From positions 8,210,001 through 8,274,000 of the forward strand of contig NZ_CP139247.1 in the NCBI RefSeq assembly GCF_034087045.1: DNA of 64,000 nucleotides. The letters run 5' to 3'. Made by a program: the position numbers and the translations under genes. The notes beneath the pieces were generated by a model that saw only the letters and a program-made list of their open reading frames with translations, ran no database searches and had not been told where the DNA came from. Of the stretch, positions 1 to 64,000 are shown piece by piece; the stretch's first letter is position 1; every line of letters starts with the position of its first letter. The stretch comes from Chitinophaga sancti (lineage in GTDB: Bacteria > Bacteroidota > Bacteroidia > Chitinophagales > Chitinophagaceae).

Positions 1-515
1 TGGACTACTTTGTAGTCAACGTCAGCTCCCCCAATACGCCTAACTTAAGGGCTTTGCAGGAAAAAGAACCGCTGAAACAGTTATTGCATCATTTGCAGAT
101 GCTGAATGAGCAGAAGGCGAAGCCAAAGCCGATTTTATTAAAAATAGCACCGGATCTGACGGATAGTCAGCTGGATGATATTATAGAGATTGTTACAGAA
201 ACAAAACTGGCAGGGCTGGTAGCTACGAATACGACGATTTCAAGAGAAGGATTACAGACTCCTCCCGATGAAGTGGAGGCGATTGGTGCGGGTGGTTTGA
301 GTGGTTTGCCGGTTAAGGAGAAGGCAACGGAGGTGATTCGGTATATTTCTAAGAAGACGAAGGGGAGTATTCCGATTATTGCGGTTGGAGGGATTTTTAC
401 GGCGGCAGATGCGCAGGAGAAGTTGGATGCGGGAGCGAGTTTGGTGCAGGTGTATACAGGGTTTATTTATGAGGGGCCGGCGATAGCGAAGAAGATATGT
501 GATGGGTTGAAGTAA
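1..515 (+). CDS. pyrD: Dihydroorotate dehydrogenase (quinone), 3' part
   Basis: This is the C-terminal half of class 2 dihydroorotate dehydrogenase, the FMN enzyme that oxidises dihydroorotate to orotate in pyrimidine synthesis at the membrane. The reading frame is open from base 3, so the start lies outside the window. Visible family landmarks are [14 protein letters not shown] near the left edge (substrate-binding loop), [27 protein letters not shown] and [16 protein letters not shown] (FMN phosphate binding and C-terminal segment). The end looks complete and is followed by a hairpin terminator. From about base 250 the codons become strikingly G-rich compared with the first part of the fragment. 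Confidence 0.95.
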
Positions 516-523
516 AAAGATTG

Positions 524-556
524 AAAAGGCTGTTCTAAAAGAACAGCCTTTTTTAT
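524..556. terminator. Bidirectional hairpin terminator between pyrD and abi1
   Basis: A 10-bp stem (arms 526-535 and 541-550) is flanked by an A run on the left and a T run on the right. It can end transcription of pyrD on the plus strand and of the convergent Abi gene on the minus strand; the abi stop codon lies inside its T run. Confidence 0.8.
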
Positions 557-1461
557 TGCCACAAATCTTCTTCATCCCAATTTTCCGGAAATCCCATACG
601 TTCCAGGTCAATTCCTCTATATTTTACTAACAACTCCATTAGTTTGTAACTAAAATCATTTCCCGGGCTGGCGGTGTGTAATAGATAGCGAACGATACAT
701 AATTGGTAGTATAATCTTTCACTCTCTACACTTCCAGTTGGAGGTATGTTATTAATCCAGCGTAATTTAACATGTCGTATTTCTCTCGGGAGGAACGAAA
801 ATATTCTGTAGCAAATTAATGAGTGATGGGCACAATAATTTCTAAGCATTGATACAACCTGTATCCATGACTGGAACCATTTGTCTTTAGAAATCCCGTA
901 TACATTAGCTATTATCTTTTTTTCTTTAACATCACTTCGGATATTTCTATAGATCTTGGATAATGTACCGAAAGAAAGTATATGTAATGTTTTCCAGGCT
1001 GGAGGATGTTCATATTTGCTATTTCTTCTATCATGCTGCTTTATGAAGTCTTCATCAGATCGTTCAAGCTCACGATTAATCGTTTCGATTACTTCATTCA
1101 CTCTTTCTTCACTAAAAAATACAGACTTATTTGCAAACCAGTTCGAACCATAAGAGGGGCACATCATATTGATCAGGATTGCACGAAAAGAGACCTCTAT
1201 ACGCTCAATAGCGTCCATTATTAATAGTCGGAGTTCACGATCAAAATTATAGAGTTCAATAACATGATCGAATGAAGTACCAGTCATAAATGTATTACTG
1301 ACTTGGCTTTTCTGTAAATATTTCCAGTAACCTGATAATCTGTAAAATCCTACATGGGTTAAATAATGAATTGACTCATCAGAACTACTAATTATTAAAC
1401 CGCGTTGTTCAAGGATTTTTATTTGGTCTGGTAACGTGAATGGTCTTTCAATGGAATTCAT
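553..1461 (-). CDS. Abi family HEPN protein, copy 1
   Basis: A 302-residue protein of the Abi_2 (AbiD/AbiF-like) family. These are phage-defence or toxin-like proteins with a HEPN fold, expected to act as cytoplasmic RNases. The N-terminal hallmark HYLTHVGFYRLSGYW (32-46), the segment NFDRELRLLIMDAIERIEV (72-90) and the HEPN motif RNYCAH (R207-H212, RX4H) followed by HSLICYR are all present, so the protein looks intact and active. It is about three-quarters identical by eye to a second copy at 2620-3531. The ATG follows directly after the T run of a terminator-like hairpin, leaving no room for a ribosome binding site of its own transcript; expression by read-through from the upstream small-RNA promoter is inferred. 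RNase activity is inferred from the motif only. Confidence 0.85.
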   Translation of the reverse strand: MNSIERPFTLPDQIKILEQRGLIISSSDESIHYLTHVGFYRLSGYWKYLQKSQVSNTFMTGTSFDHVIELYNFDRELRLLIMDAIERIEVSFRAILINMMCPSYGSNWFANKSVFFSEERVNEVIETINRELERSDEDFIKQHDRRNSKYEHPPAWKTLHILSFGTLSKIYRNIRSDVKEKKIIANVYGISKDKWFQSWIQVVSMLRNYCAHHSLICYRIFSFLPREIRHVKLRWINNIPPTGSVESERLYYQLCIVRYLLHTASPGNDFSYKLMELLVKYRGIDLERMGFPENWDEEDLWQ

Positions 1462-1520
1462 ATAAAAAAAATGCCCCGCCTCGGGTGCGCTGATCTAACG
1501 GGAAGCGTGGCGGGTTCTGT
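1462..1520 (-). ncRNA. Small structured RNA, array copy 1 (leader of abi1)
   Basis: On the minus strand a promoter (TTTG at 1558-1555, 21-nt spacer, TATATTTG at 1533-1526) is followed by a GC-rich hairpin: outer stem CCCGCC/GGCGGG (1514-1509 with 1480-1475), inner stem GCGCU-like/AGCG (1504-1507 with 1488-1491), then a run of T ending at the abi ATG. It would give an RNA of about 55-60 nt with an intrinsic terminator. The same element occurs five times in 2.1 kb with exactly conserved promoter spacing. The loop is subtype A, shared with copy 3. The transcript start is estimated, not known. Confidence 0.7.
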
Positions 1521-1668
1521 TAGCACAAATATACTTTCATTTATTCAAAAAAAACAAATTTTCACCTATCTAAAAAAGCATTTTTCATTAATTGATTGCT
1601 ACATTATTTGATTGCTATTATTTTTCTCATCTATACAAAAATCGAACCTTCTTAATTCCTCGATTTTC

Positions 1669-1789
1669 TTCAATCACAACAAACTAAATAACGATTCGTT
1701 TTCTTCGAATCATTTATTATTTAAGCGTGTTTTCTAAGGATTCTAATATGATGAAGTTATAACGTGAATAGTCTTCCAGTGGAGTTCAT
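1669..1789 (-). pseudogene. Decayed 5' stub of an abi gene (array copy 2)
   Basis: Downstream of RNA copy 2 the minus strand begins with a clear remnant of the abi start: the first ten codons read MNSTGRLFTL followed by a stop, against MNSIERPFTL in abi1. Beyond the stop, stretches still align to abi codons about 25-40, for instance the DNA encoding MINDLEETNHYL in abi2. The remaining four-fifths of the gene is gone and the sequence joins a 3' flank shared with the intact copies. Confidence 0.75.
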
Positions 1790-1847
1790 ATAAAAAAATG
1801 CCCCGCCTCTGGTACGCTGATCTTACGAGAAGCGCGGCGGGGACTGT
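1790..1847 (-). ncRNA. Small structured RNA, array copy 2 (orphan)
   Basis: Same architecture as copy 1: TTTG (1885-1882), 21-nt spacer, TATATTTG (1860-1853), GC hairpin and a seven-base T run (1798-1792). The loop is subtype B. It precedes only a degenerate abi stub, yet promoter, stem and terminator are intact, suggesting the RNA is maintained independently of its toxin-like partner. Confidence 0.65.
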
Positions 1848-1997
1848 TAACACAAATATACTTTCATTTATTCAAAAAAAACAAATTTTCAGTTGTCTAA
1901 AAAAGCATTTTTCATTAGTTGATTCCTACATTATTTGATTGCTATTATTATTCTAATCTATACAAAAACAAACCTTCTTAATTCCTCGATTTTCTTC

Positions 1998-2115
1998 AAT
2001 CACAACAAACTAAATAACGATTCGTCTTCTTACGAATCATTTTTATTTAACCGAGCTATATAAGGATTCTAATTTGATGAAGTTATAAGGTAAATAGTCT
2101 TCCAGTGGAGTTCAT
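1998..2115 (-). pseudogene. Decayed 5' stub of an abi gene (array copy 3)
   Basis: The minus strand again starts with ATG and ten codons MNSTGRLFTL then a stop, differing from the copy 2 stub by silent changes (TTC to TTT, ACG to ACC). Further downstream the degenerate match to abi codons 25-40 continues. Most of the gene is missing. The silent changes could reflect chance or selection on a ten-codon reading frame; two copies are too few to tell. Confidence 0.72.
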
Positions 2116-2174
2116 CTAAATAAAATGCCCCGCCTCGGGTGCGCTGATCTGACGGGAAGCGTGGCGGGTTCTGT
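2116..2174 (-). ncRNA. Small structured RNA, array copy 3 (orphan)
   Basis: Promoter TTTG (2212-2209), 21-nt spacer and TATATTTG (2187-2180) are followed by the conserved hairpin (outer stem 2168-2163 with 2134-2129). The loop is subtype A like copy 1. The T run is interrupted, so termination may be weaker. It is followed by an abi stub only. Confidence 0.65.
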
Positions 2175-2321
2175 CAACACAAATATACTATAACCAATAA
2201 GACAAAAACAAATTTTCACCTATCTAAAAAAGCATTTTTCATTAGTTGATTACTACATTATTTGATCGTTATTATTATTCTCATCTAAACAAAAAACTAA
2301 CCACATTAACTCCTCCATTTC

Positions 2322-2396
2322 CATCAATCACACCAAACTATCTAAATATTTTAATTTGCTAAAGCTAAAAGAAAATAGCTTTCCAGTGAAGTTCAT
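2322..2396 (-). pseudogene. Decayed 5' stub of an abi gene (array copy 4)
   Basis: The minus strand begins MNFTGKLF, recognisably the abi N-terminus, but then diverges and stops after 22 codons. It has lost more than the stubs of copies 2 and 3; the segment resembling abi codons 25-40 is mostly deleted. Confidence 0.6.
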
Positions 2397-2454
2397 ATAA
2401 AAAAATGCCCCGCCTGTGGTACGCTGATCTGACGAGAAGCGCGGCGGGTTCTGT
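2397..2454 (-). ncRNA. Small structured RNA, array copy 4 (orphan)
   Basis: Promoter TTTG (2492-2489), 21-nt spacer and TATATTTG (2467-2460); hairpin outer stem 2448-2443 with 2414-2409; T run 2405-2399. Subtype B loop. Followed by an abi stub only. Confidence 0.65.
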
Positions 2455-2619
2455 TAACACAAATATACTATAACCAATAAGACAAAAACAAATTTCCACC
2501 TACCTAAAAAATCAATTTTTAATAATTGATCCCAGTATTATTCAATCGATATTCTCCTTCACATTTTACAAAAACACGACTCTAATCGAACCTTCTACAA
2601 TCAACTATTATAAACTTCA

Positions 2620-3531
2620 TCATTGCCACAAATCTTCCTCATCCCAATTCTCCAAAAATCCCATCTTCTCTAAATCAATCCCTCTATACTTCACCAACAA
2701 TTCCATCAACCTATAACTAAAATCATTCCCCGGACTCGCTGTATGTAACAAATACCTTACAATGCATATCTGATAATACAATTGCTTACTTTCGACTCTA
2801 CTCCCATCAGGAATATTTTTTATCCATGGTAGTTTTGTACGTCGAATCTCCTTAGGACGGGACAAAAACATTCTGTAACAAATCAATGAATGATGCGCAC
2901 AATAATTTCTAAGAATAGACACTACCTGTACCCATGATTGAAGCCATTTCTCCTCAGGAAGCCCATACAAATTTGAAATGATCTTTTTCTCTCTAATATC
3001 GTTCCGAATGTTTCTATAAATCTTGGACAATGTGCCAAAAGAAAGTATCCGCAAAGTCTCCCATGCTGGTGGATGTTCAAATCCACTTTTCTGTTTATCA
3101 TGCTGCTTTATAAATACTTCATCTGATCGCTCAAGCTCGCGGTTGATCGTTTCAATGACACCACTTAATCTTTCTTCACTAAAAAATATAGTTTTATTTG
3201 TAAACCAGTTTGAGCCATAAACAGGACACATCATGTTAATCATGATAGCACGAAAAGATACTTCTATACGCTCTAAAGCGTCTAATAACAATAGCCGGAG
3301 TTCACGATCAAAATTATATAGATCAATAACCTGGTCGAAAGTAGCACCAGAAATAAATGCATTTCGGATATTCTCCTTCTGCAAAAATTGCCAATACTCT
3401 GCCAATCTAAAAAATCCTACATGCGCCAGATAATGATTCGTTTCTTCCAAATCATTTATCATTAAGCCACGTTGTTGAAGAATTTTAATCTGGTCTGGTA
3501 ATAATGGGAATGGTCGTTCAATGGATTTCAT
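2620..3531 (-). CDS. Abi family HEPN protein, copy 2
   Basis: A 303-residue paralogue of the Abi protein at 553-1461 with the same landmarks: HYLAHVGFFRLAEYW (33-47), NFDRELRLLLLDALERIEV and the HEPN RX4H motif RNYCAH (R208-H213). It heads the array in transcriptional order and follows RNA copy 5. Like copy 1 its ATG abuts the T run of the upstream hairpin. The open frame over 900 bases, conserved motifs and mostly conservative differences from copy 1 argue that both are functional. Substrate and activation trigger are unknown. Confidence 0.85.
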   Translation of the reverse strand: MKSIERPFPLLPDQIKILQQRGLMINDLEETNHYLAHVGFFRLAEYWQFLQKENIRNAFISGATFDQVIDLYNFDRELRLLLLDALERIEVSFRAIMINMMCPVYGSNWFTNKTIFFSEERLSGVIETINRELERSDEVFIKQHDKQKSGFEHPPAWETLRILSFGTLSKIYRNIRNDIREKKIISNLYGLPEEKWLQSWVQVVSILRNYCAHHSLICYRMFLSRPKEIRRTKLPWIKNIPDGSRVESKQLYYQICIVRYLLHTASPGNDFSYRLMELLVKYRGIDLEKMGFLENWDEEDLWQ

Positions 3532-3589
3532 AAAAAAAAAATGTCCCGCCTTGGTACGCTGATCTGACGAGAAGCGCGGCGGGTTCTGT
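3532..3589 (-). ncRNA. Small structured RNA, array copy 5 (leader of abi2)
   Basis: Promoter TTTG (3627-3624), 21-nt spacer and TATATTTG (3602-3595); hairpin outer stem 3583-3578 with 3550-3545; T run of ten (3541-3532) directly before the abi2 ATG. Subtype B loop. The most complete terminator of the five copies, placed before an intact gene. Confidence 0.7.
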
Positions 3590-3639
3590 TAACACAAATA
3601 TACACCCATTCTTTAGTCAAAAACAAATTTTTCCCACAA

Positions 3640-3694
3640 AAAAAAAGATATTCTTCAATTTTTAATCAAAAAATTAAAAATTGAAGAATATCTC
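3640..3694 (-). terminator. Strong terminator at the end of the GH127 operon
   Basis: A perfect 20-bp inverted repeat (3647-3666 with 3673-3692, 6-nt loop) is followed on the minus strand by about ten T. It lies 24 bases beyond the GH127 stop codon and separates this operon from the abi array promoter. Confidence 0.85.
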
Positions 3695-3716
3695 AATCAT
3701 TTCAATCACCCAATTA

Positions 3717-5714
3717 TCACTTCAAACTCACCTCCTTCACCCTCTCCAAAAACCATACACTCATCTCCCCCTCTCCCCTATTCGCCCAACTATAATAAGG
3801 TATCAACGTCACCCCCTCTTTTACCGTCTTCACCTCCTGCCTCTCCCGCTCTACATTCACCCTCTTCCCCTCTCCCTTCAACACCACTACCCCATTCAAC
3901 AACCCCTTCTCCATCACCACATCCCACTTACTCCCCAACTGAAACAAATTACTCACCTTCCCCCCATTATCCTTCCACTCCGCACAATACACCAACGGCC
4001 CCCGCTGTATCGCCACCTTCCCCACATCATCCACCAACCTGCTATCCGCTAACACCTCCTTCACCTCCATCGGCAAATTCATCGTCACCACATCCCCCTT
4101 CTTCCACTGCCTGCTCACTACCGCATACCCCTTCTCCATCTTATATGCAACCGGCTGCCCATTTACTTTTATCACCACTGCAGCATAAGAAGTATCCTTA
4201 AACCAATACAACCCATCCGGTATCGCCTCTCCCTTCGCCCATCCCGGTACCCGCACATACAAATCAAAAGCTGTCGCCTTCACCGGATCTATTTTTAATT
4301 CAATATTCCCCTCCCACGGATAATCATGCTGCTGCGTAACTACCACATCCGCATTATTCACTTTCAATTTTGCCGTACTATTTATATACAAATTCACATA
4401 CACCTTCTTCCCCTCCTGCGCATACATATACCCCGGCACTGATGGCAAAAACCGCACTAAATTCGTCGGACAACATGAACACTCAAACCACCCTGAACGA
4501 CCCGGCTCTAAACTCCCATGCTTCACCCCATCTGTCACCTGCATCGCATTCGTATAAAAAAACGACTTCCCATCCAACCCCAATCCTGATATTAACCCAT
4601 TATACATCACCTTCTCCAACAAATCTATATACTTCGCATCCCCATGCAATAAAAACATCCGCTCATTCCAAAACGCATTCCCGATCGCCGCACACGTTTC
4701 ATTATAAGCCGTCGCATTCGGCAACTCATAATCCTCTCCAAACCGCTCCCCTTCCGGCACCGCACCTATCCCTCCCTGCACATATATCTTCTTCCCCGTC
4801 ATATTATTCCATATCCTGTCTATCGCCGCCAAATACGCTGTATCCCCATCTATCGCCGCTATATCTGCCATCGCTGAATACAGGTACATCGCCCTTACCG
4901 CATGCCCTTCCGCCTCATCCTGCGCCGTCACCGGCTTATCATCCTGCCAATACTTCCCATTCTGCCACTCATTCTTACTCCTCTTATCATACGCCCGCTT
5001 CCCTCTCTCATCTATAAAAAACTTCGCCAGCGCCAGGTAATCTTTCCGCCCTGTGATACGATATAATTTCACTAACCCCATCTCTACCACCTCATGCCCT
5101 GGCGCCACACCTCTCTTCCCTGGCCCAAATGTTTGCACCAACAAATCCGCATTCTTCAACGCGATATCCAGGAAATTCTTCTTCCCCGTCGCCAGGTAAT
5201 GCGCACTCGCCGCCTCAAACAAATGCCCTGAATTATACAACTCATGACTCAACACATGCTCATTCACCCACCGCTCAGGCCCCGCCCACTCTGGTGGATG
5301 CAAAGGATCGATCGTCCTCGCCGTATACAAATACCCATCCGGTTCCTGCGCCTTCGCTACTATCGCTATCAATGAATCTACATACCTATCCATTTGCTTG
5401 TCCGGCGTCACTGCCATCGAGAACGAAGCCCCTTCTATCGTCTTATAAATATCCGTATCATCGAATGTAAACTTCGTACAAAACTTTCCCGAGTGCGCTG
5501 CCGCCATCTCAAAATTCTTCACCCTGCCGGTATTCTCACACCGCGCAAACGACGCCGGAATCGTTACTGTATGATTCACCTGGATACGCGGCAACCAAAA
5601 ATTGTCCGTCAATTTTACAGCGGTAAAATTGACTGCACGGATCGGGTAATCCGCTTGTTGGGCTGATAAGGTAACTGAATAGAACAGTGACAATGATAAT
5701 AATAATCGCTTCAT
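3717..5714 (-). CDS. Glycoside hydrolase family 127, beta-L-arabinofuranosidase type
   Basis: A 665-residue exported GH127 enzyme. The family includes beta-L-arabinofuranosidases (HypBA1 type) that release L-arabinose from plant glycans. A signal peptide (MKRLLLSLSLFYSVTLSAQ) is followed by the all-alpha catalytic barrel and C-terminal beta domains. The zinc and catalytic residues of HypBA1 have clear counterparts: E339 and C341 in NETCAAIGNAFW, and C414/C415 in ECSCCPTN (C414 the presumed nucleophile). Length fits the family. It is the last gene of a sigma-FecR-SusC-SusD-hydrolase unit. The coding strand is unusually G-rich at third positions, which produces long spurious frames on the opposite strand. 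Exact substrate is not provable from sequence. Confidence 0.88.
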   Translation of the reverse strand: MKRLLLSLSLFYSVTLSAQQADYPIRAVNFTAVKLTDNFWLPRIQVNHTVTIPASFARCENTGRVKNFEMAAAHSGKFCTKFTFDDTDIYKTIEGASFSMAVTPDKQMDRYVDSLIAIVAKAQEPDGYLYTARTIDPLHPPEWAGPERWVNEHVLSHELYNSGHLFEAASAHYLATGKKNFLDIALKNADLLVQTFGPGKRGVAPGHEVVEMGLVKLYRITGRKDYLALAKFFIDERGKRAYDKRSKNEWQNGKYWQDDKPVTAQDEAEGHAVRAMYLYSAMADIAAIDGDTAYLAAIDRIWNNMTGKKIYVQGGIGAVPEGERFGEDYELPNATAYNETCAAIGNAFWNERMFLLHGDAKYIDLLEKVMYNGLISGLGLDGKSFFYTNAMQVTDGVKHGSLEPGRSGWFECSCCPTNLVRFLPSVPGYMYAQEGKKVYVNLYINSTAKLKVNNADVVVTQQHDYPWEGNIELKIDPVKATAFDLYVRVPGWAKGEAIPDGLYWFKDTSYAAVVIKVNGQPVAYKMEKGYAVVSRQWKKGDVVTMNLPMEVKEVLADSRLVDDVGKVAIQRGPLVYCAEWKDNGGKVSNLFQLGSKWDVVMEKGLLNGVVVLKGEGKRVNVERERQEVKTVKEGVTLIPYYSWANRGEGEMSVWFLERVKEVSLK

Positions 5715-5905
5715 AATCGTGCATGTTTATAATAGAATACTGGAAAGGGCCGCAGCCCTTCCCACAAAAAAGACCTATCTCAAAAAATAATTCTTCCAAA
5801 AAATTCTAAAACGTCGCTTAGTATCTACTCAACACTTCGCAAAAATCTTTCAGACACATCACAAAAAGGCACTCAGTAAACTCACAAAACAACTTCACCG
5901 CTATC

Positions 5906-7516
5906 CTAGTAACCCGTGTTCTGCTTCAAATTCGCATTCTTATTCAACTCCGTCCTTGGTATCGGATACAAACTCCTATAATCCCCATTCGGACTATGCG
6001 AAAACCAACTCTTCTTCGTAAACACACCAAACCTGATCATATCCTGCCTCCTTCTTCCCTCCTGGCTAAACTCCCATCCCAACTCATCCAAAAACCGTCC
6101 ATACACCACATCACTCCCACCCTGAAAACTTGAATCCAGATGATTCCTCAACCCATAATCATACACACTCCCCTTCAACAGATCTGCCCCCGTCACCGTC
6201 GCCTTTGATGGATTCGTTGAAAATGACCGCTGCCTTACCGTCGTCACCAACGTAGCCGCATCCCCACTATTCCCCGTCCGCAACAAACTCTCCGCCTTCA
6301 TCATCAACACATCTGCATACCTGAACAATGGCCAGTCATTACTCAACTGCACCTGCGCCTTCTGCTTTATCTCAAACTTCCCTAATCTATACCCATGTAT
6401 CTCCTCGGATGCATCTATCCCCGGCACCGCGTTGATATAATTCAATGGCTGCCCTGAATAAGCCCCCATCGTACAATTCAACACCTCTCCACCCGCACTG
6501 TACTGCTGCCCCTTTATCCAGTTATCCCTGAGCCGGTCATCGTCCGCATCATACGTCTTTATAAACTGTGGTATCGCACATATCCCTCCCCACGGCGTGG
6601 ACTTCAAATTATACGTCGCCTGGTTCGCCGGTTGCAACGTCTCCATATGTATATCAAATGCATTCCAGTTTGTTACATACGTCTCATCAAAAGGTAATGC
6701 AAAAATGATCTCTGGTGAGTTCTCATTCTCCGTAATGAACACATTCCGCTGCGCAGCCTCCAAAGCAAACCCTACATGAGAATCTATCAGCGTATCACAC
6801 TGCTTTATACACTCTGCCCATGCCGGCGTACCCGTATACACCTCCGCATTCAGGTACATCTTGGCCAACAACGCATGTGCCGCCCACTGATTGAATTTAC
6901 CATACGTCGTTCCATCATTCTTCGCACTCAACAATGGCAGATAGGTATTGATTTCATTCACGATAAAATCATATACCTCTTTCCTTGTATTCTGTGTAGG
7001 CAAATAACCCGTCGGCACATTGAACTCCGTCACCAATGGTACATTCCCATAAAAATCACACAACACATAATAATAAGATGCCCGCAATACATGCAACTCC
7101 GCCAGCGTTGCATGCTTGGCCGCTGAATCTGATATAGGTATGATCCCTGATTCTAACTGATAAATCACCCTGTTACAATTCGTAATCCCCGAATATGCAC
7201 GCCCCCATGTCTGTACCACGATATCATCATCCGCCGTCCAGGTATGCTCATGTATACGCAGGTAAATCCCCCCATCTACCCAACCATTCGGCCTCGCCGG
7301 TATCACCACTTCATCTCCTGATACTTCCTGTGCACGGAACAATCCATTCCAATCATTCATCACATACCGCCAGTTTACATACGCTGCCCCTACTAAGCTT
7401 GCCAAATCTTCTGTAGTCGGATCAAACTGGCTATCAATGATCTTATTATAACTGGTATCTTTTAGTTTGGTACAGGCCATTGCAAACAGCACTGCTATCC
7501 ATATATATCTTTTCAT
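5906..7516 (-). CDS. SusD/RagB family glycan-binding lipoprotein
   Basis: A 536-residue SusD-like outer-membrane lipoprotein that caps the SusC channel and binds oligosaccharide. The lipobox is AMAC (Cys15). The C-terminus carries the SusD hallmark of a re-engineered helix region ending in RTELNKNANLKQNTGY. It starts 10 bases after the SusC stop codon and precedes the GH127 gene, so it is probably co-transcribed in a single arabinose-glycan utilisation locus. Confidence 0.93.
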   Translation of the reverse strand: MKRYIWIAVLFAMACTKLKDTSYNKIIDSQFDPTTEDLASLVGAAYVNWRYVMNDWNGLFRAQEVSGDEVVIPARPNGWVDGGIYLRIHEHTWTADDDIVVQTWGRAYSGITNCNRVIYQLESGIIPISDSAAKHATLAELHVLRASYYYVLCDFYGNVPLVTEFNVPTGYLPTQNTRKEVYDFIVNEINTYLPLLSAKNDGTTYGKFNQWAAHALLAKMYLNAEVYTGTPAWAECIKQCDTLIDSHVGFALEAAQRNVFITENENSPEIIFALPFDETYVTNWNAFDIHMETLQPANQATYNLKSTPWGGICAIPQFIKTYDADDDRLRDNWIKGQQYSAGGEVLNCTMGAYSGQPLNYINAVPGIDASEEIHGYRLGKFEIKQKAQVQLSNDWPLFRYADVLMMKAESLLRTGNSGDAATLVTTVRQRSFSTNPSKATVTGADLLKGSVYDYGLRNHLDSSFQGGSDVVYGRFLDELGWEFSQEGRRRQDMIRFGVFTKKSWFSHSPNGDYRSLYPIPRTELNKNANLKQNTGY

Positions 7517-7526
7517 TGCTTTGGTT

Positions 7527-10500
7527 TTAAAAATTCAGGTTCACACCTACAGTAAATGTTCTTACAGAAGGATACTTATCCCTGTCATCCACGCCCGGCG
7601 CCAGTCCCAGCCTGTTTACTTCCGGATCTATCCCCTTGTAACCTGTGAGCGTCAGCGTGTTCAACGTGGATACATATACCCTCGCCCCATGAATGTACTT
7701 ACCCTGAATGTGATTGAAATTATAGCCTAAAGTGATGTTATCTATTTTCCAGAAATCTCCGTTTTCCACATAGTTACTATTGAACTCCAACGGCATATCC
7801 GTACTCAGTACCGCCTTGCCCATTACCTTGTCATATGCTGATTTCAGACGATTGTACTGCTGCAACCCTGTGTTCTCATAATACATGCGCTGGAAGTTCA
7901 GTATCTGGTACTTGAACGCGCCACGCATGGTCACGCTCAGATCAAAACTCTTATAGCGGAATGTATTATTCCATCCTCCATAATACCTTGGCAAACCATT
8001 TCCCAATACCCGCTTATCTTCAAATGCATGCTGATAGGAAGCATAATCTACCGGTTTCCCATCACGACCTTCATAGATCCATTTACCATCATTTGAAATA
8101 TCTACCACTTTAAAACCATAGAAGTCACCGATATTACGACCCACTCGCACAATATTGGTAAATGTCTGGATCGGCTCTCCCGTACTACCCGTAGTAATGT
8201 AATCCACACTCGCCTGGTACAACTCATTGGAAAGCGTGATCAGTTTGTTCGTATTGGTTGAGAACATCAGGCTCGTACTCCATTCAAAATCGTTCGTCTT
8301 CACCGGAATGATATTTACCATTACTTCTAACCCCTTGTTTTCCATCTTACCCACATTCGCACGGGTGCTGCTATATAAGTTCGGAGGACTAGGCACCGCG
8401 TAGTCATACAGCAAACCATTGATCCTTCTGATATAATAATCCACATTACCACTCACCCGGCCATTGAACAATGTATAGTCTACACCAAAGTTGGATTCAT
8501 GTTTCTCTTCCCAACGCAGTTTATCATTCGGATTCTGTGATGGGCCCAGTGTTTGTATCCAAACCCCATTGTTATACACATAATCGCCATAACTCAGGAT
8601 ACCCACACCCAGAAACAGATCTGTAGGCTGTGTACCCGTCACACCATAACCTGCACGTAGCTTCAGGTCTGTAAGCCAGCTGATGCCTTTCATAAATGGC
8701 TCATTGCTCACTCTCCAACCAAATGATACCGCCGGGAAATTGCCCCATGGCTGCTTCGTTCCGTACAACTGGCTCGCTGCCTCATGTCTCAGTGAAGCCA
8801 GCAATAAATATTTGTCATCATAACTATAAGTTGCACGACCAAAGAAACCTATCAGGTTGGTTTCTGACTTCTCACTAAATTGCACAGCCAGCCCTTGTTT
8901 CAGGGCATACCCTATACCAATGTCATTATATGAAAATCGATCTGTCGGAAAATCCCAGTTCTGCATATAAGAATTCCGGTAGTCAGTTTCCTGGTAACTA
9001 TAACCACCCATCACACTGAATTTATGTTTGCCAATATTCTTATTATACTGCGCCGTCAGTTCCATCAATCGCTGTACATTCTGTAAAGAACCTACTGAAG
9101 CATATCCATTCCTGCCATCACGCAAAGTAGATATGTGTTGCTTGGTCTCTGAATAACCACGCTCTTCATTGTAACGGGTATAAGAAAACAACGCTGACAA
9201 TTTCAACCCATCTATTGGCAACAACGTAATGGTACTGTTCATTCGCGTATTCTGTAAAGTGTTTTCTCCACTGCTCTCATACAATCTTGACAACGGATTT
9301 TCATAGTTGAACAAACCTGTCTGTTCAAACCACTTACCTGTAGAATCGTATATTGGAGATGTCGGATTCCGTATCAACGCCTGTCTGTAGGTATACCCGT
9401 TAAAACTAATTCCATCACCTGTAGTGGTGAACTTATTATTTGAATTCAATAAACCTACATTGATGCGCAGCTTATCGTCCAGCATGCTATGATTGATATC
9501 CACTCTACCTGTGAAAGTATTGTTGTCAGACTTCTTCATAATACCTTCCAATGAACGATAGTTCACATTCGCGAGGTAATTCGTCTTACTGTTACCACCA
9601 CGGAATGTCAGGTTATGCACATGCGTGATCGGTGTCTGTGTAATGGCTTTCTGCCAGTCCGTATTGGACCCCAGGTCCCATGATTTATCACGCGTGCCCT
9701 CTGCTATCTGCTGACGATAATCTTCAGCTGTGAGCATATCCAGTTTACGCGCCACCGTTTGTGTACCCACGTAACCACTATAATCTACTGTGTTGGTATA
9801 GGCAGCACCTGGCCTTCTGGTGGTCACAATGATCACACCGTTCGTACCCCGGGTACCATATATCGCCGCTGCTGAACCATCTTTCAGTACATCCATAGAT
9901 TCTATATCTTCCGGCGCCACTGTTTTCAGATCACCGGGTATACCATCGATCAGTACGAGCGGACTACTATTCGCACCTAACAATGTGGTATTACCCCTTA
10001 ACAGGATCTGTGTACCACTGGTAGGATCGCCACTTGGTGCAGATACTGACAGTCCGGCTACTTTACCTTGCAATAACTGTCCGGCATCGAGTACATTTCC
10101 CTTTACAAAACTTTCAGATTTCACGGTAGCAACGGAACTGGTCAGATCACCTTTACGCTGACTACCATATCCAATTACCACGACATCCTGCAGGGAGTTT
10201 TCACTCAGTGCCAGTCGGATCGTGAGCTGGCTGGTACCTTTCACCGGGATCTCCTGTGTTTTATATCCTACATAACTGATGACCAGCGTATCATTGTCAG
10301 TAGAACTATTCAGGGAGAAAATTCCTTTCTCATTAGAGATCGTTCCTGCCCGGGATCCTTTAATAGAGATACTCACACCTGGCAACGGCTCTCCCTTTTC
10401 ATCTGTCACCACACCAGAAACAGGCTTTGCAAAAACAGCAGGAATAGATTTTTTAATAATGATGTAATGTCCATCCTGCATATAAGCAAGATCGTTTGGC

Positions 10501-10835
10501 GCCAATACAGCATCCAGGATCTCTTTGAGAGAGCGTTCTTTATCTTCCAGTGTTGGAACCGCCGCCTGCTGGGCTACAGTGCCATCGATGATAAAAAGCA
10601 GTTCAGTGTTGCGTTCAATTTGCTTTAGTACTTTATCCAGTTTGGCGTCATGGATATTCAGGTGGAGTCTGATGGCGCTCAGGTCCTGCCCGCGGCTATC
10701 GCGGGCTACCAACAGCAGCGTCGTTGTACATAAAACCAGTATGACCAGGAACAGGAAGCGCATGATCTTTAATAACGGTTGAAAACGTTCGTATAAGGGA
10801 ATAGGAACCCCGCTTAAAATACCGCAGTATTTCAT
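7527..10835 (-). CDS. SusC/RagA TonB-dependent transporter with STN domain
   Basis: A roughly 1,100-residue TonB-dependent outer-membrane importer for oligosaccharides. Order: signal anchor (RFLFLVILVLCTTTLLL), an STN domain (IRLHLNIHDAKLDKVLKQI), a carboxypeptidase-regulatory-like domain (VSGVVTDEKGEPLPGVSIS), the plug with GYGSQRKGDLTSSVA and the SusC signature, then the beta-barrel ending in aromatic F. The STN domain is the part that talks to a FecR anti-sigma factor, and such a gene lies directly upstream. I chose the ATG at 10835; the frame is open to a TTG at 10874, and the ATG at 10763, just before the signal sequence, is also possible. Confidence 0.92.
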   Translation of the reverse strand: MKYCGILSGVPIPLYERFQPLLKIMRFLFLVILVLCTTTLLLVARDSRGQDLSAIRLHLNIHDAKLDKVLKQIERNTELLFIIDGTVAQQAAVPTLEDKERSLKEILDAVLAPNDLAYMQDGHYIIIKKSIPAVFAKPVSGVVTDEKGEPLPGVSISIKGSRAGTISNEKGIFSLNSSTDNDTLVISYVGYKTQEIPVKGTSQLTIRLALSENSLQDVVVIGYGSQRKGDLTSSVATVKSESFVKGNVLDAGQLLQGKVAGLSVSAPSGDPTSGTQILLRGNTTLLGANSSPLVLIDGIPGDLKTVAPEDIESMDVLKDGSAAAIYGTRGTNGVIIVTTRRPGAAYTNTVDYSGYVGTQTVARKLDMLTAEDYRQQIAEGTRDKSWDLGSNTDWQKAITQTPITHVHNLTFRGGNSKTNYLANVNYRSLEGIMKKSDNNTFTGRVDINHSMLDDKLRINVGLLNSNNKFTTTGDGISFNGYTYRQALIRNPTSPIYDSTGKWFEQTGLFNYENPLSRLYESSGENTLQNTRMNSTITLLPIDGLKLSALFSYTRYNEERGYSETKQHISTLRDGRNGYASVGSLQNVQRLMELTAQYNKNIGKHKFSVMGGYSYQETDYRNSYMQNWDFPTDRFSYNDIGIGYALKQGLAVQFSEKSETNLIGFFGRATYSYDDKYLLLASLRHEAASQLYGTKQPWGNFPAVSFGWRVSNEPFMKGISWLTDLKLRAGYGVTGTQPTDLFLGVGILSYGDYVYNNGVWIQTLGPSQNPNDKLRWEEKHESNFGVDYTLFNGRVSGNVDYYIRRINGLLYDYAVPSPPNLYSSTRANVGKMENKGLEVMVNIIPVKTNDFEWSTSLMFSTNTNKLITLSNELYQASVDYITTGSTGEPIQTFTNIVRVGRNIGDFYGFKVVDISNDGKWIYEGRDGKPVDYASYQHAFEDKRVLGNGLPRYYGGWNNTFRYKSFDLSVTMRGAFKYQILNFQRMYYENTGLQQYNRLKSAYDKVMGKAVLSTDMPLEFNSNYVENGDFWKIDNITLGYNFNHIQGKYIHGARVYVSTLNTLTLTGYKGIDPEVNRLGLAPGVDDRDKYPSVRTFTVGVNLNF

Positions 10836-11011
10836 ATCTTTAAATGCATTTTGTATGATGTAATAGAAGTACAATGCCGTAGCGCTGAGGCATCTGAAGT
10901 TTGCAGACCGTGGATGCTGAAAGCGCTATGTTCTTTCTATCATGAAGAATCACCGGCGGGCATGCTGATAAATTTCATAACGGGAATATTTAATCAATAA
11001 AAAAACTATCC

Positions 11012-11929
11012 TTAATTACTACAGCCACTACCTGAAATAGTTACCTCCCTCTTATCTTCACTGATGCTAAATGTGGAATTGTTAATCTTACACAACATGG
11101 ATAAAATGAATGGCAGATTGGCTGCCTGGTCAAAACTAGCCAGGAAAGTACAGTGCGCAAGTGCCGGATTTTCAAAGTGAATATCGACATCATACTTCCG
11201 GCTTAAGCGGTTGGCGACTTCTTCAAAGGTTTCATTGTTGACTTCAAAGCTGCCGTCTATCCAGGCTTTATATACGACTGCGTTTACTTTCTTTTCTCTG
11301 ATCGCTCCTGTGATTGGTTCCAGCGCAATCTGTTTGTTGGCAGTGAGCACTTTCAATTGCTGGTGTTGATCTTCTACCTGTACTTTGCCGGTGGCGACGG
11401 TGATGAGGACTTTTGGATCATTTTTGTACGCTTTAATGTTGAAAGATGTGCCTAAAACTGTGGCGGTGCAGGGGCCTGCTTTGACGACGAAAGGGCGGCC
11501 TGCTGCCTGTTTGATATTAAAGAAGGCCTCGCCTTCCAGTGTTACTACTCTTTTATTATCAGTTTCGTTATACGTAAGTTTACTATCTGCATTGAGCCAT
11601 ACTTCAGAGCTATCCGGCAACAATAATCGATTTTGGTGCTCACGGGGAACATAAACGGCCATTTGCCTGGTAACAGGTGCTTTATAATAATGATAGCCAG
11701 CGGCAAACAATAACAACACTGCAGCAGCGATGCGCACCCATTTAACAGATTTTCTTCGGGGACCAATTTGAATCCCCTCCCTGATCCGTACCCCCATCTC
11801 CGCATCCGGTACTGGCGTGGGCATGGTTTCCCGGGCCTGGTACCACTCCTGCAAACGCTGTATTTCAGCAGGGGTGGCAGTGCCATTTAGCCATTTTCCA
11901 GCTAGTTCCTGAATGTTTTCTTTTGACAT
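11012..11929 (-). CDS. FecR family anti-sigma factor
   Basis: A 305-residue FecR-like inner-membrane protein: a short cytoplasmic N-terminal region that binds the ECF sigma factor, one membrane segment near residues 86-105 (WVRIAAAVLLLFAAGYHYY), the periplasmic FecR domain (ATGKVQVED and following) and a C-terminal STN-interacting domain (FEEVANRLSRKYDVDIHFE). It should relay substrate occupancy of the downstream SusC transporter to the sigma factor encoded just upstream. The order sigma, fecR, susC, susD is the usual Bacteroidota arrangement. Confidence 0.92.
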   Translation of the reverse strand: MSKENIQELAGKWLNGTATPAEIQRLQEWYQARETMPTPVPDAEMGVRIREGIQIGPRRKSVKWVRIAAAVLLLFAAGYHYYKAPVTRQMAVYVPREHQNRLLLPDSSEVWLNADSKLTYNETDNKRVVTLEGEAFFNIKQAAGRPFVVKAGPCTATVLGTSFNIKAYKNDPKVLITVATGKVQVEDQHQQLKVLTANKQIALEPITGAIREKKVNAVVYKAWIDGSFEVNNETFEEVANRLSRKYDVDIHFENPALAHCTFLASFDQAANLPFILSMLCKINNSTFSISEDKREVTISGSGCSN

Positions 11930-11996
11930 TGGAATTGCCCTTTAATAGGTAGAGTATTTTTCAAAAGGTTTACCCTTGGTCTGACGCAAAAAAATT

Positions 11997-12560
11997 TCAC
12001 ATAAATAAAGTAGTGTACAAAGTACCCAGTTTTAACCGCACTGTTTTCAGTGCACGGGTTAGATGCCCCTCAGCAGTTTTGACGGAGATATTAAATGATT
12101 GGGCAGATTCAGAGAGAGCATGATCTTTCAGTTTATTATCCGCAAAGACCAGGCGGCTTTTTTCAGGCAGTTCTGCCGCAATGGTATCCACCAGCTGCAA
12201 CAGTAAGCGCGCATTCACAATCGCTTCTATATCGGGTGCCGACTGCGTCATGGCAGCCATTTCCTGCATACGGGTGCGAATGGTTTCCTGGCGGGCATGA
12301 TAATGGAAAATAGCGTAACGGGTGATGGCGAAGAGATAACTTTTTAAAGTGGTCACTTCAATGGAATGCCGCTTTCCCCAGAGAATAATAAATGTATCCT
12401 GTACAATTTCTTCGGCGATTTCCTTCGAAGGAAGACGTTTGTAAGCCATACGGAACAGCACCTCCCAGTAGCGGGAGTATACTTCATTAAAAGCCGGAAT
12501 AGCATCCGCTTTTATCAAATTCCATAAATCGGAATCCTGATGAAGATGCGCATTTTTCAC
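11997..12560 (-). CDS. ECF RNA polymerase sigma factor (FecI-like)
   Basis: A 187-residue sigma-70 family ECF factor. Region 2 is recognisable at YWEVLFRMAYKRLPSKEIAE and the following EEIVQDTFIILW; region 4 at LPEKSRLVFADNKLKDHALSES and the helix-turn-helix NISVKTAEGHLTRALKTVR. It probably directs transcription of the susC-susD-GH127 genes when released by the adjacent FecR. It starts 67 bases upstream of the fecR start side, in the same direction. Confidence 0.93.
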   Translation of the reverse strand: MKNAHLHQDSDLWNLIKADAIPAFNEVYSRYWEVLFRMAYKRLPSKEIAEEIVQDTFIILWGKRHSIEVTTLKSYLFAITRYAIFHYHARQETIRTRMQEMAAMTQSAPDIEAIVNARLLLQLVDTIAAELPEKSRLVFADNKLKDHALSESAQSFNISVKTAEGHLTRALKTVRLKLGTLYTTLFM

Positions 12561-12565
12561 GTGGT

Positions 12566-12589
12566 ACTTATAAAGTATATATTATAAGT
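12566..12589. promoter_or_regulatory. Inverted repeat upstream of the sigma factor
   Basis: ACTTATA (12566-12572) and TATAAGT (12583-12589) form a perfect 7-bp inverted repeat with a 10-base spacer between rsmE and the sigma factor gene. It could be a regulator site; it is AT-rich and unsupported otherwise. Confidence 0.25.
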
Positions 12590-12614
12590 GTGTAATCTAC
12601 AATTATTTTTTCTT

Positions 12615-13316
12615 TTATCCAACATTCACCGCATTCATCATCGTGCACCCCACCACACCGGCTGTCTCCGTACGCAACCTGGTTTCACCCAGTGATACAG
12701 GTTTAAACCCCTTACCCAGGGCCAGTGAAATTTCTTCAGGTGTAAAATCTCCTTCAGGCCCGATCAGCAACAGCGAATCTTTCCCTTTTTCCATGGCTTG
12801 CCAGAGATGTTGTTTTTGTTCCGGCAGACAATGCGCGATGAATAATTGCTCGGAAGGGGGCTCATTCACCAGTTTATCAAAATTGGCTGGCGCAGTCAGT
12901 TCCGGTAAATAATATTGCTGGGATTGGAGCATGGCAGATACAAGGATGTTTTCCAGCCTGTCTGCACGGAATTTCTCTTTTTCAGATCGATGACTGATCA
13001 GCGGGATAATAGACTGTATACCAATTTCTGTGGCCTTTTCCAGGAACCACTCGATACGGGAAGTATTCTTTGTAAACGCAATCCCCATTCTCACAGGCGC
13101 AGCCACCGCCGGCATCAGGGTGTATTGGGAGATCCTTACGACACATTTCTTGCGGTTATCGTCCGTAATCACCCCCTGGTATCGTCCCCCTTTCCCATCG
13201 GTCAGGATCACCTCATCCCCGGCAGTATGGCGCAATACCATGATGCAATACTTGGAACCAGGTTCATCCATTGTGTAAGTGGCTGCAGATGGCAGCAGTT
13301 CTTTTGCGTAAAACAT
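12615..13316 (-). CDS. rsmE: 16S rRNA (uracil-1498-N3) methyltransferase
   Basis: A 233-residue RsmE enzyme of the SPOUT class, which methylates U1498 of 16S rRNA using S-adenosylmethionine. An N-terminal PUA-like part is followed by the trefoil-knot domain with the family signatures TEIGIQSIIPLISHRSE, LLIGPEGDFTPEEI and SLGETRLRTETAG. The length is normal. It is transcribed towards the sigma factor gene but belongs to housekeeping functions. Confidence 0.95.
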   Translation of the reverse strand: MFYAKELLPSAATYTMDEPGSKYCIMVLRHTAGDEVILTDGKGGRYQGVITDDNRKKCVVRISQYTLMPAVAAPVRMGIAFTKNTSRIEWFLEKATEIGIQSIIPLISHRSEKEKFRADRLENILVSAMLQSQQYYLPELTAPANFDKLVNEPPSEQLFIAHCLPEQKQHLWQAMEKGKDSLLLIGPEGDFTPEEISLALGKGFKPVSLGETRLRTETAGVVGCTMMNAVNVG

Positions 13317-13461
13317 GGGTGCAAAGCTATTTAATTGGCGCGAGAAAATGATTCTGAATCAAATGCCATCAAATTACCGCCTTACCCTCTTTCCCCTTCA
13401 GTCGCAATTTCCCCCTTTATTGACGTACTCCCCCCTCACAATTTTCTGTGAACAAATCTAT

Positions 13462-13477
13462 ATTTACAATTGTAAAT
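13462..13477. promoter_or_regulatory. Perfect 16-bp palindrome before the DoxX gene
   Basis: ATTTACAATTGTAAAT is a perfect palindrome ending 8 bases before the DoxX ATG. Its position and symmetry suit an operator for a small dimeric regulator such as MarR, HxlR or TetR type; no such regulator is encoded nearby. Confidence 0.45.
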
Positions 13478-13485
13478 TATACTAT

Positions 13486-13863
13486 ATGAAAACGACTAAG
13501 ATCATTTACTGGGTTACCACCTCTATCTTCTTCCTCTTCGAAGGCGTGATGCCTGCCATCTATGGCAATTCTCAATTAGCCAAAGAAGGGTTTGTACATC
13601 TGGGTTATCCTGAATATTTCCGGGTGCTCCTCACTATCTTCAAAGTAACAGGAGCGCTGGTATTAATTCTCCCCTTCTTCAAAGGCAGGATCAAAGAATG
13701 GGCATATGCCGGCTTTACTTTTAACCTGATCAGTGCAGCAGTTTCCCATGCCGCTGTAGACGGTCTTTCCAACGGCCAGACCTTCTTCCCTATATTTGTC
13801 ATGCTGATCTTAGCGATCAGCTACTTTACCTATCATAAAATATTTGGCGTATCTTCAAGGTAA
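13486..13863 (+). CDS. DoxX-like integral membrane protein
   Basis: A 125-residue protein with four predicted membrane segments (IIYWVTTSIFFLFEGVMPAI, VLLTIFKVTGALVLILPFF, WAYAGFTFNLISAAVSHAAV, FPIFVMLILAISYFTYH), typical of the DoxX-like family of small membrane proteins whose role is poorly defined and sometimes linked to redox or quinone chemistry. I chose the ATG at 13486, which gives MKTTKIIYW; the open frame continues upstream but the extra residues lack family character. A 16-bp palindrome lies right before it, and a beta-lactamase gene follows closely. Confidence 0.8.
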   Translation: MKTTKIIYWVTTSIFFLFEGVMPAIYGNSQLAKEGFVHLGYPEYFRVLLTIFKVTGALVLILPFFKGRIKEWAYAGFTFNLISAAVSHAAVDGLSNGQTFFPIFVMLILAISYFTYHKIFGVSSR

Positions 13864-13873
13864 TAAAAATTAT

Positions 13874-14758
13874 ATGCCACGAAAGACCGCCATTGTTTTA
13901 TTGCTGGTATGCCTGTCTGCTATCGTACACGCACAAACTACCGCTCTCCGGAAAACGATCGATTCTATTGCCACACATTCCAATGCACATATCGGCGTAT
14001 CTGCCTTATTGCTGGAAACCGGTGATACGCTTACTTACAGAGGCAATGATCATTATCCTATGCAAAGCGTGTATAAGTTCCCCATTTCCCTGGCCATCCT
14101 GCATCAGGTAGATATCGGGAAATATAAACTGGATGAAAAGATCCTCATTACCAACGACGACATCATGCCCAAAGGCCATAGCCCTATCCGTGATGAACAT
14201 CCACATGGCGGTGTGAGCATGACCCTCAGGGAAATATCCAGGTACAATATCATGGAGAGCGATGGCACAGCATGCGACGTGCTGCTGCGCTTATTGGGAG
14301 GAACTAAAAAAACAAACGCTTACATCCAAAGCCTCGGTGTAAATGGGATCAACATCGCCACCACCGAAAAGGAACAACAAAGCAATGATACCACCCAATA
14401 TCGTAACTGGGCAACGCCAACCGGTATCACCCAATTATATAAGATCTACCTCCAAAATAAAGTATTGTCCAGCGCATCATACGATATCCTCTGGAAAGAC
14501 CTGGCAGGATCTTACCCGGGCGCAAACCGCATCAAAGGGCTATTGCCCAAAGGCACGATAGTAGCCCATAAAACCGGCACCTCCGGCACACATAATGGAT
14601 TCACTGCTGCCACAAATGATAGCGGGATTATTATCTTACCAAATGGGAAACACCTGATACTGACAGTATTCGTATCCGATTCAAAAGGAAGTGATGCTGA
14701 AAGAGAAGCCTGGATCGCACAAATCTCAAAAGTAATATATGATCACTGGAACAGGTAA
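13874..14758 (+). CDS. Class A beta-lactamase
   Basis: A 294-residue exported serine beta-lactamase. Signal peptide MPRKTAIVLLLVCLSAIVHA; catalytic SxxK as SVYK within YPMQSVYKFPISL; the second motif is SDG (ESDGTACD) instead of the common SDN; third motif KTG in VAHKTGTSGT. The omega-loop region EKEQQSND resembles the extended-spectrum A2 group (CfxA/PER/CGA-like) found in Bacteroidota. It follows the DoxX gene with a gap of about 10 bases and may be co-transcribed. I chose the ATG at 13874 because it directly precedes the signal peptide. Confidence 0.9.
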   Translation: MPRKTAIVLLLVCLSAIVHAQTTALRKTIDSIATHSNAHIGVSALLLETGDTLTYRGNDHYPMQSVYKFPISLAILHQVDIGKYKLDEKILITNDDIMPKGHSPIRDEHPHGGVSMTLREISRYNIMESDGTACDVLLRLLGGTKKTNAYIQSLGVNGINIATTEKEQQSNDTTQYRNWATPTGITQLYKIYLQNKVLSSASYDILWKDLAGSYPGANRIKGLLPKGTIVAHKTGTSGTHNGFTAATNDSGIIILPNGKHLILTVFVSDSKGSDAEREAWIAQISKVIYDHWNR

Positions 14759-14761
14759 TCA

Positions 14762-15277
14762 CTACCTGCTTCTCCATCTCCGGATCACATTATCAAAGAT
14801 CCGTTGTAATACACTCTTTTCATCCACCATTATTTCTCCTACTCCTTCCATCCTCCCCCGGTAGTCTAACCACTGCCTGCGGGTAGTATACAATCCCTTT
14901 TCCAGGCTCAGATCAGCCACATAAACGCTGTCCTGCGCCTTGATCGTAATGACCCTCGCCTTCAGGGATCCATACTCCTCAAATGGATATTCGGCAAATT
15001 TCAGCAATACCTCCTGCCCCGGTTGCACCTTCCCCGATTTGTACCTGCTGATCAGGGCCTTTACATCATAAGTGGTATCGCTGCATGTAACTATCCGGGT
15101 CAGCCACACGCTGGATGGAATCGTATCCGGCAACCGGATGAATGCACCTCCTGCCAGTACTATCAACACTCCAAACGCAATCGCCGTAATCCCCCTCCTG
15201 ATCACCCAGGAAGGTACCCTCCCGATGATCTCCTGTACGTCTTCACTATGTTCATTGAATTTCAATTCTGCTGGCAT
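14762..15277 (-). CDS. Very short HlyD-like membrane fusion protein
   Basis: A 171-residue protein at the end of the lanthipeptide operon. Its N-terminus (VQEIIGRVPSWVIRRGITAIAFGVLIVLAGGAFIR in two parts, residues 14-48) matches the membrane anchor of Bacteroidota HlyD-type bacteriocin exporter subunits, and its C-terminal part (YPFEEYGSLKARVITI, LSLEKGLYTTRRQWLDY, GVGEIMVDEKSVLQRIFD) matches the terminal beta-barrel of the same family. The lipoyl and coiled-coil hairpin, normally about 250 residues between them, are absent. It probably partners the adjacent C39 ABC exporter; whether it can bridge to an outer-membrane channel is doubtful. Confidence 0.7.
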   Translation of the reverse strand: MPAELKFNEHSEDVQEIIGRVPSWVIRRGITAIAFGVLIVLAGGAFIRLPDTIPSSVWLTRIVTCSDTTYDVKALISRYKSGKVQPGQEVLLKFAEYPFEEYGSLKARVITIKAQDSVYVADLSLEKGLYTTRRQWLDYRGRMEGVGEIMVDEKSVLQRIFDNVIRRWRSR

Positions 15278-15288
15278 ACGACAAGGTT

Positions 15289-17550
15289 TTAATTACCCAG
15301 TTCAAGCTGGTTTTTTACAAGCGAAAAATAATGACCTTTCTTCATGGTCAATTGCTGATGATTGCCAATTTCCACAATCTTCCCTTTCTCCAGCACCACT
15401 ATCTGATCTGCATTTTTTACTGTGCTCAACCTGTGCGCGATAATAAACACCGTTCTGCCCGTAAAAAATTTCTGCAGGTTTTCCATGATGATCCGTTCAT
15501 TATTAGCATCCAGCGTACTCGTCGCCTCATCCAAAAATATAAACTTCGGTTGCTTATAGATCGCCCTGGCAATCAGGATACGTTGCTTTTGCCCCGAACT
15601 GATATCATTGCCCGATGTACCAATCTTAGTATTTAATCCCAATGGAAGATTGTTGATAAACTGCTCAATGTTCGCCATCCGGATTGCATACATCAACCGC
15701 TCCCGGTCTGCTTCTTCCTGTACCGTTATGTTTTTTGCTATCGTATCTGCAAAAATATACCCATTCGTCATCACCACCCCACATTGATCTCTCCACCACC
15801 GGGACGATACATTGCCCATAGCCGTATTTCCAATATAGATCTGTCCTTCTGCCGGCTCATAAAATTTCAACAACAGCTTCATCAACGTCGTCTTTCCACT
15901 ACCACTGGTGCCCACAATAGCAGTCACCTTTCCCATCGTCAGGTCCAGGTTGATATTATTCAGCACATGTGCCGATGAAGGCCCTCCGTATTGGAAGGAA
16001 ATATCCTGCAACCGGATAATACCCTCCCTCGAAGGTTTTGTTTCTGCAAGAATGTCCACATGATGCCCATTCAATGGGACCTCCGAAACGGCCACCAACT
16101 CATGATCCGGCGTTACTTCATCCGGCTTCTCTTCTTCCTCACGGGTATGAATTTCACTCAGTCTTTCAAGGCTGATCTTTGCATCCTGCGCACCCTGTAT
16201 AAAGTTAATCAACTGATCTACCGGCGAGTTCAATTGCCCGATCACATACGATACGCTCAACATCATACCCAGCGACATATGACCATTCAATACCTCCCGG
16301 GCTGCAATATAAGTAGCCAGTATATTCTTTAACTGTGAAAAGAAATTAGAACCTACCAACTGATACTGGTTGATGGCCAGTCCACTCACATTGATCTTAA
16401 ACATCTTCGCCTGTATCCGCTCCCAACCCCACCTGAACGTGGTTTCACTATTGTTCATCTTGATCTCCTGCATACCGGATACGATCTCATACAAGGTATT
16501 CTGGTTATCCGTCAGCTGCTGAAACCGCGCATAGTTCAACTCTCGCCGCTTCTTCTGATAAAACAATATCCAGACAATAGCACATACTGACCCCCCAAAG
16601 AATACCCAGAATACCGTAAGACTATATACCGCCAGTACGACAGAAAATACCACCAGGTTCACCAGCGAGAACAAGGTATTAAATGACGTGCCCGTCAGGA
16701 ATGATTCTATCTTATTGTGATCAGCTATCCGCTGACTAATATCACCCGGCATCTTGGTGTCAAAAAACCTGACCGGCAATTTCATCAGCTTACTGAGAAA
16801 ATCAGATATAATTGAAATATTGATCCTGCTCCCAACATGCAACAATAACCATCCCCTTATCACATCTATCGCCGTATTGCCTGCAAACAATGCCAGTTGC
16901 GAAAACAATATTAACGACACAAATTCCGGATGCTGCTGGTTTATACCATAATCCACCAATGCCTGCGTCAAAAAAGGAGCGATCAGTGACAATACACTAC
17001 CCACTACCATTCCAAGTAATAACTGCAAAAAATAGTTTCTATAAGGACGAACATAATTCAGCAAAAACGAAAAGCTCTTTACCTCTTTTTTTTCCCCCTC
17101 GTTATCATAAAATGATGCAGTCGGAGACATCAACAATGCAATTCCACAATTATCAGCCGTTCTGACCCACGCCTTTATAAAAGTAGCCTTATCCACCTTT
17201 ACCAATCCAAATGCAGGATCGGCTACCATTATCTTGCCGTTCCTCCTGCTGTTATAATCCTGCGGAGGCAACACTACAAAGTGGTTCTGGTTCCAATATA
17301 ATATACATGGCAGGGTTGCCTCGCTATCTAACTGCTCAAACGACAATTTCGCACCTACCGTGCGGAACCCAATCTTAGTCGCCAGGTCACTGATGTTTTT
17401 TAAATTCACACCCTCCCTGGTCATATAAGAATGATCCCTCAAGGTCTGCAATGAATAGTGCTTCCCATACCAGGCAGCAATCATCTTCAGACACGTAGGT
17501 CCGCAATCCATTTTATCAAGTTGCTTATATATCGGGAATCTCTTACGCAT
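15289..17550 (-). CDS. C39-peptidase ABC exporter for lanthipeptides (LanT/PCAT type)
   Basis: A 753-residue bifunctional transporter that cleaves precursor leaders after a Gly-Gly motif and exports the product. The N-terminal C39 peptidase has Q10, C16 (KMDCGPTC), H90 (QNHFVVL) and D111 (ADPAFG), a complete catalytic set. Six membrane segments follow, then the ATPase with Walker A GTSGSGKTT, signature ISSGQKQR and Walker B FIFLDEATSTLD. The three precursor peptides upstream carry a matching Gly-Gly site. It overlaps the preceding 354-residue gene by 8 bases, indicating translational coupling. Confidence 0.93.
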   Translation of the reverse strand: MRKRFPIYKQLDKMDCGPTCLKMIAAWYGKHYSLQTLRDHSYMTREGVNLKNISDLATKIGFRTVGAKLSFEQLDSEATLPCILYWNQNHFVVLPPQDYNSRRNGKIMVADPAFGLVKVDKATFIKAWVRTADNCGIALLMSPTASFYDNEGEKKEVKSFSFLLNYVRPYRNYFLQLLLGMVVGSVLSLIAPFLTQALVDYGINQQHPEFVSLILFSQLALFAGNTAIDVIRGWLLLHVGSRINISIISDFLSKLMKLPVRFFDTKMPGDISQRIADHNKIESFLTGTSFNTLFSLVNLVVFSVVLAVYSLTVFWVFFGGSVCAIVWILFYQKKRRELNYARFQQLTDNQNTLYEIVSGMQEIKMNNSETTFRWGWERIQAKMFKINVSGLAINQYQLVGSNFFSQLKNILATYIAAREVLNGHMSLGMMLSVSYVIGQLNSPVDQLINFIQGAQDAKISLERLSEIHTREEEEKPDEVTPDHELVAVSEVPLNGHHVDILAETKPSREGIIRLQDISFQYGGPSSAHVLNNINLDLTMGKVTAIVGTSGSGKTTLMKLLLKFYEPAEGQIYIGNTAMGNVSSRWWRDQCGVVMTNGYIFADTIAKNITVQEEADRERLMYAIRMANIEQFINNLPLGLNTKIGTSGNDISSGQKQRILIARAIYKQPKFIFLDEATSTLDANNERIIMENLQKFFTGRTVFIIAHRLSTVKNADQIVVLEKGKIVEIGNHQQLTMKKGHYFSLVKNQLELGN

Positions 17551-18607
17551 TCAGAGGTTGCTTATGGCTGTTAAAATCATTCAGGGCAAAGTTCGTCGCA
17601 CTAATATCCTTTCTTAAATTTTCCTTCACATGCAGCTTTTCATCCAGGTGATTTTCCAGTTTCAACAACAATGCTTCTTTCTTTGCATAATCACTGCTTT
17701 GAACCAGCACCAGCATATCCTGGAACAGGGAGATCTTCAGCAGGTCGAACATCATGCTGGTCGGCTCATTCATAAACTCTATAAAGTTGTCTACAAACAA
17801 TGGATAGTCCTTTTTCCTGAAACTATTCTTCACCTCCAGCCAGTTGGATATAATCACTCTCTCAATAGTATCTGCATTAATTTCCAGTCCCTCAAAAATC
17901 GCCGTATACATATCAGGACAATCCGGAAAATTTGCAGCCATCCTGATCGTCATAGACACCATCGCCCTGAAAGTTTCATAAGTATAATACTCTCTTGCAT
18001 ATGGAATAGCATTCCATATAGCAGGATCATGGTAGATGCCGCCTTTCAGTGAGCCGGGTACACCATTGAACAGGAACTTCATGAGGTCATTCGCTACCTT
18101 ACAGCCTGTACGCCAGTCGCCACTGCGCAGGTAGGAACGGGAAATATTCCTGTACTGCTCCAGGCTGCGAAAGAACAAGGAATGAATACCGATATTGACC
18201 AGGTAATCATTCATCGCCACACATTCCATACTGAAATCTACAGCCTTGTCATACTGTTTTATCTTATGATAATACAATGCTTTTACGGACAGTCCCCATT
18301 GCTTGGCATACAGGTATAGGTGTCCGTTTAATTGCCTTTCAATCGTATGCTCCAATTCAAAAAATCCGGATAATCCAACCTCCCCTTGCGATACCACAAT
18401 ATCCTTTGCAATATCTCCGAACTTCCGGGTTAGCACATATACACTTTCCATTTCTTCCTCGCCGGTGCTATAGGGCAACATTTCCTTGTGCTGCAGAATA
18501 GCAATTAATTTTCCATAGTTATAGAGCATGGTGATTTCCTTTGTACTGGCAGGTAAATCATCACATACAGCCATTAAAGTATCCATTGAACGGTGAAGTG
18601 CTTCCAT
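17543..18607 (-). CDS. Unknown helical protein of the lanthipeptide operon
   Basis: A 354-residue protein that I do not recognise. It has no signal peptide or membrane segment and reads as a continuous helical protein with TPR-like spacing (YYHKIKQYDKAVDFSMECV, YRNISRSYLRSGDWRTGCK). It sits between the LanC-like gene (19 bases away) and the exporter gene (8-base overlap), so a role in modification, delivery to the exporter or immunity is likely on context alone. Confidence 0.75.
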   Translation of the reverse strand: MEALHRSMDTLMAVCDDLPASTKEITMLYNYGKLIAILQHKEMLPYSTGEEEMESVYVLTRKFGDIAKDIVVSQGEVGLSGFFELEHTIERQLNGHLYLYAKQWGLSVKALYYHKIKQYDKAVDFSMECVAMNDYLVNIGIHSLFFRSLEQYRNISRSYLRSGDWRTGCKVANDLMKFLFNGVPGSLKGGIYHDPAIWNAIPYAREYYTYETFRAMVSMTIRMAANFPDCPDMYTAIFEGLEINADTIERVIISNWLEVKNSFRKKDYPLFVDNFIEFMNEPTSMMFDLLKISLFQDMLVLVQSSDYAKKEALLLKLENHLDEKLHVKENLRKDISATNFALNDFNSHKQPLNA

Positions 18608-18625
18608 ACAAAAACTTCTAAGAGG

Positions 18626-19816
18626 TTAAGCGATCATGAGTAACTTTCCAATAGGAGGTAATGATTTATCATCATATCGCATCAGTGCAATACCAATTCC
18701 AATCACACCCCATCCAAAACATACATGCCAGAAATCCGAAGCTTCAAGCAACCTGCTTCTGTAACCGGCATAAGGACCTCCATGAATGCCGTAAAAAGGT
18801 ATCTGCTCATACCAGTAATCTGCACGCTCCAGGTATCTCACATCATTTGTTTTTTCATATACCTTTTCGAATGTAGCAGCCAAACCCGCCGCTCCGTATA
18901 TATACCCGGCATCCAGGGTCAGGTTATCCTGCCGCGATCGCAACAAACAATCTTCCAATGCTCTTTCGGCCTGCTCCTTTAAAGATGTATCCTGCAATGC
19001 ACCTGCAGCCCGATACAAACCATAAGCTGTTCCAAGATCACCATAGCACATCGCAAACTGCTTCGGTTCCACTTTATCATTCCGCATCAAAGGGAAAATA
19101 CCACGTTCCTGTGTTCTTATCTGTTTGCTCACAAAGTGTGCTGTCTTTTTCAATATATCCTCACATATTTTCACTTCAATACCCGCTTCCATCACACTGC
19201 TCACAATATTCATAATTGCAGCACTGCCATGCGAAATTCCAATGTATACCCTGTCATGAATAGAAGGAGATCTCCAGTAATAATCGCCGTCTTCATCCGT
19301 ATAGGCTTTATCACGGAGACCTCTCACCAACGTAGCGAGATTCACCGCCACAGCAGGATTCGTTTGTATACGGTACATAAAATAATGCCCTGCCGCCAGT
19401 GCGCCACTGTTATAATCAAAGTCACCCATGCCGATCTTACTGATCATAAGCGTAGCCAGGGCTTCATCAATATTTGTCAGGAAATCGTCTATATCAATAT
19501 TCAGCAGGTTCGTTTCCCGCAGAAACAATAACATGCGACCTATCTGCCCCAAATGATTATCCAGTGAATCTGTTGCATATACCCGCCTGAAATCGCCGTT
19601 CAGAAATGCCAGCCCCTCCTCTAAATATTTCATAGCCAGGTCCAGGTAAGTATCATCCTGCTTATACTTTGCATAATAACTGTAGAATAAGGTATACCCC
19701 GTAAGCCCCGTATCGAAAGTGGCATTTTGTATCAGGTGCTCAACGCCTGTAATCCCGTCCCTGATGCGTTCAATTTCTTCACTGATCACCACGTTATTTT
19801 TAATAGTCGTCTCCAT
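18626..19816 (-). CDS. lanC: LanC-like lanthionine synthetase with altered zinc site
   Basis: A 396-residue LanC-family alpha/alpha-barrel protein, which normally adds Cys thiols to dehydrated Ser/Thr to close thioether rings. The family repeats are clear: GISHG (H196), CYGDLG (C257), and FGWGVIGIGIALM near the C-terminus. NisC uses Cys-Cys-His to hold zinc; the first Cys is C257 here, but the usual CHG of the next motif reads YIYG (I306, Y307) in the context DAGYIYGAAGL. Two of three zinc ligands are therefore missing unless another residue (for example Cys366 in WHVCFG) substitutes. Four bases separate it from LanB. Confidence 0.85.
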   Translation of the reverse strand: METTIKNNVVISEEIERIRDGITGVEHLIQNATFDTGLTGYTLFYSYYAKYKQDDTYLDLAMKYLEEGLAFLNGDFRRVYATDSLDNHLGQIGRMLLFLRETNLLNIDIDDFLTNIDEALATLMISKIGMGDFDYNSGALAAGHYFMYRIQTNPAVAVNLATLVRGLRDKAYTDEDGDYYWRSPSIHDRVYIGISHGSAAIMNIVSSVMEAGIEVKICEDILKKTAHFVSKQIRTQERGIFPLMRNDKVEPKQFAMCYGDLGTAYGLYRAAGALQDTSLKEQAERALEDCLLRSRQDNLTLDAGYIYGAAGLAATFEKVYEKTNDVRYLERADYWYEQIPFYGIHGGPYAGYRSRLLEASDFWHVCFGWGVIGIGIALMRYDDKSLPPIGKLLMIA

Positions 19817-19819
19817 AGG

Positions 19820-22800
19820 TTAACTCACGTTTATAGATAAAGACAATTGTTTCCCCATTGCTACCAGTGAATCATAATACCTGTAAAGGGTATCATACAC
19901 CACCAGTTCATGAACACGGTGCCTTGCCAAAAAGGTCCTGTTCATCGTCATATGTATATAGCTGTTGAGCAGGCCATCCAGCTGTTGCACCTTCCCTTTT
20001 ATATGCTTAATAGTGGCAGCATGCATGTCGCCTCTCACATTATAACTCTCCATCGCCGCCAGTACCTGTGTAGTTCTCCTGGCAGGTACAAACACTTCCT
20101 GTATCAGCGATTTATTATTCCTGTATTTATTGCTCAGTGACTGATCACACCTGATAGCGCTCTCCCTGCTTCTACCTGCAAACTCCCTGAAAAAGTTATT
20201 CCGCAACTGCTTCATAAAATCCCTTTTCTGCATCAGGTCATACTGAAAATTATCCAGTAGCTGATCTACATTATACAGGGCCATTTGCCAACGCAGCTGT
20301 TCGCCCCGCTGCCCCTGCAGGTGATCAAGCATATTGATCACAGCCTCACTATCATAGTAAAAGAGCGATTCACTGTCTTCCATGGTAAGGGTACCATAGC
20401 GCTCCAGCTCACGCTGGTAAGTATCCATCATACATTTAAATACCTGTCCCGATTCTATAAGGGGTTCCAGTTCCGCATTCAGTTTTTCTGCAATCCGGTA
20501 CCAGCCTTCCTGGTCGGTTCCTCTCAGCAGGCGTAAACGGATATGACTATCAGGGTCATTATAACGGATAAAGAACCATTTTTCAATCGCACCACTACCT
20601 TTCCATTCCTGTAACAACGGTTGGATAATATCCCTGAGCAACAAGTCCATCGTTTTAAAACCACTGTAGATTTTTAAATATAACCACTTGCTACCCGGAC
20701 CAAATGTGCGCTGACAAACTACTGATGAATCGATCAGTTCTTTTGCAGGTTGCTCTGCAAACACCGGACTGGACACAGACATAGGGATCACCATCTCATT
20801 GCCGTAATGACCCTTTTCATCTTTGATAAAACAATTTTCAGGTGTCAGCAGGTGTTCTAAAAAAGTAACCCCACCCTTTCTCATGGCCTGTATCACATGT
20901 CCTTTACAAAATTCGCTGGTGGTATCTATCAGCAATTCATTATCCCCCTCTGAAAGGATCACATAGCGGGGTACCTGGTATTTTTCCAGGAATGCATGCA
21001 GTGTATCCATCAATACTTCGTCCGTACTGTTCCTGAATCTGGCCAGGAACCATTTCTCCCTGTGCAGGATGATCTTTTTATATTCCACCCTTGGCAAATG
21101 AGGCTCCGGCGCATAGTTATACCATTGCCACCTGAAACCCGTGTTCACAAACATCGACTGCAGATCTGTCAGAAAGCGCACAAATGGCTGGGCCAGGTCT
21201 GTATTGAAGGCATTGGTATGACAAGGCAGGATTTCTTTGTTCAATCGCCTGGACCGTACCACAATCCGGTTATTCCTAATGGAGACGAGTATGTCGTTGA
21301 CATCAATCCTATAGGCCGGTTCTACGGCAGACTGACTCAGAAAAGCAATTTCATAGTTCCGCTGTACAGGACGAATCGACAGGTTCGCAAAATGGCCTTC
21401 CGGCACATAAGCGATTTCCGCCATAATCCGCTCTCTGTTCACCTCCTGCTCGGTACGGGTGATATGCAACATTTTTTCTTTCAGGAGACTGTCCCCATGC
21501 GCAAAACGGGCCATCAGTTTGGCCGCAGAAGGCGCATGCAGCTGTGTGGCCAGAAAAGCATATTCGCCTCTGTCAATCGCCTCGCAGGAACTTGCCAGCA
21601 AACTGCCGAACATATAACAGGATGTTGACTGTGTAGGCCGGTCGGCGGCTGACCTGGTTCTTAACATCTCCAGGTCAGCCGCAGTGAGTGTGATGACCTG
21701 TCCACCGGTTTGCCACCAGCTACGCATCTTATTTTCTACAAGGTCTTCAAAAGCCAGTCGCTTACGGGCAGCATCCCCACCACCGGGTGTGATCGCCAGT
21801 TTTTCAATCAATGGCATGTATTCTACATTGCCGGTAGTAGCTAGTCCATAGCCAATGCCTACATCCGGGTCCAGGGCCAGTACCAGTGGAATTTCCGCCT
21901 GTTCATACCGCTCTGCAAATTTCTTCATAAAGGTTTCCAGCAGGGAAGGAACATAAGAAGGAATGGCGCTGCTCAGTTCATAAGACGCCTCCGCCAGCTC
22001 ACTGATCACCTGCCTGTTCAGGTTATTCTGCTGCATATTATAAAACATGTCTGTTTGCAGCACCTCCAGTCCACTCACAGGTATCACGCTCCCGGCCTTT
22101 TCTTCCACTGCCTGAAAACCGGGTAGCGAGATTTTTTCATCCTTCATGACGTGTAACGCTTCTTCCAGTGGTGCACACACCTGCTCCTGCCCTAGCTCCT
22201 GAAGGCGCTGAATAAAGGCAGGTACAAAATTTTCGTTTGCAATAGCAGGCATCAATTCATGTGTAAGCACCTGCGAAGCAATCAGACCATTGATAAAATT
22301 GTTGATGGCCTGCTCGTCAGAAATAGTCTTACCTATTTCGACAGTCAATACAGGAATGGTCACACCCTCCTTTGCCAGTTCCAGTACCATATCGATATAA
22401 TCGCTGGCGGTCAGTGCACTCAAAGCATGATTGCGCTTACCTGCCACCATAGTATATTCTACATACAGGTAGCGATACCCCACCTTGTACAAGGTGTTAT
22501 TCACATAATACCTGATCTGCTCTTTTATTGCCGGCTGTCTGGCCAGCTGGTGCGTGAGTTCATTGATATAACTCATATCAAACCGCGTCGCTTTCCGTAT
22601 TTTATTACTGTCAAAGCTGACCCCACTTTGCTGCTCATGGATGCTTCCACAGGCAGAACCGGCAAACAGGCCAAAGGGTGTACTGCGGGTACACATGCGG
22701 GAGTAATACTTTTGCAGTCCCGTCAATAATTTCTTCAATTTTTTGGGAGATAATTCCTCTCCTTCCAACCATTTTTGTAGAGACATATATAAGTCCCTCG

Positions 22801-22960
22801 ATGAAATATAAATGGCTTCAGAAAAATAAGAGTCACGAAAAAGCTGCTTCACTGCATCCAGGTTGCCCTGATCCAGCAGTTCATTCAGATACAGGATCTC
22901 CTCGACGGGTTTTGCCGGGGTACGCAGCAAATAAAAATCTTCTAACACGTAATCCTTCAT
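19820..22960 (-). CDS. lanB: Class I lantibiotic dehydratase, full length
   Basis: A 1,046-residue LanB that dehydrates Ser and Thr in the precursor using glutamyl-tRNA. The long N-terminal glutamylation domain shows the conserved TRSTPFGLFAG (91-101); the C-terminal elimination (SpaB_C) domain, from about residue 765, shows WFFIRYNDPDSHIRLRLL. Both halves are in one chain, unlike the split dehydratase I recall for the pinensin cluster of Chitinophaga pinensis. No damage is visible. It lies 9 bases after the outer-membrane protein gene and 3 bases before the LanC-like gene. Confidence 0.93.
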   Translation of the reverse strand: MKDYVLEDFYLLRTPAKPVEEILYLNELLDQGNLDAVKQLFRDSYFSEAIYISSRDLYMSLQKWLEGEELSPKKLKKLLTGLQKYYSRMCTRSTPFGLFAGSACGSIHEQQSGVSFDSNKIRKATRFDMSYINELTHQLARQPAIKEQIRYYVNNTLYKVGYRYLYVEYTMVAGKRNHALSALTASDYIDMVLELAKEGVTIPVLTVEIGKTISDEQAINNFINGLIASQVLTHELMPAIANENFVPAFIQRLQELGQEQVCAPLEEALHVMKDEKISLPGFQAVEEKAGSVIPVSGLEVLQTDMFYNMQQNNLNRQVISELAEASYELSSAIPSYVPSLLETFMKKFAERYEQAEIPLVLALDPDVGIGYGLATTGNVEYMPLIEKLAITPGGGDAARKRLAFEDLVENKMRSWWQTGGQVITLTAADLEMLRTRSAADRPTQSTSCYMFGSLLASSCEAIDRGEYAFLATQLHAPSAAKLMARFAHGDSLLKEKMLHITRTEQEVNRERIMAEIAYVPEGHFANLSIRPVQRNYEIAFLSQSAVEPAYRIDVNDILVSIRNNRIVVRSRRLNKEILPCHTNAFNTDLAQPFVRFLTDLQSMFVNTGFRWQWYNYAPEPHLPRVEYKKIILHREKWFLARFRNSTDEVLMDTLHAFLEKYQVPRYVILSEGDNELLIDTTSEFCKGHVIQAMRKGGVTFLEHLLTPENCFIKDEKGHYGNEMVIPMSVSSPVFAEQPAKELIDSSVVCQRTFGPGSKWLYLKIYSGFKTMDLLLRDIIQPLLQEWKGSGAIEKWFFIRYNDPDSHIRLRLLRGTDQEGWYRIAEKLNAELEPLIESGQVFKCMMDTYQRELERYGTLTMEDSESLFYYDSEAVINMLDHLQGQRGEQLRWQMALYNVDQLLDNFQYDLMQKRDFMKQLRNNFFREFAGRSRESAIRCDQSLSNKYRNNKSLIQEVFVPARRTTQVLAAMESYNVRGDMHAATIKHIKGKVQQLDGLLNSYIHMTMNRTFLARHRVHELVVYDTLYRYYDSLVAMGKQLSLSINVS

Positions 22961-22969
22961 ACAAAAAGT

Positions 22970-25360
22970 TTAATAGGTTCTACCTTTCTCTTCAGTATTA
23001 CTGAGCTTACTTTGCTGTCTGGTCTTGGTTTTGCCAAACTTATAAGAGACTGACACACGCACCTTCCGGGCATCAAAATAATTGTTGTAATAAGTAGTTA
23101 CACCATCTACCGTACTATGGAACCGTGTCTTCATGGTTCTGAAAATGTCGGTCGCATTCAGACCAAGAGATAACTTCTTTTGATAACACAATACGGTGAC
23201 ACCAAGATCCACTCCATAATAAGCATCAAATTTGTTCACACCTGACAGCTGTGGAAAAGTATAGGAAGCATCCACGCCCCCCATAACAGTCTTTCCTTTA
23301 TTGAAATAAAAAGTATTGCTGGTAGATACATCAGCCCCCCATCCATGCTGACTGGCAGTATTTGTTACTTTTGAGCGGGTATCGATGTAATACACGGCGG
23401 CTGTGCTGGAGTTTTCCCACCAGTTGCCCACATTCACATTCACGGTTTCATTGATCCCATAATTACGCTGTGAATAATAGTTTTGTCTCGTGAGGCGGGA
23501 TACCTTCGTCACTTCGTCCGTCAACAGGATCTGGTCATATACGTTGTTCAGTATATTGGCCTGTATCCGGGTGATGAACATATTGTTGTGTATATAATTC
23601 AGCTGAAAAGTATTGTTATAAAACGGCTGCAGGTAGGGATTACCTTCATAATAAAAATACTCGCTGATGTATTGTTTAAAAGGATTCAGGTACCAGTAGT
23701 TCGGCCTGTTGATCCGCTTTCCGTAAGAGAAAGAAAAGCTGTTCTGCTTATCTTTTGTAAACCCGATATAGACAGTGGGGAATAATTTCAGGTAATTATT
23801 CTTAGTCGTCTGATCCTGGGTGACAGAGATGCCGGTAGTCTGTGTATACTCCGCCCGCAGCCCCACCTGGAAAGCCCATTTACCTCTATTTTTCAGGGCA
23901 TTGACATACAGCGCTTCAATCCTTTCTTTATAGGTGAATGAATTACTCTTTGTCGTATCATATTTATACCCCAGGTCAGTATAGCTATAATAATTAGTCC
24001 CACTTTTAGTATCAATATAACTGAACTTGCCACCAAAAGAAAAGGTCACAAACCGTGGCCGCAGGTTCACATCTGACTGTAGTGTAAAAGCCTGTACATC
24101 CTGCGGGGCGGTATTCCTGAACCGGTAGCTGTTGGTCATTTCATCATCCGGGTTCAGTACATCACTTTGGGTGAACTGTTCCAACCTGTTATTGAAAGTA
24201 AAATATCCACCATCCATACTGAACTTGCCACCCAGCGAATCAAATTTATTTTCATAATGCAGGTTGAAATCGTGGCTTTGTGTATGCCGGTCAATATTAT
24301 TCTTTGCATCTATGAGAGAATCCAGTTTGCTGAGACCGATAGTCGTATTAGAACGCTCATTGGTAATGGTTTTCCTGCTGGAATAAATGTAGGTGAACCC
24401 AATCAGCTGCCGCTTATTGTAAGTATAGTCAATAGCCGTCCGGGATAAAATATTTTTATTATCGTTCACTGATTTTCTATGTTGATCCCAGGTCTGATCG
24501 GTATAGTAGGTAACAGGGTTAGTCAGTTCGTTATACAAAGATTTTGTCCCGTTCAGACTAGTACTGATATTCCATCTATTTCTGTTCAGGTTCAGTAGTA
24601 CACCTCCGTTCTCCCCACTGTAAAACGCCTGGGTAAAAGCACCATTTAAGCTACCACTGAAACCTTCCTGTCGTTTCTTTTTTGTGACAATGTTGATGAG
24701 ACCATAACTTCCGCCTGCATCATATTTAGCAGGAGGATTAGGGATCAGTTCAATTCTCACCACTTCACTGGCGGGCATACTGCGCAACATATTGATCAGG
24801 TCATCGCCGGATATATGTAATAAGCGGTCGTCCAGCAATACATTGAGCATCCCCGTTCCCCGCAGGGAAATTGAACTGTTGGAGACCCTTATACCGGGCA
24901 TTTTGCCCACAGCATCCAGCGCGGTAGCACCGGTTAAGGCTACATTGTTTTCCACATTCAGAATGGTTCTGTCCAGTTTTTCTTCCAGCACTGGTTTCCG
25001 GCCATTCACCGTAACGTTCTTCAGGGTAGTGACAGATACGCTCATAATGATAACCGGGAGGCTGATATTCGTGTCACTGACATTGATTGCATGCAGGTAT
25101 TCATTAAAAGCAAGACGTTGAATATGGAGGAGATAACTACCCTTGTCAATATTCTTCAGGAGGAAGGTGCCATCATTGTTTGACTGTGCGGTATACATCA
25201 CCTTTTTATCCACACTATTCATCAATTGCACCATGGCCCCTGCCACAGGTAAATGAGCGCTGTCCTGCAATGCCCCGGAAATAGTGAGCTGTTGTGCCAG
25301 AGCCGGTAGCGTGACAAATAAAAAAAACAGGAAAAAGAAATATGGCTTAATTGTAGACAT
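22970..25360 (-). CDS. Outer-membrane beta-barrel protein of the TonB-linked type
   Basis: A 796-residue outer-membrane protein: signal peptide (YFFFLFFLFVTLPALAQQ), an N-terminal carboxypeptidase-regulatory-like domain (TISGALQDSAHLPVAGAMV), a plug-like domain (ALDAVGKMPGIRVSNSSIS, EVVRIELIPNPPAKYDAGG) and a large beta-barrel of the OMP_b-brl_3 family. It is encoded inside the lanthipeptide operon between precursors and dehydratase. A role in peptide passage through the outer membrane, signalling or self-protection is inferred from position only. Confidence 0.85.
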   Translation of the reverse strand: MSTIKPYFFFLFFLFVTLPALAQQLTISGALQDSAHLPVAGAMVQLMNSVDKKVMYTAQSNNDGTFLLKNIDKGSYLLHIQRLAFNEYLHAINVSDTNISLPVIIMSVSVTTLKNVTVNGRKPVLEEKLDRTILNVENNVALTGATALDAVGKMPGIRVSNSSISLRGTGMLNVLLDDRLLHISGDDLINMLRSMPASEVVRIELIPNPPAKYDAGGSYGLINIVTKKKRQEGFSGSLNGAFTQAFYSGENGGVLLNLNRNRWNISTSLNGTKSLYNELTNPVTYYTDQTWDQHRKSVNDNKNILSRTAIDYTYNKRQLIGFTYIYSSRKTITNERSNTTIGLSKLDSLIDAKNNIDRHTQSHDFNLHYENKFDSLGGKFSMDGGYFTFNNRLEQFTQSDVLNPDDEMTNSYRFRNTAPQDVQAFTLQSDVNLRPRFVTFSFGGKFSYIDTKSGTNYYSYTDLGYKYDTTKSNSFTYKERIEALYVNALKNRGKWAFQVGLRAEYTQTTGISVTQDQTTKNNYLKLFPTVYIGFTKDKQNSFSFSYGKRINRPNYWYLNPFKQYISEYFYYEGNPYLQPFYNNTFQLNYIHNNMFITRIQANILNNVYDQILLTDEVTKVSRLTRQNYYSQRNYGINETVNVNVGNWWENSSTAAVYYIDTRSKVTNTASQHGWGADVSTSNTFYFNKGKTVMGGVDASYTFPQLSGVNKFDAYYGVDLGVTVLCYQKKLSLGLNATDIFRTMKTRFHSTVDGVTTYYNNYFDARKVRVSVSYKFGKTKTRQQSKLSNTEEKGRTY

Positions 25361-25365
25361 CTGAA

Positions 25366-25412
25366 AAAAAATGTAGTAACATCCCCCTGCATGTACGTAC
25401 AGGGGGATGTTA
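25366..25412 (-). terminator. Hairpin between the last precursor gene and the outer-membrane protein gene
   Basis: A perfect 13-bp GC-rich stem (25377-25389 with 25400-25412) followed after a few bases by a run of T on the minus strand. It could act as a partial terminator or RNA-stabilising element that keeps precursor mRNA more abundant than the enzyme mRNA. Confidence 0.7.
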
Positions 25413-25438
25413 ATCAGTATGATTATAAAAGCTTACGC

Positions 25439-25660
25439 TTATTCTGTAAAACTGGTGCTTGCGCCGGAACCGCAACCGCCGCCACCACCGCTACCGCCGC
25501 TGCCGCCAGTACCACAGCTGCTGCCGCCACCACCACAACCGGTAGAACCAGCTGCTATATCTTCACTAATACCACCATTGATTTCCCGCAACTGCTGTTC
25601 GTCCAGCTTTGCAATAGTTTCCTGATCCAGGGATAATGGATTTAATACTACCTTTTTCAT
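25439..25660 (-). CDS. lanA: Class I lanthipeptide precursor 1
   Basis: A 73-residue precursor. The leader (1-30) has the Bacteroidota lanthipeptide pattern LNPLSLDQETIAKLDEQQL and ends in Gly29-Gly30, the cleavage site for the C39 exporter. The 43-residue core is almost wholly Gly, Ser, Thr, Ala and Cys, with three Cys. The position of the fourth Cys seen in the other two precursors is Ser here (SGASTSFTE). It is the last precursor before the biosynthetic genes. Confidence 0.88.
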   Translation of the reverse strand: MKKVVLNPLSLDQETIAKLDEQQLREINGGISEDIAAGSTGCGGGGSSCGTGGSGGSGGGGGCGSGASTSFTE

Positions 25661-25692
25661 ATAATCGATTTTATTAGGAGTAAAATGGATAA

Positions 25693-25905
25693 TTATTCGG
25701 CAGCATCAACTAGACATTGACTACCACCCGCACCACAACCGGTAGAGGTACCAGTGCTGCATTTGCTTCCACCAGATCCGCAACCACTGGAGCTTCCGTC
25801 CACTTCCTCACTGATACCACCTGTGATTTCCATGAGTTGCTTTTCATCCAGTTTCGCAATGGTTTCCTTATCCAGGGCTAAAGGATTTAACTGAATTTTT
25901 TTCAT
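25693..25905 (-). CDS. lanA: Class I lanthipeptide precursor 2
   Basis: A 70-residue precursor with the shared leader LNPLALDKETIAKLDEKQL ending in Gly29-Gly30. The 40-residue core has four Cys, arranged as two GCGxGGSxC units (GCGSGGSKC and GCGAGGSQC), plus many Ser/Thr available for dehydration. It lies 32 bases upstream of precursor 1. Confidence 0.88.
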   Translation of the reverse strand: MKKIQLNPLALDKETIAKLDEKQLMEITGGISEEVDGSSSGCGSGGSKCSTGTSTGCGAGGSQCLVDAAE

Positions 25906-25929
25906 ATAAACCTGCTTTAAATTCTACGG

Positions 25930-25962
25930 GCAAAAAACTCCCTGCTACAGGAGCAGGGAGGA
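25930..25962 (-). terminator. Terminator between precursors 3 and 2
   Basis: A 9-bp stem (25938-25946 with 25952-25960, 5-nt loop) followed by six T on the minus strand, 14 bases beyond the precursor 3 stop codon. It has classic intrinsic terminator form and probably gives an abundant monocistronic transcript for precursor 3, with read-through for the rest. Confidence 0.75.
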
Positions 25963-25975
25963 ATTACAGAGTCAA

Positions 25976-26185
25976 TTAAGCTTCATCAGACAAACAGGTG
26001 CTTGCACCAGATCCGCAACCAGTAGAACCACCACTACCGCAAGTGCTTGCACCGGAACCACAACCAGTGGAACCAGCAGCTAATTCGTCGCTAACACCGC
26101 CAGTGATTTCTAATAATTGCTTTTCATCCAGTTTAGCAATTGTTTCCATGTCGAGGGCAAGAGGGTTTAACGCTAATTTTTTCAT
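25976..26185 (-). CDS. lanA: Class I lanthipeptide precursor 3
   Basis: A 69-residue precursor, first gene of the operon. Leader LNPLALDMETIAKLDEKQL ending in Gly29-Gly30. The 39-residue core contains an exact 11-residue repeat STGCGSGASTC at 39-49 and 54-64, so each half offers Ser/Thr and two Cys. The DNA of the two repeats differs at silent sites, so the duplication is not brand new. No other residues with bulky side chains occur until the last few positions. Confidence 0.9.
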   Translation of the reverse strand: MKKLALNPLALDMETIAKLDEKQLLEITGGVSDELAAGSTGCGSGASTCGSGGSTGCGSGASTCLSDEA

Positions 26186-26826
26186 TTCAGATGATTTTTT
26201 AAAATAATGATGAAGTCTCTACTCTTTGGGTCAGGATTTTCGAGTTCCACCTGTGTTGCGCAACAATAACTTTCCGGATTTAATATGCGGATTAAACTGG
26301 TTCCAGAAGGAAAAAAAGGTCCCAATGCCTTTACGATCTCGTAAAGCACACACTACACCCCTTACTATAGAAGTGGAAAGAAACAATAAGTCGTCCCCTT
26401 GGGCAAAAGAAGAAAAGCATTCATGACGACATTACATCCCCATAAAGTTGAACATTGCAATTCAGATAACTAATGCATGGGGAAACCGTTTGCACTGTTC
26501 GTACATGCATTTGCATTTAGATTTGGCTCTCTTATGATTAGTTTATGAAGTTGCATTTGATCTAAGGATAAGCAGTAAAAATCTTCCTCAACAAACTCTT
26601 CATCGGTGAATACGGGATCATCATTCTTTGAACACGGGTTAAAACTTATTCATCGAACTTTAGCTTAGATTTTTATGAATTTTAATGGCTAATAAAACGA
26701 TTATTTTACACTGGTTGTAATCGACTACAATTCAAATATAACTAGAAAATGATTTCAAAAATTCGTGTCAACAGATTATTTTTATCATGTAAAATGGAAT
26801 GAAAATTGATAATTGTACCTTCCAAC
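26186..26826. other. Intergenic region upstream of the lanthipeptide operon
   Basis: About 640 bases without a credible gene. It must hold the operon promoter. On the minus strand TATATTTG (26741-26734) fits the -7 consensus but the nearest TTTG is only 15 bases upstream, so it is weak. An inverted repeat is listed separately. A 66-codon plus-strand frame at 26226-26426 has no family character and is not called. Confidence 0.5.
26329..26346. promoter_or_regulatory. Inverted repeat upstream of precursor 3
   Basis: CTTTACGA and TCGTAAAG form a perfect 8-bp inverted repeat with a 2-base spacer, about 145 bases upstream of the first precursor. It resembles an operator for a dimeric regulator; no regulator gene is part of the cluster. 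Confidence 0.35.
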
Positions 26827-27291
26827 TTACGAAGTATTAAATACAGCAGCATCGCGGGCATTAGAAGAAAACAAGAACCGGTAATTTACGGTATAAAAAA
26901 CCGGTAATTCACGGTACAAAGTCACACGAAAAGATACGTGCTTTTCTATTTTAACTTTTCTTTTTTTATTGAGTAGTTCATCTTTCAACTGCGTTTCAAT
27001 TTCGAAGTCCAGCATACCTGCTTTTAACATCCCTTTTGCCTTGCCCACCAACTTCCTATACAACTTTACATCTCTTATACTCAGTTCCCGATACACCCGC
27101 GAAGCAAGCGGAGAGGCTATCTTCATCAATGCAGCATCTGCCATGAGTGGTTTAAACGCAGGATCAGTTTTCACCCTCTTCCCGGTCAACGAACTTTTCA
27201 TACGCAGCACAAACCGCCCACTCCTCATCGGAGCAAGTGTCATACCCTGTTTGGTACGCTGCTTAAAAGGTCGTTTTCCATGTATAATCAT
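26827..27291 (-). CDS. Hypothetical protein of a Bacteroidota-specific type
   Basis: A 154-residue basic protein without signal peptide or membrane segment. The part VKTDPAFKPLMADAALMKIASPLASRVYREL resembles a small family common in Bacteroidota genomes (proteins with a DPAF motif followed by helical repeats) whose function I do not know. It is transcribed on its own, 27 bases downstream of the MATE gene stop and long before the lanthipeptide operon. The final 20 or so residues look unstructured. Confidence 0.55.
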   Translation of the reverse strand: MIIHGKRPFKQRTKQGMTLAPMRSGRFVLRMKSSLTGKRVKTDPAFKPLMADAALMKIASPLASRVYRELSIRDVKLYRKLVGKAKGMLKAGMLDFEIETQLKDELLNKKRKVKIEKHVSFRVTLYRELPVFYTVNYRFLFSSNARDAAVFNTS

Positions 27292-27317
27292 ACTATGAAT
27301 ATACCGCTAAAAGGCCA

Positions 27318-28733
27318 CTAAACCGCTGTAAAAGCGTTCAATTGAGTAGTCTTATGCTGAAATCTCAGGAACAACAATACTGAAGCTGTGAGTAGTCCCA
27401 ATAATAACCCCCACCAGATACCCTGGATGCCATAGCCCCAATATATCCCTAACAAATAAGCAACCGGTAAACCCAATACCCAATACGCCAATAGGGTAAT
27501 CATAGTCGGAATCTTCACATCTCCCAATCCCCTCAATATACCCAATCCTACCACCTGCGTACCATCAAACAACTGAAAGAACGCCGCTATCAAAATCAAA
27601 TGCGCCGCTATCTCCACCACCGCCGGATCATTGATATACATCAGCGGCAATACCCTGCATCCCACTAAAAATATCAACGCCGTTGTTCCCATCATGATCA
27701 ATACCATATGGTAACTCGCGATCGCCGATAACCGTAACTCCCTCAACTGCTTCGCCCCAAAATGATTCCCACTCTTTATCCCGGCTGCCGCCGAAATACC
27801 ACTCGCCATCATATAAGTGATAGAAGCTAAATTGATCGCTATCTGGTGCGCCGCCTGCTCCCTTGCACCAATCCATCCCGCCATAATGATCGCACTGCTA
27901 AACGCACTGATTTCAAACACATACTGCAACGCTACCGGGGTGCCGATTCCCAATATCTTTTTAATCGTCTGCCACGATAAATACTTTGCCGCAAACGCCT
28001 TCAGATAAGGCTTGAAACGATGGGCCGTCAACACATACCAACACATCGCCACCGCCATCAGTATACGATCCGTCAAGGTACCAATCCCTACACCAATCAC
28101 CCCCAGCCTTGGCAACCCACCAATGCCATACACCAGCGCAATTCCCACTACGATATTGACGATGTTCCCTATTATACTGATATGCATGGCCTGCTTCGTA
28201 AACCCAAGCCCCTCCGCAAATTGCTTAAATGACAAAAACACCATCAATGGGAAATAAGACACTCCCAATAATTTCAGGAAAGGCTTCGCCTGCATAGCCA
28301 CCGCCGGTACCTGGTCCAGTTTATACAGGTAATTACTTCCTACATAGATCAATGTACTCATCACCATCCCCATCACTAAATTGATCACAAGACTATGTCG
28401 CAACAGGTCTCCGCAGGCATGCTTATTCTGCCTGCCATACTCCTGCGCGATCAATGGGGTCAATCCATACGACATCCCAATCCCGATCACCATACAAATA
28501 GAAAAAATACTACTCCCCAGCGCTACTGCCGCCAGCGGTACATCGCCCGTATGCCCAATAATAATGGTATCAGAGAGGGCCACCATCGTATGCCCCAGCT
28601 GACTAATAACGACCGGATATGCCAGTTTAAAATTATCTTTATAATAGGTTTGATACTTAGTCCACACGTTGTTAAAATTTGATAGCAATAAAATACGTGA
28701 AAATGGTAATTCGCTAACGGGAATAAACCCCAT
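27318..28733 (-). CDS. MATE family efflux transporter
   Basis: A 471-residue cation-coupled multidrug/toxin efflux protein of the MATE (NorM-like) type with twelve membrane segments in two homologous halves; PVVISQLGHTMVALSDTIIIG near the N-terminus is the usual first-helix signature. The ATG at 28733 is chosen; a TTG three codons upstream is also in frame but would start at the edge of the dnaB terminator. Substrate unknown. Its direction towards the lanthipeptide operon is not evidence for a role in it. Confidence 0.9.
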   Translation of the reverse strand: MGFIPVSELPFSRILLLSNFNNVWTKYQTYYKDNFKLAYPVVISQLGHTMVALSDTIIIGHTGDVPLAAVALGSSIFSICMVIGIGMSYGLTPLIAQEYGRQNKHACGDLLRHSLVINLVMGMVMSTLIYVGSNYLYKLDQVPAVAMQAKPFLKLLGVSYFPLMVFLSFKQFAEGLGFTKQAMHISIIGNIVNIVVGIALVYGIGGLPRLGVIGVGIGTLTDRILMAVAMCWYVLTAHRFKPYLKAFAAKYLSWQTIKKILGIGTPVALQYVFEISAFSSAIIMAGWIGAREQAAHQIAINLASITYMMASGISAAAGIKSGNHFGAKQLRELRLSAIASYHMVLIMMGTTALIFLVGCRVLPLMYINDPAVVEIAAHLILIAAFFQLFDGTQVVGLGILRGLGDVKIPTMITLLAYWVLGLPVAYLLGIYWGYGIQGIWWGLLLGLLTASVLLFLRFQHKTTQLNAFTAV

Positions 28734-28740
28734 TTCCAGC

Positions 28741-28776
28741 AATAAAAAAAGGCGCTTCGGTGAAGAAGCGCCTTGT
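28741..28776 (-). terminator. dnaB terminator
   Basis: A 10-bp GC-rich stem (28749-28758 with 28765-28774) followed by about seven T on the minus strand, 20 bases after the dnaB stop and directly before the MATE start. Confidence 0.85.
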
Positions 28777-28795
28777 ATCGTAAACCTTTTTATTG

Positions 28796-30364
28796 CTAAA
28801 AAGGCGCCTCTTCATCGAAGTCCATATCATTCATACGTGATCCTTTCTGGATGTACAGCTTTGCTTCGTCTGTAGCACCACCATATGAATCCTTAGCTGA
28901 ATTACCAACCGGCATAAAGTTGCCGCCACCGCCACCAGGATTCTCCAGACTACCATCATCCTCAAAGCGCTGGAATTCCAGGATCGCTCTCAGTTTGATC
29001 GTATCCAGCTGACCATTACGGTGTTTCGCTATACGCACGTGGGTTTCACCTTTATTAGATTCACCCATCTCATTGGTATTGATTTCATAGTACTCAGGAC
29101 GGTACAGGAACATTACCATGTCAGCATCCTGCTCAATCGCACCAGATTCACGCAAGTCAGACAGCTGTGGCATCTTGTTACCATCTTTTCTCTTTTCCAC
29201 ATCACGGCTCAACTGTGACAATGCAATGATCGGTACGTGTAGTTCCTTCGCCAACCCTTTCAGATCACGGGATATCTTGGAGATCTCCTGCTCACGGTTA
29301 CTACCCTTACCATCTGCATGACCACTCATCAGCTGCAGGTAGTCAATGATGATCACTCCTACGCCATGGTTGTGTACAAGACGACGGGCTTTTGCGCGTA
29401 ACTCGAAAATGTTCAATGCCGGGGTATCATCAATAAAGATCGGCGCCTTCGCCAGTCTTTCGATACCATGCGTCATCAGCTTCTTCATCTCGTACTCTTC
29501 CAGCTTACCCCGGGTGATCTTTTCCAGCTTAATCTCTGACTCGGCAGAGAGAATACGCTGTACGATCTGCCCGGAAGACATTTCAAGGCTGAACACGGCC
29601 GCACCTTTCGGAAAGCGGGGATGCAACGCAGCATTTCTGGCCAGGTTCAGCGCAAACGCAGTCTTACCCACCGCCGGACGTGCCGCGATGATGATCAGAT
29701 CCGTTGACTGCCAGCCATAAGTTACCTTATCGAGAGAAGGGAACCCGGAAGGTACCCCTGTGATATCATCACCTTTATTACGCAGATCTTCGATACGCTT
29801 CATGGTATTCACCAATACGCGGTCGATACTGTCATAGTTCTTACGAAGGTGATTGTTCGTCACCTCAAAGAGTTTACTTTCGGCGGAGTCGAGCAGGTCG
29901 AATACGTCGGCAGTATCTTCGTAGGATTCAGATAAGATCTCTCCTGAAATACGGATCAACTCTCTCTGAATGAACTTTTGTAGAATAATACGGGCATGCG
30001 CCTCAATATTGGCGGAGGATACCACCATATTTGTAAGACGGGTTATATAATAGGGTCCACCTACTATCTCCAGTTCGCCCATTGATCGTAACTCTTCTAC
30101 CACTGTGAGAATGTCCACAGGCATGGACTTACCCGCCAGGCGGGTCATGGCAGTAAAGATTTTCTGATGTGCCTCTACATAAAAACATTCACCTTTCAAG
30201 ATCTCTACCACGGTGTCAAACGCTCCTTTCTCAAGCATAATGGCTCCCAATACGGCCTCTTCCATGTCCTTTGCCTGAGGTGGAATTTTACCGTACATCA
30301 TGGTAGATACGTCAACGGACGGCTTACGACGTACATTGCGGTCTTTCTTAAGATTGAGATCCAT
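28796..30364 (-). CDS. dnaB: Replicative DNA helicase
   Basis: A 522-residue DnaB, the hexameric helicase that unwinds DNA at the replication fork. The N-terminal helical domain begins at KIPPQAKDMEEAVLGAIML; the RecA-like domain has Walker A ARPAVGKTAF, Walker B IIIDYLQLM and the LSQLSRDVEKR motif. A Gly-rich C-terminal tail of about 50 residues ends in MDFDEEAPF, a type of acidic tip seen in Bacteroidota. No intein. It diverges from pheT across a region with DnaA boxes. Confidence 0.96.
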   Translation of the reverse strand: MDLNLKKDRNVRRKPSVDVSTMMYGKIPPQAKDMEEAVLGAIMLEKGAFDTVVEILKGECFYVEAHQKIFTAMTRLAGKSMPVDILTVVEELRSMGELEIVGGPYYITRLTNMVVSSANIEAHARIILQKFIQRELIRISGEILSESYEDTADVFDLLDSAESKLFEVTNNHLRKNYDSIDRVLVNTMKRIEDLRNKGDDITGVPSGFPSLDKVTYGWQSTDLIIIAARPAVGKTAFALNLARNAALHPRFPKGAAVFSLEMSSGQIVQRILSAESEIKLEKITRGKLEEYEMKKLMTHGIERLAKAPIFIDDTPALNIFELRAKARRLVHNHGVGVIIIDYLQLMSGHADGKGSNREQEISKISRDLKGLAKELHVPIIALSQLSRDVEKRKDGNKMPQLSDLRESGAIEQDADMVMFLYRPEYYEINTNEMGESNKGETHVRIAKHRNGQLDTIKLRAILEFQRFEDDGSLENPGGGGGNFMPVGNSAKDSYGGATDEAKLYIQKGSRMNDMDFDEEAPF

Positions 30365-30859
30365 TTATTTTTTATCTGATTCTGTTAACCAAAAATACTA
30401 TATGTCGTGGCTATCCTTAGTTTCTTTTACAATTTTTTGTACCCGTTATGTCCTTCTCGATTTTCGAAATTGCAAAGCTTTTTAGGGCCGTAAAAACTAA
30501 GGTAACCGCATTTATTCATTTAACAAGGGTTGATTGCTGATATAGTTTATAAGACACAATTCACAGGATATACACCCGCAAAATGTCAGTTATCCACTGA
30601 CTGCAATCCACTTATTCACATTATTAACGCACAATCCCCACACAAAGGTGCACATAATCACAAACATTGTTAAAAAAGTTTTTCCCCAATGGTTTGGAGA
30701 TATGCCTGCTGTGATTATCGGCGGACTTATCCACATCCTGCAAAGATCGCTCCTTTTTAGTTGAGATTGCTAACACTTCTTAGTCAGATTTGTGCAATGC
30801 GACCAACATTGGCACATTCGTACATTAATTTTACCTTTACGCACTTATTAATTAATCAA
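30365..30859. other. dnaB-pheT intergenic region with DnaA boxes
   Basis: About 495 bases without a gene. It contains two perfect DnaA boxes, TTATTCACA (30612-30620) and TTATCCACA (30727-30735), and a near match TTATCCACT (30590-30598), all in one orientation. The surroundings are AT-rich. It may be a replication-related site or a DnaA-controlled regulatory region for dnaB and pheT. Confidence 0.5.
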
Positions 30860-33280
30860 ATGACTATTTCATACAATTGGCTGTGTGACTATTTGCCGGT
30901 GAAACCAACACCGGAGGAACTATCTGTGATCCTGACACGCATAGGTCTGGAAGTTGAAAGCCTGGAAAAATTCGAATCTGTTAAAGGCAGTCTGGAAGGA
31001 CTTGTCATCGGAGAAGTACTCACCGCAGTACCACATCCCAATGCTGACAAACTGAGACTGACTACTGTCAATATCGGTGCCGCTGAGCCCCTCAACATTG
31101 TTTGTGGTGCGCCGAACGTAGCTGTTGGACAAAAAGTAGTGGTGGCCCCCATCGGTGTGACCATCTACCCTGCCACCGGCGAACCGCTGACCATGAAGAA
31201 AGCTAAGATCCGTGGCGAAGAAAGCCATGGTATGATCTGCGCTGAAGATGAAATCGGCCTCGGTAGCAGTCATGCAGGTATCCTTGTGCTGGATCCTTCC
31301 CTGACCCCAGGTACCCCTGCCCGCGAAATCTTCAAACCTTTTGAGGACTGGGTGTACGAAATCGGCCTTACCCCTAACCGCATGGATGCTATGAGTCATC
31401 TCGGCGTGGCAAAGGATGTGTGTGCTTACCTGAACAATACCGGCAATACGCTCGATAACAAAGCAAAAGTCCCTGCACTGGCTCCATTGCCTGAAGCAAA
31501 TGATCGCTACGACATCGCCGTAACCATCGAAAATCCTACTGCCTGTCCTCGTTATGCAGGTATCACCCTCACCGGGGTGAAAGTAGGCCCTTCTCCGGCA
31601 TGGCTGGCACATCGCCTGCAGGCAATCGGCATCCGTTCTATTAATAATGTAGTGGATATCACCAACTTCATCCTACATGAAACGGGTCAGCCACTGCATG
31701 CTTTCGATGCTGATACCATCAAAGGCCGCAAGGTCCTGGTCAAGAACCTGCCACAGAATACCCTCTTCGTCACCCTCGACGAAAAAGAACGTAAACTGGA
31801 CGCCGCTGACCTCGTGATCTGCAATGCAGACAGCGAACCAATGGCCCTGGCCGGTGTATTCGGTGGCCTGCACACAGGTGTTAGTAATACCACTACCAAT
31901 ATCTTCCTGGAAAGCGCCTGCTTCGCTGCTGCCAGCATTCGTCCTACTTCTTTCCGTCATGGATTGCGCACAGACGCTGCTGCCCGTTTTGAAAAAGGTG
32001 TGGATATCTCAGGTACCGTATACGTTTTACAACGTGCCGCTGCCCTGATCTGTGAACTGGCCGGTGGCCAGGCTGCATCAGGTATCATTGATGTGTATCC
32101 TGAACCTAAGCCAGCTGTGGAAGTGGAAACCTCCTGGAAATACATCCAGAAGTTAAGCGGTAAAGCCTACCCTGCTGATAAAGTTGAACGGATCCTGGTG
32201 AGCCTTGGATTCACATTCCTCTCTAAGACTGAAGAGCGCTTCCGCGTAGCAGTTCCTTTCTCCAAACCTGATATCAGCATTCCTGCAGATATCGTGGAAG
32301 AAGTAATGCGCATAGATGGCCTGGATAATATTGACATTCCTACACAGGTGGTGATCACCCCATCTCCGGCTTCCCGTCCTGACAAGGAAAAGATCCGTGA
32401 AAAGGTGGCTAACTACCTGGCGTCGAATGGTTTCAATGAGATCTTTACCAACTCCATCACGAACAGCAAGTACTACACACCTGAAGTACTGGCTACGACC
32501 GTTCGTATGATCAACAGTCTGACCGAAGACCTGGACATCATGCGTCCTTCTATGCTGGAAACCGGCCTGGAAAGTGTATCGCACAACCTGAACCGTAGAA
32601 ATGACAACCTGTTGTTCTTCGAATTCGGTAATACTTACGCTACCTACGGCGAACATAAATATGAAGAAACTGCTCACCTGAGCCTGTACCTCACTGGTCA
32701 GAAGGTGGCAGAAAGCTGGTTGCACAAAGCAGCACCGGTTGACTTCTACTTCCTGAAAGGGTATGTGCAAAATGTATTGCAACTACTGGGTATCAAAGGA
32801 TTGCAATGGAAAGAAGGAGAACAGAATACCTGGGAGATCGTAGTAAAAAACAAATCGGTGGTGACCCTCGGTGCTGTGGATAACGCAAAACTGAAACAGT
32901 TCGACATCAAACAACCGGTATGGTTTGCAGATTTCAACTGGCTGAATTTGATAAGCCTGTTGCAAAAAACAGAAAGCTTCTATAAAGAGATTCCGAAGTT
33001 CCCATCCGTACGTCGTGACCTGGCACTCATCCTTGACAAACAGGTGAAATACGCTGCAGTAGAGGCCGCAGTAAAAACTGTGAAGTCTCCACTCCTGCAG
33101 GATGTGAACCTGTTCGACGTATTCGAAAGTGAAAAACTGGGTAATAATAAGAAGTCATACGCAGTAAGTTTCACCTTCCAGGATGCGCAAAAGACGTTGA
33201 CTGACAAGGAGATCGATGCGGTAATGGAAAAGCTCATCAAAACATTCCAGGCACAGCTCCAGGCTGAGATCAGAAAATAA
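30860..33280 (+). CDS. pheT: Phenylalanyl-tRNA synthetase beta subunit
   Basis: An 806-residue beta chain of the (alpha beta)2 enzyme that charges tRNA-Phe. Order: N-terminal part MTISYNWLCDYLP, an OB-fold tRNA-binding domain (about 40-150), B3/B4 editing domain (about 215-375), B5 domain, the catalytic-like core, and a C-terminal anticodon-binding FDX-ACB domain (FPSVRRDLALILDKQVKY). I chose the ATG at 30860, where homology begins; an in-frame extension to 30761 lacks family sequence. pheS is not adjacent, which is usual in this phylum. Confidence 0.95.
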   Translation: MTISYNWLCDYLPVKPTPEELSVILTRIGLEVESLEKFESVKGSLEGLVIGEVLTAVPHPNADKLRLTTVNIGAAEPLNIVCGAPNVAVGQKVVVAPIGVTIYPATGEPLTMKKAKIRGEESHGMICAEDEIGLGSSHAGILVLDPSLTPGTPAREIFKPFEDWVYEIGLTPNRMDAMSHLGVAKDVCAYLNNTGNTLDNKAKVPALAPLPEANDRYDIAVTIENPTACPRYAGITLTGVKVGPSPAWLAHRLQAIGIRSINNVVDITNFILHETGQPLHAFDADTIKGRKVLVKNLPQNTLFVTLDEKERKLDAADLVICNADSEPMALAGVFGGLHTGVSNTTTNIFLESACFAAASIRPTSFRHGLRTDAAARFEKGVDISGTVYVLQRAAALICELAGGQAASGIIDVYPEPKPAVEVETSWKYIQKLSGKAYPADKVERILVSLGFTFLSKTEERFRVAVPFSKPDISIPADIVEEVMRIDGLDNIDIPTQVVITPSPASRPDKEKIREKVANYLASNGFNEIFTNSITNSKYYTPEVLATTVRMINSLTEDLDIMRPSMLETGLESVSHNLNRRNDNLLFFEFGNTYATYGEHKYEETAHLSLYLTGQKVAESWLHKAAPVDFYFLKGYVQNVLQLLGIKGLQWKEGEQNTWEIVVKNKSVVTLGAVDNAKLKQFDIKQPVWFADFNWLNLISLLQKTESFYKEIPKFPSVRRDLALILDKQVKYAAVEAAVKTVKSPLLQDVNLFDVFESEKLGNNKKSYAVSFTFQDAQKTLTDKEIDAVMEKLIKTFQAQLQAEIRK

Positions 33281-33284
33281 TTAA

Positions 33285-33327
33285 GATGCTCCACTCAGGT
33301 ATCATAGCCCAGGTGGAGCATTTTTGT
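33285..33327 (+). terminator. pheT terminator
   Basis: A 9-bp stem (33286-33294 with 33313-33321) followed by five T, 5 bases beyond the pheT stop codon. Confidence 0.8.
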
Positions 33328-33410
33328 TAAAATCTCTTGAATATTAATCTCCGGTAGTTTCTATTATCAATTCATAATCCGTAATTTGTACTCATAAGTA
33401 CATTTGAACA

Positions 33411-33719
33411 TTGGCTTTGGAGCAACACATACTACGAATTGAAGAAAAGCTGCAACAGTTGCTGAAAAAGCTGCAACAGGTGCAGTCGGAGAATGTATCG
33501 CTCAAAGAAACGTTGCAAATCAAGGACAACGAACTGATAATGAAGCAACAGCAGCTCGATGAGCTGGACAATAAGTTACACTTAGCCAGGATCGCGGGTG
33601 CTGCACAGGGTGCTCCCGGAGACAAGGAAGATGACGAAGAGTTTAAGAAGGAAATGCGCAATAAGATCAATGAATATATCAGGGAGATTGACCGCTGTAT
33701 CGCCTTATTGAACATATAA
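33411..33719 (+). CDS. Small coiled-coil protein, possible ZapB-like partner of ZapA
   Basis: A 102-residue protein dominated by a coiled coil (residues about 5-55, Leu/Gln/Glu heptads), followed by an acidic stretch and a second helix (EFKKEMRNKINEYIREIDRCIALL). It starts with TTG, in frame with another TTG two codons later. It lies 11 bases upstream of zapA, and small coiled-coil genes in this position are common in Bacteroidota; a role at the division ring is inferred from context only. Confidence 0.7.
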   Translation: MALEQHILRIEEKLQQLLKKLQQVQSENVSLKETLQIKDNELIMKQQQLDELDNKLHLARIAGAAQGAPGDKEDDEEFKKEMRNKINEYIREIDRCIALLNI

Positions 33720-33730
33720 ACGACACAACC

Positions 33731-34024
33731 ATGGAACCGCTGATCCCCATTAATATTATCGTAGCAGACAGGTCCTACAGATTAAAAATCAAGCCGGAAG
33801 AAGAAGAGGAAGTACGCCGGACCATGAAGGAAGTGAACGAAAAGATCATAGAATTCAAAACTGCGTATGCGGGCAAAGACTTACAGGATTATATCGCGAT
33901 GGCGCTGATCATGTACGCGACCCATCCTGTTACCCACGGTGGAAAAGTGCAGGCTGGTCTGCAACCATTTCTGGAGGAAAAGCTGCAACATCTGGAGACA
34001 TTGATCGATGAGCACTTAAAATAA
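33731..34024 (+). CDS. zapA: Cell division protein ZapA
   Basis: A 97-residue ZapA-family protein that bundles FtsZ filaments. The N-terminal globular part (PINIIVADRSYRLKIKPEEEE) is followed by a long helix (VRRTMKEVNEKIIEFKTAYA, QDYIAMALIMYA) for tetramer formation. Length is standard. Likely one operon with the coiled-coil gene just upstream. Confidence 0.88.
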   Translation: MEPLIPINIIVADRSYRLKIKPEEEEEVRRTMKEVNEKIIEFKTAYAGKDLQDYIAMALIMYATHPVTHGGKVQAGLQPFLEEKLQHLETLIDEHLK

Positions 34025-34459
34025 ATTCAACCAACCTCGGTTCAGGAAATGCAAAAGAGTCCCTATTAATAATTTAAAAATGAAGGAAATATATTAATAT
34101 GCACCCTGAAAAGAAGATGTTTTGTAATAAAAAATGTTGAGTCTGGTAAGTGATGGATGATAGGAAGGGGCTGAAATGTTTTGAAAAAGTGGATTTCTAG
34201 AAAGTAATATATTCTAATATATAAATACGATATAGCAATTTAACGTTCAGCAAATTACTGTCGCTTCCCCGTTCATGAAAGCTGCGCCTGATGGCCCATA
34301 CGGGGGTCTGGCCTGCCAAAATACCTACAAATCCTCAACTGTACTGCATTGCAGCACATTCTTTTTTGTATTTTCGCGAATCAGTTCTCACCCTCTACCT
34401 TTTCCACGGAATAGGGATGTGGCCAGGAATGCAACATAAATCAAGTTAAAATTATTGAA
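34025..34459. other. zapA-rny intergenic region, possible structured RNA
   Basis: About 435 bases without a gene. The right part (about 34250-34440) is more GC-rich than the left and has complementary segments such as CTGGCC (about 34308) and GGCCAG (about 34421), and a local CTGCA/TGCAG hairpin. Downstream of zapA is where 6S RNA lies in several bacterial groups. I could not draw a convincing 6S fold by eye and make no firm call. Confidence 0.35.
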
Positions 34460-36025
34460 ATGGAATCTACTTTAATCGTAGCAATAACAGCAGTAGCTGC
34501 GTTGATCATAGGAATACTGCTAGGCAAGGTTATATTTGCTAAGAACACACAAATAAAAATACAGGAAGCTGAGGCTCAGGCTCAAAAGATCGTAGAAGAT
34601 GGGAAAGTAGCCGCTGAGAATGAGAAGAAGAATAGAATACTGGAAGCAAAGGAGAAATTCCTGCAGTTGAAAAGTGAGCATGAAAAAGAAACACTGGCCC
34701 GCAACCAGAAAATGGCAGATGCTGAAAACCGCATCAAACAGAAAGAACAGAGTCTGGCACAAAAGACGGAAACCTTAACGAAACAGATGCAGGAGAATGA
34801 GGCGATCAAGGAAAACCTGACCCGCCAGATGGAGCTGGTAGCTGTAAAACGTACCGAACTCGAAAAACACCAGGAAGAACATATTCGCCGTCTTGAAAAA
34901 GTAGCGGCACTCACAGCAGAAGAAGCACGTCATCAGCTCATCGAAAGCCTGAAAGAAGAAGCCCGCTCACAAGCCCTCTCTCACATACAGGAGATCATCG
35001 AAGATGCTAAACTGAAAGCAAACAAGGAAGCTAAGAAAATCATTATACAATCCATCCAGCGTACGGCTGCAGAGCAGACCATCGAAAACGCAATCACTGT
35101 GTTTAACCTGGAAAGTGATGAGATCAAAGGCCAGATCATTGGTCGTGAAGGTCGTAACATCCGCGCTATCGAAGCGGCTACCGGAGTAGACCTGATCGTA
35201 GACGACACCCCTGAAGCTATTGTATTATCTTCTTTTGACCCACTGCGTCGTGAAATCGCCCGTCTGTCCCTGCAAAGACTGGTACAGGATGGTCGTATTC
35301 ACCCTGCACGTATCGAAGAAGTAGTTGAAAAAACGAAAAAACAACTGGAAGAACAGGTAATGGATATCGGTGAAAGAACCGTGATCGAACTGGGTATCCA
35401 TGGTCTGCACAAGGAGCTGATCAGACTTGTAGGTAAGATGCGTTTCCGCTCTTCTTATGGTCAGAACCTGCTCATGCACTCCAAGGAAACAGCTAACCTG
35501 TGTGCGGTAATGGCAGCAGAACTGGGTCTGAACCCTAAACTGGCCAAACGTGCTGGTCTCCTCCATGATATTGGTAAAGTACCTGATGAAGAAACTGAAC
35601 TGAGCCACGCCCTGCTGGGTGCCAAACTGGCTGAGAAATATGGTGAGCATGCAGCGGTAGTGAATGCGATCGGTGCACACCACGATGAAATGGAAATGCA
35701 ATATGTGATCTCTCCGATAGTACAGGCTTGTGATGCCATTTCTGGTGCGCGTCCTGGTGCCCGTCGTGAAATCATGCAGAGCTACCTGCAGCGTATTAAA
35801 GACCTGGAAAACCTGGCGCTGGCACATGATGGTGTGGAAAAAGCGTATGCAATTCAGGCAGGTCGTGAGCTGCGTGTGATCGTAGAGAGTGAGAAAGTAA
35901 CAGACAACGATGCAGATCGTCTTTCATTCGAGATCGCGAACAAGATCCAGAATGATATGCAGTATCCCGGACAAATTAAGGTGACCGTGATCAGGGAGAA
36001 ACGTGCTGTTAATGTAGCGCGCTAA
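34460..36025 (+). CDS. rny: Ribonuclease Y
   Basis: A 521-residue membrane-anchored endoribonuclease that initiates mRNA decay. Order: N-terminal membrane helix ([20 protein letters not shown]), long coiled coil to about residue 190, KH RNA-binding domain ([19 protein letters not shown]), and the HD catalytic domain with LLHDIGKV near residue 370 and GAHHDEME. All motifs are present and length is typical. Confidence 0.96.
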
Positions 36026-36045
36026 TTCAGTAGAATTAATATATT

Positions 36046-36086
36046 TAAAGCAGGCCTGGAAGTTAGATTCCAGCCTGCTTTTTTAA
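36046..36086 (+). terminator. rny terminator
   Basis: A stem of about 12 bp (36048-36060 with 36069-36080) followed by six T, 20 bases past the rny stop. Confidence 0.8.
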
Positions 36087-36107
36087 TTCCACTAATTATT
36101 TAACTCA

Positions 36108-36935
36108 ATGATTATGCATCCCTTAGAATCACAGATCGAAGCAGCTGTCAATTATCTCTCTCCTTTTAATGTTGATAAAGCCCGCGTAGGTATCGTATTG
36201 GGCACAGGTCTGGGCCAGCTGGTACAACATATTGTTGTGAGCAAGACGATCTCATATTATGAGATACCCCATTTTTGCTTATCGACAGTAGAGTCGCATA
36301 AGGGTCAGCTGATCTTTGGTAAGATTGGTGAGACCCCTGTTATTGCGATGCAAGGGCGATTTCATTATTATGAAGGGTACTCCATGCAGCAGATTACATT
36401 TCCGATACGGGTGATGAAGGCGTTGGGGGTGGAGGAGCTATTATTGAGTAATGCCGCGGGTGGGATGCGACCGGCGTTTAAGAAGGGGGATATGGTGCTG
36501 TTGGATGATCATATTAATTTACAGCCGGAGAATCCGCTTCGGGGGTTGAATTCACCAGTGTTTGGCGTGAGGTTTCCGGATATGAGTATGCCTTATGATG
36601 AGGAGTTGGGGAAGTTGCTGAAGGTAGCGGCGCATAAGGTGGGGTATTTTTTGAGGACGGGGGTGTATGTGGCGGTACCTGGGCCTAATTTGGAGACGAG
36701 GGCAGAGTATAGGTTTTTGAGGATGATAGGGGGTGATATGGTGGGGATGAGTACGGTGCCGGAGGTGATAGTGGCGAACCAGATTAAGTTACCGTGTGCG
36801 GCGGTGAGTGTGATTACGGATGAGTGTGATCCGGATAATTTGCAGGCGGTGAGTATAGAGGAGATAATAGAGGTGGCGGGGAATACGGATAAGAAGTTGA
36901 GTGAGATATTTGTGGAGGTGGTGAAGCAGTTGTAG
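36108..36935 (+). CDS. Purine nucleoside phosphorylase
   Basis: A 275-residue class I purine nucleoside phosphorylase that splits inosine and guanosine to base plus ribose-1-phosphate for salvage. Motifs: VLGTGLGQL (phosphate loop), VESHKGQLIFGKI, MQGRFHYYEGYS, LLSNAAGGM, GPNLETRAEYRF, GGDMVGMSTVPEV and SVITDECDPD. The start may be 36108 or the second ATG at 36114. After about base 36410 the codons turn sharply G-rich (GGG, GTG, GCG, TTG), while the first third is ordinary for the region. Confidence 0.93.
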   Translation: MIMHPLESQIEAAVNYLSPFNVDKARVGIVLGTGLGQLVQHIVVSKTISYYEIPHFCLSTVESHKGQLIFGKIGETPVIAMQGRFHYYEGYSMQQITFPIRVMKALGVEELLLSNAAGGMRPAFKKGDMVLLDDHINLQPENPLRGLNSPVFGVRFPDMSMPYDEELGKLLKVAAHKVGYFLRTGVYVAVPGPNLETRAEYRFLRMIGGDMVGMSTVPEVIVANQIKLPCAAVSVITDECDPDNLQAVSIEEIIEVAGNTDKKLSEIFVEVVKQL

Positions 36936-36957
36936 GGGCTTATTTTACAGAATTTGT

Positions 36958-37042
36958 TGCTGGCCTCAAAGGGGGCCACAGGCCCCTTCTGAGGCCAGTA
37001 AACAAAAACGCTTTTACCGGATGGCAAAAGCGTTTTTGTTTG
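36958..37042. terminator. Two consecutive hairpins between pnp and scpB
   Basis: The first is a 9-bp stem with an inner GC stem (36960-36998). The second is a 16-bp stem (37000-37015 with 37026-37041) with A and T runs on either side, so it works as an intrinsic terminator in both directions for the convergent genes. Confidence 0.8.
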
Positions 37043-37043
37043 T

Positions 37044-38225
37044 TTATTTTGAATGAGAAGGATGATCATCTTCTTCTTCATCATCTTCTTCATCTTCTTC
37101 GTCATCTTCTTCTTCGTCATCTTCATTTTCTTCGTCATCCTCGTCTTCATCGTCAAAGTCATCATCCTCATCGTCGTCCTCCTCCTCATCTTCTTCATCT
37201 TCATCCTCCCCATCCTCATCATCCTCATCATCCTCATCTTCTGTATCCTCCTCTTCTTCAAAATCATCTTCTTCCTCTTCATCCTCCCCTTCTTCCAATT
37301 CTTCCTCCGCCGGATCCGGCACATACACCACATCCTCAATATGTATCGTCTCTATAATCACATTATCAGGATACTCTTTTTTATCTTCATTTTCCCCTGC
37401 CGCAGGCTCTTCCTCACCCGCTTCTTCACTTTCAGCCGCAGGCTGCTCAACTTCCACCTCTTCCTCTCCCAACGCCAGTTCTGTATTCTCTCTCTCTTCT
37501 GTTTGCTCTTCCACCTCTCCCAACGCCAGTTCCAACTGCCCACTCACCTCATCTTCAATCACCGGAAAAATATCCTCCACCAACTCTCCATTCTCAGAAA
37601 CAGACAATATCAGATTATCATCCTCCTGTCCATTTCCGCCGCCTACCCCCGTCATAAACGTTGGCTGCACCCCCTCTTCCTCAAACACTTCCTTCAACTT
37701 AGGCAGATCCGAAGCTGAATTCAACCCGAAATAATCCATAAACGCCTTCGAAGTCGTATACAACAGCGGCTTCCCTGGCAAAGTCTCACTCCTCCCGGAA
37801 ATCACAATCAACTCCTTCTCCAACAATTTAGTAATGGAATAATCCGTACTCACCCCACGAATATGCTCAATCTCCCCTTTTGAAATAGGCTGCTTATACG
37901 CCACAATCGCCAGCGTCTCCAACGCTGCTGTAGACAGCCTTTTCAGGAACTTATCCCCATTCAGCTGCGCCACAGTCTGATAATATTCTTTCTTAGTCAG
38001 AAACTGAAACCCTCCCCCACTCTCTCTCACTTCAAATGCATAAAACTCCGAGCTATACTTTTCCCGTATAGCCTCAATTGCCGTCTCCACCTGGTCAACA
38101 GTAACCCTGTCTTCCAAAAAAGCCAGTGCATTATTCAACAAGTCCGTGATATCCAGCACAGGCAGGGGTCTGTCAGCAGCGAATATCAGTGATTCAACAT
38201 GAGGTATGATCTGTGAGATTTCCAT
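37044..38225 (-). CDS. scpB: Segregation and condensation protein B with long acidic tail
   Basis: A 393-residue ScpB, a partner of SMC and ScpA in chromosome condensation. The first 190 residues are the standard double winged-helix protein (SLIFAADRPLPVLDITDLL, LSTAALETLAIVAYKQPISKGEI with IRGVSTDYSI, LLYTTSKAFMDYFGL). The rest, about 200 residues, is a Glu/Asp-rich tail that becomes nearly pure acid over the last 80 residues and ends HPSHSK. Usual ScpB length is about 200, so this tail doubles the protein. Its coding DNA is a low-complexity GAN repeat tract. Confidence 0.92.
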   Translation of the reverse strand: MEISQIIPHVESLIFAADRPLPVLDITDLLNNALAFLEDRVTVDQVETAIEAIREKYSSEFYAFEVRESGGGFQFLTKKEYYQTVAQLNGDKFLKRLSTAALETLAIVAYKQPISKGEIEHIRGVSTDYSITKLLEKELIVISGRSETLPGKPLLYTTSKAFMDYFGLNSASDLPKLKEVFEEEGVQPTFMTGVGGGNGQEDDNLILSVSENGELVEDIFPVIEDEVSGQLELALGEVEEQTEERENTELALGEEEVEVEQPAAESEEAGEEEPAAGENEDKKEYPDNVIIETIHIEDVVYVPDPAEEELEEGEDEEEEDDFEEEEDTEDEDDEDDEDGEDEDEEDEEEDDDEDDDFDDEDEDDEENEDDEEEDDEEDEEDDEEEDDHPSHSK

Positions 38226-38263
38226 TATCCGGTTTTCAATTGCTGGCGTCAGCGCCTATAAGC

Positions 38264-38301
38264 TAAAAAGTCAAAGACCGAAAATACAGTCTTTGACCTT
38301 T
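38264..38301 (-). terminator. atpG terminator
   Basis: A 9-bp stem (38270-38278 with 38289-38297, 10-nt loop) followed by five T on the minus strand; it lies between atpG and scpB. Confidence 0.7.
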
Positions 38302-38353
38302 ATGAAGAAATCAAAAATTATCGTTGTTAATACGATGTGTATAAGTCAGGCTA

Positions 38354-39253
38354 TTAACCTTCCAATGCCGCTGCACCACTCACAATCTCAGTCAGTTCGG
38401 TTGTAATCGCCGCCTGACGTGCACGGTTGTAGCTGATCTTATAGTTACGCAACAGTTCATTTGCATTCTCTGTCGCCTTATCCATCGCCGTCATACGAGC
38501 ACCATGCTCAGAAGCATTCGCATCCAGCATCGCTTTGTACAACTGTGTATTCAGAATCTTCGGCATCAGTTCAGCAATCAAAGTTTGCTTTTCAGGCTCG
38601 AAGATAAAGTCAGCCTTCGCAGCTTTCTTGCCTTTAGCAGCAGGAACTTCTTCCTCCACCTTAGCGATTGGCAGGAATTGTTCAGCTTTATAAAACTGGG
38701 TAGCCGCATTTTTAAACTGGCTATAAATGATCTCAACGGCATCATATTGACCGCTGGTGAAACCATCCATTGCAACTGCAGCCGCTTCCTTCACGTGATC
38801 GAAATCCAGGTGAGCAAACAGGTGCCAGTAAGTGTCGTTCATTTTGTAACCATTCTTACCAAAATGCTCCCAACCTTTCTTACCGATAGGCAGGATAGTT
38901 ACATGGCCTTTTTCAAACTGTTCCTGGTATTTTTCACGGATCACCTGCTTAGTCAGCTTGATCAGGTTTGAATTGTAAGCACCACATAAGCCTCTGTCCG
39001 AGGTTATTACAATTAGTAATACCTTTTCAACAGGACGCTCTGCTGCCAATGCCAGGTCAATGCTACCTTCACTGTTGGAAACAATGTTTTGCAACATTTC
39101 CTGCAATTTAACGGCATAAGGACGCATTAGTAAAATTGCATCCTGCGCACGACGCAGTTTCGCAGCACTCACCATTTTCATAGCCTTAGTGATCTGCAGG
39201 TTAGACTGTGTGGACTTAATTCGGTTGCGAACTTCTTTAAGCTGACCGGACAT
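38354..39253 (-). CDS. atpG: ATP synthase F1 gamma subunit
   Basis: A 299-residue gamma subunit, the central rotor shaft of F1-ATPase. The N-terminal helix (GQLKEVRNRIKSTQSNLQIT, KAMKMVSAAKLRRAQ), the middle SDRGLCGAYN motif and the C-terminal helix (ASEHGARMTAMDKATENANE, LLRNYKISYNRARQAAITTE) are all present. An insert with Lys/Ala (VPAAKGKKAAKADF) is seen around residues 200-215. No other ATP synthase gene lies next to it on this side; atpA would be expected nearby in many genomes. Confidence 0.95.
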   Translation of the reverse strand: MSGQLKEVRNRIKSTQSNLQITKAMKMVSAAKLRRAQDAILLMRPYAVKLQEMLQNIVSNSEGSIDLALAAERPVEKVLLIVITSDRGLCGAYNSNLIKLTKQVIREKYQEQFEKGHVTILPIGKKGWEHFGKNGYKMNDTYWHLFAHLDFDHVKEAAAVAMDGFTSGQYDAVEIIYSQFKNAATQFYKAEQFLPIAKVEEEVPAAKGKKAAKADFIFEPEKQTLIAELMPKILNTQLYKAMLDANASEHGARMTAMDKATENANELLRNYKISYNRARQAAITTELTEIVSGAAALEG

Positions 39254-39482
39254 AATGTTTTATGTATTACGTAAAGTTTATATGACTAAAAGCTCTTTAG
39301 GAGCTCCTGAATTTGGCTGCAAAGGTAAGAAAAAGTAATTAAGATTGGTAGGATTGTGGATAGTTTGGTGTGAAACCAATGTGATCTTCGTCATATATTA
39401 ATAATACTGTATGATAGGTTGAAACAAACAAAAAAGAAGCATACAATAACTATCTCCGGGAGGTAAAGAATCCTCTTCCCCC

Positions 39483-40349
39483 TCACTTCCCCGGCACTGA
39501 CTCCGTCCATGTCTCATTCCCCTCCTTATCCACATACCCCACTTTCCCATTCAACTTAATCAACCCTCTCCCATTCTGGAAAATAACCGCATTATCATAC
39601 TTACGCGCAATCACCTCCTTATTTGCCGTATCTATAAACCCAAACTTCCCACTCACCCCAACCGGCGCATACCCCTCATTAAAATTACCCACCCTGTCAT
39701 ACATAACAGGAATCACCACCTCTCCTTTATCATTCACAAACCCAAACTTATTATCCTGCTTTACCCAGGCCAGCCCATCCTTAAATGGCCCCACTTTATC
39801 ATATTGAGTTCCAATAATCTGCCCCGTCTTCAAATTAGCACGCCCACATTTCTCCCCATTATAAATCAATACACTATGATGACTCACTCCACTTATCATA
39901 TCATAAGCTGGTTTCAGGACTACCTTCCCCTTACTATTCACCATCCCATAAAATTCCCCCACTTTAATCCTCGCATATCCATCCTTTTCTGGCTTTACCT
40001 CCGCATAAACCGGCGCCACCCATTCCTTTCCCGTACTATCCAGCAATCCCTGCTTCTGTTTCTTACTCACAAATAAGAATGGCCCCTTCACCCATGCAGA
40101 ATCATACTTATAAGCAGAATGCTTCCCATTAGCAAACACGAATCCATACTTTCCCTTCGACTTCACAGGGGCTACTCCATGCACAAATTCACCCACCGCC
40201 TCATACTGAGCAGGGATCATTTCATGACCTGCGGCATCATTGAAGCCATATTTTCCATCTTTCTGGAATTTCACCAGGGAGTCAGCTTGCTGCGCATGAG
40301 CGAAAATTGCCGGACACAGGAGGAAAGAGAGGAGGAAATATCGTTTCAT
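39483..40349 (-). CDS. Exported WG-repeat protein
   Basis: A 288-residue protein with signal peptide (MKRYFLLSFLLCPAIFAHAQ) followed by about nine WG beta-hairpin repeats of the form KYGFVNDKGEVVIPVMYDRVGNF. The repeat family is common in Bacteroidota and has no assigned activity. I chose the ATG at 40349, which puts the signal peptide at the N-terminus; seven in-frame residues upstream are not needed. Codon use is rich in G on the coding strand. Confidence 0.8.
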   Translation of the reverse strand: MKRYFLLSFLLCPAIFAHAQQADSLVKFQKDGKYGFNDAAGHEMIPAQYEAVGEFVHGVAPVKSKGKYGFVFANGKHSAYKYDSAWVKGPFLFVSKKQKQGLLDSTGKEWVAPVYAEVKPEKDGYARIKVGEFYGMVNSKGKVVLKPAYDMISGVSHHSVLIYNGEKCGRANLKTGQIIGTQYDKVGPFKDGLAWVKQDNKFGFVNDKGEVVIPVMYDRVGNFNEGYAPVGVSGKFGFIDTANKEVIARKYDNAVIFQNGRGLIKLNGKVGYVDKEGNETWTESVPGK

Positions 40350-40398
40350 AGGAAAAGGATTGTATACCAAAAATAATAAATATCATTGAATTATGTAT

Positions 40399-40430
40399 AA
40401 AAAGGCCTTTGCGTGTGCAAAGGCCTTTCC
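40399..40430 (-). terminator. Hairpin terminator between DJ-1 gene and WG-repeat gene
   Basis: A perfect 12-bp stem (40401-40412 with 40417-40428, 4-nt loop) with a T5 run on the minus strand. It lies about 230 bases after the DJ-1/PfpI stop, on the far side of the 8-bp repeat tract, so the transcript of that gene would carry the repeats in its 3' end. Confidence 0.7.
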
Positions 40431-40431
40431 T

Positions 40432-40655
40432 TTAAAAACTTTTAAAGCTTGAAAAAATTACAACTTCAAAAGTTAAAACGCTAAAAACTCAAAACATTAC
40501 AACGCTAAAATGTCAAAACATTAATTAGTCAAAACGTTAAAAACGTTACAACATTAGAAACTTCAAAAGTTTAAACATTAAAAATTTAAACCGTTAAATG
40601 ATTAAAAAAGTAAAACATTAAAAACTTCAAAAAACGCTAAAAACCTAAAAGCATA
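40432..40655. repeat. Degenerate 8-bp tandem repeat, consensus AAAACRTT
   Basis: About 26 units of 8 bases in phase, such as AAAACGCT, AAAAACTC, AAAACATT, AAAATGTC, AAAACGTT and AAAAACTT, with a few units of 7, 9 or 11 bases. The unit is A-rich on the plus strand. The tract fills the space between the DJ-1/PfpI stop codon and a terminator hairpin. Confidence 0.7.
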
Positions 40656-40660
40656 CCAAC

Positions 40661-41242
40661 TCATAATTTAATCTCCGTTCCCAACACCTTCAAAAAAGCA
40701 GCAATCCATTGTGGATGCGCCGGCCATGCAGGTGCCGTCACTAAATTTCCATCCGTCACCGCCTCATCTACATTCACAGCAGCATAATGCCCACCGGCAA
40801 TTGTCACTTCTGGTCCCACTGCCGGATAAGCTGTCAATGTCCTGCCTCTTACCACATCCGCCACTGTCAATATCTGAATACCATGACAAATTGCAGCAAT
40901 CGGTTTATCTGCATGTGCAAAATGTTTTACCAGTTCTATTACACGTGCATCGAGTCTTAAATATTCTGGTGCTCTTCCACCTGCAATCACCAATGCATCG
41001 TATTTGTCAGGTTTTACATCCGAAAAAGAAGCATTCAGGATAAAGTTGTGACCACGTTTTTCACTATATGTCTGATCACCTTCAAAATCGTGGATGGCGG
41101 TGATGACTTTATCCCCTGCCGATTTATCAGGACATACTGCATGTACATGATGGCCGACCATCAGTAACATTTGAAAAGGTACCATGGTTTCGTAATCTTC
41201 TGCATAGTCTCCGGTGAGGAAAAGGATGTTTTTTTGAGCCAT
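40661..41242 (-). CDS. DJ-1/PfpI family protein
   Basis: A 193-residue protein of the DJ-1/PfpI (YhbO/YajL-like, class I glutamine amidotransferase-like) superfamily, linked to protease, deglycase or stress roles. The nucleophile elbow AAICHG contains the catalytic Cys, and the usual acidic residue precedes it in [10 protein letters not shown]. The fold looks complete. It is a single gene facing an intergenic repeat tract. Confidence 0.88.
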
Positions 41243-41356
41243 GAGAGAAGGGGGTTTTTAAGGGTGAGATTAAAGATAGTGAATAAATTTTTTTATGCAC
41301 AACTGCAACTTTTTTCCACCTAAAGCGACTAATTCATAACAAGTAAAATCATTTTT

Positions 41357-41746
41357 ATGGAGACACGTTTTGATGAAGTCATCTTGCTTATAAAACAGGC
41401 AAGAAGCAACGCCATCAAGCAAGTTAATATTGAGTTGATCAATTTACACTGGCAGGTAGGGGCGTATATAAGTAATAAAGTTGCAAATGCTATTTGGGGT
41501 AATAAAACGGTAACCGAACTAGCAGATCATATTGAAAAACATCATCCGGATCTGAAAGGATTTACCCGTAGAAATTTGTACAATATGAAACAATTTTACG
41601 AGGCATACATCCCATCATTAAATAATGATAACCAATCAGATATAATTGTACAATCAGTGATTGCACAATTTAACCAAACAACTAATATCTCAACAAAACA
41701 TAAATTGTGCAGACACCGTCTGCACAATTTATACTCACAACTTTAA
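41357..41746 (+). pseudogene. Truncated DUF1016 (YhcG-type) N-terminal domain gene
   Basis: The first 80 or so residues (LINLHWQVGAYISNKV, ELADHIEKHHPDLKGFTRRN, LYNMKQFYEAY) match the DUF1016 N-terminal domain that normally precedes a PDDEXK nuclease in a protein of about 350 residues. Here the frame runs into an inverted repeat and ends after 129 residues, overlapping the 3' end of the convergent SusD gene by 4 bases. The nuclease domain is absent, so this is a fragment, although a stable short protein cannot be excluded. Confidence 0.65.
41700..41732 (-). terminator. Hairpin at the 3' end of the second SusC/SusD pair
   Basis: A perfect 13-bp stem (41702-41714 with 41718-41730, 3-nt loop) starting 12 bases after the SusD stop codon on the minus strand, with a broken T-rich tail. 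On the plus strand it falls inside the truncated DUF1016 frame. Confidence 0.65.
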
Positions 41747-43347
41747 TACCCCGCATTCTGCCCAAAATCATTACTACTCCTATCAATCTGATCCTGCGGT
41801 ATCGGTCTTAACACATGCTTCTCCGCTATATTCACCCCGCCCTGCGGATTATGCAACCTCACCCTCTCCAACAACTTCCCCGTCCGCACCAAATCAAACC
41901 ATCCCATCTGCTCCCCTACCAACTCTCTCCCTCGCTCATCCAATATAAAATCTATACTCAAATCACCCTCCCCAATCTTCATCGCCTCCTTATGCGCATC
42001 CGTCTCCGCATCACTCGCCCCCACCTTCGCCGACCGCACACGCAATGTATTGATATACCCCACCGCCGTCGCATTATCCCCCTTCTTCATATACGCCTCC
42101 GCCGCTATCAAATAATCCTCTGCCAACCTATAAGCTATAAAAGGCCGCACACCACTCGCCTGATTATCCGGCCGCAACGCATCCGCAAACTTATTCAATG
42201 ATGGATACAACTTCTCTGTATAGTTACGAGGCGGCACATACAAATACTTCTTACCCGCTATCTCTGCATCCGTCACATCTACCCCAGGCATATACACCGA
42301 AGTATCGCCCACCTTCAACTTATCTGTCGCCGTATTACAATACCAAACCCTCGTAAAAAACTTCTCATACCGCCCATCATTCACCCGATCCCTATACAAC
42401 GTATCCAACAAAAACTTCGTCGGCCTAAACCGTTTCCACGGCGTCCCATTCGCCAAATCCCGCTTCATCCCCGACAACACATCATATTGCATTAAAAAGA
42501 ACCTGCACGCATTATTATCCGACGAATTATACAACGCATCATTCACATACTGCACCGCAAACACCGTCTCATTATTCTTCTCATTCCCCTGCGCCCATAC
42601 CTGCCCCACATCCGGCAATAACTGAAACCCATACTGAGATATTACCCTTGTCGAATACACCGCCGCACTATCATAATCCGTACCCACCGCCGATGTAGAA
42701 GATGCCCTCGTTAAATATACCCGCGCCAATAAATGCTCCGCCGCCGGCTTCGTAGCACGCCCCCACTCTGTCTGCGACACCGGCAACACCGCCGCCGCAT
42801 ATTGCAAATCACTTATCACCGATGCATATATAGCAGCCACCGGATCACGATGCGCCTCCGTCTCTATCGAAGTATTCTCTTTCAAATTCAACGGCACATC
42901 ACCAAACAACTGCAACAATATAAAATAGTAATTCGCCCTGCAAAACCGCGCCTGCGCCACTCCCGATTTCTTAACTGCCGAGTCAAGTCCCGGTATCGCA
43001 TCGGCCCTCGTCGTCACCACATTACACACATTGATCGCCTGGTAAAACCCATTCCAGATCTCCCTCAAATGCGCATAACTTGGATTCAACTGCGACGTAT
43101 ACTGGTTCACAAACTTAAAATCCCCATCCGACCCATTCGTATACGTATCCGTTCCAAACACACTCACCGTCATCCCCCGCTCTGTACTATAAAAGTTTCT
43201 CAACCCCGCATAACTACCACTCACCGCCGTCGAAAACCCTGCCGGCGTATTATAAAAATCATCCGTCACATTCGTCACCACATCCTCATCCAACATCTTA
43301 TTACACGATACCACCACTATGAATATTAAGAATAAGTACTTTTTCAT
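41743..43347 (-). CDS. SusD/RagB family lipoprotein, second locus
   Basis: A 534-residue SusD-like lipoprotein with lipobox VVSC in MKKYLFLIFIVVVSCNKML. The C-terminal end DLVRTGKLLERVRLHNPQGG and the final RSSNDFGQNAGY fit the family. I chose the ATG at 43347 rather than an in-frame TTG at 43353. It follows SusC with a gap of about 20 bases. No glycoside hydrolase lies in this pair, so the substrate is not predicted. Codons are strongly G/T rich on the coding strand. Confidence 0.92.
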   Translation of the reverse strand: MKKYLFLIFIVVVSCNKMLDEDVVTNVTDDFYNTPAGFSTAVSGSYAGLRNFYSTERGMTVSVFGTDTYTNGSDGDFKFVNQYTSQLNPSYAHLREIWNGFYQAINVCNVVTTRADAIPGLDSAVKKSGVAQARFCRANYYFILLQLFGDVPLNLKENTSIETEAHRDPVAAIYASVISDLQYAAAVLPVSQTEWGRATKPAAEHLLARVYLTRASSTSAVGTDYDSAAVYSTRVISQYGFQLLPDVGQVWAQGNEKNNETVFAVQYVNDALYNSSDNNACRFFLMQYDVLSGMKRDLANGTPWKRFRPTKFLLDTLYRDRVNDGRYEKFFTRVWYCNTATDKLKVGDTSVYMPGVDVTDAEIAGKKYLYVPPRNYTEKLYPSLNKFADALRPDNQASGVRPFIAYRLAEDYLIAAEAYMKKGDNATAVGYINTLRVRSAKVGASDAETDAHKEAMKIGEGDLSIDFILDERGRELVGEQMGWFDLVRTGKLLERVRLHNPQGGVNIAEKHVLRPIPQDQIDRSSNDFGQNAGY

Positions 43348-43367
43348 GATCAAAATAATTTAAGAAT

Positions 43368-46367
43368 TTAAAACGTTGCGTTTACTCCAAATTGCAACAT
43401 CCACGTTGCCGGCGCATCTATACCAATCAAATTCACATCTTCCGGATCTATCCCTTTCCACTTCTGCCTGTATGGCGCCACTATCAACGGCTGCTTCAAA
43501 TCCAATGAAAATCTTAACGACTCCATCTGCCACCGATCCATCACCTTCTTCGGCAACGCATACCCCAATCCTATATTTCTGATCTTGAAATAAGATCCAT
43601 CAAAATAACTCAACGTATTATAGTTATTAGGCCGCTCCTGGTTTGAGTTCGGACGTGGAAATTCATTCGATGGATGCGCAGGCGTAAAGTAATTCACATC
43701 CAGGTTATTATACCTTCCAAACAACGTATTATAGGTCGCATAAAAATCACTCTTGACCATACTCCCCATTCTCGCAAATGCTACTATCGACAAATCAAAT
43801 CCTTTATAACTAAACCGCTGCGTCATACCACCAGACCACTTCGGCTGCGATGATCCTAAGATCACCCTATCCTTATCATTCAATATCTTATCATTATTCA
43901 CATCGGCCAACTGTATCTCACCCTGATGCTGTGTATACACCTGCGCCGCAGCTTCCGTCTGCCAGATACCCACTTTCTTATAATCGTAATACACATAGGT
44001 GGGCTGCCCCACAAACCATCCATTTCCTATATCCTGTGTCTTGCCCTCTCCCAATGCCAATATCTTTTCACGATTTATAAAAAAGTTCACATCCATCGTC
44101 CAGCTAAACCCACTCTTCGATTCTATATTCACTGTCGAAATCCCTACCTCTATCCCTTTATTCTGCGTCATTCCCGTATTCTCCAACACATAATCAAACC
44201 CATTACTATACGGCAGGAATCGCTGTAATAACAAATCTGTCGTCTTCTGTTTATACACATCCACCGTACCACTGATCCTTCCCTTCAGCACACTAAAATC
44301 CAACCCTATGTTCGATGATGTTGTCGTCTCCCACGTCAGATTAGGATTGCGCAATAAGATGGGTGAATACCCCAACGTTCCCTTATTATTAAATGAATAA
44401 GTCGTTCTTCCTAACAATCCCTGCGTGGCATAAGGCGGTATCCCCGTATTCCCGATCTTACCATAACTCGCACGTAATTTCAAATTATCAAAGAATGTCA
44501 CGCCCTGCATAAAATGCTCTTTCGTTATATTCCAACCCAACGCGACTGATGGAAAATAACCCCACTTATGTCCCGGTGCAAAACGACTGGAACCATCTGC
44601 ACGCAAAGTGAGTGTTACCAGGTATCTATCATCATACCCATAATTCACACGACCCATATAAGAAAGGATCGTCCACGTACCCAAACTACTCCCTATCCCC
44701 GTCACATTCGCTGCCTGCCCTAATCCATAATACTGCTGCCACTCCACCGGAATACCTCTCACTGATGCAGAACTACTATCTTCCCGCTGCCTCTGCACAC
44801 TATACAATGCCGTCACACCAAGATTATGTTTCTGCCGAAAGGTCTTATTATAAGTCAACAGGTTCTCCACTGTATACGCCCACACAAACTGACTTTGTTT
44901 GGTCGCCGTCGCATCACCTCCTCCTATGAGCAGGTCTGTACTATTCTTTCCTAAAAACAACCCATAATTATTCTGCTGTAAATCTGTCCCTACATTCAGG
45001 CGATATTTCAAACCATCGAGAATGGTCACTTCGCCATACAGACTATTGAAAAACCGAAGATGATACAAATTTTCTACCCTGTTGCCAGGTACATAATTCA
45101 ACAATGCATTCGGCTGCTGGTTATCACCAGTAGGATAAGTAATAAGATTTCCATTGGCATCATAAGGATCTGCTATCGGCAACATTTTCAACGCATCTCC
45201 CATACCATTATAACTACTGCCTTTGCGCGTACTATAAGCAGCCAGCATCGAAGTGCCTACTGTAATACGTTTACTGATTTCCTGGTCCACTGCTACATGC
45301 AGATTATAGCGCTCATAACTTTGTAATTTCAATACCCCCTGGTCTTTAAAGTATCCACCCGTCACTGCATACTTTGTTTTTTCTGATCCTCCACTCACAC
45401 CCAAGGCATGCCTCGTTTGCCAACCCGGACTAATCAACAACGACTGCCAATCTGTATTCACGCCTCTCTTTATATTCGCCAACTCTGTCGCATTAAAGAT
45501 CTTGGCATCCGAAGCTTCCGGGTTGCTATCGTCATAAGACCCTGTGTTACGATAAGCCTCTCTCTTCATTTCAGTATACTGCTGCGCATCCATCATATCC
45601 GTACGCCCCAGTGCATGCACATACCCATACAACCCACTATAACTCACCACCGGTTTATTCCCACTCTTCCCTTTTCGCGTAGTGATCAGCACTACGCCAT
45701 TCGCACCTCGCGAACCATAAATAGCAGTCGCAGATGCATCCTTCAAAATATCCATCGACATGATATCCGGGGGATTGATATCATTCATCGCCCCTGCAAA
45801 AGGAATTCCATCTACTACATACAAAGGATCATTTCCGGCAGAAAGCGATCGCGTTCCCCGCACACGTACCCTCGGCTCATCACCCGGCTTCGCACTATTA
45901 TTAATGACATCTATACCAGGGGTCCTCCCCTGCAATGCCTGTTGCGCATTTGTAACCGGTACTTCCATAATCGCCTTGCTGCTGATAGAAGCAATAGAAC
46001 CGGTCACATCTTTCTTCTTTTGTTGTCCATAACCAACTACGACAACTTCTTCGAGTTTCTTGTTGTCTTCGGCCAACTTCACATCAATCGACGATCGGTT
46101 GTTAACTGGAATTTCCTGTGGCAAATAACCAATAAATGAGATGACAATGGTGGCGCCGGGCGAGACTTTGAGCTTATAAGCTCCCATGTTGTCGGTGACA
46201 GTTCCGGTCGATTTTCCTTTCACAGCTACAGTAGCACCAATCACAGGTGTTCCATCTGACGCAGTTACTCTTCCCGAAAGGTTCACCAACTGTTGTGCGC
46301 GTATCAGGGTTCCCAACAATAGCAGATACAGGAGTATCACCCCCGTTTTCGATAACGTGTGTTTCAT
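43368..46367 (-). CDS. SusC/RagA TonB-dependent transporter, second locus
   Basis: A 999-residue SusC-type transporter: signal peptide (TLSKTGVILLYLLLLGTLIRAQ), carboxypeptidase-regulatory-like domain (NLSGRVTASDGTPVIGATV), TonB box/plug (VVVGYGQQKKKDVTGSI) and barrel. It lacks the STN domain, in keeping with the absence of a FecR/sigma pair here; a LacI-type operator lies upstream instead. I chose the ATG at 46367; the frame is open to a TTG at 46421. Confidence 0.92.
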   Translation of the reverse strand: MKHTLSKTGVILLYLLLLGTLIRAQQLVNLSGRVTASDGTPVIGATVAVKGKSTGTVTDNMGAYKLKVSPGATIVISFIGYLPQEIPVNNRSSIDVKLAEDNKKLEEVVVVGYGQQKKKDVTGSIASISSKAIMEVPVTNAQQALQGRTPGIDVINNSAKPGDEPRVRVRGTRSLSAGNDPLYVVDGIPFAGAMNDINPPDIMSMDILKDASATAIYGSRGANGVVLITTRKGKSGNKPVVSYSGLYGYVHALGRTDMMDAQQYTEMKREAYRNTGSYDDSNPEASDAKIFNATELANIKRGVNTDWQSLLISPGWQTRHALGVSGGSEKTKYAVTGGYFKDQGVLKLQSYERYNLHVAVDQEISKRITVGTSMLAAYSTRKGSSYNGMGDALKMLPIADPYDANGNLITYPTGDNQQPNALLNYVPGNRVENLYHLRFFNSLYGEVTILDGLKYRLNVGTDLQQNNYGLFLGKNSTDLLIGGGDATATKQSQFVWAYTVENLLTYNKTFRQKHNLGVTALYSVQRQREDSSSASVRGIPVEWQQYYGLGQAANVTGIGSSLGTWTILSYMGRVNYGYDDRYLVTLTLRADGSSRFAPGHKWGYFPSVALGWNITKEHFMQGVTFFDNLKLRASYGKIGNTGIPPYATQGLLGRTTYSFNNKGTLGYSPILLRNPNLTWETTTSSNIGLDFSVLKGRISGTVDVYKQKTTDLLLQRFLPYSNGFDYVLENTGMTQNKGIEVGISTVNIESKSGFSWTMDVNFFINREKILALGEGKTQDIGNGWFVGQPTYVYYDYKKVGIWQTEAAAQVYTQHQGEIQLADVNNDKILNDKDRVILGSSQPKWSGGMTQRFSYKGFDLSIVAFARMGSMVKSDFYATYNTLFGRYNNLDVNYFTPAHPSNEFPRPNSNQERPNNYNTLSYFDGSYFKIRNIGLGYALPKKVMDRWQMESLRFSLDLKQPLIVAPYRQKWKGIDPEDVNLIGIDAPATWMLQFGVNATF

Positions 46368-46538
46368 TACGTAGAATTTTAGAGTAACAGAATAAGTACT
46401 TAGTTTATTTTGAGTATACAATGAGCCCTTCCTTTTCCAGCGGGTAATAACTACAGCTTATTTATGATCAATTTTAATCCAGGTTTTTCTTACAATTCCG
46501 CGTCGGGGCAATACAAGTTAAGTAGATTCGTTATAAAT

Positions 46539-46552
46539 TGCAAACGATTGCA
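46539..46552. promoter_or_regulatory. LacI-family-type operator between susC and the DUF1080 gene
   Basis: TGCAAACGATTGCA fits the general LacI-family operator TGnAAnCGnTTnCA exactly, a palindrome with central CG. It lies 170 bases upstream of susC and 128 bases upstream of the divergent DUF1080 gene and could control both. No lacI-like gene is in the window. The rest of this 310-base gap shows no other feature. Confidence 0.55.
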
Positions 46553-46679
46553 TAAATTTAGAGACAAGTTAGTACTGCTTAGATAAATTGAATTTCTACC
46601 GTTCATCACATTAATGGTGCAATCGGTTGAATAAATGAAGGTTAATATTTATTTTTAAAACTAGTTTTGGTTCAATGTT

Positions 46680-48050
46680 ATGAAAAACACGTTACTGGTC
46701 TGTAGTGTCCTGTTCCTCAGTAGTTGGGCAACGGCACAAAAGAAAGCTCAATGGCATTCACTCTACAATGGTAAGGACCTCACGGGATGGAAAGAAGTAA
46801 ATGGGACAGCTACCTATGAGGCCAAAAAAGATGAAATCGTGGGCACATCCGTCACGGGAAGTCCAAATTCTTTTCTTGCTACCACAAAAGACTACGGTGA
46901 TTTTATTTTAGAGCTGGAACTCAAGCTCGATGCGGAAATGAACTATGGTATTCAATTCCGCTCGGAAAGCAAACCTGACTATAACAATGGTCGGGTACAC
47001 GGTTACCAGATGGAAGTAGACCCTAGCGACAGGGCATGGAGTGGTGGTGTATATGATGAAGCTCGTCGTGGTTGGCTCTATCCGCTGGACCTGAATCCAG
47101 GTGCGCAAAAGGCGTTCAAAAAAAGTGACTGGAATAAATATAGAATAGAATGTCGTGGATCGGAGATCAGAACATGGATCAATGGCGTTGCCTGTGCACA
47201 TGTGATCGACGACATGACATTAAAGGGTTTCATCGCCCTGCAGGTGCACCAGATCTACAAGCCTGAAGACAAAGGCAAACAGATCCACTGGCGCAATATC
47301 CGCATATTAGAAAACCCGGATGCTTCACAATATTCTCCTTACGATAATATCTATGTGGTGAATAATGTTCCGAACACGGTGTCTCCACAGGAGCAGAAGA
47401 ACGGGTATGCATTATTATGGGATGGCAAAACATCGAAAGGATGGAGAAGAGTGAATAAACAAGACTTCCCCACCACCGGCTGGACTATGGAAGATGGTTT
47501 ACTCACTATCCACCAGTCTACCGGCGATGAAGAAGGTTCTGGTGGCGACATCATCACCGACAAACAATACGGTGCGTTCGATCTTGAGTTCGATTTCAAA
47601 CTCACAGAAGGCGCTAACAGCGGTGTCAAATACTTTGTAAAAGAAGACTACGATACCAAAGGAAAATCAGCCATAGGCCTGGAATTCCAGGTACTGGACG
47701 ATGAGCGCCACCCGGATGCCAAACTGGGCCGCGATGGAGACAGAACCCTGTCTTCTCTGTACGACCTGATCCCCAGGAAAAAGGATGCTAACCAGAATGC
47801 ATTTAGAAAAATCGGTGAATGGAACCATGGCCGTGTCATTGTATATCCAAATAATCATGTGGAACATTGGCTGAATGGCATAAAGATGGTAGCGTATGAA
47901 AGAGGGTCTAAAGAATTTAAAGACCTTGTAGCGATTTCTAAATACAAAAATTGGAATAACTTTGGTCTTTGGCCAGAAGGGCACATCTTACTCCAGGATC
48001 ATGGTAATACTGTATCCTTTCGTAGCATAAAAATCAAAAATTTAAAATAG
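46680..48050 (+). CDS. Exported protein with two DUF1080 domains
   Basis: A 456-residue protein with signal peptide ([20 protein letters not shown]) and two DUF1080 domains (about 24-215 and 235-455). These are concanavalin-like beta-sandwich domains, assigned to 3-keto-disaccharide hydrolases in some members. Each copy shows the family start [14 protein letters not shown] or [14 protein letters not shown], and motifs such as [15 protein letters not shown] and [20 protein letters not shown]. It is divergent from the SusC/SusD pair and may act on the same glycan. Which of the two domains is catalytic is unclear. Confidence 0.88.
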
Positions 48051-48078
48051 GTTAACAAGTTGCCTTTAATTATTAACC

Positions 48079-48086
48079 TAATTTTG
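48079..48086 (+). promoter_or_regulatory. Candidate promoter of the small RNA at 48.1 kb
   Basis: TAATTTTG fits TAnnTTTG. A TTG lies 16 bases upstream (48060-48062), one base short of the usual spacing. It is located just after the DUF1080 stop codon. Confidence 0.4.
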
Positions 48087-48091
48087 CAGCG

Positions 48092-48280
48092 GGTATATTA
48101 AGCCGGAGTCGACTGTAAAGTGAAAATTTCAAATGAAACCGGGCTGGAGCTTAAACGATTGAGTAAACCAGCAAGCATTTGAAATGAATGGAGTTAAGCT
48201 GATAAATACCTGATTTTAATAAGTTTTCATTGTTCACTGTTCTATATAAAACATTCCGATTCTTCGGAGTGTTTTTTTAT
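48092..48280 (+). ncRNA. Candidate pseudoknotted small RNA or leader ending in a terminator
   Basis: A nested and knotted fold can be drawn: P1 of 10 bp (48126-48135 with 48176-48185), P2 of 5 bp inside it (GCTGG 48143-48147 with CCAGC 48168-48172), and a 7-bp pseudoknot between the P2 loop (AGCTTAA 48148-48154) and a downstream segment (TTAAGCT 48194-48200). A 9-bp terminator hairpin with seven T follows (48250-48278). The unit lies between DUF1080 and DUF885 genes. It could be an independent RNA or a regulated leader of the DUF885 gene 40 bases further. Transcript start is estimated. Confidence 0.5.
48250..48279 (+). terminator. Intrinsic terminator before the DUF885 gene
   Basis: A 9-bp stem (48250-48258 with 48265-48273, one G-T pair) followed by a T run, about 200 bases after the DUF1080 stop. 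Confidence 0.75.
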
Positions 48281-48317
48281 TTTACGCCAGTTTCCATCAA
48301 CAAAATCTAAGTTAACA

Positions 48318-50063
48318 ATGCTGTTTAAAAAGCACTATCTCCTACTGCCATCGATGCTGCTGGCAATGGCTTGTGGTCAGCCTGGCAAGAAATCCGGCAA
48401 TGATGCCGATTCGCTGCACCACCTCGTCCAAAAATATTATGATGACAGAATGGAACTGTTTCCACTGGAAGCAACCATGAATGGAGAACATCAGTATGAT
48501 AGTCTCCTGCAAATTGACATCAGCGAACAGTTCCGTCATCGCACCGATAGCTTTTACACCAGCTACTTAACAGCACTCAATGGTGTAGATACTGCAGGCC
48601 TTACGCCCAATGACCTGATCAGTTATCTCATGCTGCAACGCGACCTCACCCTGAGCAAAGAGCGCCTGAAATTCCCTGATCATTACATGCCGTTTGATCA
48701 ATTCAGTGGCCTTACCTTAATGCTCCCTTTACTAGGCTCTGGCGCCAGCGCTCAACCATTCAAAACTAATGACGACTACCGCCATTTCATGTCCCGCATG
48801 AAATCATTCTCTGAATGGGCAGACACAGCTATTGCAAACATGCGCAAAGGCATGGAAACAGGTGTCGTATTACCCAAAACACTGGTTGTGAAAATACTTC
48901 CACAACTGGCTGACATCGCTAAGAAAGACACCGGCAATGTTTTCTATGCACCCCTCAGAACCCTGAAGGATACTGCACTCGCTACTGCCTACAAAGCATG
49001 CATCGAACAGTATATCTTACCTTCTTATGCACGGCTGCACGACTTTATCGAAAAAGAATACCTGCCCAAAGCACGCACTACCAGCGGTTATGGCGCACTG
49101 CCTAACGGTAAAGACTGGTACGCGCTCTATAGCAAATACTGGACGACCACCAACTTCACACCTGACGAAATCTTTGCCATCGGTGAAAAAGAAGTAGCCC
49201 GCATCAAAGGTGAAATGGAAAAGGTAATGACGGAAACTGGCTGGAAAGGCGATCTGCCCTCCTTCTTTACGTACATCAGAACCGACAAAAAATTCAAGAT
49301 CTTCTCTACCCCCAAACAAATCCTCGATAGCTTCGCAAGTATCAAAGACAGGATTATGCCAAAGGTAAAAGAACTGTATGGTCACCTGCCAAAGACACCT
49401 TTCGAAATCAGGCAGACAGAAGCTTTCCGGGCCGCCTCTGCCAGTGCGGAATACATGCAGGGTGCTGCAGATGGTTCAAGACCAGGTGTATTCTACGTAC
49501 CCATTCTGAATGCAAAAGAATTTGGTTACACCGGTATGCAATGCCTGTTTCTGCACGAAGCAATACCCGGTCACCACTTCCAGATCTCTATTCAACAGGA
49601 GAACGATTCGTTGCCAAAATTCCGCAGATTTAACTGGATCGGGGCATATGGGGAAGGTTATGCACTATATTGCGAAAGCCTTGGTAAAGAGTTAGGAATA
49701 TATACAGATCCGTACATGTATTTCGGTAGGTTGAGTGATGAAATTCATCGCGCCATCAGACTCGTTGTGGATGTAGGTTTGCACTACAAAGGATGGACCC
49801 GTGAGCAAGCCATCAAGTATATGCTTGATTATGAACCAACAAGCGAACAGGAAGCCACTGCAGAAATTGAGCGTTATATGGCTTTGCCGGCACAGGCTTT
49901 GTCGTATAAAATAGGCGAAATGAAAATCCGCGAATTGAGGAATAAGTATACTGCTGAGTTGGGAGATAAATTTAATATCAAAGATTTCCACGACGAATTG
50001 TTGAAAGATGGTTGTGTACCATTGGATGTGTTGGAAGAAAAGATGGCGAGGAAATTCAAATAA
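48318..50063 (+). CDS. DUF885 family lipoprotein, probable metallopeptidase-like
   Basis: A 581-residue lipoprotein (lipobox AMAC in MLLAMACGQPGKK) of the DUF885 family. The zinc-binding-like motif LFLHEAIPGHHFQ lies near residue 413, and the family's YGEGYALYCESLGKE follows with the expected third ligand Glu. Members are regarded as carboxypeptidase-like enzymes of the cell envelope; the substrate is unknown. No neighbour shares an evident pathway. Confidence 0.88.
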   Translation: MLFKKHYLLLPSMLLAMACGQPGKKSGNDADSLHHLVQKYYDDRMELFPLEATMNGEHQYDSLLQIDISEQFRHRTDSFYTSYLTALNGVDTAGLTPNDLISYLMLQRDLTLSKERLKFPDHYMPFDQFSGLTLMLPLLGSGASAQPFKTNDDYRHFMSRMKSFSEWADTAIANMRKGMETGVVLPKTLVVKILPQLADIAKKDTGNVFYAPLRTLKDTALATAYKACIEQYILPSYARLHDFIEKEYLPKARTTSGYGALPNGKDWYALYSKYWTTTNFTPDEIFAIGEKEVARIKGEMEKVMTETGWKGDLPSFFTYIRTDKKFKIFSTPKQILDSFASIKDRIMPKVKELYGHLPKTPFEIRQTEAFRAASASAEYMQGAADGSRPGVFYVPILNAKEFGYTGMQCLFLHEAIPGHHFQISIQQENDSLPKFRRFNWIGAYGEGYALYCESLGKELGIYTDPYMYFGRLSDEIHRAIRLVVDVGLHYKGWTREQAIKYMLDYEPTSEQEATAEIERYMALPAQALSYKIGEMKIRELRNKYTAELGDKFNIKDFHDELLKDGCVPLDVLEEKMARKFK

Positions 50064-50418
50064 TAACATTTTGCCCTTTGCAGATGCCATCATACTGCAA
50101 AGGGCAAACATTATGAAAAAATATATACACCATCAATTACTGTACAGCTTCCTGATAATCCGGATTTAACAATAAAATATGTGTTCGCTTTGAGAAAAGA
50201 TACTTAAATTTATAGTGGGAAATATATAATTACAGGGAACATCGGAACCACCAAGGTTTTAAGGAACGTTGCCATATCACTAAGAGACTCATCTATAACA
50301 AAAGCTATCTGCTCAACGCGCCTTTTACCATTTCACGTTACAAAAGATATTGCACGCTTGTGCCTTATAATTATCACTGAGAGAATAGGAATTTTTTAAC
50401 TTTTAAGCTGCCAGTACT

Positions 50419-50772
50419 ATGTTTGACATGACCCTTAATTACTGCCTTGCTTTCCCTGCCGTAGTGCGGGAAGATAAGTGGGATGATGATGTACGGTTTT
50501 CCGTAGGTGAAAAGCTTTTCTGCATGATCTCTAAAACTTTTCCACATCAGGTATCCCTGAAGTGCAGGCTGGAAGATTTCCATCGCCTCATTTCCCAACC
50601 AGGTATCGTACCGGCGCCATATTTGGCCCGTTATCACTGGGTACAGATCAAACAATTGGAAACTTTGCCAGTTCCCGAATTACAGTCTTTATTACAGAAT
50701 GCCTACGATCTGGTAGTGAATTCATTACCTCCGGAAGAAAGGGCGCAGATATTGCGTGAGCAAAGGGTATAG
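50419..50772 (+). CDS. MmcQ/YjbR family protein
   Basis: A 117-residue cytoplasmic protein of the MmcQ/YjbR group, with the fold of a double-wing DNA-binding domain. Features: VREDKWDDDVRFSVGEKLFC, CRLEDFHRLISQPGIVPAPY, and YHWVQIKQL with the ending LVVNSLPPEERA, all close to the family pattern. Actual function is not known. A single gene with about 350 bases before it where I see nothing else. Confidence 0.85.
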   Translation: MFDMTLNYCLAFPAVVREDKWDDDVRFSVGEKLFCMISKTFPHQVSLKCRLEDFHRLISQPGIVPAPYLARYHWVQIKQLETLPVPELQSLLQNAYDLVVNSLPPEERAQILREQRV

Positions 50773-50915
50773 CACCCCTGGATTTTTTGTGGTAGGAAGG
50801 TTTGCGCCTGACGCTGGCAGCGTTAAGGACTTCTAATTACCCTGAAAATATTAAAAGCTTTTACCCAATCAGGTAAAAGCTTTTTTATTTGGTGGGTGGC
50901 CAAAGGCCGACATTT

Positions 50916-51695
50916 TTAAAAGAAGACAGTGTAGATGATATCATACAACCCAAACACGATCAGCGTACACGCAAATACTTTTTCAAGTAATGGTGATTTC
51001 ATTTTCACCGCTGTTTTCGCTCCTAAATAAGAAGAGGGTATCGCCGTAAGCGCCAGTAAAAGCGCCACATTCCAGTCAATATGACCCAGGTACCAGTGCA
51101 TGATGGCCCCGGGTATGGATAAGATCGCAGATAAAACGATGGAACATGCCAGCGCCTGCTTTATAGGCATTTTTAACCGCTTAATAAAGAAGCTACTAAA
51201 CAACACCCCGCCCGCGTTCGCCAATAAACCGGATAATAAACCAATACCTATTGCCGCCACGATCATTAACCCGGTATGAAACGCTTCTTTTTCAGCAACT
51301 TCTTCAGATTTCTTTCTTAAAAATGAAATCAACAACGTCGTACCGATTCCCATGATGAATAAAGCGGTAAAGATCATCAATGTTTCACCCTTTAGGTAAT
51401 GGCTAAAATAAGCCCCTAATACCGTAGCAGGCACGCCAAATATTGCCCCTAATCCAATCACTCTTTTATCGAAAAGCTTTTCCTTGCTGTAAACCGCCGT
51501 TGCAGATATCGTACTGGTAATTGCCGCGGGTAATGGAGAGGCCAGCGCATAAAAGGGGTTGATGCCGGCAAAGATCTGTAATGCCGGCGTACTCACCGCA
51601 CTTCCTCCTTTGCCTAGTAAACCGGAAAGATAGCCCACGATCAATCCGATGGATAATATTACCCAATAATCAGTCTGTTGAAATAACGCAATCAT
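50916..51695 (-). CDS. TauE/SafE family permease
   Basis: A 259-residue membrane protein with eight predicted helices, belonging to the TauE/SafE (DUF81) family of anion exporters tied to sulfite, taurine or sulfoacetate handling. The start GLIVGYLSGLLGKGGSAVSTPAL is the family signature repeated weakly in the second half (GLLSGLLANAGGVLFSSFF). The ATG at 51695 is chosen over a GTG at 51710. Substrate unknown. Confidence 0.88.
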   Translation of the reverse strand: MIALFQQTDYWVILSIGLIVGYLSGLLGKGGSAVSTPALQIFAGINPFYALASPLPAAITSTISATAVYSKEKLFDKRVIGLGAIFGVPATVLGAYFSHYLKGETLMIFTALFIMGIGTTLLISFLRKKSEEVAEKEAFHTGLMIVAAIGIGLLSGLLANAGGVLFSSFFIKRLKMPIKQALACSIVLSAILSIPGAIMHWYLGHIDWNVALLLALTAIPSSYLGAKTAVKMKSPLLEKVFACTLIVFGLYDIIYTVFF

Positions 51696-51710
51696 ATACA
51701 GGTTAGACAC

Positions 51711-52050
51711 ACACGTGCCGGTTGGCAGGTAGTCGGTTGGTTTTGATGAATTTCCTTTTTAGCAAAAATAAGTGTCGCGGACAAGCCAAAAGTACAGTGT
51801 TGGCGGAGGTTCAACAAAATAATCAGGGTATTAGGTCATTACTAAAAGTTATGGGATATAACTTTATGTTATGATTCTGACTGTCGTGAGTTTAAGGGGG
51901 AATAGCCTACCAAGTCTAGGAAATATAGGAAATCAGGGGATTAGCTAAAATAATCCCCTGACACCAATTTTATTGATTACAAAGTTCATTTTCGTTTGTG
52001 AAACCTGCTATTCAAAATACAGATTTCTGCTCTTTCTATGATTGCTCGCT
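51711..52050. other. Intergenic gap between the permease and eboF
   Basis: About 340 bases in which I find no gene, repeat or clear hairpin. Confidence 0.5.
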
Positions 52051-53415
52051 CTATTGCATCGTTTTCCAGATCACATCATAAATATCAACCGCCGTTACCG
52101 CATTCGTCTCCTCCCCTTTCGCCGTTATTAATACCGGGTGATACTGACTATCTTCCGAAATTCGCCCATGAGCCCCCTTAATTAATGTCGCATCCAGCGG
52201 AATCACATTCATCAGGTACCGGAAACCTAATTTCTTTTTTAACAGCTTAAAACCTGCCTTTAATTTGATCAACGGATCTGCAGGGTTCATAAACATCTCT
52301 ACCGGGTCATACCCTGGCTTACGATGAATATCTACCAACCTGGCAAAATCCGGCGCCTTCGCATCGTTCAGCCAATAATAGTAAGTAAACCAGCTATTTG
52401 TATCTGCTACCAACACGAACTCTCCACTACGTGCATGGTGCATATTGTGTGCTCGCTTGCCTTCGCGGTCCAATACCAGTTGTACACCAGGTATGTTTTC
52501 CACAATCGCCCTTACCTTCTTATATACCGAAGGATCATTTATATACACATGGGCAATCTGGTGATCCGCTACCACAAATGCTTTCGATGCCCCTGCATCC
52601 AGCAACTCCAAACCACGTTCTTCTCTCACCGCTATCAAACCTTCCTGCCGGAAAATGCGGTTCAGATGAATAGGGTTATTCACATTCGTAATTCCATATT
52701 CTGAGAGAATGATCACACGGGTATCCTTCTTTTCATAATGATTCACAAGCTGTTTCACCACCTCATCTACCTCGCGCAATTCTTTGCTGATGCGATTCAG
52801 ATCCTGCCCGAATTTTTGTAGACAATAATCCAGGTGTGGCAGGTAGATCAATGTCAATGTAGGATTATACATATCATCCGTCATCACCGATGCATCTGCA
52901 ATCCACTGGGTCGATTTAATATTCGCACCCGGTCCCCAGAACTGAAACAGCGGAAATGTACCTAGCTCTTTTTGCAAATGATCACGCAGTGATGATGGAT
53001 GTGCATAACAGTCCGGCGCCTTACGGCCATCAGCTAAATACTGCGGACGTGGCGTCACAGAATAATCTGCACTGGAATACATGTTGTACCACCAGAACAT
53101 TTTGGAAACAGTGAAGGAAGGATCTATCTTCCTCGCCCTTTCCCATATCTTCGGTGCATCTACCAGCTTATTTGATTGTTTCCAGAACTTGATTTCACAA
53201 TCCTGACGGTCATACCAGCCGTTACCGACTATGCCATGCTCCGCAGGCCATTGTCCGGTGACATAAGTACTCTGTACCGCTGTGGTGACTGCAGGCACCA
53301 TAGGTTTAATTGTGCGTAACTGATGCTGCTGTACATAGCCCTTTAAAAAAGGGGTGTGTTCTCCAATCAGGGAGGAGGAGAGACCTACGACGTCAATAAC
53401 AACTGTCTTTTTCAT
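52051..53415 (-). CDS. eboF: EboF, alkaline phosphatase-superfamily phosphodiesterase
   Basis: A 454-residue nucleotide pyrophosphatase/phosphodiesterase-like enzyme, last gene of the ebo operon. The N-terminal VIDVVGLSSSLIG gives the first metal Asp; the nucleophile Thr is probably in TTAVQSTYVTGQWPAEHG; SEYGI and ADHQIAH supply further metal ligands. There is no signal peptide at the start chosen. In cyanobacteria the ebo genes are needed to deliver scytonemin precursors to the periplasm; the substrate in Bacteroidota is unknown. Confidence 0.88.
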   Translation of the reverse strand: MKKTVVIDVVGLSSSLIGEHTPFLKGYVQQHQLRTIKPMVPAVTTAVQSTYVTGQWPAEHGIVGNGWYDRQDCEIKFWKQSNKLVDAPKIWERARKIDPSFTVSKMFWWYNMYSSADYSVTPRPQYLADGRKAPDCYAHPSSLRDHLQKELGTFPLFQFWGPGANIKSTQWIADASVMTDDMYNPTLTLIYLPHLDYCLQKFGQDLNRISKELREVDEVVKQLVNHYEKKDTRVIILSEYGITNVNNPIHLNRIFRQEGLIAVREERGLELLDAGASKAFVVADHQIAHVYINDPSVYKKVRAIVENIPGVQLVLDREGKRAHNMHHARSGEFVLVADTNSWFTYYYWLNDAKAPDFARLVDIHRKPGYDPVEMFMNPADPLIKLKAGFKLLKKKLGFRYLMNVIPLDATLIKGAHGRISEDSQYHPVLITAKGEETNAVTAVDIYDVIWKTMQ

Positions 53416-53455
53416 GATCGTTGTGCCATTCTTAGGATATAATTGGTGCTCAAAT

Positions 53456-54673
53456 CTAGCCTTCCATTTTCAGAATTCCAAGCTGTTGCATCACCCAGCC
53501 CAATTCGCGCGAAACTGATTGATCCATTGGCAGTTTCAATGCTGCCGGCAATACCCCCCATGTGTAGGTTTCCACCTCCATATGCTGCGTAAATAACTGT
53601 TCTCGTTGCAAGGCCAATACTTCACGAATATCAGACTGTGTAGAATATAGTAACTCGTAGTGTTCTAAAAATACCGGTACATGGAAGTGAGATCGCCACT
53701 CCACTACATCCTTATTGCTCGCATCTGCCAGTGCCTGTGGTAAGTCAGGATAATGCAGAAAATCACCGTTCGATTTTCGCGCAATGACCTGGTGTAAATA
53801 AGTCGGTTCGTTGAATGCACTGAATGCCTGCGCCACCGCTTCTCTTTCTTCAGGAACTGCTGGCATAGTGGCTTTCAGCGCTGCACTGATTTGTAATTTA
53901 CCAACTTTCAGGCCATACTCGTGCAACTTACTTAATACAAATGCAGGCGACTCATATACCAATGCAAAGTGGCATACGTCATAGCATAATTGAATATGCC
54001 TTTTTATAGTAGCACCAGCTTCTTTTTCTGTCATATCAAACTGGTCCAGCAGATAGTTAATACCCAATGGCATCAGGTAAGCAAAGTACCAGTCAATATA
54101 CTCCTGGATATTCTCCATCAATCCATCCGGCTCCGGTTCTATATCCAGGTGCATCAAAGGACCACCTGCGCGATGTATACGTGCTAACTGACCCAATACC
54201 TGCAACATATTTAACGTGGCCGTTTCCATCGCCGCTTCTGTATCATCATGCCATAGTTTGTACGACAAGGGCGCAGTAGAAATACCACCTTCCATATCTG
54301 CCGGCAACAAAGCAGCGAGAATACGGAAAAGGCGAGCAGTATAATCCACTCTGTCCGAAGTGGTCCAGTCAGGTGTATGTACCTGGTCTTTTACCACGGT
54401 ATGATGAAAGCCCCCGTATGGAAAACCATTCATCGTAAATAAATAGCACCCCTGTTCTTTCAGCCATTGCTTGAAAGCCAGCAGGTTAGTTTCTTTAGAC
54501 AGCTCTAAACTCGCCGTGTTGGCAAGACGCAGACCAATGCCAAAAGGTTTATCAGGCGATACACTTGCTTTAATAGATGGAATATATTGTTGCAATTGCG
54601 CGAAATGATCTGGCCAGGTTTCACCCGGGTGAATATTCGTGCAATAGGAAAGATGACCTGTAACTGTTTGCAT
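53456..54673 (-). CDS. eboE: EboE, metabolite traffic protein (xylose isomerase-like barrel)
   Basis: A 405-residue protein of the TIM-barrel xylose isomerase/sugar phosphate isomerase-like type. The N-terminus MQTVTGHLSYCTNIHPGETW is characteristic of EboE. Metal-type residues appear in LHLDIEPEPDG (as LMHLDIEPEPDG) and CYDVCHFALVYE. I chose the ATG at 54673; the open frame extends 36 residues upstream into the eboD coding region. It directly follows eboD with a short overlap of frames, so the two are coupled. Confidence 0.88.
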   Translation of the reverse strand: MQTVTGHLSYCTNIHPGETWPDHFAQLQQYIPSIKASVSPDKPFGIGLRLANTASLELSKETNLLAFKQWLKEQGCYLFTMNGFPYGGFHHTVVKDQVHTPDWTTSDRVDYTARLFRILAALLPADMEGGISTAPLSYKLWHDDTEAAMETATLNMLQVLGQLARIHRAGGPLMHLDIEPEPDGLMENIQEYIDWYFAYLMPLGINYLLDQFDMTEKEAGATIKRHIQLCYDVCHFALVYESPAFVLSKLHEYGLKVGKLQISAALKATMPAVPEEREAVAQAFSAFNEPTYLHQVIARKSNGDFLHYPDLPQALADASNKDVVEWRSHFHVPVFLEHYELLYSTQSDIREVLALQREQLFTQHMEVETYTWGVLPAALKLPMDQSVSRELGWVMQQLGILKMEG

Positions 54674-54684
54674 GAAAATAGGTT

Positions 54685-55839
54685 TTAAGAAAGCGATTTG
54701 ACTGTCTCTACAGCTTTGTCTAAAAGTGTCAGATCCATCACATGAACTTCTGCTGCCACCCCGATGCCTTTTAACAGACAAATGGTGAGTCTGCCGCCAA
54801 GGTGTTCTCTGAACTCTTCCAATCCCTTGATCACCGGCGAAGGAACACCTTCTTTATGCTCCATTAACGGGTGGTACACCGGCAAATGTAACTGCTGCAA
54901 TAACTTTACTATCCGCAAAGCAGATGCCTGATCCAGCCAACCCAGCAATGAAGCATAGACACTGTCTACTGCCATTCCAATGGAAACAGCTTCTCCATGG
55001 CGCAATTCGAAATTAGATAACTGTTCCAGTTTGTGCGCACTCCAGTGACCAAAATCCAATGGCCTGGAAGAACCACTTTCAAATGGATCGCCCGCACCAC
55101 CAATGTGCGCCATGTGTAAGGCAGCACAACGGTATACCAGTTCCTGCATGAGCGGAAGATCTCCGTTTGCCAGCGCTGTAGCGTTCGCTTCCAGCCATTC
55201 AAAGAAAGGTGCATCTTTGATCAGTGCTACTTTTACAGCTTCAGCAATACCTGCCCGCCAGTCTTTCGGATCCAGCGTTGTAAGCAGATGCGCATCGTTG
55301 AATACGGCTGCTGGTGGTGCAAAGGTGCCCAGGAAGTTCTTCTTCCCTTTGTAGTTAATACCATTCTTGACACCAACCCCTGAATCGTTCTGTGATAACA
55401 CGGTGCCTGGTATACGAATATGACGTACCCCCCGGTGAGATACAGCAGCTGCAAACCCTACCAGGTCCAGTACGGCGCCACCACCAATGCCGATTACAAA
55501 TGAATGGCGGTCGATGGAATACTGATCGATCGCGTCCACCAGGCTATAAAATAACGGCATGTCGTTCTTTACAGCTTCGCCACCAGGAATAACAAGGATG
55601 TTGCCTGCAAGTTCAAAACCTTTCACGGTTTCGCAATAATGTTTGATTTGTATAGGAAGGTTCGGATGATGTTTGATCAATCCTTCATCAGCAATAACCA
55701 GTAAGCGCTTGCTAAGATTGTTCGCGGCCTGGGATTCCAGGTAGTTCTTAAGCAGTGGGTTCCCTGAGTCAAAGAGATGGGTTGTAAAGAATACCTCGTA
55801 GGTATATGGAACACTGAATGTCTGTTGAATAACGTGCAT
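54685..55839 (-). CDS. eboD: EboD, 3-dehydroquinate synthase-like sugar phosphate cyclase
   Basis: A 384-residue member of the dehydroquinate synthase/sugar phosphate cyclase superfamily. NAD-binding and metal motifs are visible: GIGGGAVLDLVGFAAAVSHRG, NDSGVGVKNGINYKGKKNFLG, DWRAGIAEAVK, LDFGHWSAHKLE and RHGEAVSIGMAVD. It differs from housekeeping AroB by lying in the ebo operon. I chose the ATG at 55839 (MHVIQQTFSVPY), which matches the usual start; 17 in-frame residues precede it. Confidence 0.9.
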   Translation of the reverse strand: MHVIQQTFSVPYTYEVFFTTHLFDSGNPLLKNYLESQAANNLSKRLLVIADEGLIKHHPNLPIQIKHYCETVKGFELAGNILVIPGGEAVKNDMPLFYSLVDAIDQYSIDRHSFVIGIGGGAVLDLVGFAAAVSHRGVRHIRIPGTVLSQNDSGVGVKNGINYKGKKNFLGTFAPPAAVFNDAHLLTTLDPKDWRAGIAEAVKVALIKDAPFFEWLEANATALANGDLPLMQELVYRCAALHMAHIGGAGDPFESGSSRPLDFGHWSAHKLEQLSNFELRHGEAVSIGMAVDSVYASLLGWLDQASALRIVKLLQQLHLPVYHPLMEHKEGVPSPVIKGLEEFREHLGGRLTICLLKGIGVAAEVHVMDLTLLDKAVETVKSLS

Positions 55840-55968
55840 AGCTATGATTGTGTGCTCATCAAATAATAAAAGCCGTTTTAAAAGTAGCATGAAAAAATCG
55901 CTTTTGCCAGTGACAAAAGCGATTTTCTTTGCGCTGGCCCTGCGGCCAACTATATAAATTCAACAATA

Positions 55969-56940
55969 TCAGGTTACAGCAAAAGCTCTTGCAATCAGCA
56001 TAGATATAGGTAACAATATCAACACCAACAATGCATGTTGCAGGGAAGAAAACGCAGCGACCCAGGCTGCATTCATGGCTATCAACGCAATGATCCCTCC
56101 TTTCACCGCCTTCCCGATATTAGGTCCTGTAGGATTTTTCATGGCAATCCACAGTGGTCTGTTAATCATAATGATAAATAACAGGATGAACGGAGATGCA
56201 ATGAGCAGGTGTTCATTATAATATGCCAGTGCTACCATCGTACCATATACCAGTGCATAAGCAATAGCTGCTATCCGCATAGTCATTGCATTGCCCCCAT
56301 GTACCTCACCACGACTGATGTAGGTCACTGCCGCAATGTATACGACAGGAATAATCCCCATCCACCAATACGCTTGCAAAGCAGGCATCACAATACTAAT
56401 TCCTAACAATAAATTCAATCCCCTGCAAAGGCCCATATTCACAGGGCCCCATGCCTGGTGTTTCCCCCATTTATCATATACCAGTGCACATACAGTAATA
56501 CCCAGTGCAATAAAACCAGTCACACGTGCAACAGTAAATGCCGCCAGTATACCGACTAATAAAAGGTACGACCCCAGTACAATTGCCTGGTTCATAGAAA
56601 TTATGCCACTTGGAATCGGGCGTTCAGGGCGTTCAACTGTGTCCAATTTTGCATCCATTACATCGTTGAACACCACACCTCCTCCATACAGACCTACAGT
56701 AGCCAGACAGAGACAAAGTACGGGCAACAGATGATCCAGGTAATTGACCATTGCAGACCCCAAAAAACCGGATATAGCTATCCCAGCCAAAACATCTGCT
56801 ACAGCGGTCACGATATTGGCAGGACGCATTAAACGTAAATATCCTAGTAATTTGCTAATAATATAATTCACCGGGTACACAGGTTTTCTCAATGACGAAT
56901 GACGAAATACGAATTGCATTTGATCCATATTCACACACAT
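55969..56940 (-). CDS. eboC: EboC, UbiA-like prenyltransferase
   Basis: A 323-residue membrane protein of the UbiA prenyltransferase family with about nine helices. The first Asp-rich prenyl diphosphate motif is NDVMDAKLDTVERPERPIPSG; the second is replaced by a region around YISRGEVHGGNAMT, as usual in EboC. It presumably attaches a lipid chain to an aromatic or sugar-like product of the pathway. About 50 bases separate its stop from the region before eboD. Confidence 0.9.
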   Translation of the reverse strand: MCVNMDQMQFVFRHSSLRKPVYPVNYIISKLLGYLRLMRPANIVTAVADVLAGIAISGFLGSAMVNYLDHLLPVLCLCLATVGLYGGGVVFNDVMDAKLDTVERPERPIPSGIISMNQAIVLGSYLLLVGILAAFTVARVTGFIALGITVCALVYDKWGKHQAWGPVNMGLCRGLNLLLGISIVMPALQAYWWMGIIPVVYIAAVTYISRGEVHGGNAMTMRIAAIAYALVYGTMVALAYYNEHLLIASPFILLFIIMINRPLWIAMKNPTGPNIGKAVKGGIIALIAMNAAWVAAFSSLQHALLVLILLPISMLIARAFAVT

Positions 56941-57054
56941 GTTTTAATTTATCAGCACGACGAACAACTCCCTGCCTGGTTAAAATAACCTGGCAGTGGT
57001 GTACGATCTGTCTGGGTTTTAATCAGGACATTCGTCAATTCTAAATACTGCTGT

Positions 57055-58038
57055 TTAACTGATGATAGTAGACTGAGCATTACGGAAAGGTTGTTGACCA
57101 CCGCGTAATACGGTACTTCCGTTGAACTTCAGGCTCTGGTCTATATTCTTTACCATCTCAAAATCCGCTTCATTAATTTGTCCACTTTGGGCAAAGGCTG
57201 TTATAGCATTGCGGAAAGTTACCAAATGAATGTCATTCGAGTCAATACCACTTTCGTGCATGAGAGCCGCTGTTTTAGGTACAGCCAATGGGTCACTGAT
57301 ACCCCAGTCGGCAGCAGAATTAATCATAATCCGCTCACTGCCATACTGTTTTACAACTTCTACCATGCGCTCGTTCCCCATTTTTGTAAATGGATAAATG
57401 GTAAATGCAGCCCAGAAACCCCTGTCCAATACTTCTTTTACAGTCTCTTCGTTATTGTGGTCTACAATCACCATTTTTGGGTCAATGCCATGTTCGATGG
57501 CAATGTCCATACTACGTGTGGTACCTTTCTTTTTATCTCTGTGTGGCGTATGGATCTGCACTGGCAAACCCGCTTCCTTAGCGAGTTCTAGCTGTGCGCG
57601 ATAATATTTTTCTTCAGCGGGTGTCTGGTCGTCAAAGCCTATTTCACCTACACCTACTACTCCTTCTTTGTAAATAAAAAGAGGCAGTATTTCCATCACA
57701 GCTTCCGCCAGTTTTTCATTGTTGGCCTCCTTGCTGTTCAATCCGATGGTGCAATAATGCTTAATACCAAATTGTGAGGAACGAAATCGTTCCCAGCCAA
57801 TGAGGGAATTGAAATAATCCCTGAAGGTATCAATGCCGGTTCTGGGTTGTCCTAACCAGAAAGCAGGCTCTATTACAGCAGTAATACCAGCCGCTGCCAT
57901 AGCCTGATAATCGTCTGTGGTGCGGCTTGTCATGTGAATATGGGGATCAAAGAACTGCATTCCTTTTATACGCTCCATATACGCGGGTACCATTGTCAAT
58001 GGTTGGGTTGTTCCATTCAGTTCGTGACTACAACACAT
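57055..58038 (-). CDS. eboB: EboB, TatD-like metal-dependent hydrolase
   Basis: A 327-residue amidohydrolase of the TatD-like family. Metal-binding motifs are DPHIHMTSRTTDDYQAM (HxH), GVGEIGFDDQTP, VQIHTPHRDKKKGT, VDHNNEET and NSAADWGISDPLA. Start at the ATG 58038; the conserved part begins at MQFFDPHIHM, so an internal Met (57960) is a possible alternative. Second gene of the operon. Confidence 0.88.
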   Translation of the reverse strand: MCCSHELNGTTQPLTMVPAYMERIKGMQFFDPHIHMTSRTTDDYQAMAAAGITAVIEPAFWLGQPRTGIDTFRDYFNSLIGWERFRSSQFGIKHYCTIGLNSKEANNEKLAEAVMEILPLFIYKEGVVGVGEIGFDDQTPAEEKYYRAQLELAKEAGLPVQIHTPHRDKKKGTTRSMDIAIEHGIDPKMVIVDHNNEETVKEVLDRGFWAAFTIYPFTKMGNERMVEVVKQYGSERIMINSAADWGISDPLAVPKTAALMHESGIDSNDIHLVTFRNAITAFAQSGQINEADFEMVKNIDQSLKFNGSTVLRGGQQPFRNAQSTIIS

Positions 58039-58258
58039 GTCAAAATAATTTCGTGAGACCTGATAATTTGTTTAAAATTCCTGGTTGAATGACTGCAAGT
58101 TTACTGCATATACATTGAAGGTGTGATACACGTTTATGCTATTCAATGTTAATTCCGGTTTTCCGCAGGTTCATATCATGAATTAAGGCAATACATTTGC
58201 CTATTGAAGCTGACGAGTGCCAACTATGTTATACATTTACCTGTTTACCTGTTGTCAA

Positions 58259-59134
58259 CTATACACTCGCTTTTTCAGCAACAATATCCCATGTCAACGA
58301 TTGATCGGCGATGGCACCAGCCAACTCCGGCGATTGCTGCAGGAGTGCTTTTGCCGGCGCAAAACCGGTATGAGCACAGGCCAATGCCGCAGCTTCTTTG
58401 TCTATGATCTGATCCGATGCCCAGATACGACTGATATCAGGCAGGATCTCATGATCAATAAAAGGAGCGATCAATCTCCACAACATCGGATTGATCTTTC
58501 TGCCGGCAGCCCAGCGTTCATGTGCATAATCAATCAGGATCTGCGCAAGTACCGGGTTAGCACGTTCGTCAAGACCAGTGATCAAATGCACAGGTTTGTC
58601 TGTAAAAATCGCTTTCATCACCAGCTGATTCCAGGCTGGTTCATCCAGGTACTGGGCAGGATAACTATTGTGTACCATGATGGCTTCCAGCACCCCGCCT
58701 ATGTTTGAGCGGATACCTTCAGCAGTACGCAGTTTCCACTCTTCCCCATATGCCAGCAAAGGCAATGCACCATACAATGTAATCTGCTCATTCATATCTG
58801 CTGCCGAGAAGAGGTCTTCAATAGCAGCGACATAACGGGACCGGTCCTCCGAAGGAAACTGGAGCAACCACCAGATACGTGCGAGGCGATCTAACGTATA
58901 CCCATAAATGAAAAAGTTATCTGCCTCGGGAATGTGCGTGTCTGGTATGACTTGTTTGCCCGTGAAACGGGGCATGGCAGTGAAAGTGATGTTGAAGCGC
59001 TGAGTAGTCTTCGCTTCCTGTAGCAGCTGTAACTGTTGTTGAAGCCAGTTAAGCGCTTGTGGCGTGGAGTGCGTAGCGATTATTGCATGTATTCGGTTTT
59101 TTACCAACGCACAATCATAATAGTATGGTTCCAT
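58259..59134 (-). CDS. eboA: EboA domain protein
   Basis: A 291-residue cytoplasmic helical protein with the EboA family layout, for example FFIYGYTLDRLARIWWLLQF, FSAADMNEQITLYGALPLL, RSNIGGVLEAIMVHNSYPA and NQLVMKAIFTDKPVHLITGL. Its biochemical role is unknown. It is the first gene of the eboA-F operon, which is complete here and in canonical order. Confidence 0.88.
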   Translation of the reverse strand: MEPYYYDCALVKNRIHAIIATHSTPQALNWLQQQLQLLQEAKTTQRFNITFTAMPRFTGKQVIPDTHIPEADNFFIYGYTLDRLARIWWLLQFPSEDRSRYVAAIEDLFSAADMNEQITLYGALPLLAYGEEWKLRTAEGIRSNIGGVLEAIMVHNSYPAQYLDEPAWNQLVMKAIFTDKPVHLITGLDERANPVLAQILIDYAHERWAAGRKINPMLWRLIAPFIDHEILPDISRIWASDQIIDKEAAALACAHTGFAPAKALLQQSPELAGAIADQSLTWDIVAEKASV

Positions 59135-59550
59135 CTTTGAGACCTTGGTTGTCTGGCTTTAAAGTTAGCAGAATATGATGAAAAATAATAAAAGAGTTAC
59201 GAAAGGTAGCGTGGTAATTTAAATGGCTGTATCATAGGTATTTATTTTTGGTTGTAAATAAAAGAGAGGCACATTGTGCCTCTCCTTCCGCCATTCTAAA
59301 ACCTGATCAGTTCAATCAGGAGTATCTTTATAGACAAAACAATACAAGCGTATTGTTTATATTTTTAAATGTATGTATCCAGGGAAATAATCAAGGTGGG
59401 CTAATCTCTATGTTAGCATGCCACGATTTAGATTTCTTACCTGTTGTTGTGTATGCAATATAAGGATTTATTTGTTACAACTATGATCTGCCATGTAAAA
59501 AAAATGTCAACTTGAGTTACTATTTAATTGATGAGTAAGGTTGGGGCCGG
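59135..59550. other. Intergenic gap between eboA and the FG-GAP gene
   Basis: About 415 bases without a credible gene. It must contain the ebo promoter, but I find no site with both elements well matched. A terminator hairpin is listed separately. Confidence 0.5.
59255..59286 (-). terminator. Hairpin downstream of the FG-GAP gene
   Basis: A 9-bp stem (59264-59272 with 59276-59284) followed by TTTTATTT on the minus strand, about 265 bases beyond the FG-GAP stop codon. Confidence 0.55.
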
Positions 59551-60981
59551 TTATTTTTTCTTATTTTCCAGCAGTACCAGCGGCGTATGAATATTCCAGG
59601 CCGGTTCATACCCATCCTGGATGATAAATCCCCTCGAATAGCTACCCAACACCAGGTCGATATCCCCATCTTTGTCATAGTCACCTGCCGCCATACAGAT
59701 CCATCTACCCTGGTCAACCAGCCCTATAACTGCATGAGGTTCAAACACTAATGCCTTTTTTTGTTCCAGGTATACAAATTTCTCCGAAGGGTTATTCTTC
59801 AGATCTGCAAAAAAGGCAATCGTAGCCAGATCAATATCCCCATCCTGGTCAAAATCTGCAGCTATCACCTTGGTACACCCATTAATGTGGTAGAAGAAAT
59901 CTGGTTTATCCACATCAAATTTAAAATTTCCCTTATTCAAAAATACATACACCCCGTGGTAAGGCTTGAGAATCATAGAATAATCACCATTGTCGCCAGC
60001 CGTATAAATAATGTCCGGCTTGCCGTCTTTATTTATATCTGCCAACTGAAAACTGGTGGACCCATAAACCGGTGGAAAACGAAGGACGTTCTCACTTGTA
60101 AATCCCCCCTTTTTATCATTCAGGAATAGCCAGATCCCTTCATCATCATAAGCATATAACACCACCAGGTCAGGGTAGCCGTCATTGTTGAAATCGCCGG
60201 TTTCAGCATGAATAGCACCCGGCACCTCCCGTATTGTTTTCCTGTTCTCCTCATTTACAAGATAAAGCCCCCCGAATTTGTGGCCAAACCCAAGGGTAAC
60301 ATAGTCATTCCCAAATGGCAAAGTTTGAACAGGTCTGGGCAAACCCATGGCAATCGTATGCACCTCTCTCAATGAAGGGGTTATTTTCCAGATCACACCC
60401 GCCAACTGATCTACCGCCCTCAAATTCCCAATACAAGTCAGGATACCCGTATCCGCCGCCACCCAGTTTAAATCTACTCCTGTTGATTGCAGATCAAATA
60501 TTTTCCCCGCCTTCAAACTATCCCATTTAAACAGCGATGCCGTCTTCCCATTCTCTGCACTTGAATACACTCCACCCGTAAATGGATCAATGGAAACTAA
60601 GGTCGTACTCGCCCTATAAACAGTATCGGTTATTAGGGGCGTATGTACGGCAAAAATCGAAGCATCCTCTTTTAAAGACGCAGATCCCGCTTTCAATGAA
60701 TCAGGCGCTAATTCCCTATAATAACTCACAATTTCATTCCATTCCTGGATGGTGATCCCACCTTTCTGCGCATAATACTTATCTTCATCCCACACACCAA
60801 TCCCCAGCTTGGGCGCCATCGCCGGCAATACATGCTTTAACCACGTTTCTTTATCTAACAAGGCAGGTGACACCGCTATATGACAGCTACTACAATATTT
60901 AGTAGCCAACGCCTCGCCTTTCGGCCGGCTTTTACAAGAAAAGATGATAACGAGGAATACGAAAGGAATATATCTAACCAT
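59551..60981 (-). CDS. Lipoprotein with cytochrome c motif and FG-GAP/VCBS repeats
   Basis: A 476-residue lipoprotein (lipobox FSC in FVFLVIIFSCKSRPKG). A single c-type haem motif CSSCH lies just after the lipid anchor (YCSSCHIAVSPALLD), followed by a beta-propeller-like set of FG-GAP/VCBS repeats with calcium-binding sequences DFNNDGYPDL, DINKDGKPDI, DFDQDGDIDL and DYDKDGDIDL. Surface-exposed binding or electron-transfer roles are possible. It is downstream of the third SusC/SusD pair on the same strand, separated by a terminator. Confidence 0.85.
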   Translation of the reverse strand: MVRYIPFVFLVIIFSCKSRPKGEALATKYCSSCHIAVSPALLDKETWLKHVLPAMAPKLGIGVWDEDKYYAQKGGITIQEWNEIVSYYRELAPDSLKAGSASLKEDASIFAVHTPLITDTVYRASTTLVSIDPFTGGVYSSAENGKTASLFKWDSLKAGKIFDLQSTGVDLNWVAADTGILTCIGNLRAVDQLAGVIWKITPSLREVHTIAMGLPRPVQTLPFGNDYVTLGFGHKFGGLYLVNEENRKTIREVPGAIHAETGDFNNDGYPDLVVLYAYDDEGIWLFLNDKKGGFTSENVLRFPPVYGSTSFQLADINKDGKPDIIYTAGDNGDYSMILKPYHGVYVFLNKGNFKFDVDKPDFFYHINGCTKVIAADFDQDGDIDLATIAFFADLKNNPSEKFVYLEQKKALVFEPHAVIGLVDQGRWICMAAGDYDKDGDIDLVLGSYSRGFIIQDGYEPAWNIHTPLVLLENKKK

Positions 60982-60996
60982 ATATTACAAGTTAAA

Positions 60997-61037
60997 AAAA
61001 ATTACGAATGGCAGCACTCGGCCGCCATTCGTAATTC
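60997..61037 (-). terminator. Terminator of the third SusC/SusD pair
   Basis: A 12-bp perfect stem (61001-61012 with 61024-61035) with eight T on the minus strand, about 75 bases after the SusD stop. Confidence 0.8.
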
Positions 61038-61109
61038 AACTGCCCCGGATTAAGAGGCTCCCGTACTGACGGGCTCATTCATCACTCAAATGAGAACTTT
61101 TAATAATTA

Positions 61110-62894
61110 TTAATAACCTTGGTTTTGCTCCAATGTCTTTGTACCACCTTTTACACTCAGGTCAATCTGACGCTGTGGTATCGGATAATGCTCATTTCTT
61201 CCAGACACAAACTTACCACCTGTGATGTCAGTAGTAATCTTTGACTCATACGCAAAGAACCTGGTCATTTCTGTAGCCGCAATACCCCAACGAACTAAGT
61301 CGAAATATCGCTGTCCTTCCATGGCCAATTCCAGCTTACGCTCAAAGTAGATGGCCTTCAGGGAAAAATCCTTTCCACCCGCTGCAAATGTGCCGGGAGT
61401 ATAAGTCGATATTACATAATTAGCTGCAGGCGTTGTGGAGAATCCACCCATCGGTGCCGCATCATTTGTGTATTTATACACCGCTGTTGCTGGCTTACCT
61501 GCCCTGGTACGTACCTGGTTTACATAAGTTTCTGCAGCGGTATAGTTACCCAATTGTGCTTCTGCCTCTGCTGCCTGCAACAATACATCTGCATAACGAA
61601 TCAACACTACATTCAATGCAGATCCCGGCGCCCAGGAGTTCGCATCTTTGTACTTATCCTGGTTATACTGCCAGTACACATTTTTCTTTGGTGCATAAGG
61701 CCCTGCATAATCCTGGTCACGTACCCATGAACGACCCGGGTGATTACCCCAATCCAGGTAAGGAATACCACGACGACCTACCGTCCAGTCCAATCTTGGA
61801 TCCAGGTTTCCTGCATCAGGTGTGAATGGCTCTGTAGACAGGATCTTCATGTCATTCTTCACCGCATGATCATTTGCATCATCCAGGTAAGGTAATCCAG
61901 TGGCATCTGTACGATATGAATTCACCAGGTCCTGTGTAGGCTGATAGAATCCACAACAACCAAACGGACTGTTATAAGGGAAGTTCAGCATCTCACCCTG
62001 ATTCGCATTCGCAATAGAAAGCGTACCATCATTGGCTGTCATCTGGATCGCGAATACAGATTCCTTGTTATTTTTATTAGCCGGATCAAAGTTATCTTCA
62101 AAGCGATCTACCAATCCGTAAGGCAAACCATTTGTAGTCTGTCCTTTTACTGTGATGATATCAAATAGCGCTTTCGCATCCGACCACTTTGCCTGATATA
62201 CATAAGTCTTTGCCAGGTAACAGGCAGCTGCCCATTTGTTAGCACGACCTACGCTGGTTTGTGTCTCCGGCAGGTTATCGTAAGCATACTGAAAATCTGC
62301 TTCGATTTTAGGCCAGATATCCACATTATTCGGTTGTTTGTAATCGTCCATGTTCGTTTCATCAACCCATGGAACTTTGTCATACATCTTCTTCAGCTCA
62401 AAGTAATAATGACCACGCAGGAACAAAGTCTGTGCTTTCACACCCACCTTATCGGCATCCGTCATACCTGTAGCATCCGGCAATAATGATAACAAGGTAT
62501 TGGCCCTGGCTATACCTTCGTACAATACCTGCCATTTGGTATTAAAGAAACCATTACTTGGATCAAATACACCTGAGGCAATCTGGCTCACAGGCGGCTG
62601 GTCAACGGCATCACTACCTTTGTGTGCATCGCCGGCAGCTACACTACCATAGATCCAGTTAGTCGGTGTAGCTTCCCATGGGTTACTACCATTCAACGCT
62701 GTTGTACCACTACTTTGCCCATCCAGTGCAGCATATACACCTACGAGCAAAGCCTGAATACCATCTTTACTCTGTACGTCACTACCTGTCAATGCTCCCT
62801 GAGGGCTACGTTCCAGGAAACTCTTGCTGCACGCATCTACCAGTATGGCAGTAGACATCACTGCCGCTATGACTATATATTTTGACTTAATCAT
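61110..62894 (-). CDS. SusD/RagB family lipoprotein, third locus
   Basis: A 594-residue SusD-like lipoprotein (lipobox VDAC in STAILVDACSKSF). Typical features are FLRGHYYFELKKMYDKVPWV, the PSSNR-like RYADVLLQAAEAEAQLG and the ending RQIDLSVKGGTKTLEQNQGY. It follows SusC with a 21-base gap. No linked hydrolase within the window; the FG-GAP lipoprotein is the next gene. Confidence 0.93.
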   Translation of the reverse strand: MIKSKYIVIAAVMSTAILVDACSKSFLERSPQGALTGSDVQSKDGIQALLVGVYAALDGQSSGTTALNGSNPWEATPTNWIYGSVAAGDAHKGSDAVDQPPVSQIASGVFDPSNGFFNTKWQVLYEGIARANTLLSLLPDATGMTDADKVGVKAQTLFLRGHYYFELKKMYDKVPWVDETNMDDYKQPNNVDIWPKIEADFQYAYDNLPETQTSVGRANKWAAACYLAKTYVYQAKWSDAKALFDIITVKGQTTNGLPYGLVDRFEDNFDPANKNNKESVFAIQMTANDGTLSIANANQGEMLNFPYNSPFGCCGFYQPTQDLVNSYRTDATGLPYLDDANDHAVKNDMKILSTEPFTPDAGNLDPRLDWTVGRRGIPYLDWGNHPGRSWVRDQDYAGPYAPKKNVYWQYNQDKYKDANSWAPGSALNVVLIRYADVLLQAAEAEAQLGNYTAAETYVNQVRTRAGKPATAVYKYTNDAAPMGGFSTTPAANYVISTYTPGTFAAGGKDFSLKAIYFERKLELAMEGQRYFDLVRWGIAATEMTRFFAYESKITTDITGGKFVSGRNEHYPIPQRQIDLSVKGGTKTLEQNQGY

Positions 62895-62915
62895 TGTTAG
62901 CGATTTTTAACATTT

Positions 62916-64000
62916 TCAGAATCCAACATTTACACCTATCAGGTACTGACGCTGGTTAGGATAAGCACCTTCATCCAAACCATAGTTGGTAGAACCACCA
63001 GAGATCTCAGGATCTATACCTTTATACTTCGTGATCGTGAACAGGTTCGCTGCCTGTACATATACGCGGAAGCGATCTATACCTACCCGCTTCAATATTG
63101 ACGCAGGGAAAGTATAACCCAGGCTCATATTCTTCGCTCTGAGGTAAGAACCGTTTTCTACGAGGTAAGAGTTAGGTACGTTGTTCGTACTGAAAGAGTT
63201 GTCATTTTCCTGGATAGGAGCAGTAGCATTGTGATGATCAGGTCTCCATGAATCATAGAGCGCTGTCTTACTTTTTGCACCTGCAAAGTTAGCATAGTAG
63301 TCAGTCCACCAACGAACCTGGTTCCAGATCTGGTTACCTTGTACACCATACAGGAAGATGCTGAAATCAAAGTTTTTATAATCAAGTTCCAGGTTCAGAC
63401 CATAGCTGAAATCCGGGTTAGGATTACCAAGGAAAGTTCTGTCTGCTTCAGTGATCTGACCATCATGGTTGATATCCGCATAGCGGAAACGACCCAGCGC
63501 TGCCTGTGTTTGGTAGGTAGCATTACTATTGCCGGTTGCTTTCTGTGCTTCCAGGTTAGCAGCTGTGATCTCATCCTGTTCATTCCAGAAACCTATTGTC
63601 TTATAACCAAAGAAGCTGGATACAGGTTGTCCTACTGCGTTACGAATGATGAAGCTACCATTGAAACGACGTGACTCCTGGTCAAAGTAAGGCGCATCAT
63701 AAGAAATAGCTACGATCTTGTTCTTGAATGTAGTGAACGTAGCATTTGCTTTGAACGTGAGTTCTTTCGTCAGGTGAATACCCGTAGCTGTGATAGACAG
63801 GTCTATACCATGGTTTTCCATCTGTGCAATATTCACAGTAGGAGGATCTGTACGACCAGCAGTAGCAGAAATTTCAGGTTTGTACAACAGATCTTTTACT
63901 TTCTTGTAGTAATAGTCTGCACTCACTTCCACTTTACCTTTGAAGAAGCTCGCATCAATACCTATGTTGGAGTTGATGTTGCTTTCCCATTTCGCATCCG
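62916..64000 (-). CDS. SusC/RagA TonB-dependent transporter, C-terminal part
   Basis: The C-terminal 360 or so residues of a SusC-type beta-barrel. The frame is open to the right edge (KWESNINSNIGIDASFFKG precedes the first in-frame start codon), so the gene begins outside the window. Barrel signatures include YADINHDGQITEADRTFLG, GNPNPDFSYGLNLELDYKNF and the final RQYLIGVNVGF with terminal Phe. It pairs with the SusD gene downstream. Confidence 0.93.
   Translation of the reverse strand, partial: DAKWESNINSNIGIDASFFKGKVEVSADYYYKKVKDLLYKPEISATAGRTDPPTVNIAQMENHGIDLSITATGIHLTKELTFKANATFTTFKNKIVAISYDAPYFDQESRRFNGSFIIRNAVGQPVSSFFGYKTIGFWNEQDEITAANLEAQKATGNSNATYQTQAALGRFRYADINHDGQITEADRTFLGNPNPDFSYGLNLELDYKNFDFSIFLYGVQGNQIWNQVRWWTDYYANFAGAKSKTALYDSWRPDHHNATAPIQENDNSFSTNNVPNSYLVENGSYLRAKNMSLGYTFPASILKRVGIDRFRVYVQAANLFTITKYKGIDPEISGGSTNYGLDEGAYPNQRQYLIGVNVGF

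Follow-up and report, generated by a model that had tools for sequence, protein, structure and literature searches.

What happens to an RNA antitoxin when the toxin gene that it precedes is lost? The question is raised by a locus in the window – the 64-kb stretch of Chitinophaga sancti DNA analysed here – in which five minus-strand units of promoter, hairpin and T-run lie between 1466 and 3627; two run straight into intact Abi_2 genes, and in the other three (RNA2-4), which have no gene, what follows is a degenerate version of the toxin gene's first ~100 nt (Table 1). We consider it probable that this is a double AbiF toxin/RNA-antitoxin locus with three toxin-less RNA genes, kept as extra trans antitoxins after toxin loss. 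AbiF and its RNA are proposed, in the available text of PMC12165695 and PMC12737573, as the ancestor of Cas13, so that the fate of such an RNA when copied or freed from its protein bears on the origin of guide-RNA arrays; the sequence-only reading had pointed to this link with Cas13 ancestry, and it is indeed in print (available parts of PMC12165695, PMC12373285 and PMC12737573).

Table 1. Features of the locus (scores in bits for model R1 and for Rfam RF03085; R1 scores of RNA1, RNA2 and RNA5 are those of training copies, and RNA3 and RNA4 lie outside R1 training)
Feature	Position	Strand	Evidence
Gene A, 303-aa AbiF/Abi_2 HEPN protein, RNYCAH at 208	2620..3531	-	Pfam PF07751 E 2.7e-49; PADLOC AbiD
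Gene B, 302-aa AbiF/Abi_2 HEPN protein, RNYCAH at 207	553..1461	-	Pfam PF07751 E 4.2e-53; 8vz6 E 5.9e-58
RNA1, abiF-like hairpin RNA with terminator, cognate leader of gene A	3536..3594	-	R1 70.4; RF03085 21.9; fold z -3.20
Solo RNA2	2400..2459	-	R1 61.9; RF03085 no match; fold z -2.46
Solo RNA3	2120..2179	-	R1 62.8; RF03085 21.6; fold z -0.14
Solo RNA4	1793..1852	-	R1 65.7; RF03085 no match; fold z -2.80
RNA5, cognate leader of gene B	1466..1525	-	R1 66.6; RF03085 21.5; fold z -1.30
Promoter of RNA1 (TTTG-N21-TATATTTG)	3595..3627	-	Pattern search
Promoter of solo RNA2	2460..2492	-	Pattern search
Promoter of solo RNA3	2180..2212	-	Pattern search
Promoter of solo RNA4	1853..1885	-	Pattern search
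Promoter of RNA5	1526..1558	-	Pattern search
Decayed toxin-ORF start behind RNA2, stop after 22 codons	2296..2396 (lower limit approximate)	-	
Decayed toxin-ORF start behind RNA3, stop after 10 codons	2014..2115 (lower limit approximate)	-	
Decayed toxin-ORF start behind RNA4, stop after 10 codons	1688..1789 (lower limit approximate)	-	

Genes A and B are identified by their sequences as AbiF / AbiD-F (Abi_2) HEPN toxins with predicted RNase toxicity. Both proteins cover positions 1-181 of the 184 in profile PF07751 and have one RX4H HEPN RNase motif each, in both cases RNYCAH, in agreement with the earlier claim of two intact Abi_2 proteins with this motif; NCBIfam gave no family for either. 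Residues 6-302 of gene B, nearly the whole protein, align with the solved PbAbiF chain 8vz6; PDB 8VZ6 is the PbAbiF-ncRNA (AbiF/AbiFr) structure of Zilberzwige-Tal et al., as cited in PMC12373285 and PMC12737573. The dN/dS values of 0.126 (gene A) and 0.089 (gene B), which rest on two genomes, the gene B of a third being compared by identity only, point to purifying selection on both genes between those two.

The window contains exactly five instances of the promoter pattern TTTG-N21-TATATTTG, always on the minus strand, against a mean of 0.05 in 100 dinucleotide shuffles, none of which reached five. One hairpin and one T-run follow each promoter, so the five copies described in the sequence-only reading were all recovered; its placing of the toxin start codon at the T-run also held, the ATG of genes A and B lying at the T-run or a few bases from it. 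The unit is a repeat of ~280-330 nt at a regular spacing of ~328 nt. A whole-genome search with our RNA model R1 at E<=1e-3 returned nothing beyond the five window copies (a weaker RNA, L002, was found separately from that search), and when the array (1462-3640) was compared with plasmid records, five of them matched, over no more than 44-64 bases (2-3% of the query).

The window RNA has the plan of Rfam family RF03085, folding as P1-A-P2-loop-P2'-bulge-P1' ahead of an Abi_2 gene. Rfam at its gathering threshold gave no match in the whole window, and on 4 kb only matches that we take as chance; RF03085 reached three of the five copies at scores below its cut-off of 37, in slices of ~70-76 nt only, and failed to match RNA2 and RNA4 even as ~75-nt slices. 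Among 13 slices from the window and related loci six matched; one of these, from a member of the same order, exceeded the cut-off with 39.0 bits. In the aligned copies the window loop is 3 nt longer than that of RF03085 and the bulge at most 1 nt longer; P1, the unpaired A, P2, the large loop, the 3' bulge and P1' are shared. A fold descriptor, drafted after the first sequences had been seen, scored at least 26 upstream of 80 of 89 Abi_2 genes (in two of the 80 the parse is doubtful) and in none of 178 shuffles. R1 was built from alignment A3, whose 79 rows comprise 76 of 78 references (two Legionella rows excluded) plus RNA1, RNA2 and RNA5; loci skipped beforehand were L036, L040, L043, L053, L069, L098, L106, L010 and L011, where the descriptor missed or was doubtful, and L075 and L097, which had another parse. 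It matches 79 of 80 loci, all but L106; 69 of these are training loci, and 10 of the 11 non-training loci were matched. Covariation stood at 0.294 versus 0.121 in shuffled alignments, a value reached by none of 500 shuffles, with both-sided changes in 9 of 11 pairs, and RNAalifold predicted nine pairs, which fall in the same two helices. P2 ranks with the best-conserved parts of the RNA, and the position adjoining it is either G with U or A with C, co-changing, in 17/17 copies. When each RNA is folded by itself, RNA3 does not exceed its shuffles in stability and RNA5 does so only slightly.

Together with the 8vz6 homology and the genus linkage described below, the abiF fold and its covariation support the earlier proposal that the RNA regulates or is bound by the Abi protein, and the small hairpin RNA ahead of each toxin gene probably silences that toxin. 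Each unit would yield its own RNA of ~55-60 nt from its own promoter, and the antitoxin hairpin would double as a terminator with the toxin ATG coming at its T-run, so that toxin mRNA would arise solely by read-through. Bound to its cognate AbiF, the RNA would then keep the HEPN RNase inactive, a mode of action described for PbAbiF/AbiFr and AbiF-Cd/RCd22; should the RNA pool drop, for example in phage infection, free AbiF would cut RNA and growth would stop.

Such control of an AbiF/Abi_2 toxin is supported here by sequence comparison and has already been published for AbiF, so it is not new; what is new is the array, in which three RNA units stand solo, each next to the decayed start of a toxin gene. 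PbAbiF too is an AbiF HEPN toxin preceded by a hairpin ncRNA, AbiFr, reported to block it, whereas no tandem toxin-less RNA units are described for AbiF/AbiFr in the available text of PMC12373285 and PMC12737573. In Clostridioides difficile, RCd22 also lies upstream of an Abi_2 toxin with its own promoter and a terminator before the gene, and is described in the accessible sections of PMC12373285 as an antitoxin in cis and in trans, the cis action proceeding via premature termination; direct RNA-protein neutralisation is reported there for relatives of the window system. RCd22, however, consists of two motifs in one RNA plus a separate terminator (same source), whereas the window has one motif per RNA, an antitoxin hairpin with the T-run at its own end, and additional RNAs as units of their own. 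Type III systems (ToxIN, CptIN; available part of PMC5086642) share, as far as the window's sequence goes, an RNA antitoxin upstream of an endoribonuclease, a terminator between the two and a repeated antitoxin; ToxI repeats, however, lie in one toxin-cut transcript from a single promoter, whereas here there are five promoters and five T-runs, one pair per unit.

A hairpin whose T-run falls at the ATG might instead be a mere attenuator or terminator in the 5' leader, setting toxin expression in cis without any antitoxin RNA, and RCd22 does work in cis by premature termination (PMC12373285, available text). We regard this as very unlikely: a conserved P2, loop and 3' bulge would not be required of a terminator, P2 is kept in the solos that have no gene behind them, and the accessible parts of PMC12373285 and PMC12737573 describe related RNAs as antitoxins that are bound, which may hold for this RNA too. 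P2 conservation and covariation led us to disfavour the plain-terminator reading. Still more improbable, to the point that we rejected it, is a mobile (MITE-like) or CRISPR-like repeat unrelated to AbiF; the regular spacing would fit one, but the only five genome copies found by R1 at E<=1e-3 all lie in the array, the units hold toxin-gene remnants instead of spacers, and each protein has a single RX4H motif, unlike the two-HEPN effector of CRISPR-Cas13.

The solos would have originated when a cassette lost the body of its toxin gene and was then multiplied in tandem. Toxin-less units number three in the window and five and four in two sister genomes (G014 and ATCC 35208), and the RNA is retained in every unit of the three arrays. 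Across the 12 solos variable columns amount to 0/20 in the paired positions and 0/12 in the promoter boxes, versus 60/100 for remnant columns and 77/140 for upstream ones (Fisher 1.4e-7, 4.7e-5 and 5.7e-7, the columns of related copies not being independent). Within each array alone paired columns differ from upstream ones (0/20 versus 63-69/140; p 4.5e-6, 1.9e-5 and 1.5e-5). It is chiefly the window's solos that produce the remnant contrast, with 46/100 columns variable there, 13/100 in G014 (p 0.081 versus paired) and 19/100 in ATCC 35208 (p 0.023); in G014 mean identity is higher in the remnant (0.931) than in the RNA (0.916), and one solo has a promoter spacing of 22 instead of 21. Cassette turnover is seen most directly between genomes. 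One sister lacks toxin B and has the RNA (51/51) and promoter (35/35) of the B cassette unchanged, with 71/104 identity in the stub behind them; RNA4 in turn matches the RNA of a third toxin, alive in a sister and absent from the window, at 35/35 promoter and 49/51 hairpin positions. As read from these comparisons, window and sister show reciprocal toxin loss with the RNA kept.

The main rival is that the solos are passive leftovers, in which internal deletion of the toxin left a ~328-nt remainder that was multiplied by unequal crossing-over, its copies alike since they are young or homogenised, while the two cognate RNAs are still antitoxins. We rate this as a substantial possibility, though the lesser one. 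It accords with the variable number of solos among sister genomes, with a codon-11 stop common to 9 of the 12, with the little-varied remnants of G014 and ATCC 35208 and with toxin-less relics elsewhere, and gene conversion or recent duplication could likewise keep solo copies alike. Young or homogenised units should, however, be alike throughout, yet the upstream columns vary while the paired ones do not, and where the B cassette lost its toxin the stub has diverged behind an unchanged RNA and promoter. A less likely alternative is an anti-addiction store, the solos being kept to neutralise the AbiF of incoming elements and not, or not only, the two residents. A lost toxin's RNA kept unchanged while the toxin lives in a sister genome would suit it, as would AbiF relatives on phages (83 records); these are all below 60% identity, however, their organism tally names no Bacteroidota phage (nine 'Bacteriophage sp.' carry no host assignment), a 1039-base part of the array had no match in the phage collection, and cross-neutralising the residents is simpler. 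We therefore prefer to read the solos as intact RNA genes, most likely adding antitoxin in trans against both live toxins, suggesting that RNA antitoxins can be retained and amplified by bacteria that no longer have the matching toxins. The locus provides a natural series, with three, four or five solo RNAs beside live toxins and reciprocal toxin loss, in which cross-neutralisation is directly measurable.

Of 36 RNA matches within the genus, 19 run into an Abi_2 gene, whole or as a remnant, and a further 12 are solos of the arrays, so the co-occurrence with Abi_2 genes expected in the sequence-only reading stands at this level. It holds only in part outside the genus, where 47 of 108 RNA copies (omitting G000, G009, G045 and G340, already searched in the genus) have no Abi_2 domain within 400 nt downstream; occurrence of the element away from Abi_2 genes, named in the sequence-only reading as a refuting outcome, is partly seen, and a near-exclusive RNA-Abi_2 link was dropped. 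Seven of the 47 orphans carry AbiF fragments, and some precede other defence genes, including a type III methyltransferase, type I HsdR, DarT, IetA and others. The PADLOC search of orphan neighbours covered 30 submitted proteins; outside this set were eight orphans with a candidate ORF (L198, L204, L214, L216, L217, L219, L223 and L224), two that are AbiF (L208 and L211) and seven without a candidate ORF (L185, L200, L206, L207, L209, L220 and L221), and for L188 and L192 the automatic neighbour pick was swapped for another ORF of the same locus. Intact RNAs also occur in genomes without any Pfam Abi_2 match (G307, 73.6 bits; G094, 71.2 bits), so that an intact hairpin is no proof of use against a live AbiF, and a clean T-run is lost in a G361 tail copy and the G001 orphan. 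A broader and rather doubtful idea is that the array is an RNA-antitoxin archive, in which toxins turn over and the RNA genes stay functional, guarding against several related toxins including those of invaders, and that abiF-type leaders may outlive AbiF and be recruited before other defence genes as regulators or guard. RF03085 was found in 3 of 294 genomes of the family and R1 in 38 of 394, in two different draws, and R1 in 52 of 395 genomes of the phylum; judged by these matches, the abiF RNA class looks wider in Bacteroidota than RF03085 shows.

Five minus-strand units lie in the window in the transcription order RNA1 – gene A – RNA2 – RNA3 – RNA4 – RNA5 – gene B, on a genome assembled as a single 8.3 Mb contig. 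The promoter pattern that the sequence-only reading assigned to each unit, TTTG-N21-TATATTTG, is indeed present five times and nowhere else in the window (mean in shuffled sequence, 0.05). RNA2–RNA4 are solo units, in which an abiF-like RNA is followed by a decayed toxin-gene start (the 'remnant'). The assignment of proteins A and B to Abi_2 holds, and both have the HEPN motif RNYCAH; PADLOC labels the two genes AbiD. Among solved structures, gene B is closest to 8vz6, 'Abi family protein' (E 5.9e-58, residues 6-302), identified in PMC12737573 as PbAbiF together with its ncRNA. A and B are 74% identical. Relative to G014, a genome with a sister array, dN/dS is 0.126 for gene A (82% identity) and 0.089 for gene B (97% identity), and both genes have thus been kept.

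All five window RNAs share helices P1 (CCCGCC/GGCGGG) and P2 (CGCU/AGCG), a large loop, a 3′ bulge and a terminal T-run – the topology of the Rfam abiF consensus (RF03085) – and single-copy folding is uneven (z of -3.20, -2.46, -0.14, -2.80 and -1.30 for RNA1 to RNA5). In slices of ~75 nt, RF03085 is the top family for RNA1, RNA3 and RNA5 (21.9, 21.6 and 21.5 bits, with a cut-off of 37), and RNA2 and RNA4 give no match. Over 13 slices from the window and related loci abiF is matched in six, three related slices scoring 25.1, 29.9 and 39.0; five related-locus slices have no RF03085 match, one of which cuts through the RNA. An alignment of 79 sequences (76 distinct), with named sources including Bacteroidota, Chlorobi, Ignavibacterium and Acidobacteria, has 92.0% pairing cells versus 81.4% when shuffled, and double changes in 9 of 11 pairs. 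RNAalifold on 107 matches predicts nine pairs in the same two helices, seven with double changes. Next to P2, every one of the 17 copies in the three arrays carries either G with U or A with C. A shape descriptor, composed after the first sequences had been seen, scores at least 26 upstream of 80 of 89 Abi_2 genes versus 0 of 178 shuffles, and at least 24 for 82 versus one; the parses of two of the 80 (L040, L053) are doubtful, yet the RNA model R1 later matched RNA in both.

Searching the genus with R1 (E<=1e-3) gives 36 matches in 18 of 79 genomes; Abi_2 matches occur in 23 of the 79. The proposed co-occurrence of RNA and Abi_2 stands for the 19 RNAs that run into an Abi_2 gene or its remains (broken in G359, G045 and G023), but not for three with no Abi_2 nearby (G001, G334 and one in G373); the others are 12 solos in three arrays and two extra copies adjoining a cassette (G365, G361). 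Conversely, 18 of 25 strong Abi_2 matches (at least 96 bits) have an R1-threshold RNA. Of the other seven, the five outside G373 were examined: the RNA of gene A in G364, taken to be [Flexibacter] sp. ATCC 35208, is partly masked, and four have hairpins that keep the same plan but have diverged (20.7-28.1 bits, filters off). These include L002, the window genome's third Abi_2 gene, 0.7 Mb off, whose hairpin type is common to L152, L153 and L155. A second, distinct hairpin with the exact core TTGAATTNCTTCAGGG lies upstream of weaker-scoring Abi_2 relatives at L012-L014 (231 aa in L012 and L013); variants recognized by eye precede Abi_2 matches at L158, where the stem has a compensatory change, and L163, and the type was not seen in L015.

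Coordinates of features in the window and at related loci
Feature	Locus	Position
The window	C. sancti contig	8,210,001-8,274,000
AT-rich inverted repeat immediately upstream of the RNA1 promoter; G014 copy likewise preceded	window	3647-3692
Divergent same-plan hairpin	L002	1278-1335
G014 gene B; conserved LWQ end lacks its final two residues	L021	6386-7288
Two tandem RNAs (Bacteroidales MAG), similar toxin-gene-like start behind each	L097	3656-3722, 3901-3967

Solo units recur in two further genomes. G014 has seven RNAs, five of them solo, at the same locus between pyrD-like and glycoside-hydrolase-like genes (named by eye), and the ATCC 35208 array has four solos; three or more clustered copies were seen at no other place in the R1 match lists for 79, 394 and 395 genomes. 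The L097 tandem pair may represent a further, independent solo unit. All copies but one have a promoter spacing of 21 (16 of 17); the exception, a G014 solo, has 22. Units are regularly spaced, so no dead-RNA unit was passed over. The remnant comprises the toxin gene's initial ~100 nt; nine of 12 solos carry a stop at codon 11, another has its stop at codon 23, and two lack a start. Across these 12, variable columns number 0/20 in paired positions, 0/12 in promoter boxes, 7/20 in loop and bulge, 9/21 in the promoter spacer, 60/100 in the remnant and 77/140 upstream. Within the window, G014 and ATCC 35208 arrays, respectively, variable columns are 0/20 paired in each, 46/100, 13/100 and 19/100 in the remnant, and 69/140, 63/140 and 64/140 upstream; p values for paired versus remnant (2e-5, 0.081, 0.023) and versus upstream (4.5e-6, 1.9e-5, 1.5e-5) are only a guide, because columns are not independent. 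Mean pairwise identity is higher for RNA than remnant in the window (0.882 versus 0.667) and ATCC 35208 (0.928 versus 0.910), and reversed in G014 (0.916 versus 0.931).

Toxins have also been lost reciprocally. ATCC 35208 gene B encodes a third toxin, which shares 74-75% identity with window genes A and B, and the solo fifth RNA of that array is identical to the RNA of G014 gene B in promoter (35/35) and hairpin (51/51), with just 71/104 matching in the sequence behind. The third toxin is absent from the window and G014, yet its RNA is matched by window RNA4 (promoter 35/35, hairpin 49/51) and the sixth G014 RNA (35/35, 47/51), the latter resting more on promoter and position, as another G014 solo has an equally close or closer hairpin. 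With promoters and hairpins preserved where the matching toxin is gone, the RNAs outlive their toxins.

The pairing of AbiF with an RNA antitoxin is already published, and the AbiF–Cas13 link is likewise in print (PMC12165695, PMC12737573). RCd22 is described as terminating mostly ahead of abiF, acting in cis and trans and binding the toxin (PMC12373285); by homology, each window RNA would likewise terminate before the toxin gene, act in cis and trans and bind toxin. Sequence, fold, linkage and conservation are direct observations; the window locus would presumably be transcribed, with RNA binding and inhibiting toxin and phage as the trigger; the solos would act in trans. An abiF sRNA is reported in a cyanophage (PMC9964418). 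In the titles, abstract openings and passages covered, from a collection without most subscription papers or the PbAbiF paper, abiF RNAs arrayed in tandem without toxins were not seen.

Outside the genus, R1 matches occur in 38/394 family and 52/395 phylum genomes, and Abi_2 is present in 54/80 and 3/4 of the matched genomes. The expectation that the element keeps to Abi_2 genes is borne out for 61 of 108 RNAs, with Abi_2 63-186 nt downstream (some domains broken), and fails for 47 orphans. AbiF fragments accompany seven orphans (E < 0.01; the reverse strand gives none), and L208 and L211 are additional copies lying 570-580 nt ahead of a complete cassette's RNA. PADLOC was run on 30 genes neighbouring the orphans; 12 are on the same strand, start within 311 nt and match with at least 83.9 bits (REase_I, PDC-M41A, DarT, IetA, AbiLi, HKD+Snf2, PDC-S60, PDC-S09 and four type III methyltransferases). 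RNAs without AbiF at L184, L186, L192, L193, L194, L197, L199, L201, L218, L222, L225 and L227 immediately precede same-strand defence genes of the kinds type I HsdR, PDC-M41A, DarT, IetA, AbiLi-like, HKD+Snf2, NACHT/DUF4062, nucleotidyltransferase and type III methyltransferase. At the same score line and any gene position, 15/30 neighbours match versus 1/10 window control genes (109 bits; a second in this small control scores 36 bits). Because defence genes cluster, this adjacency may be a neighbourhood effect alone, and the four methyltransferase neighbours may represent one event. Twelve of the 30 have no PADLOC match, and matches at L187, L188, L189, L190, L205 and L213 are weaker, more distant or on the opposite strand.
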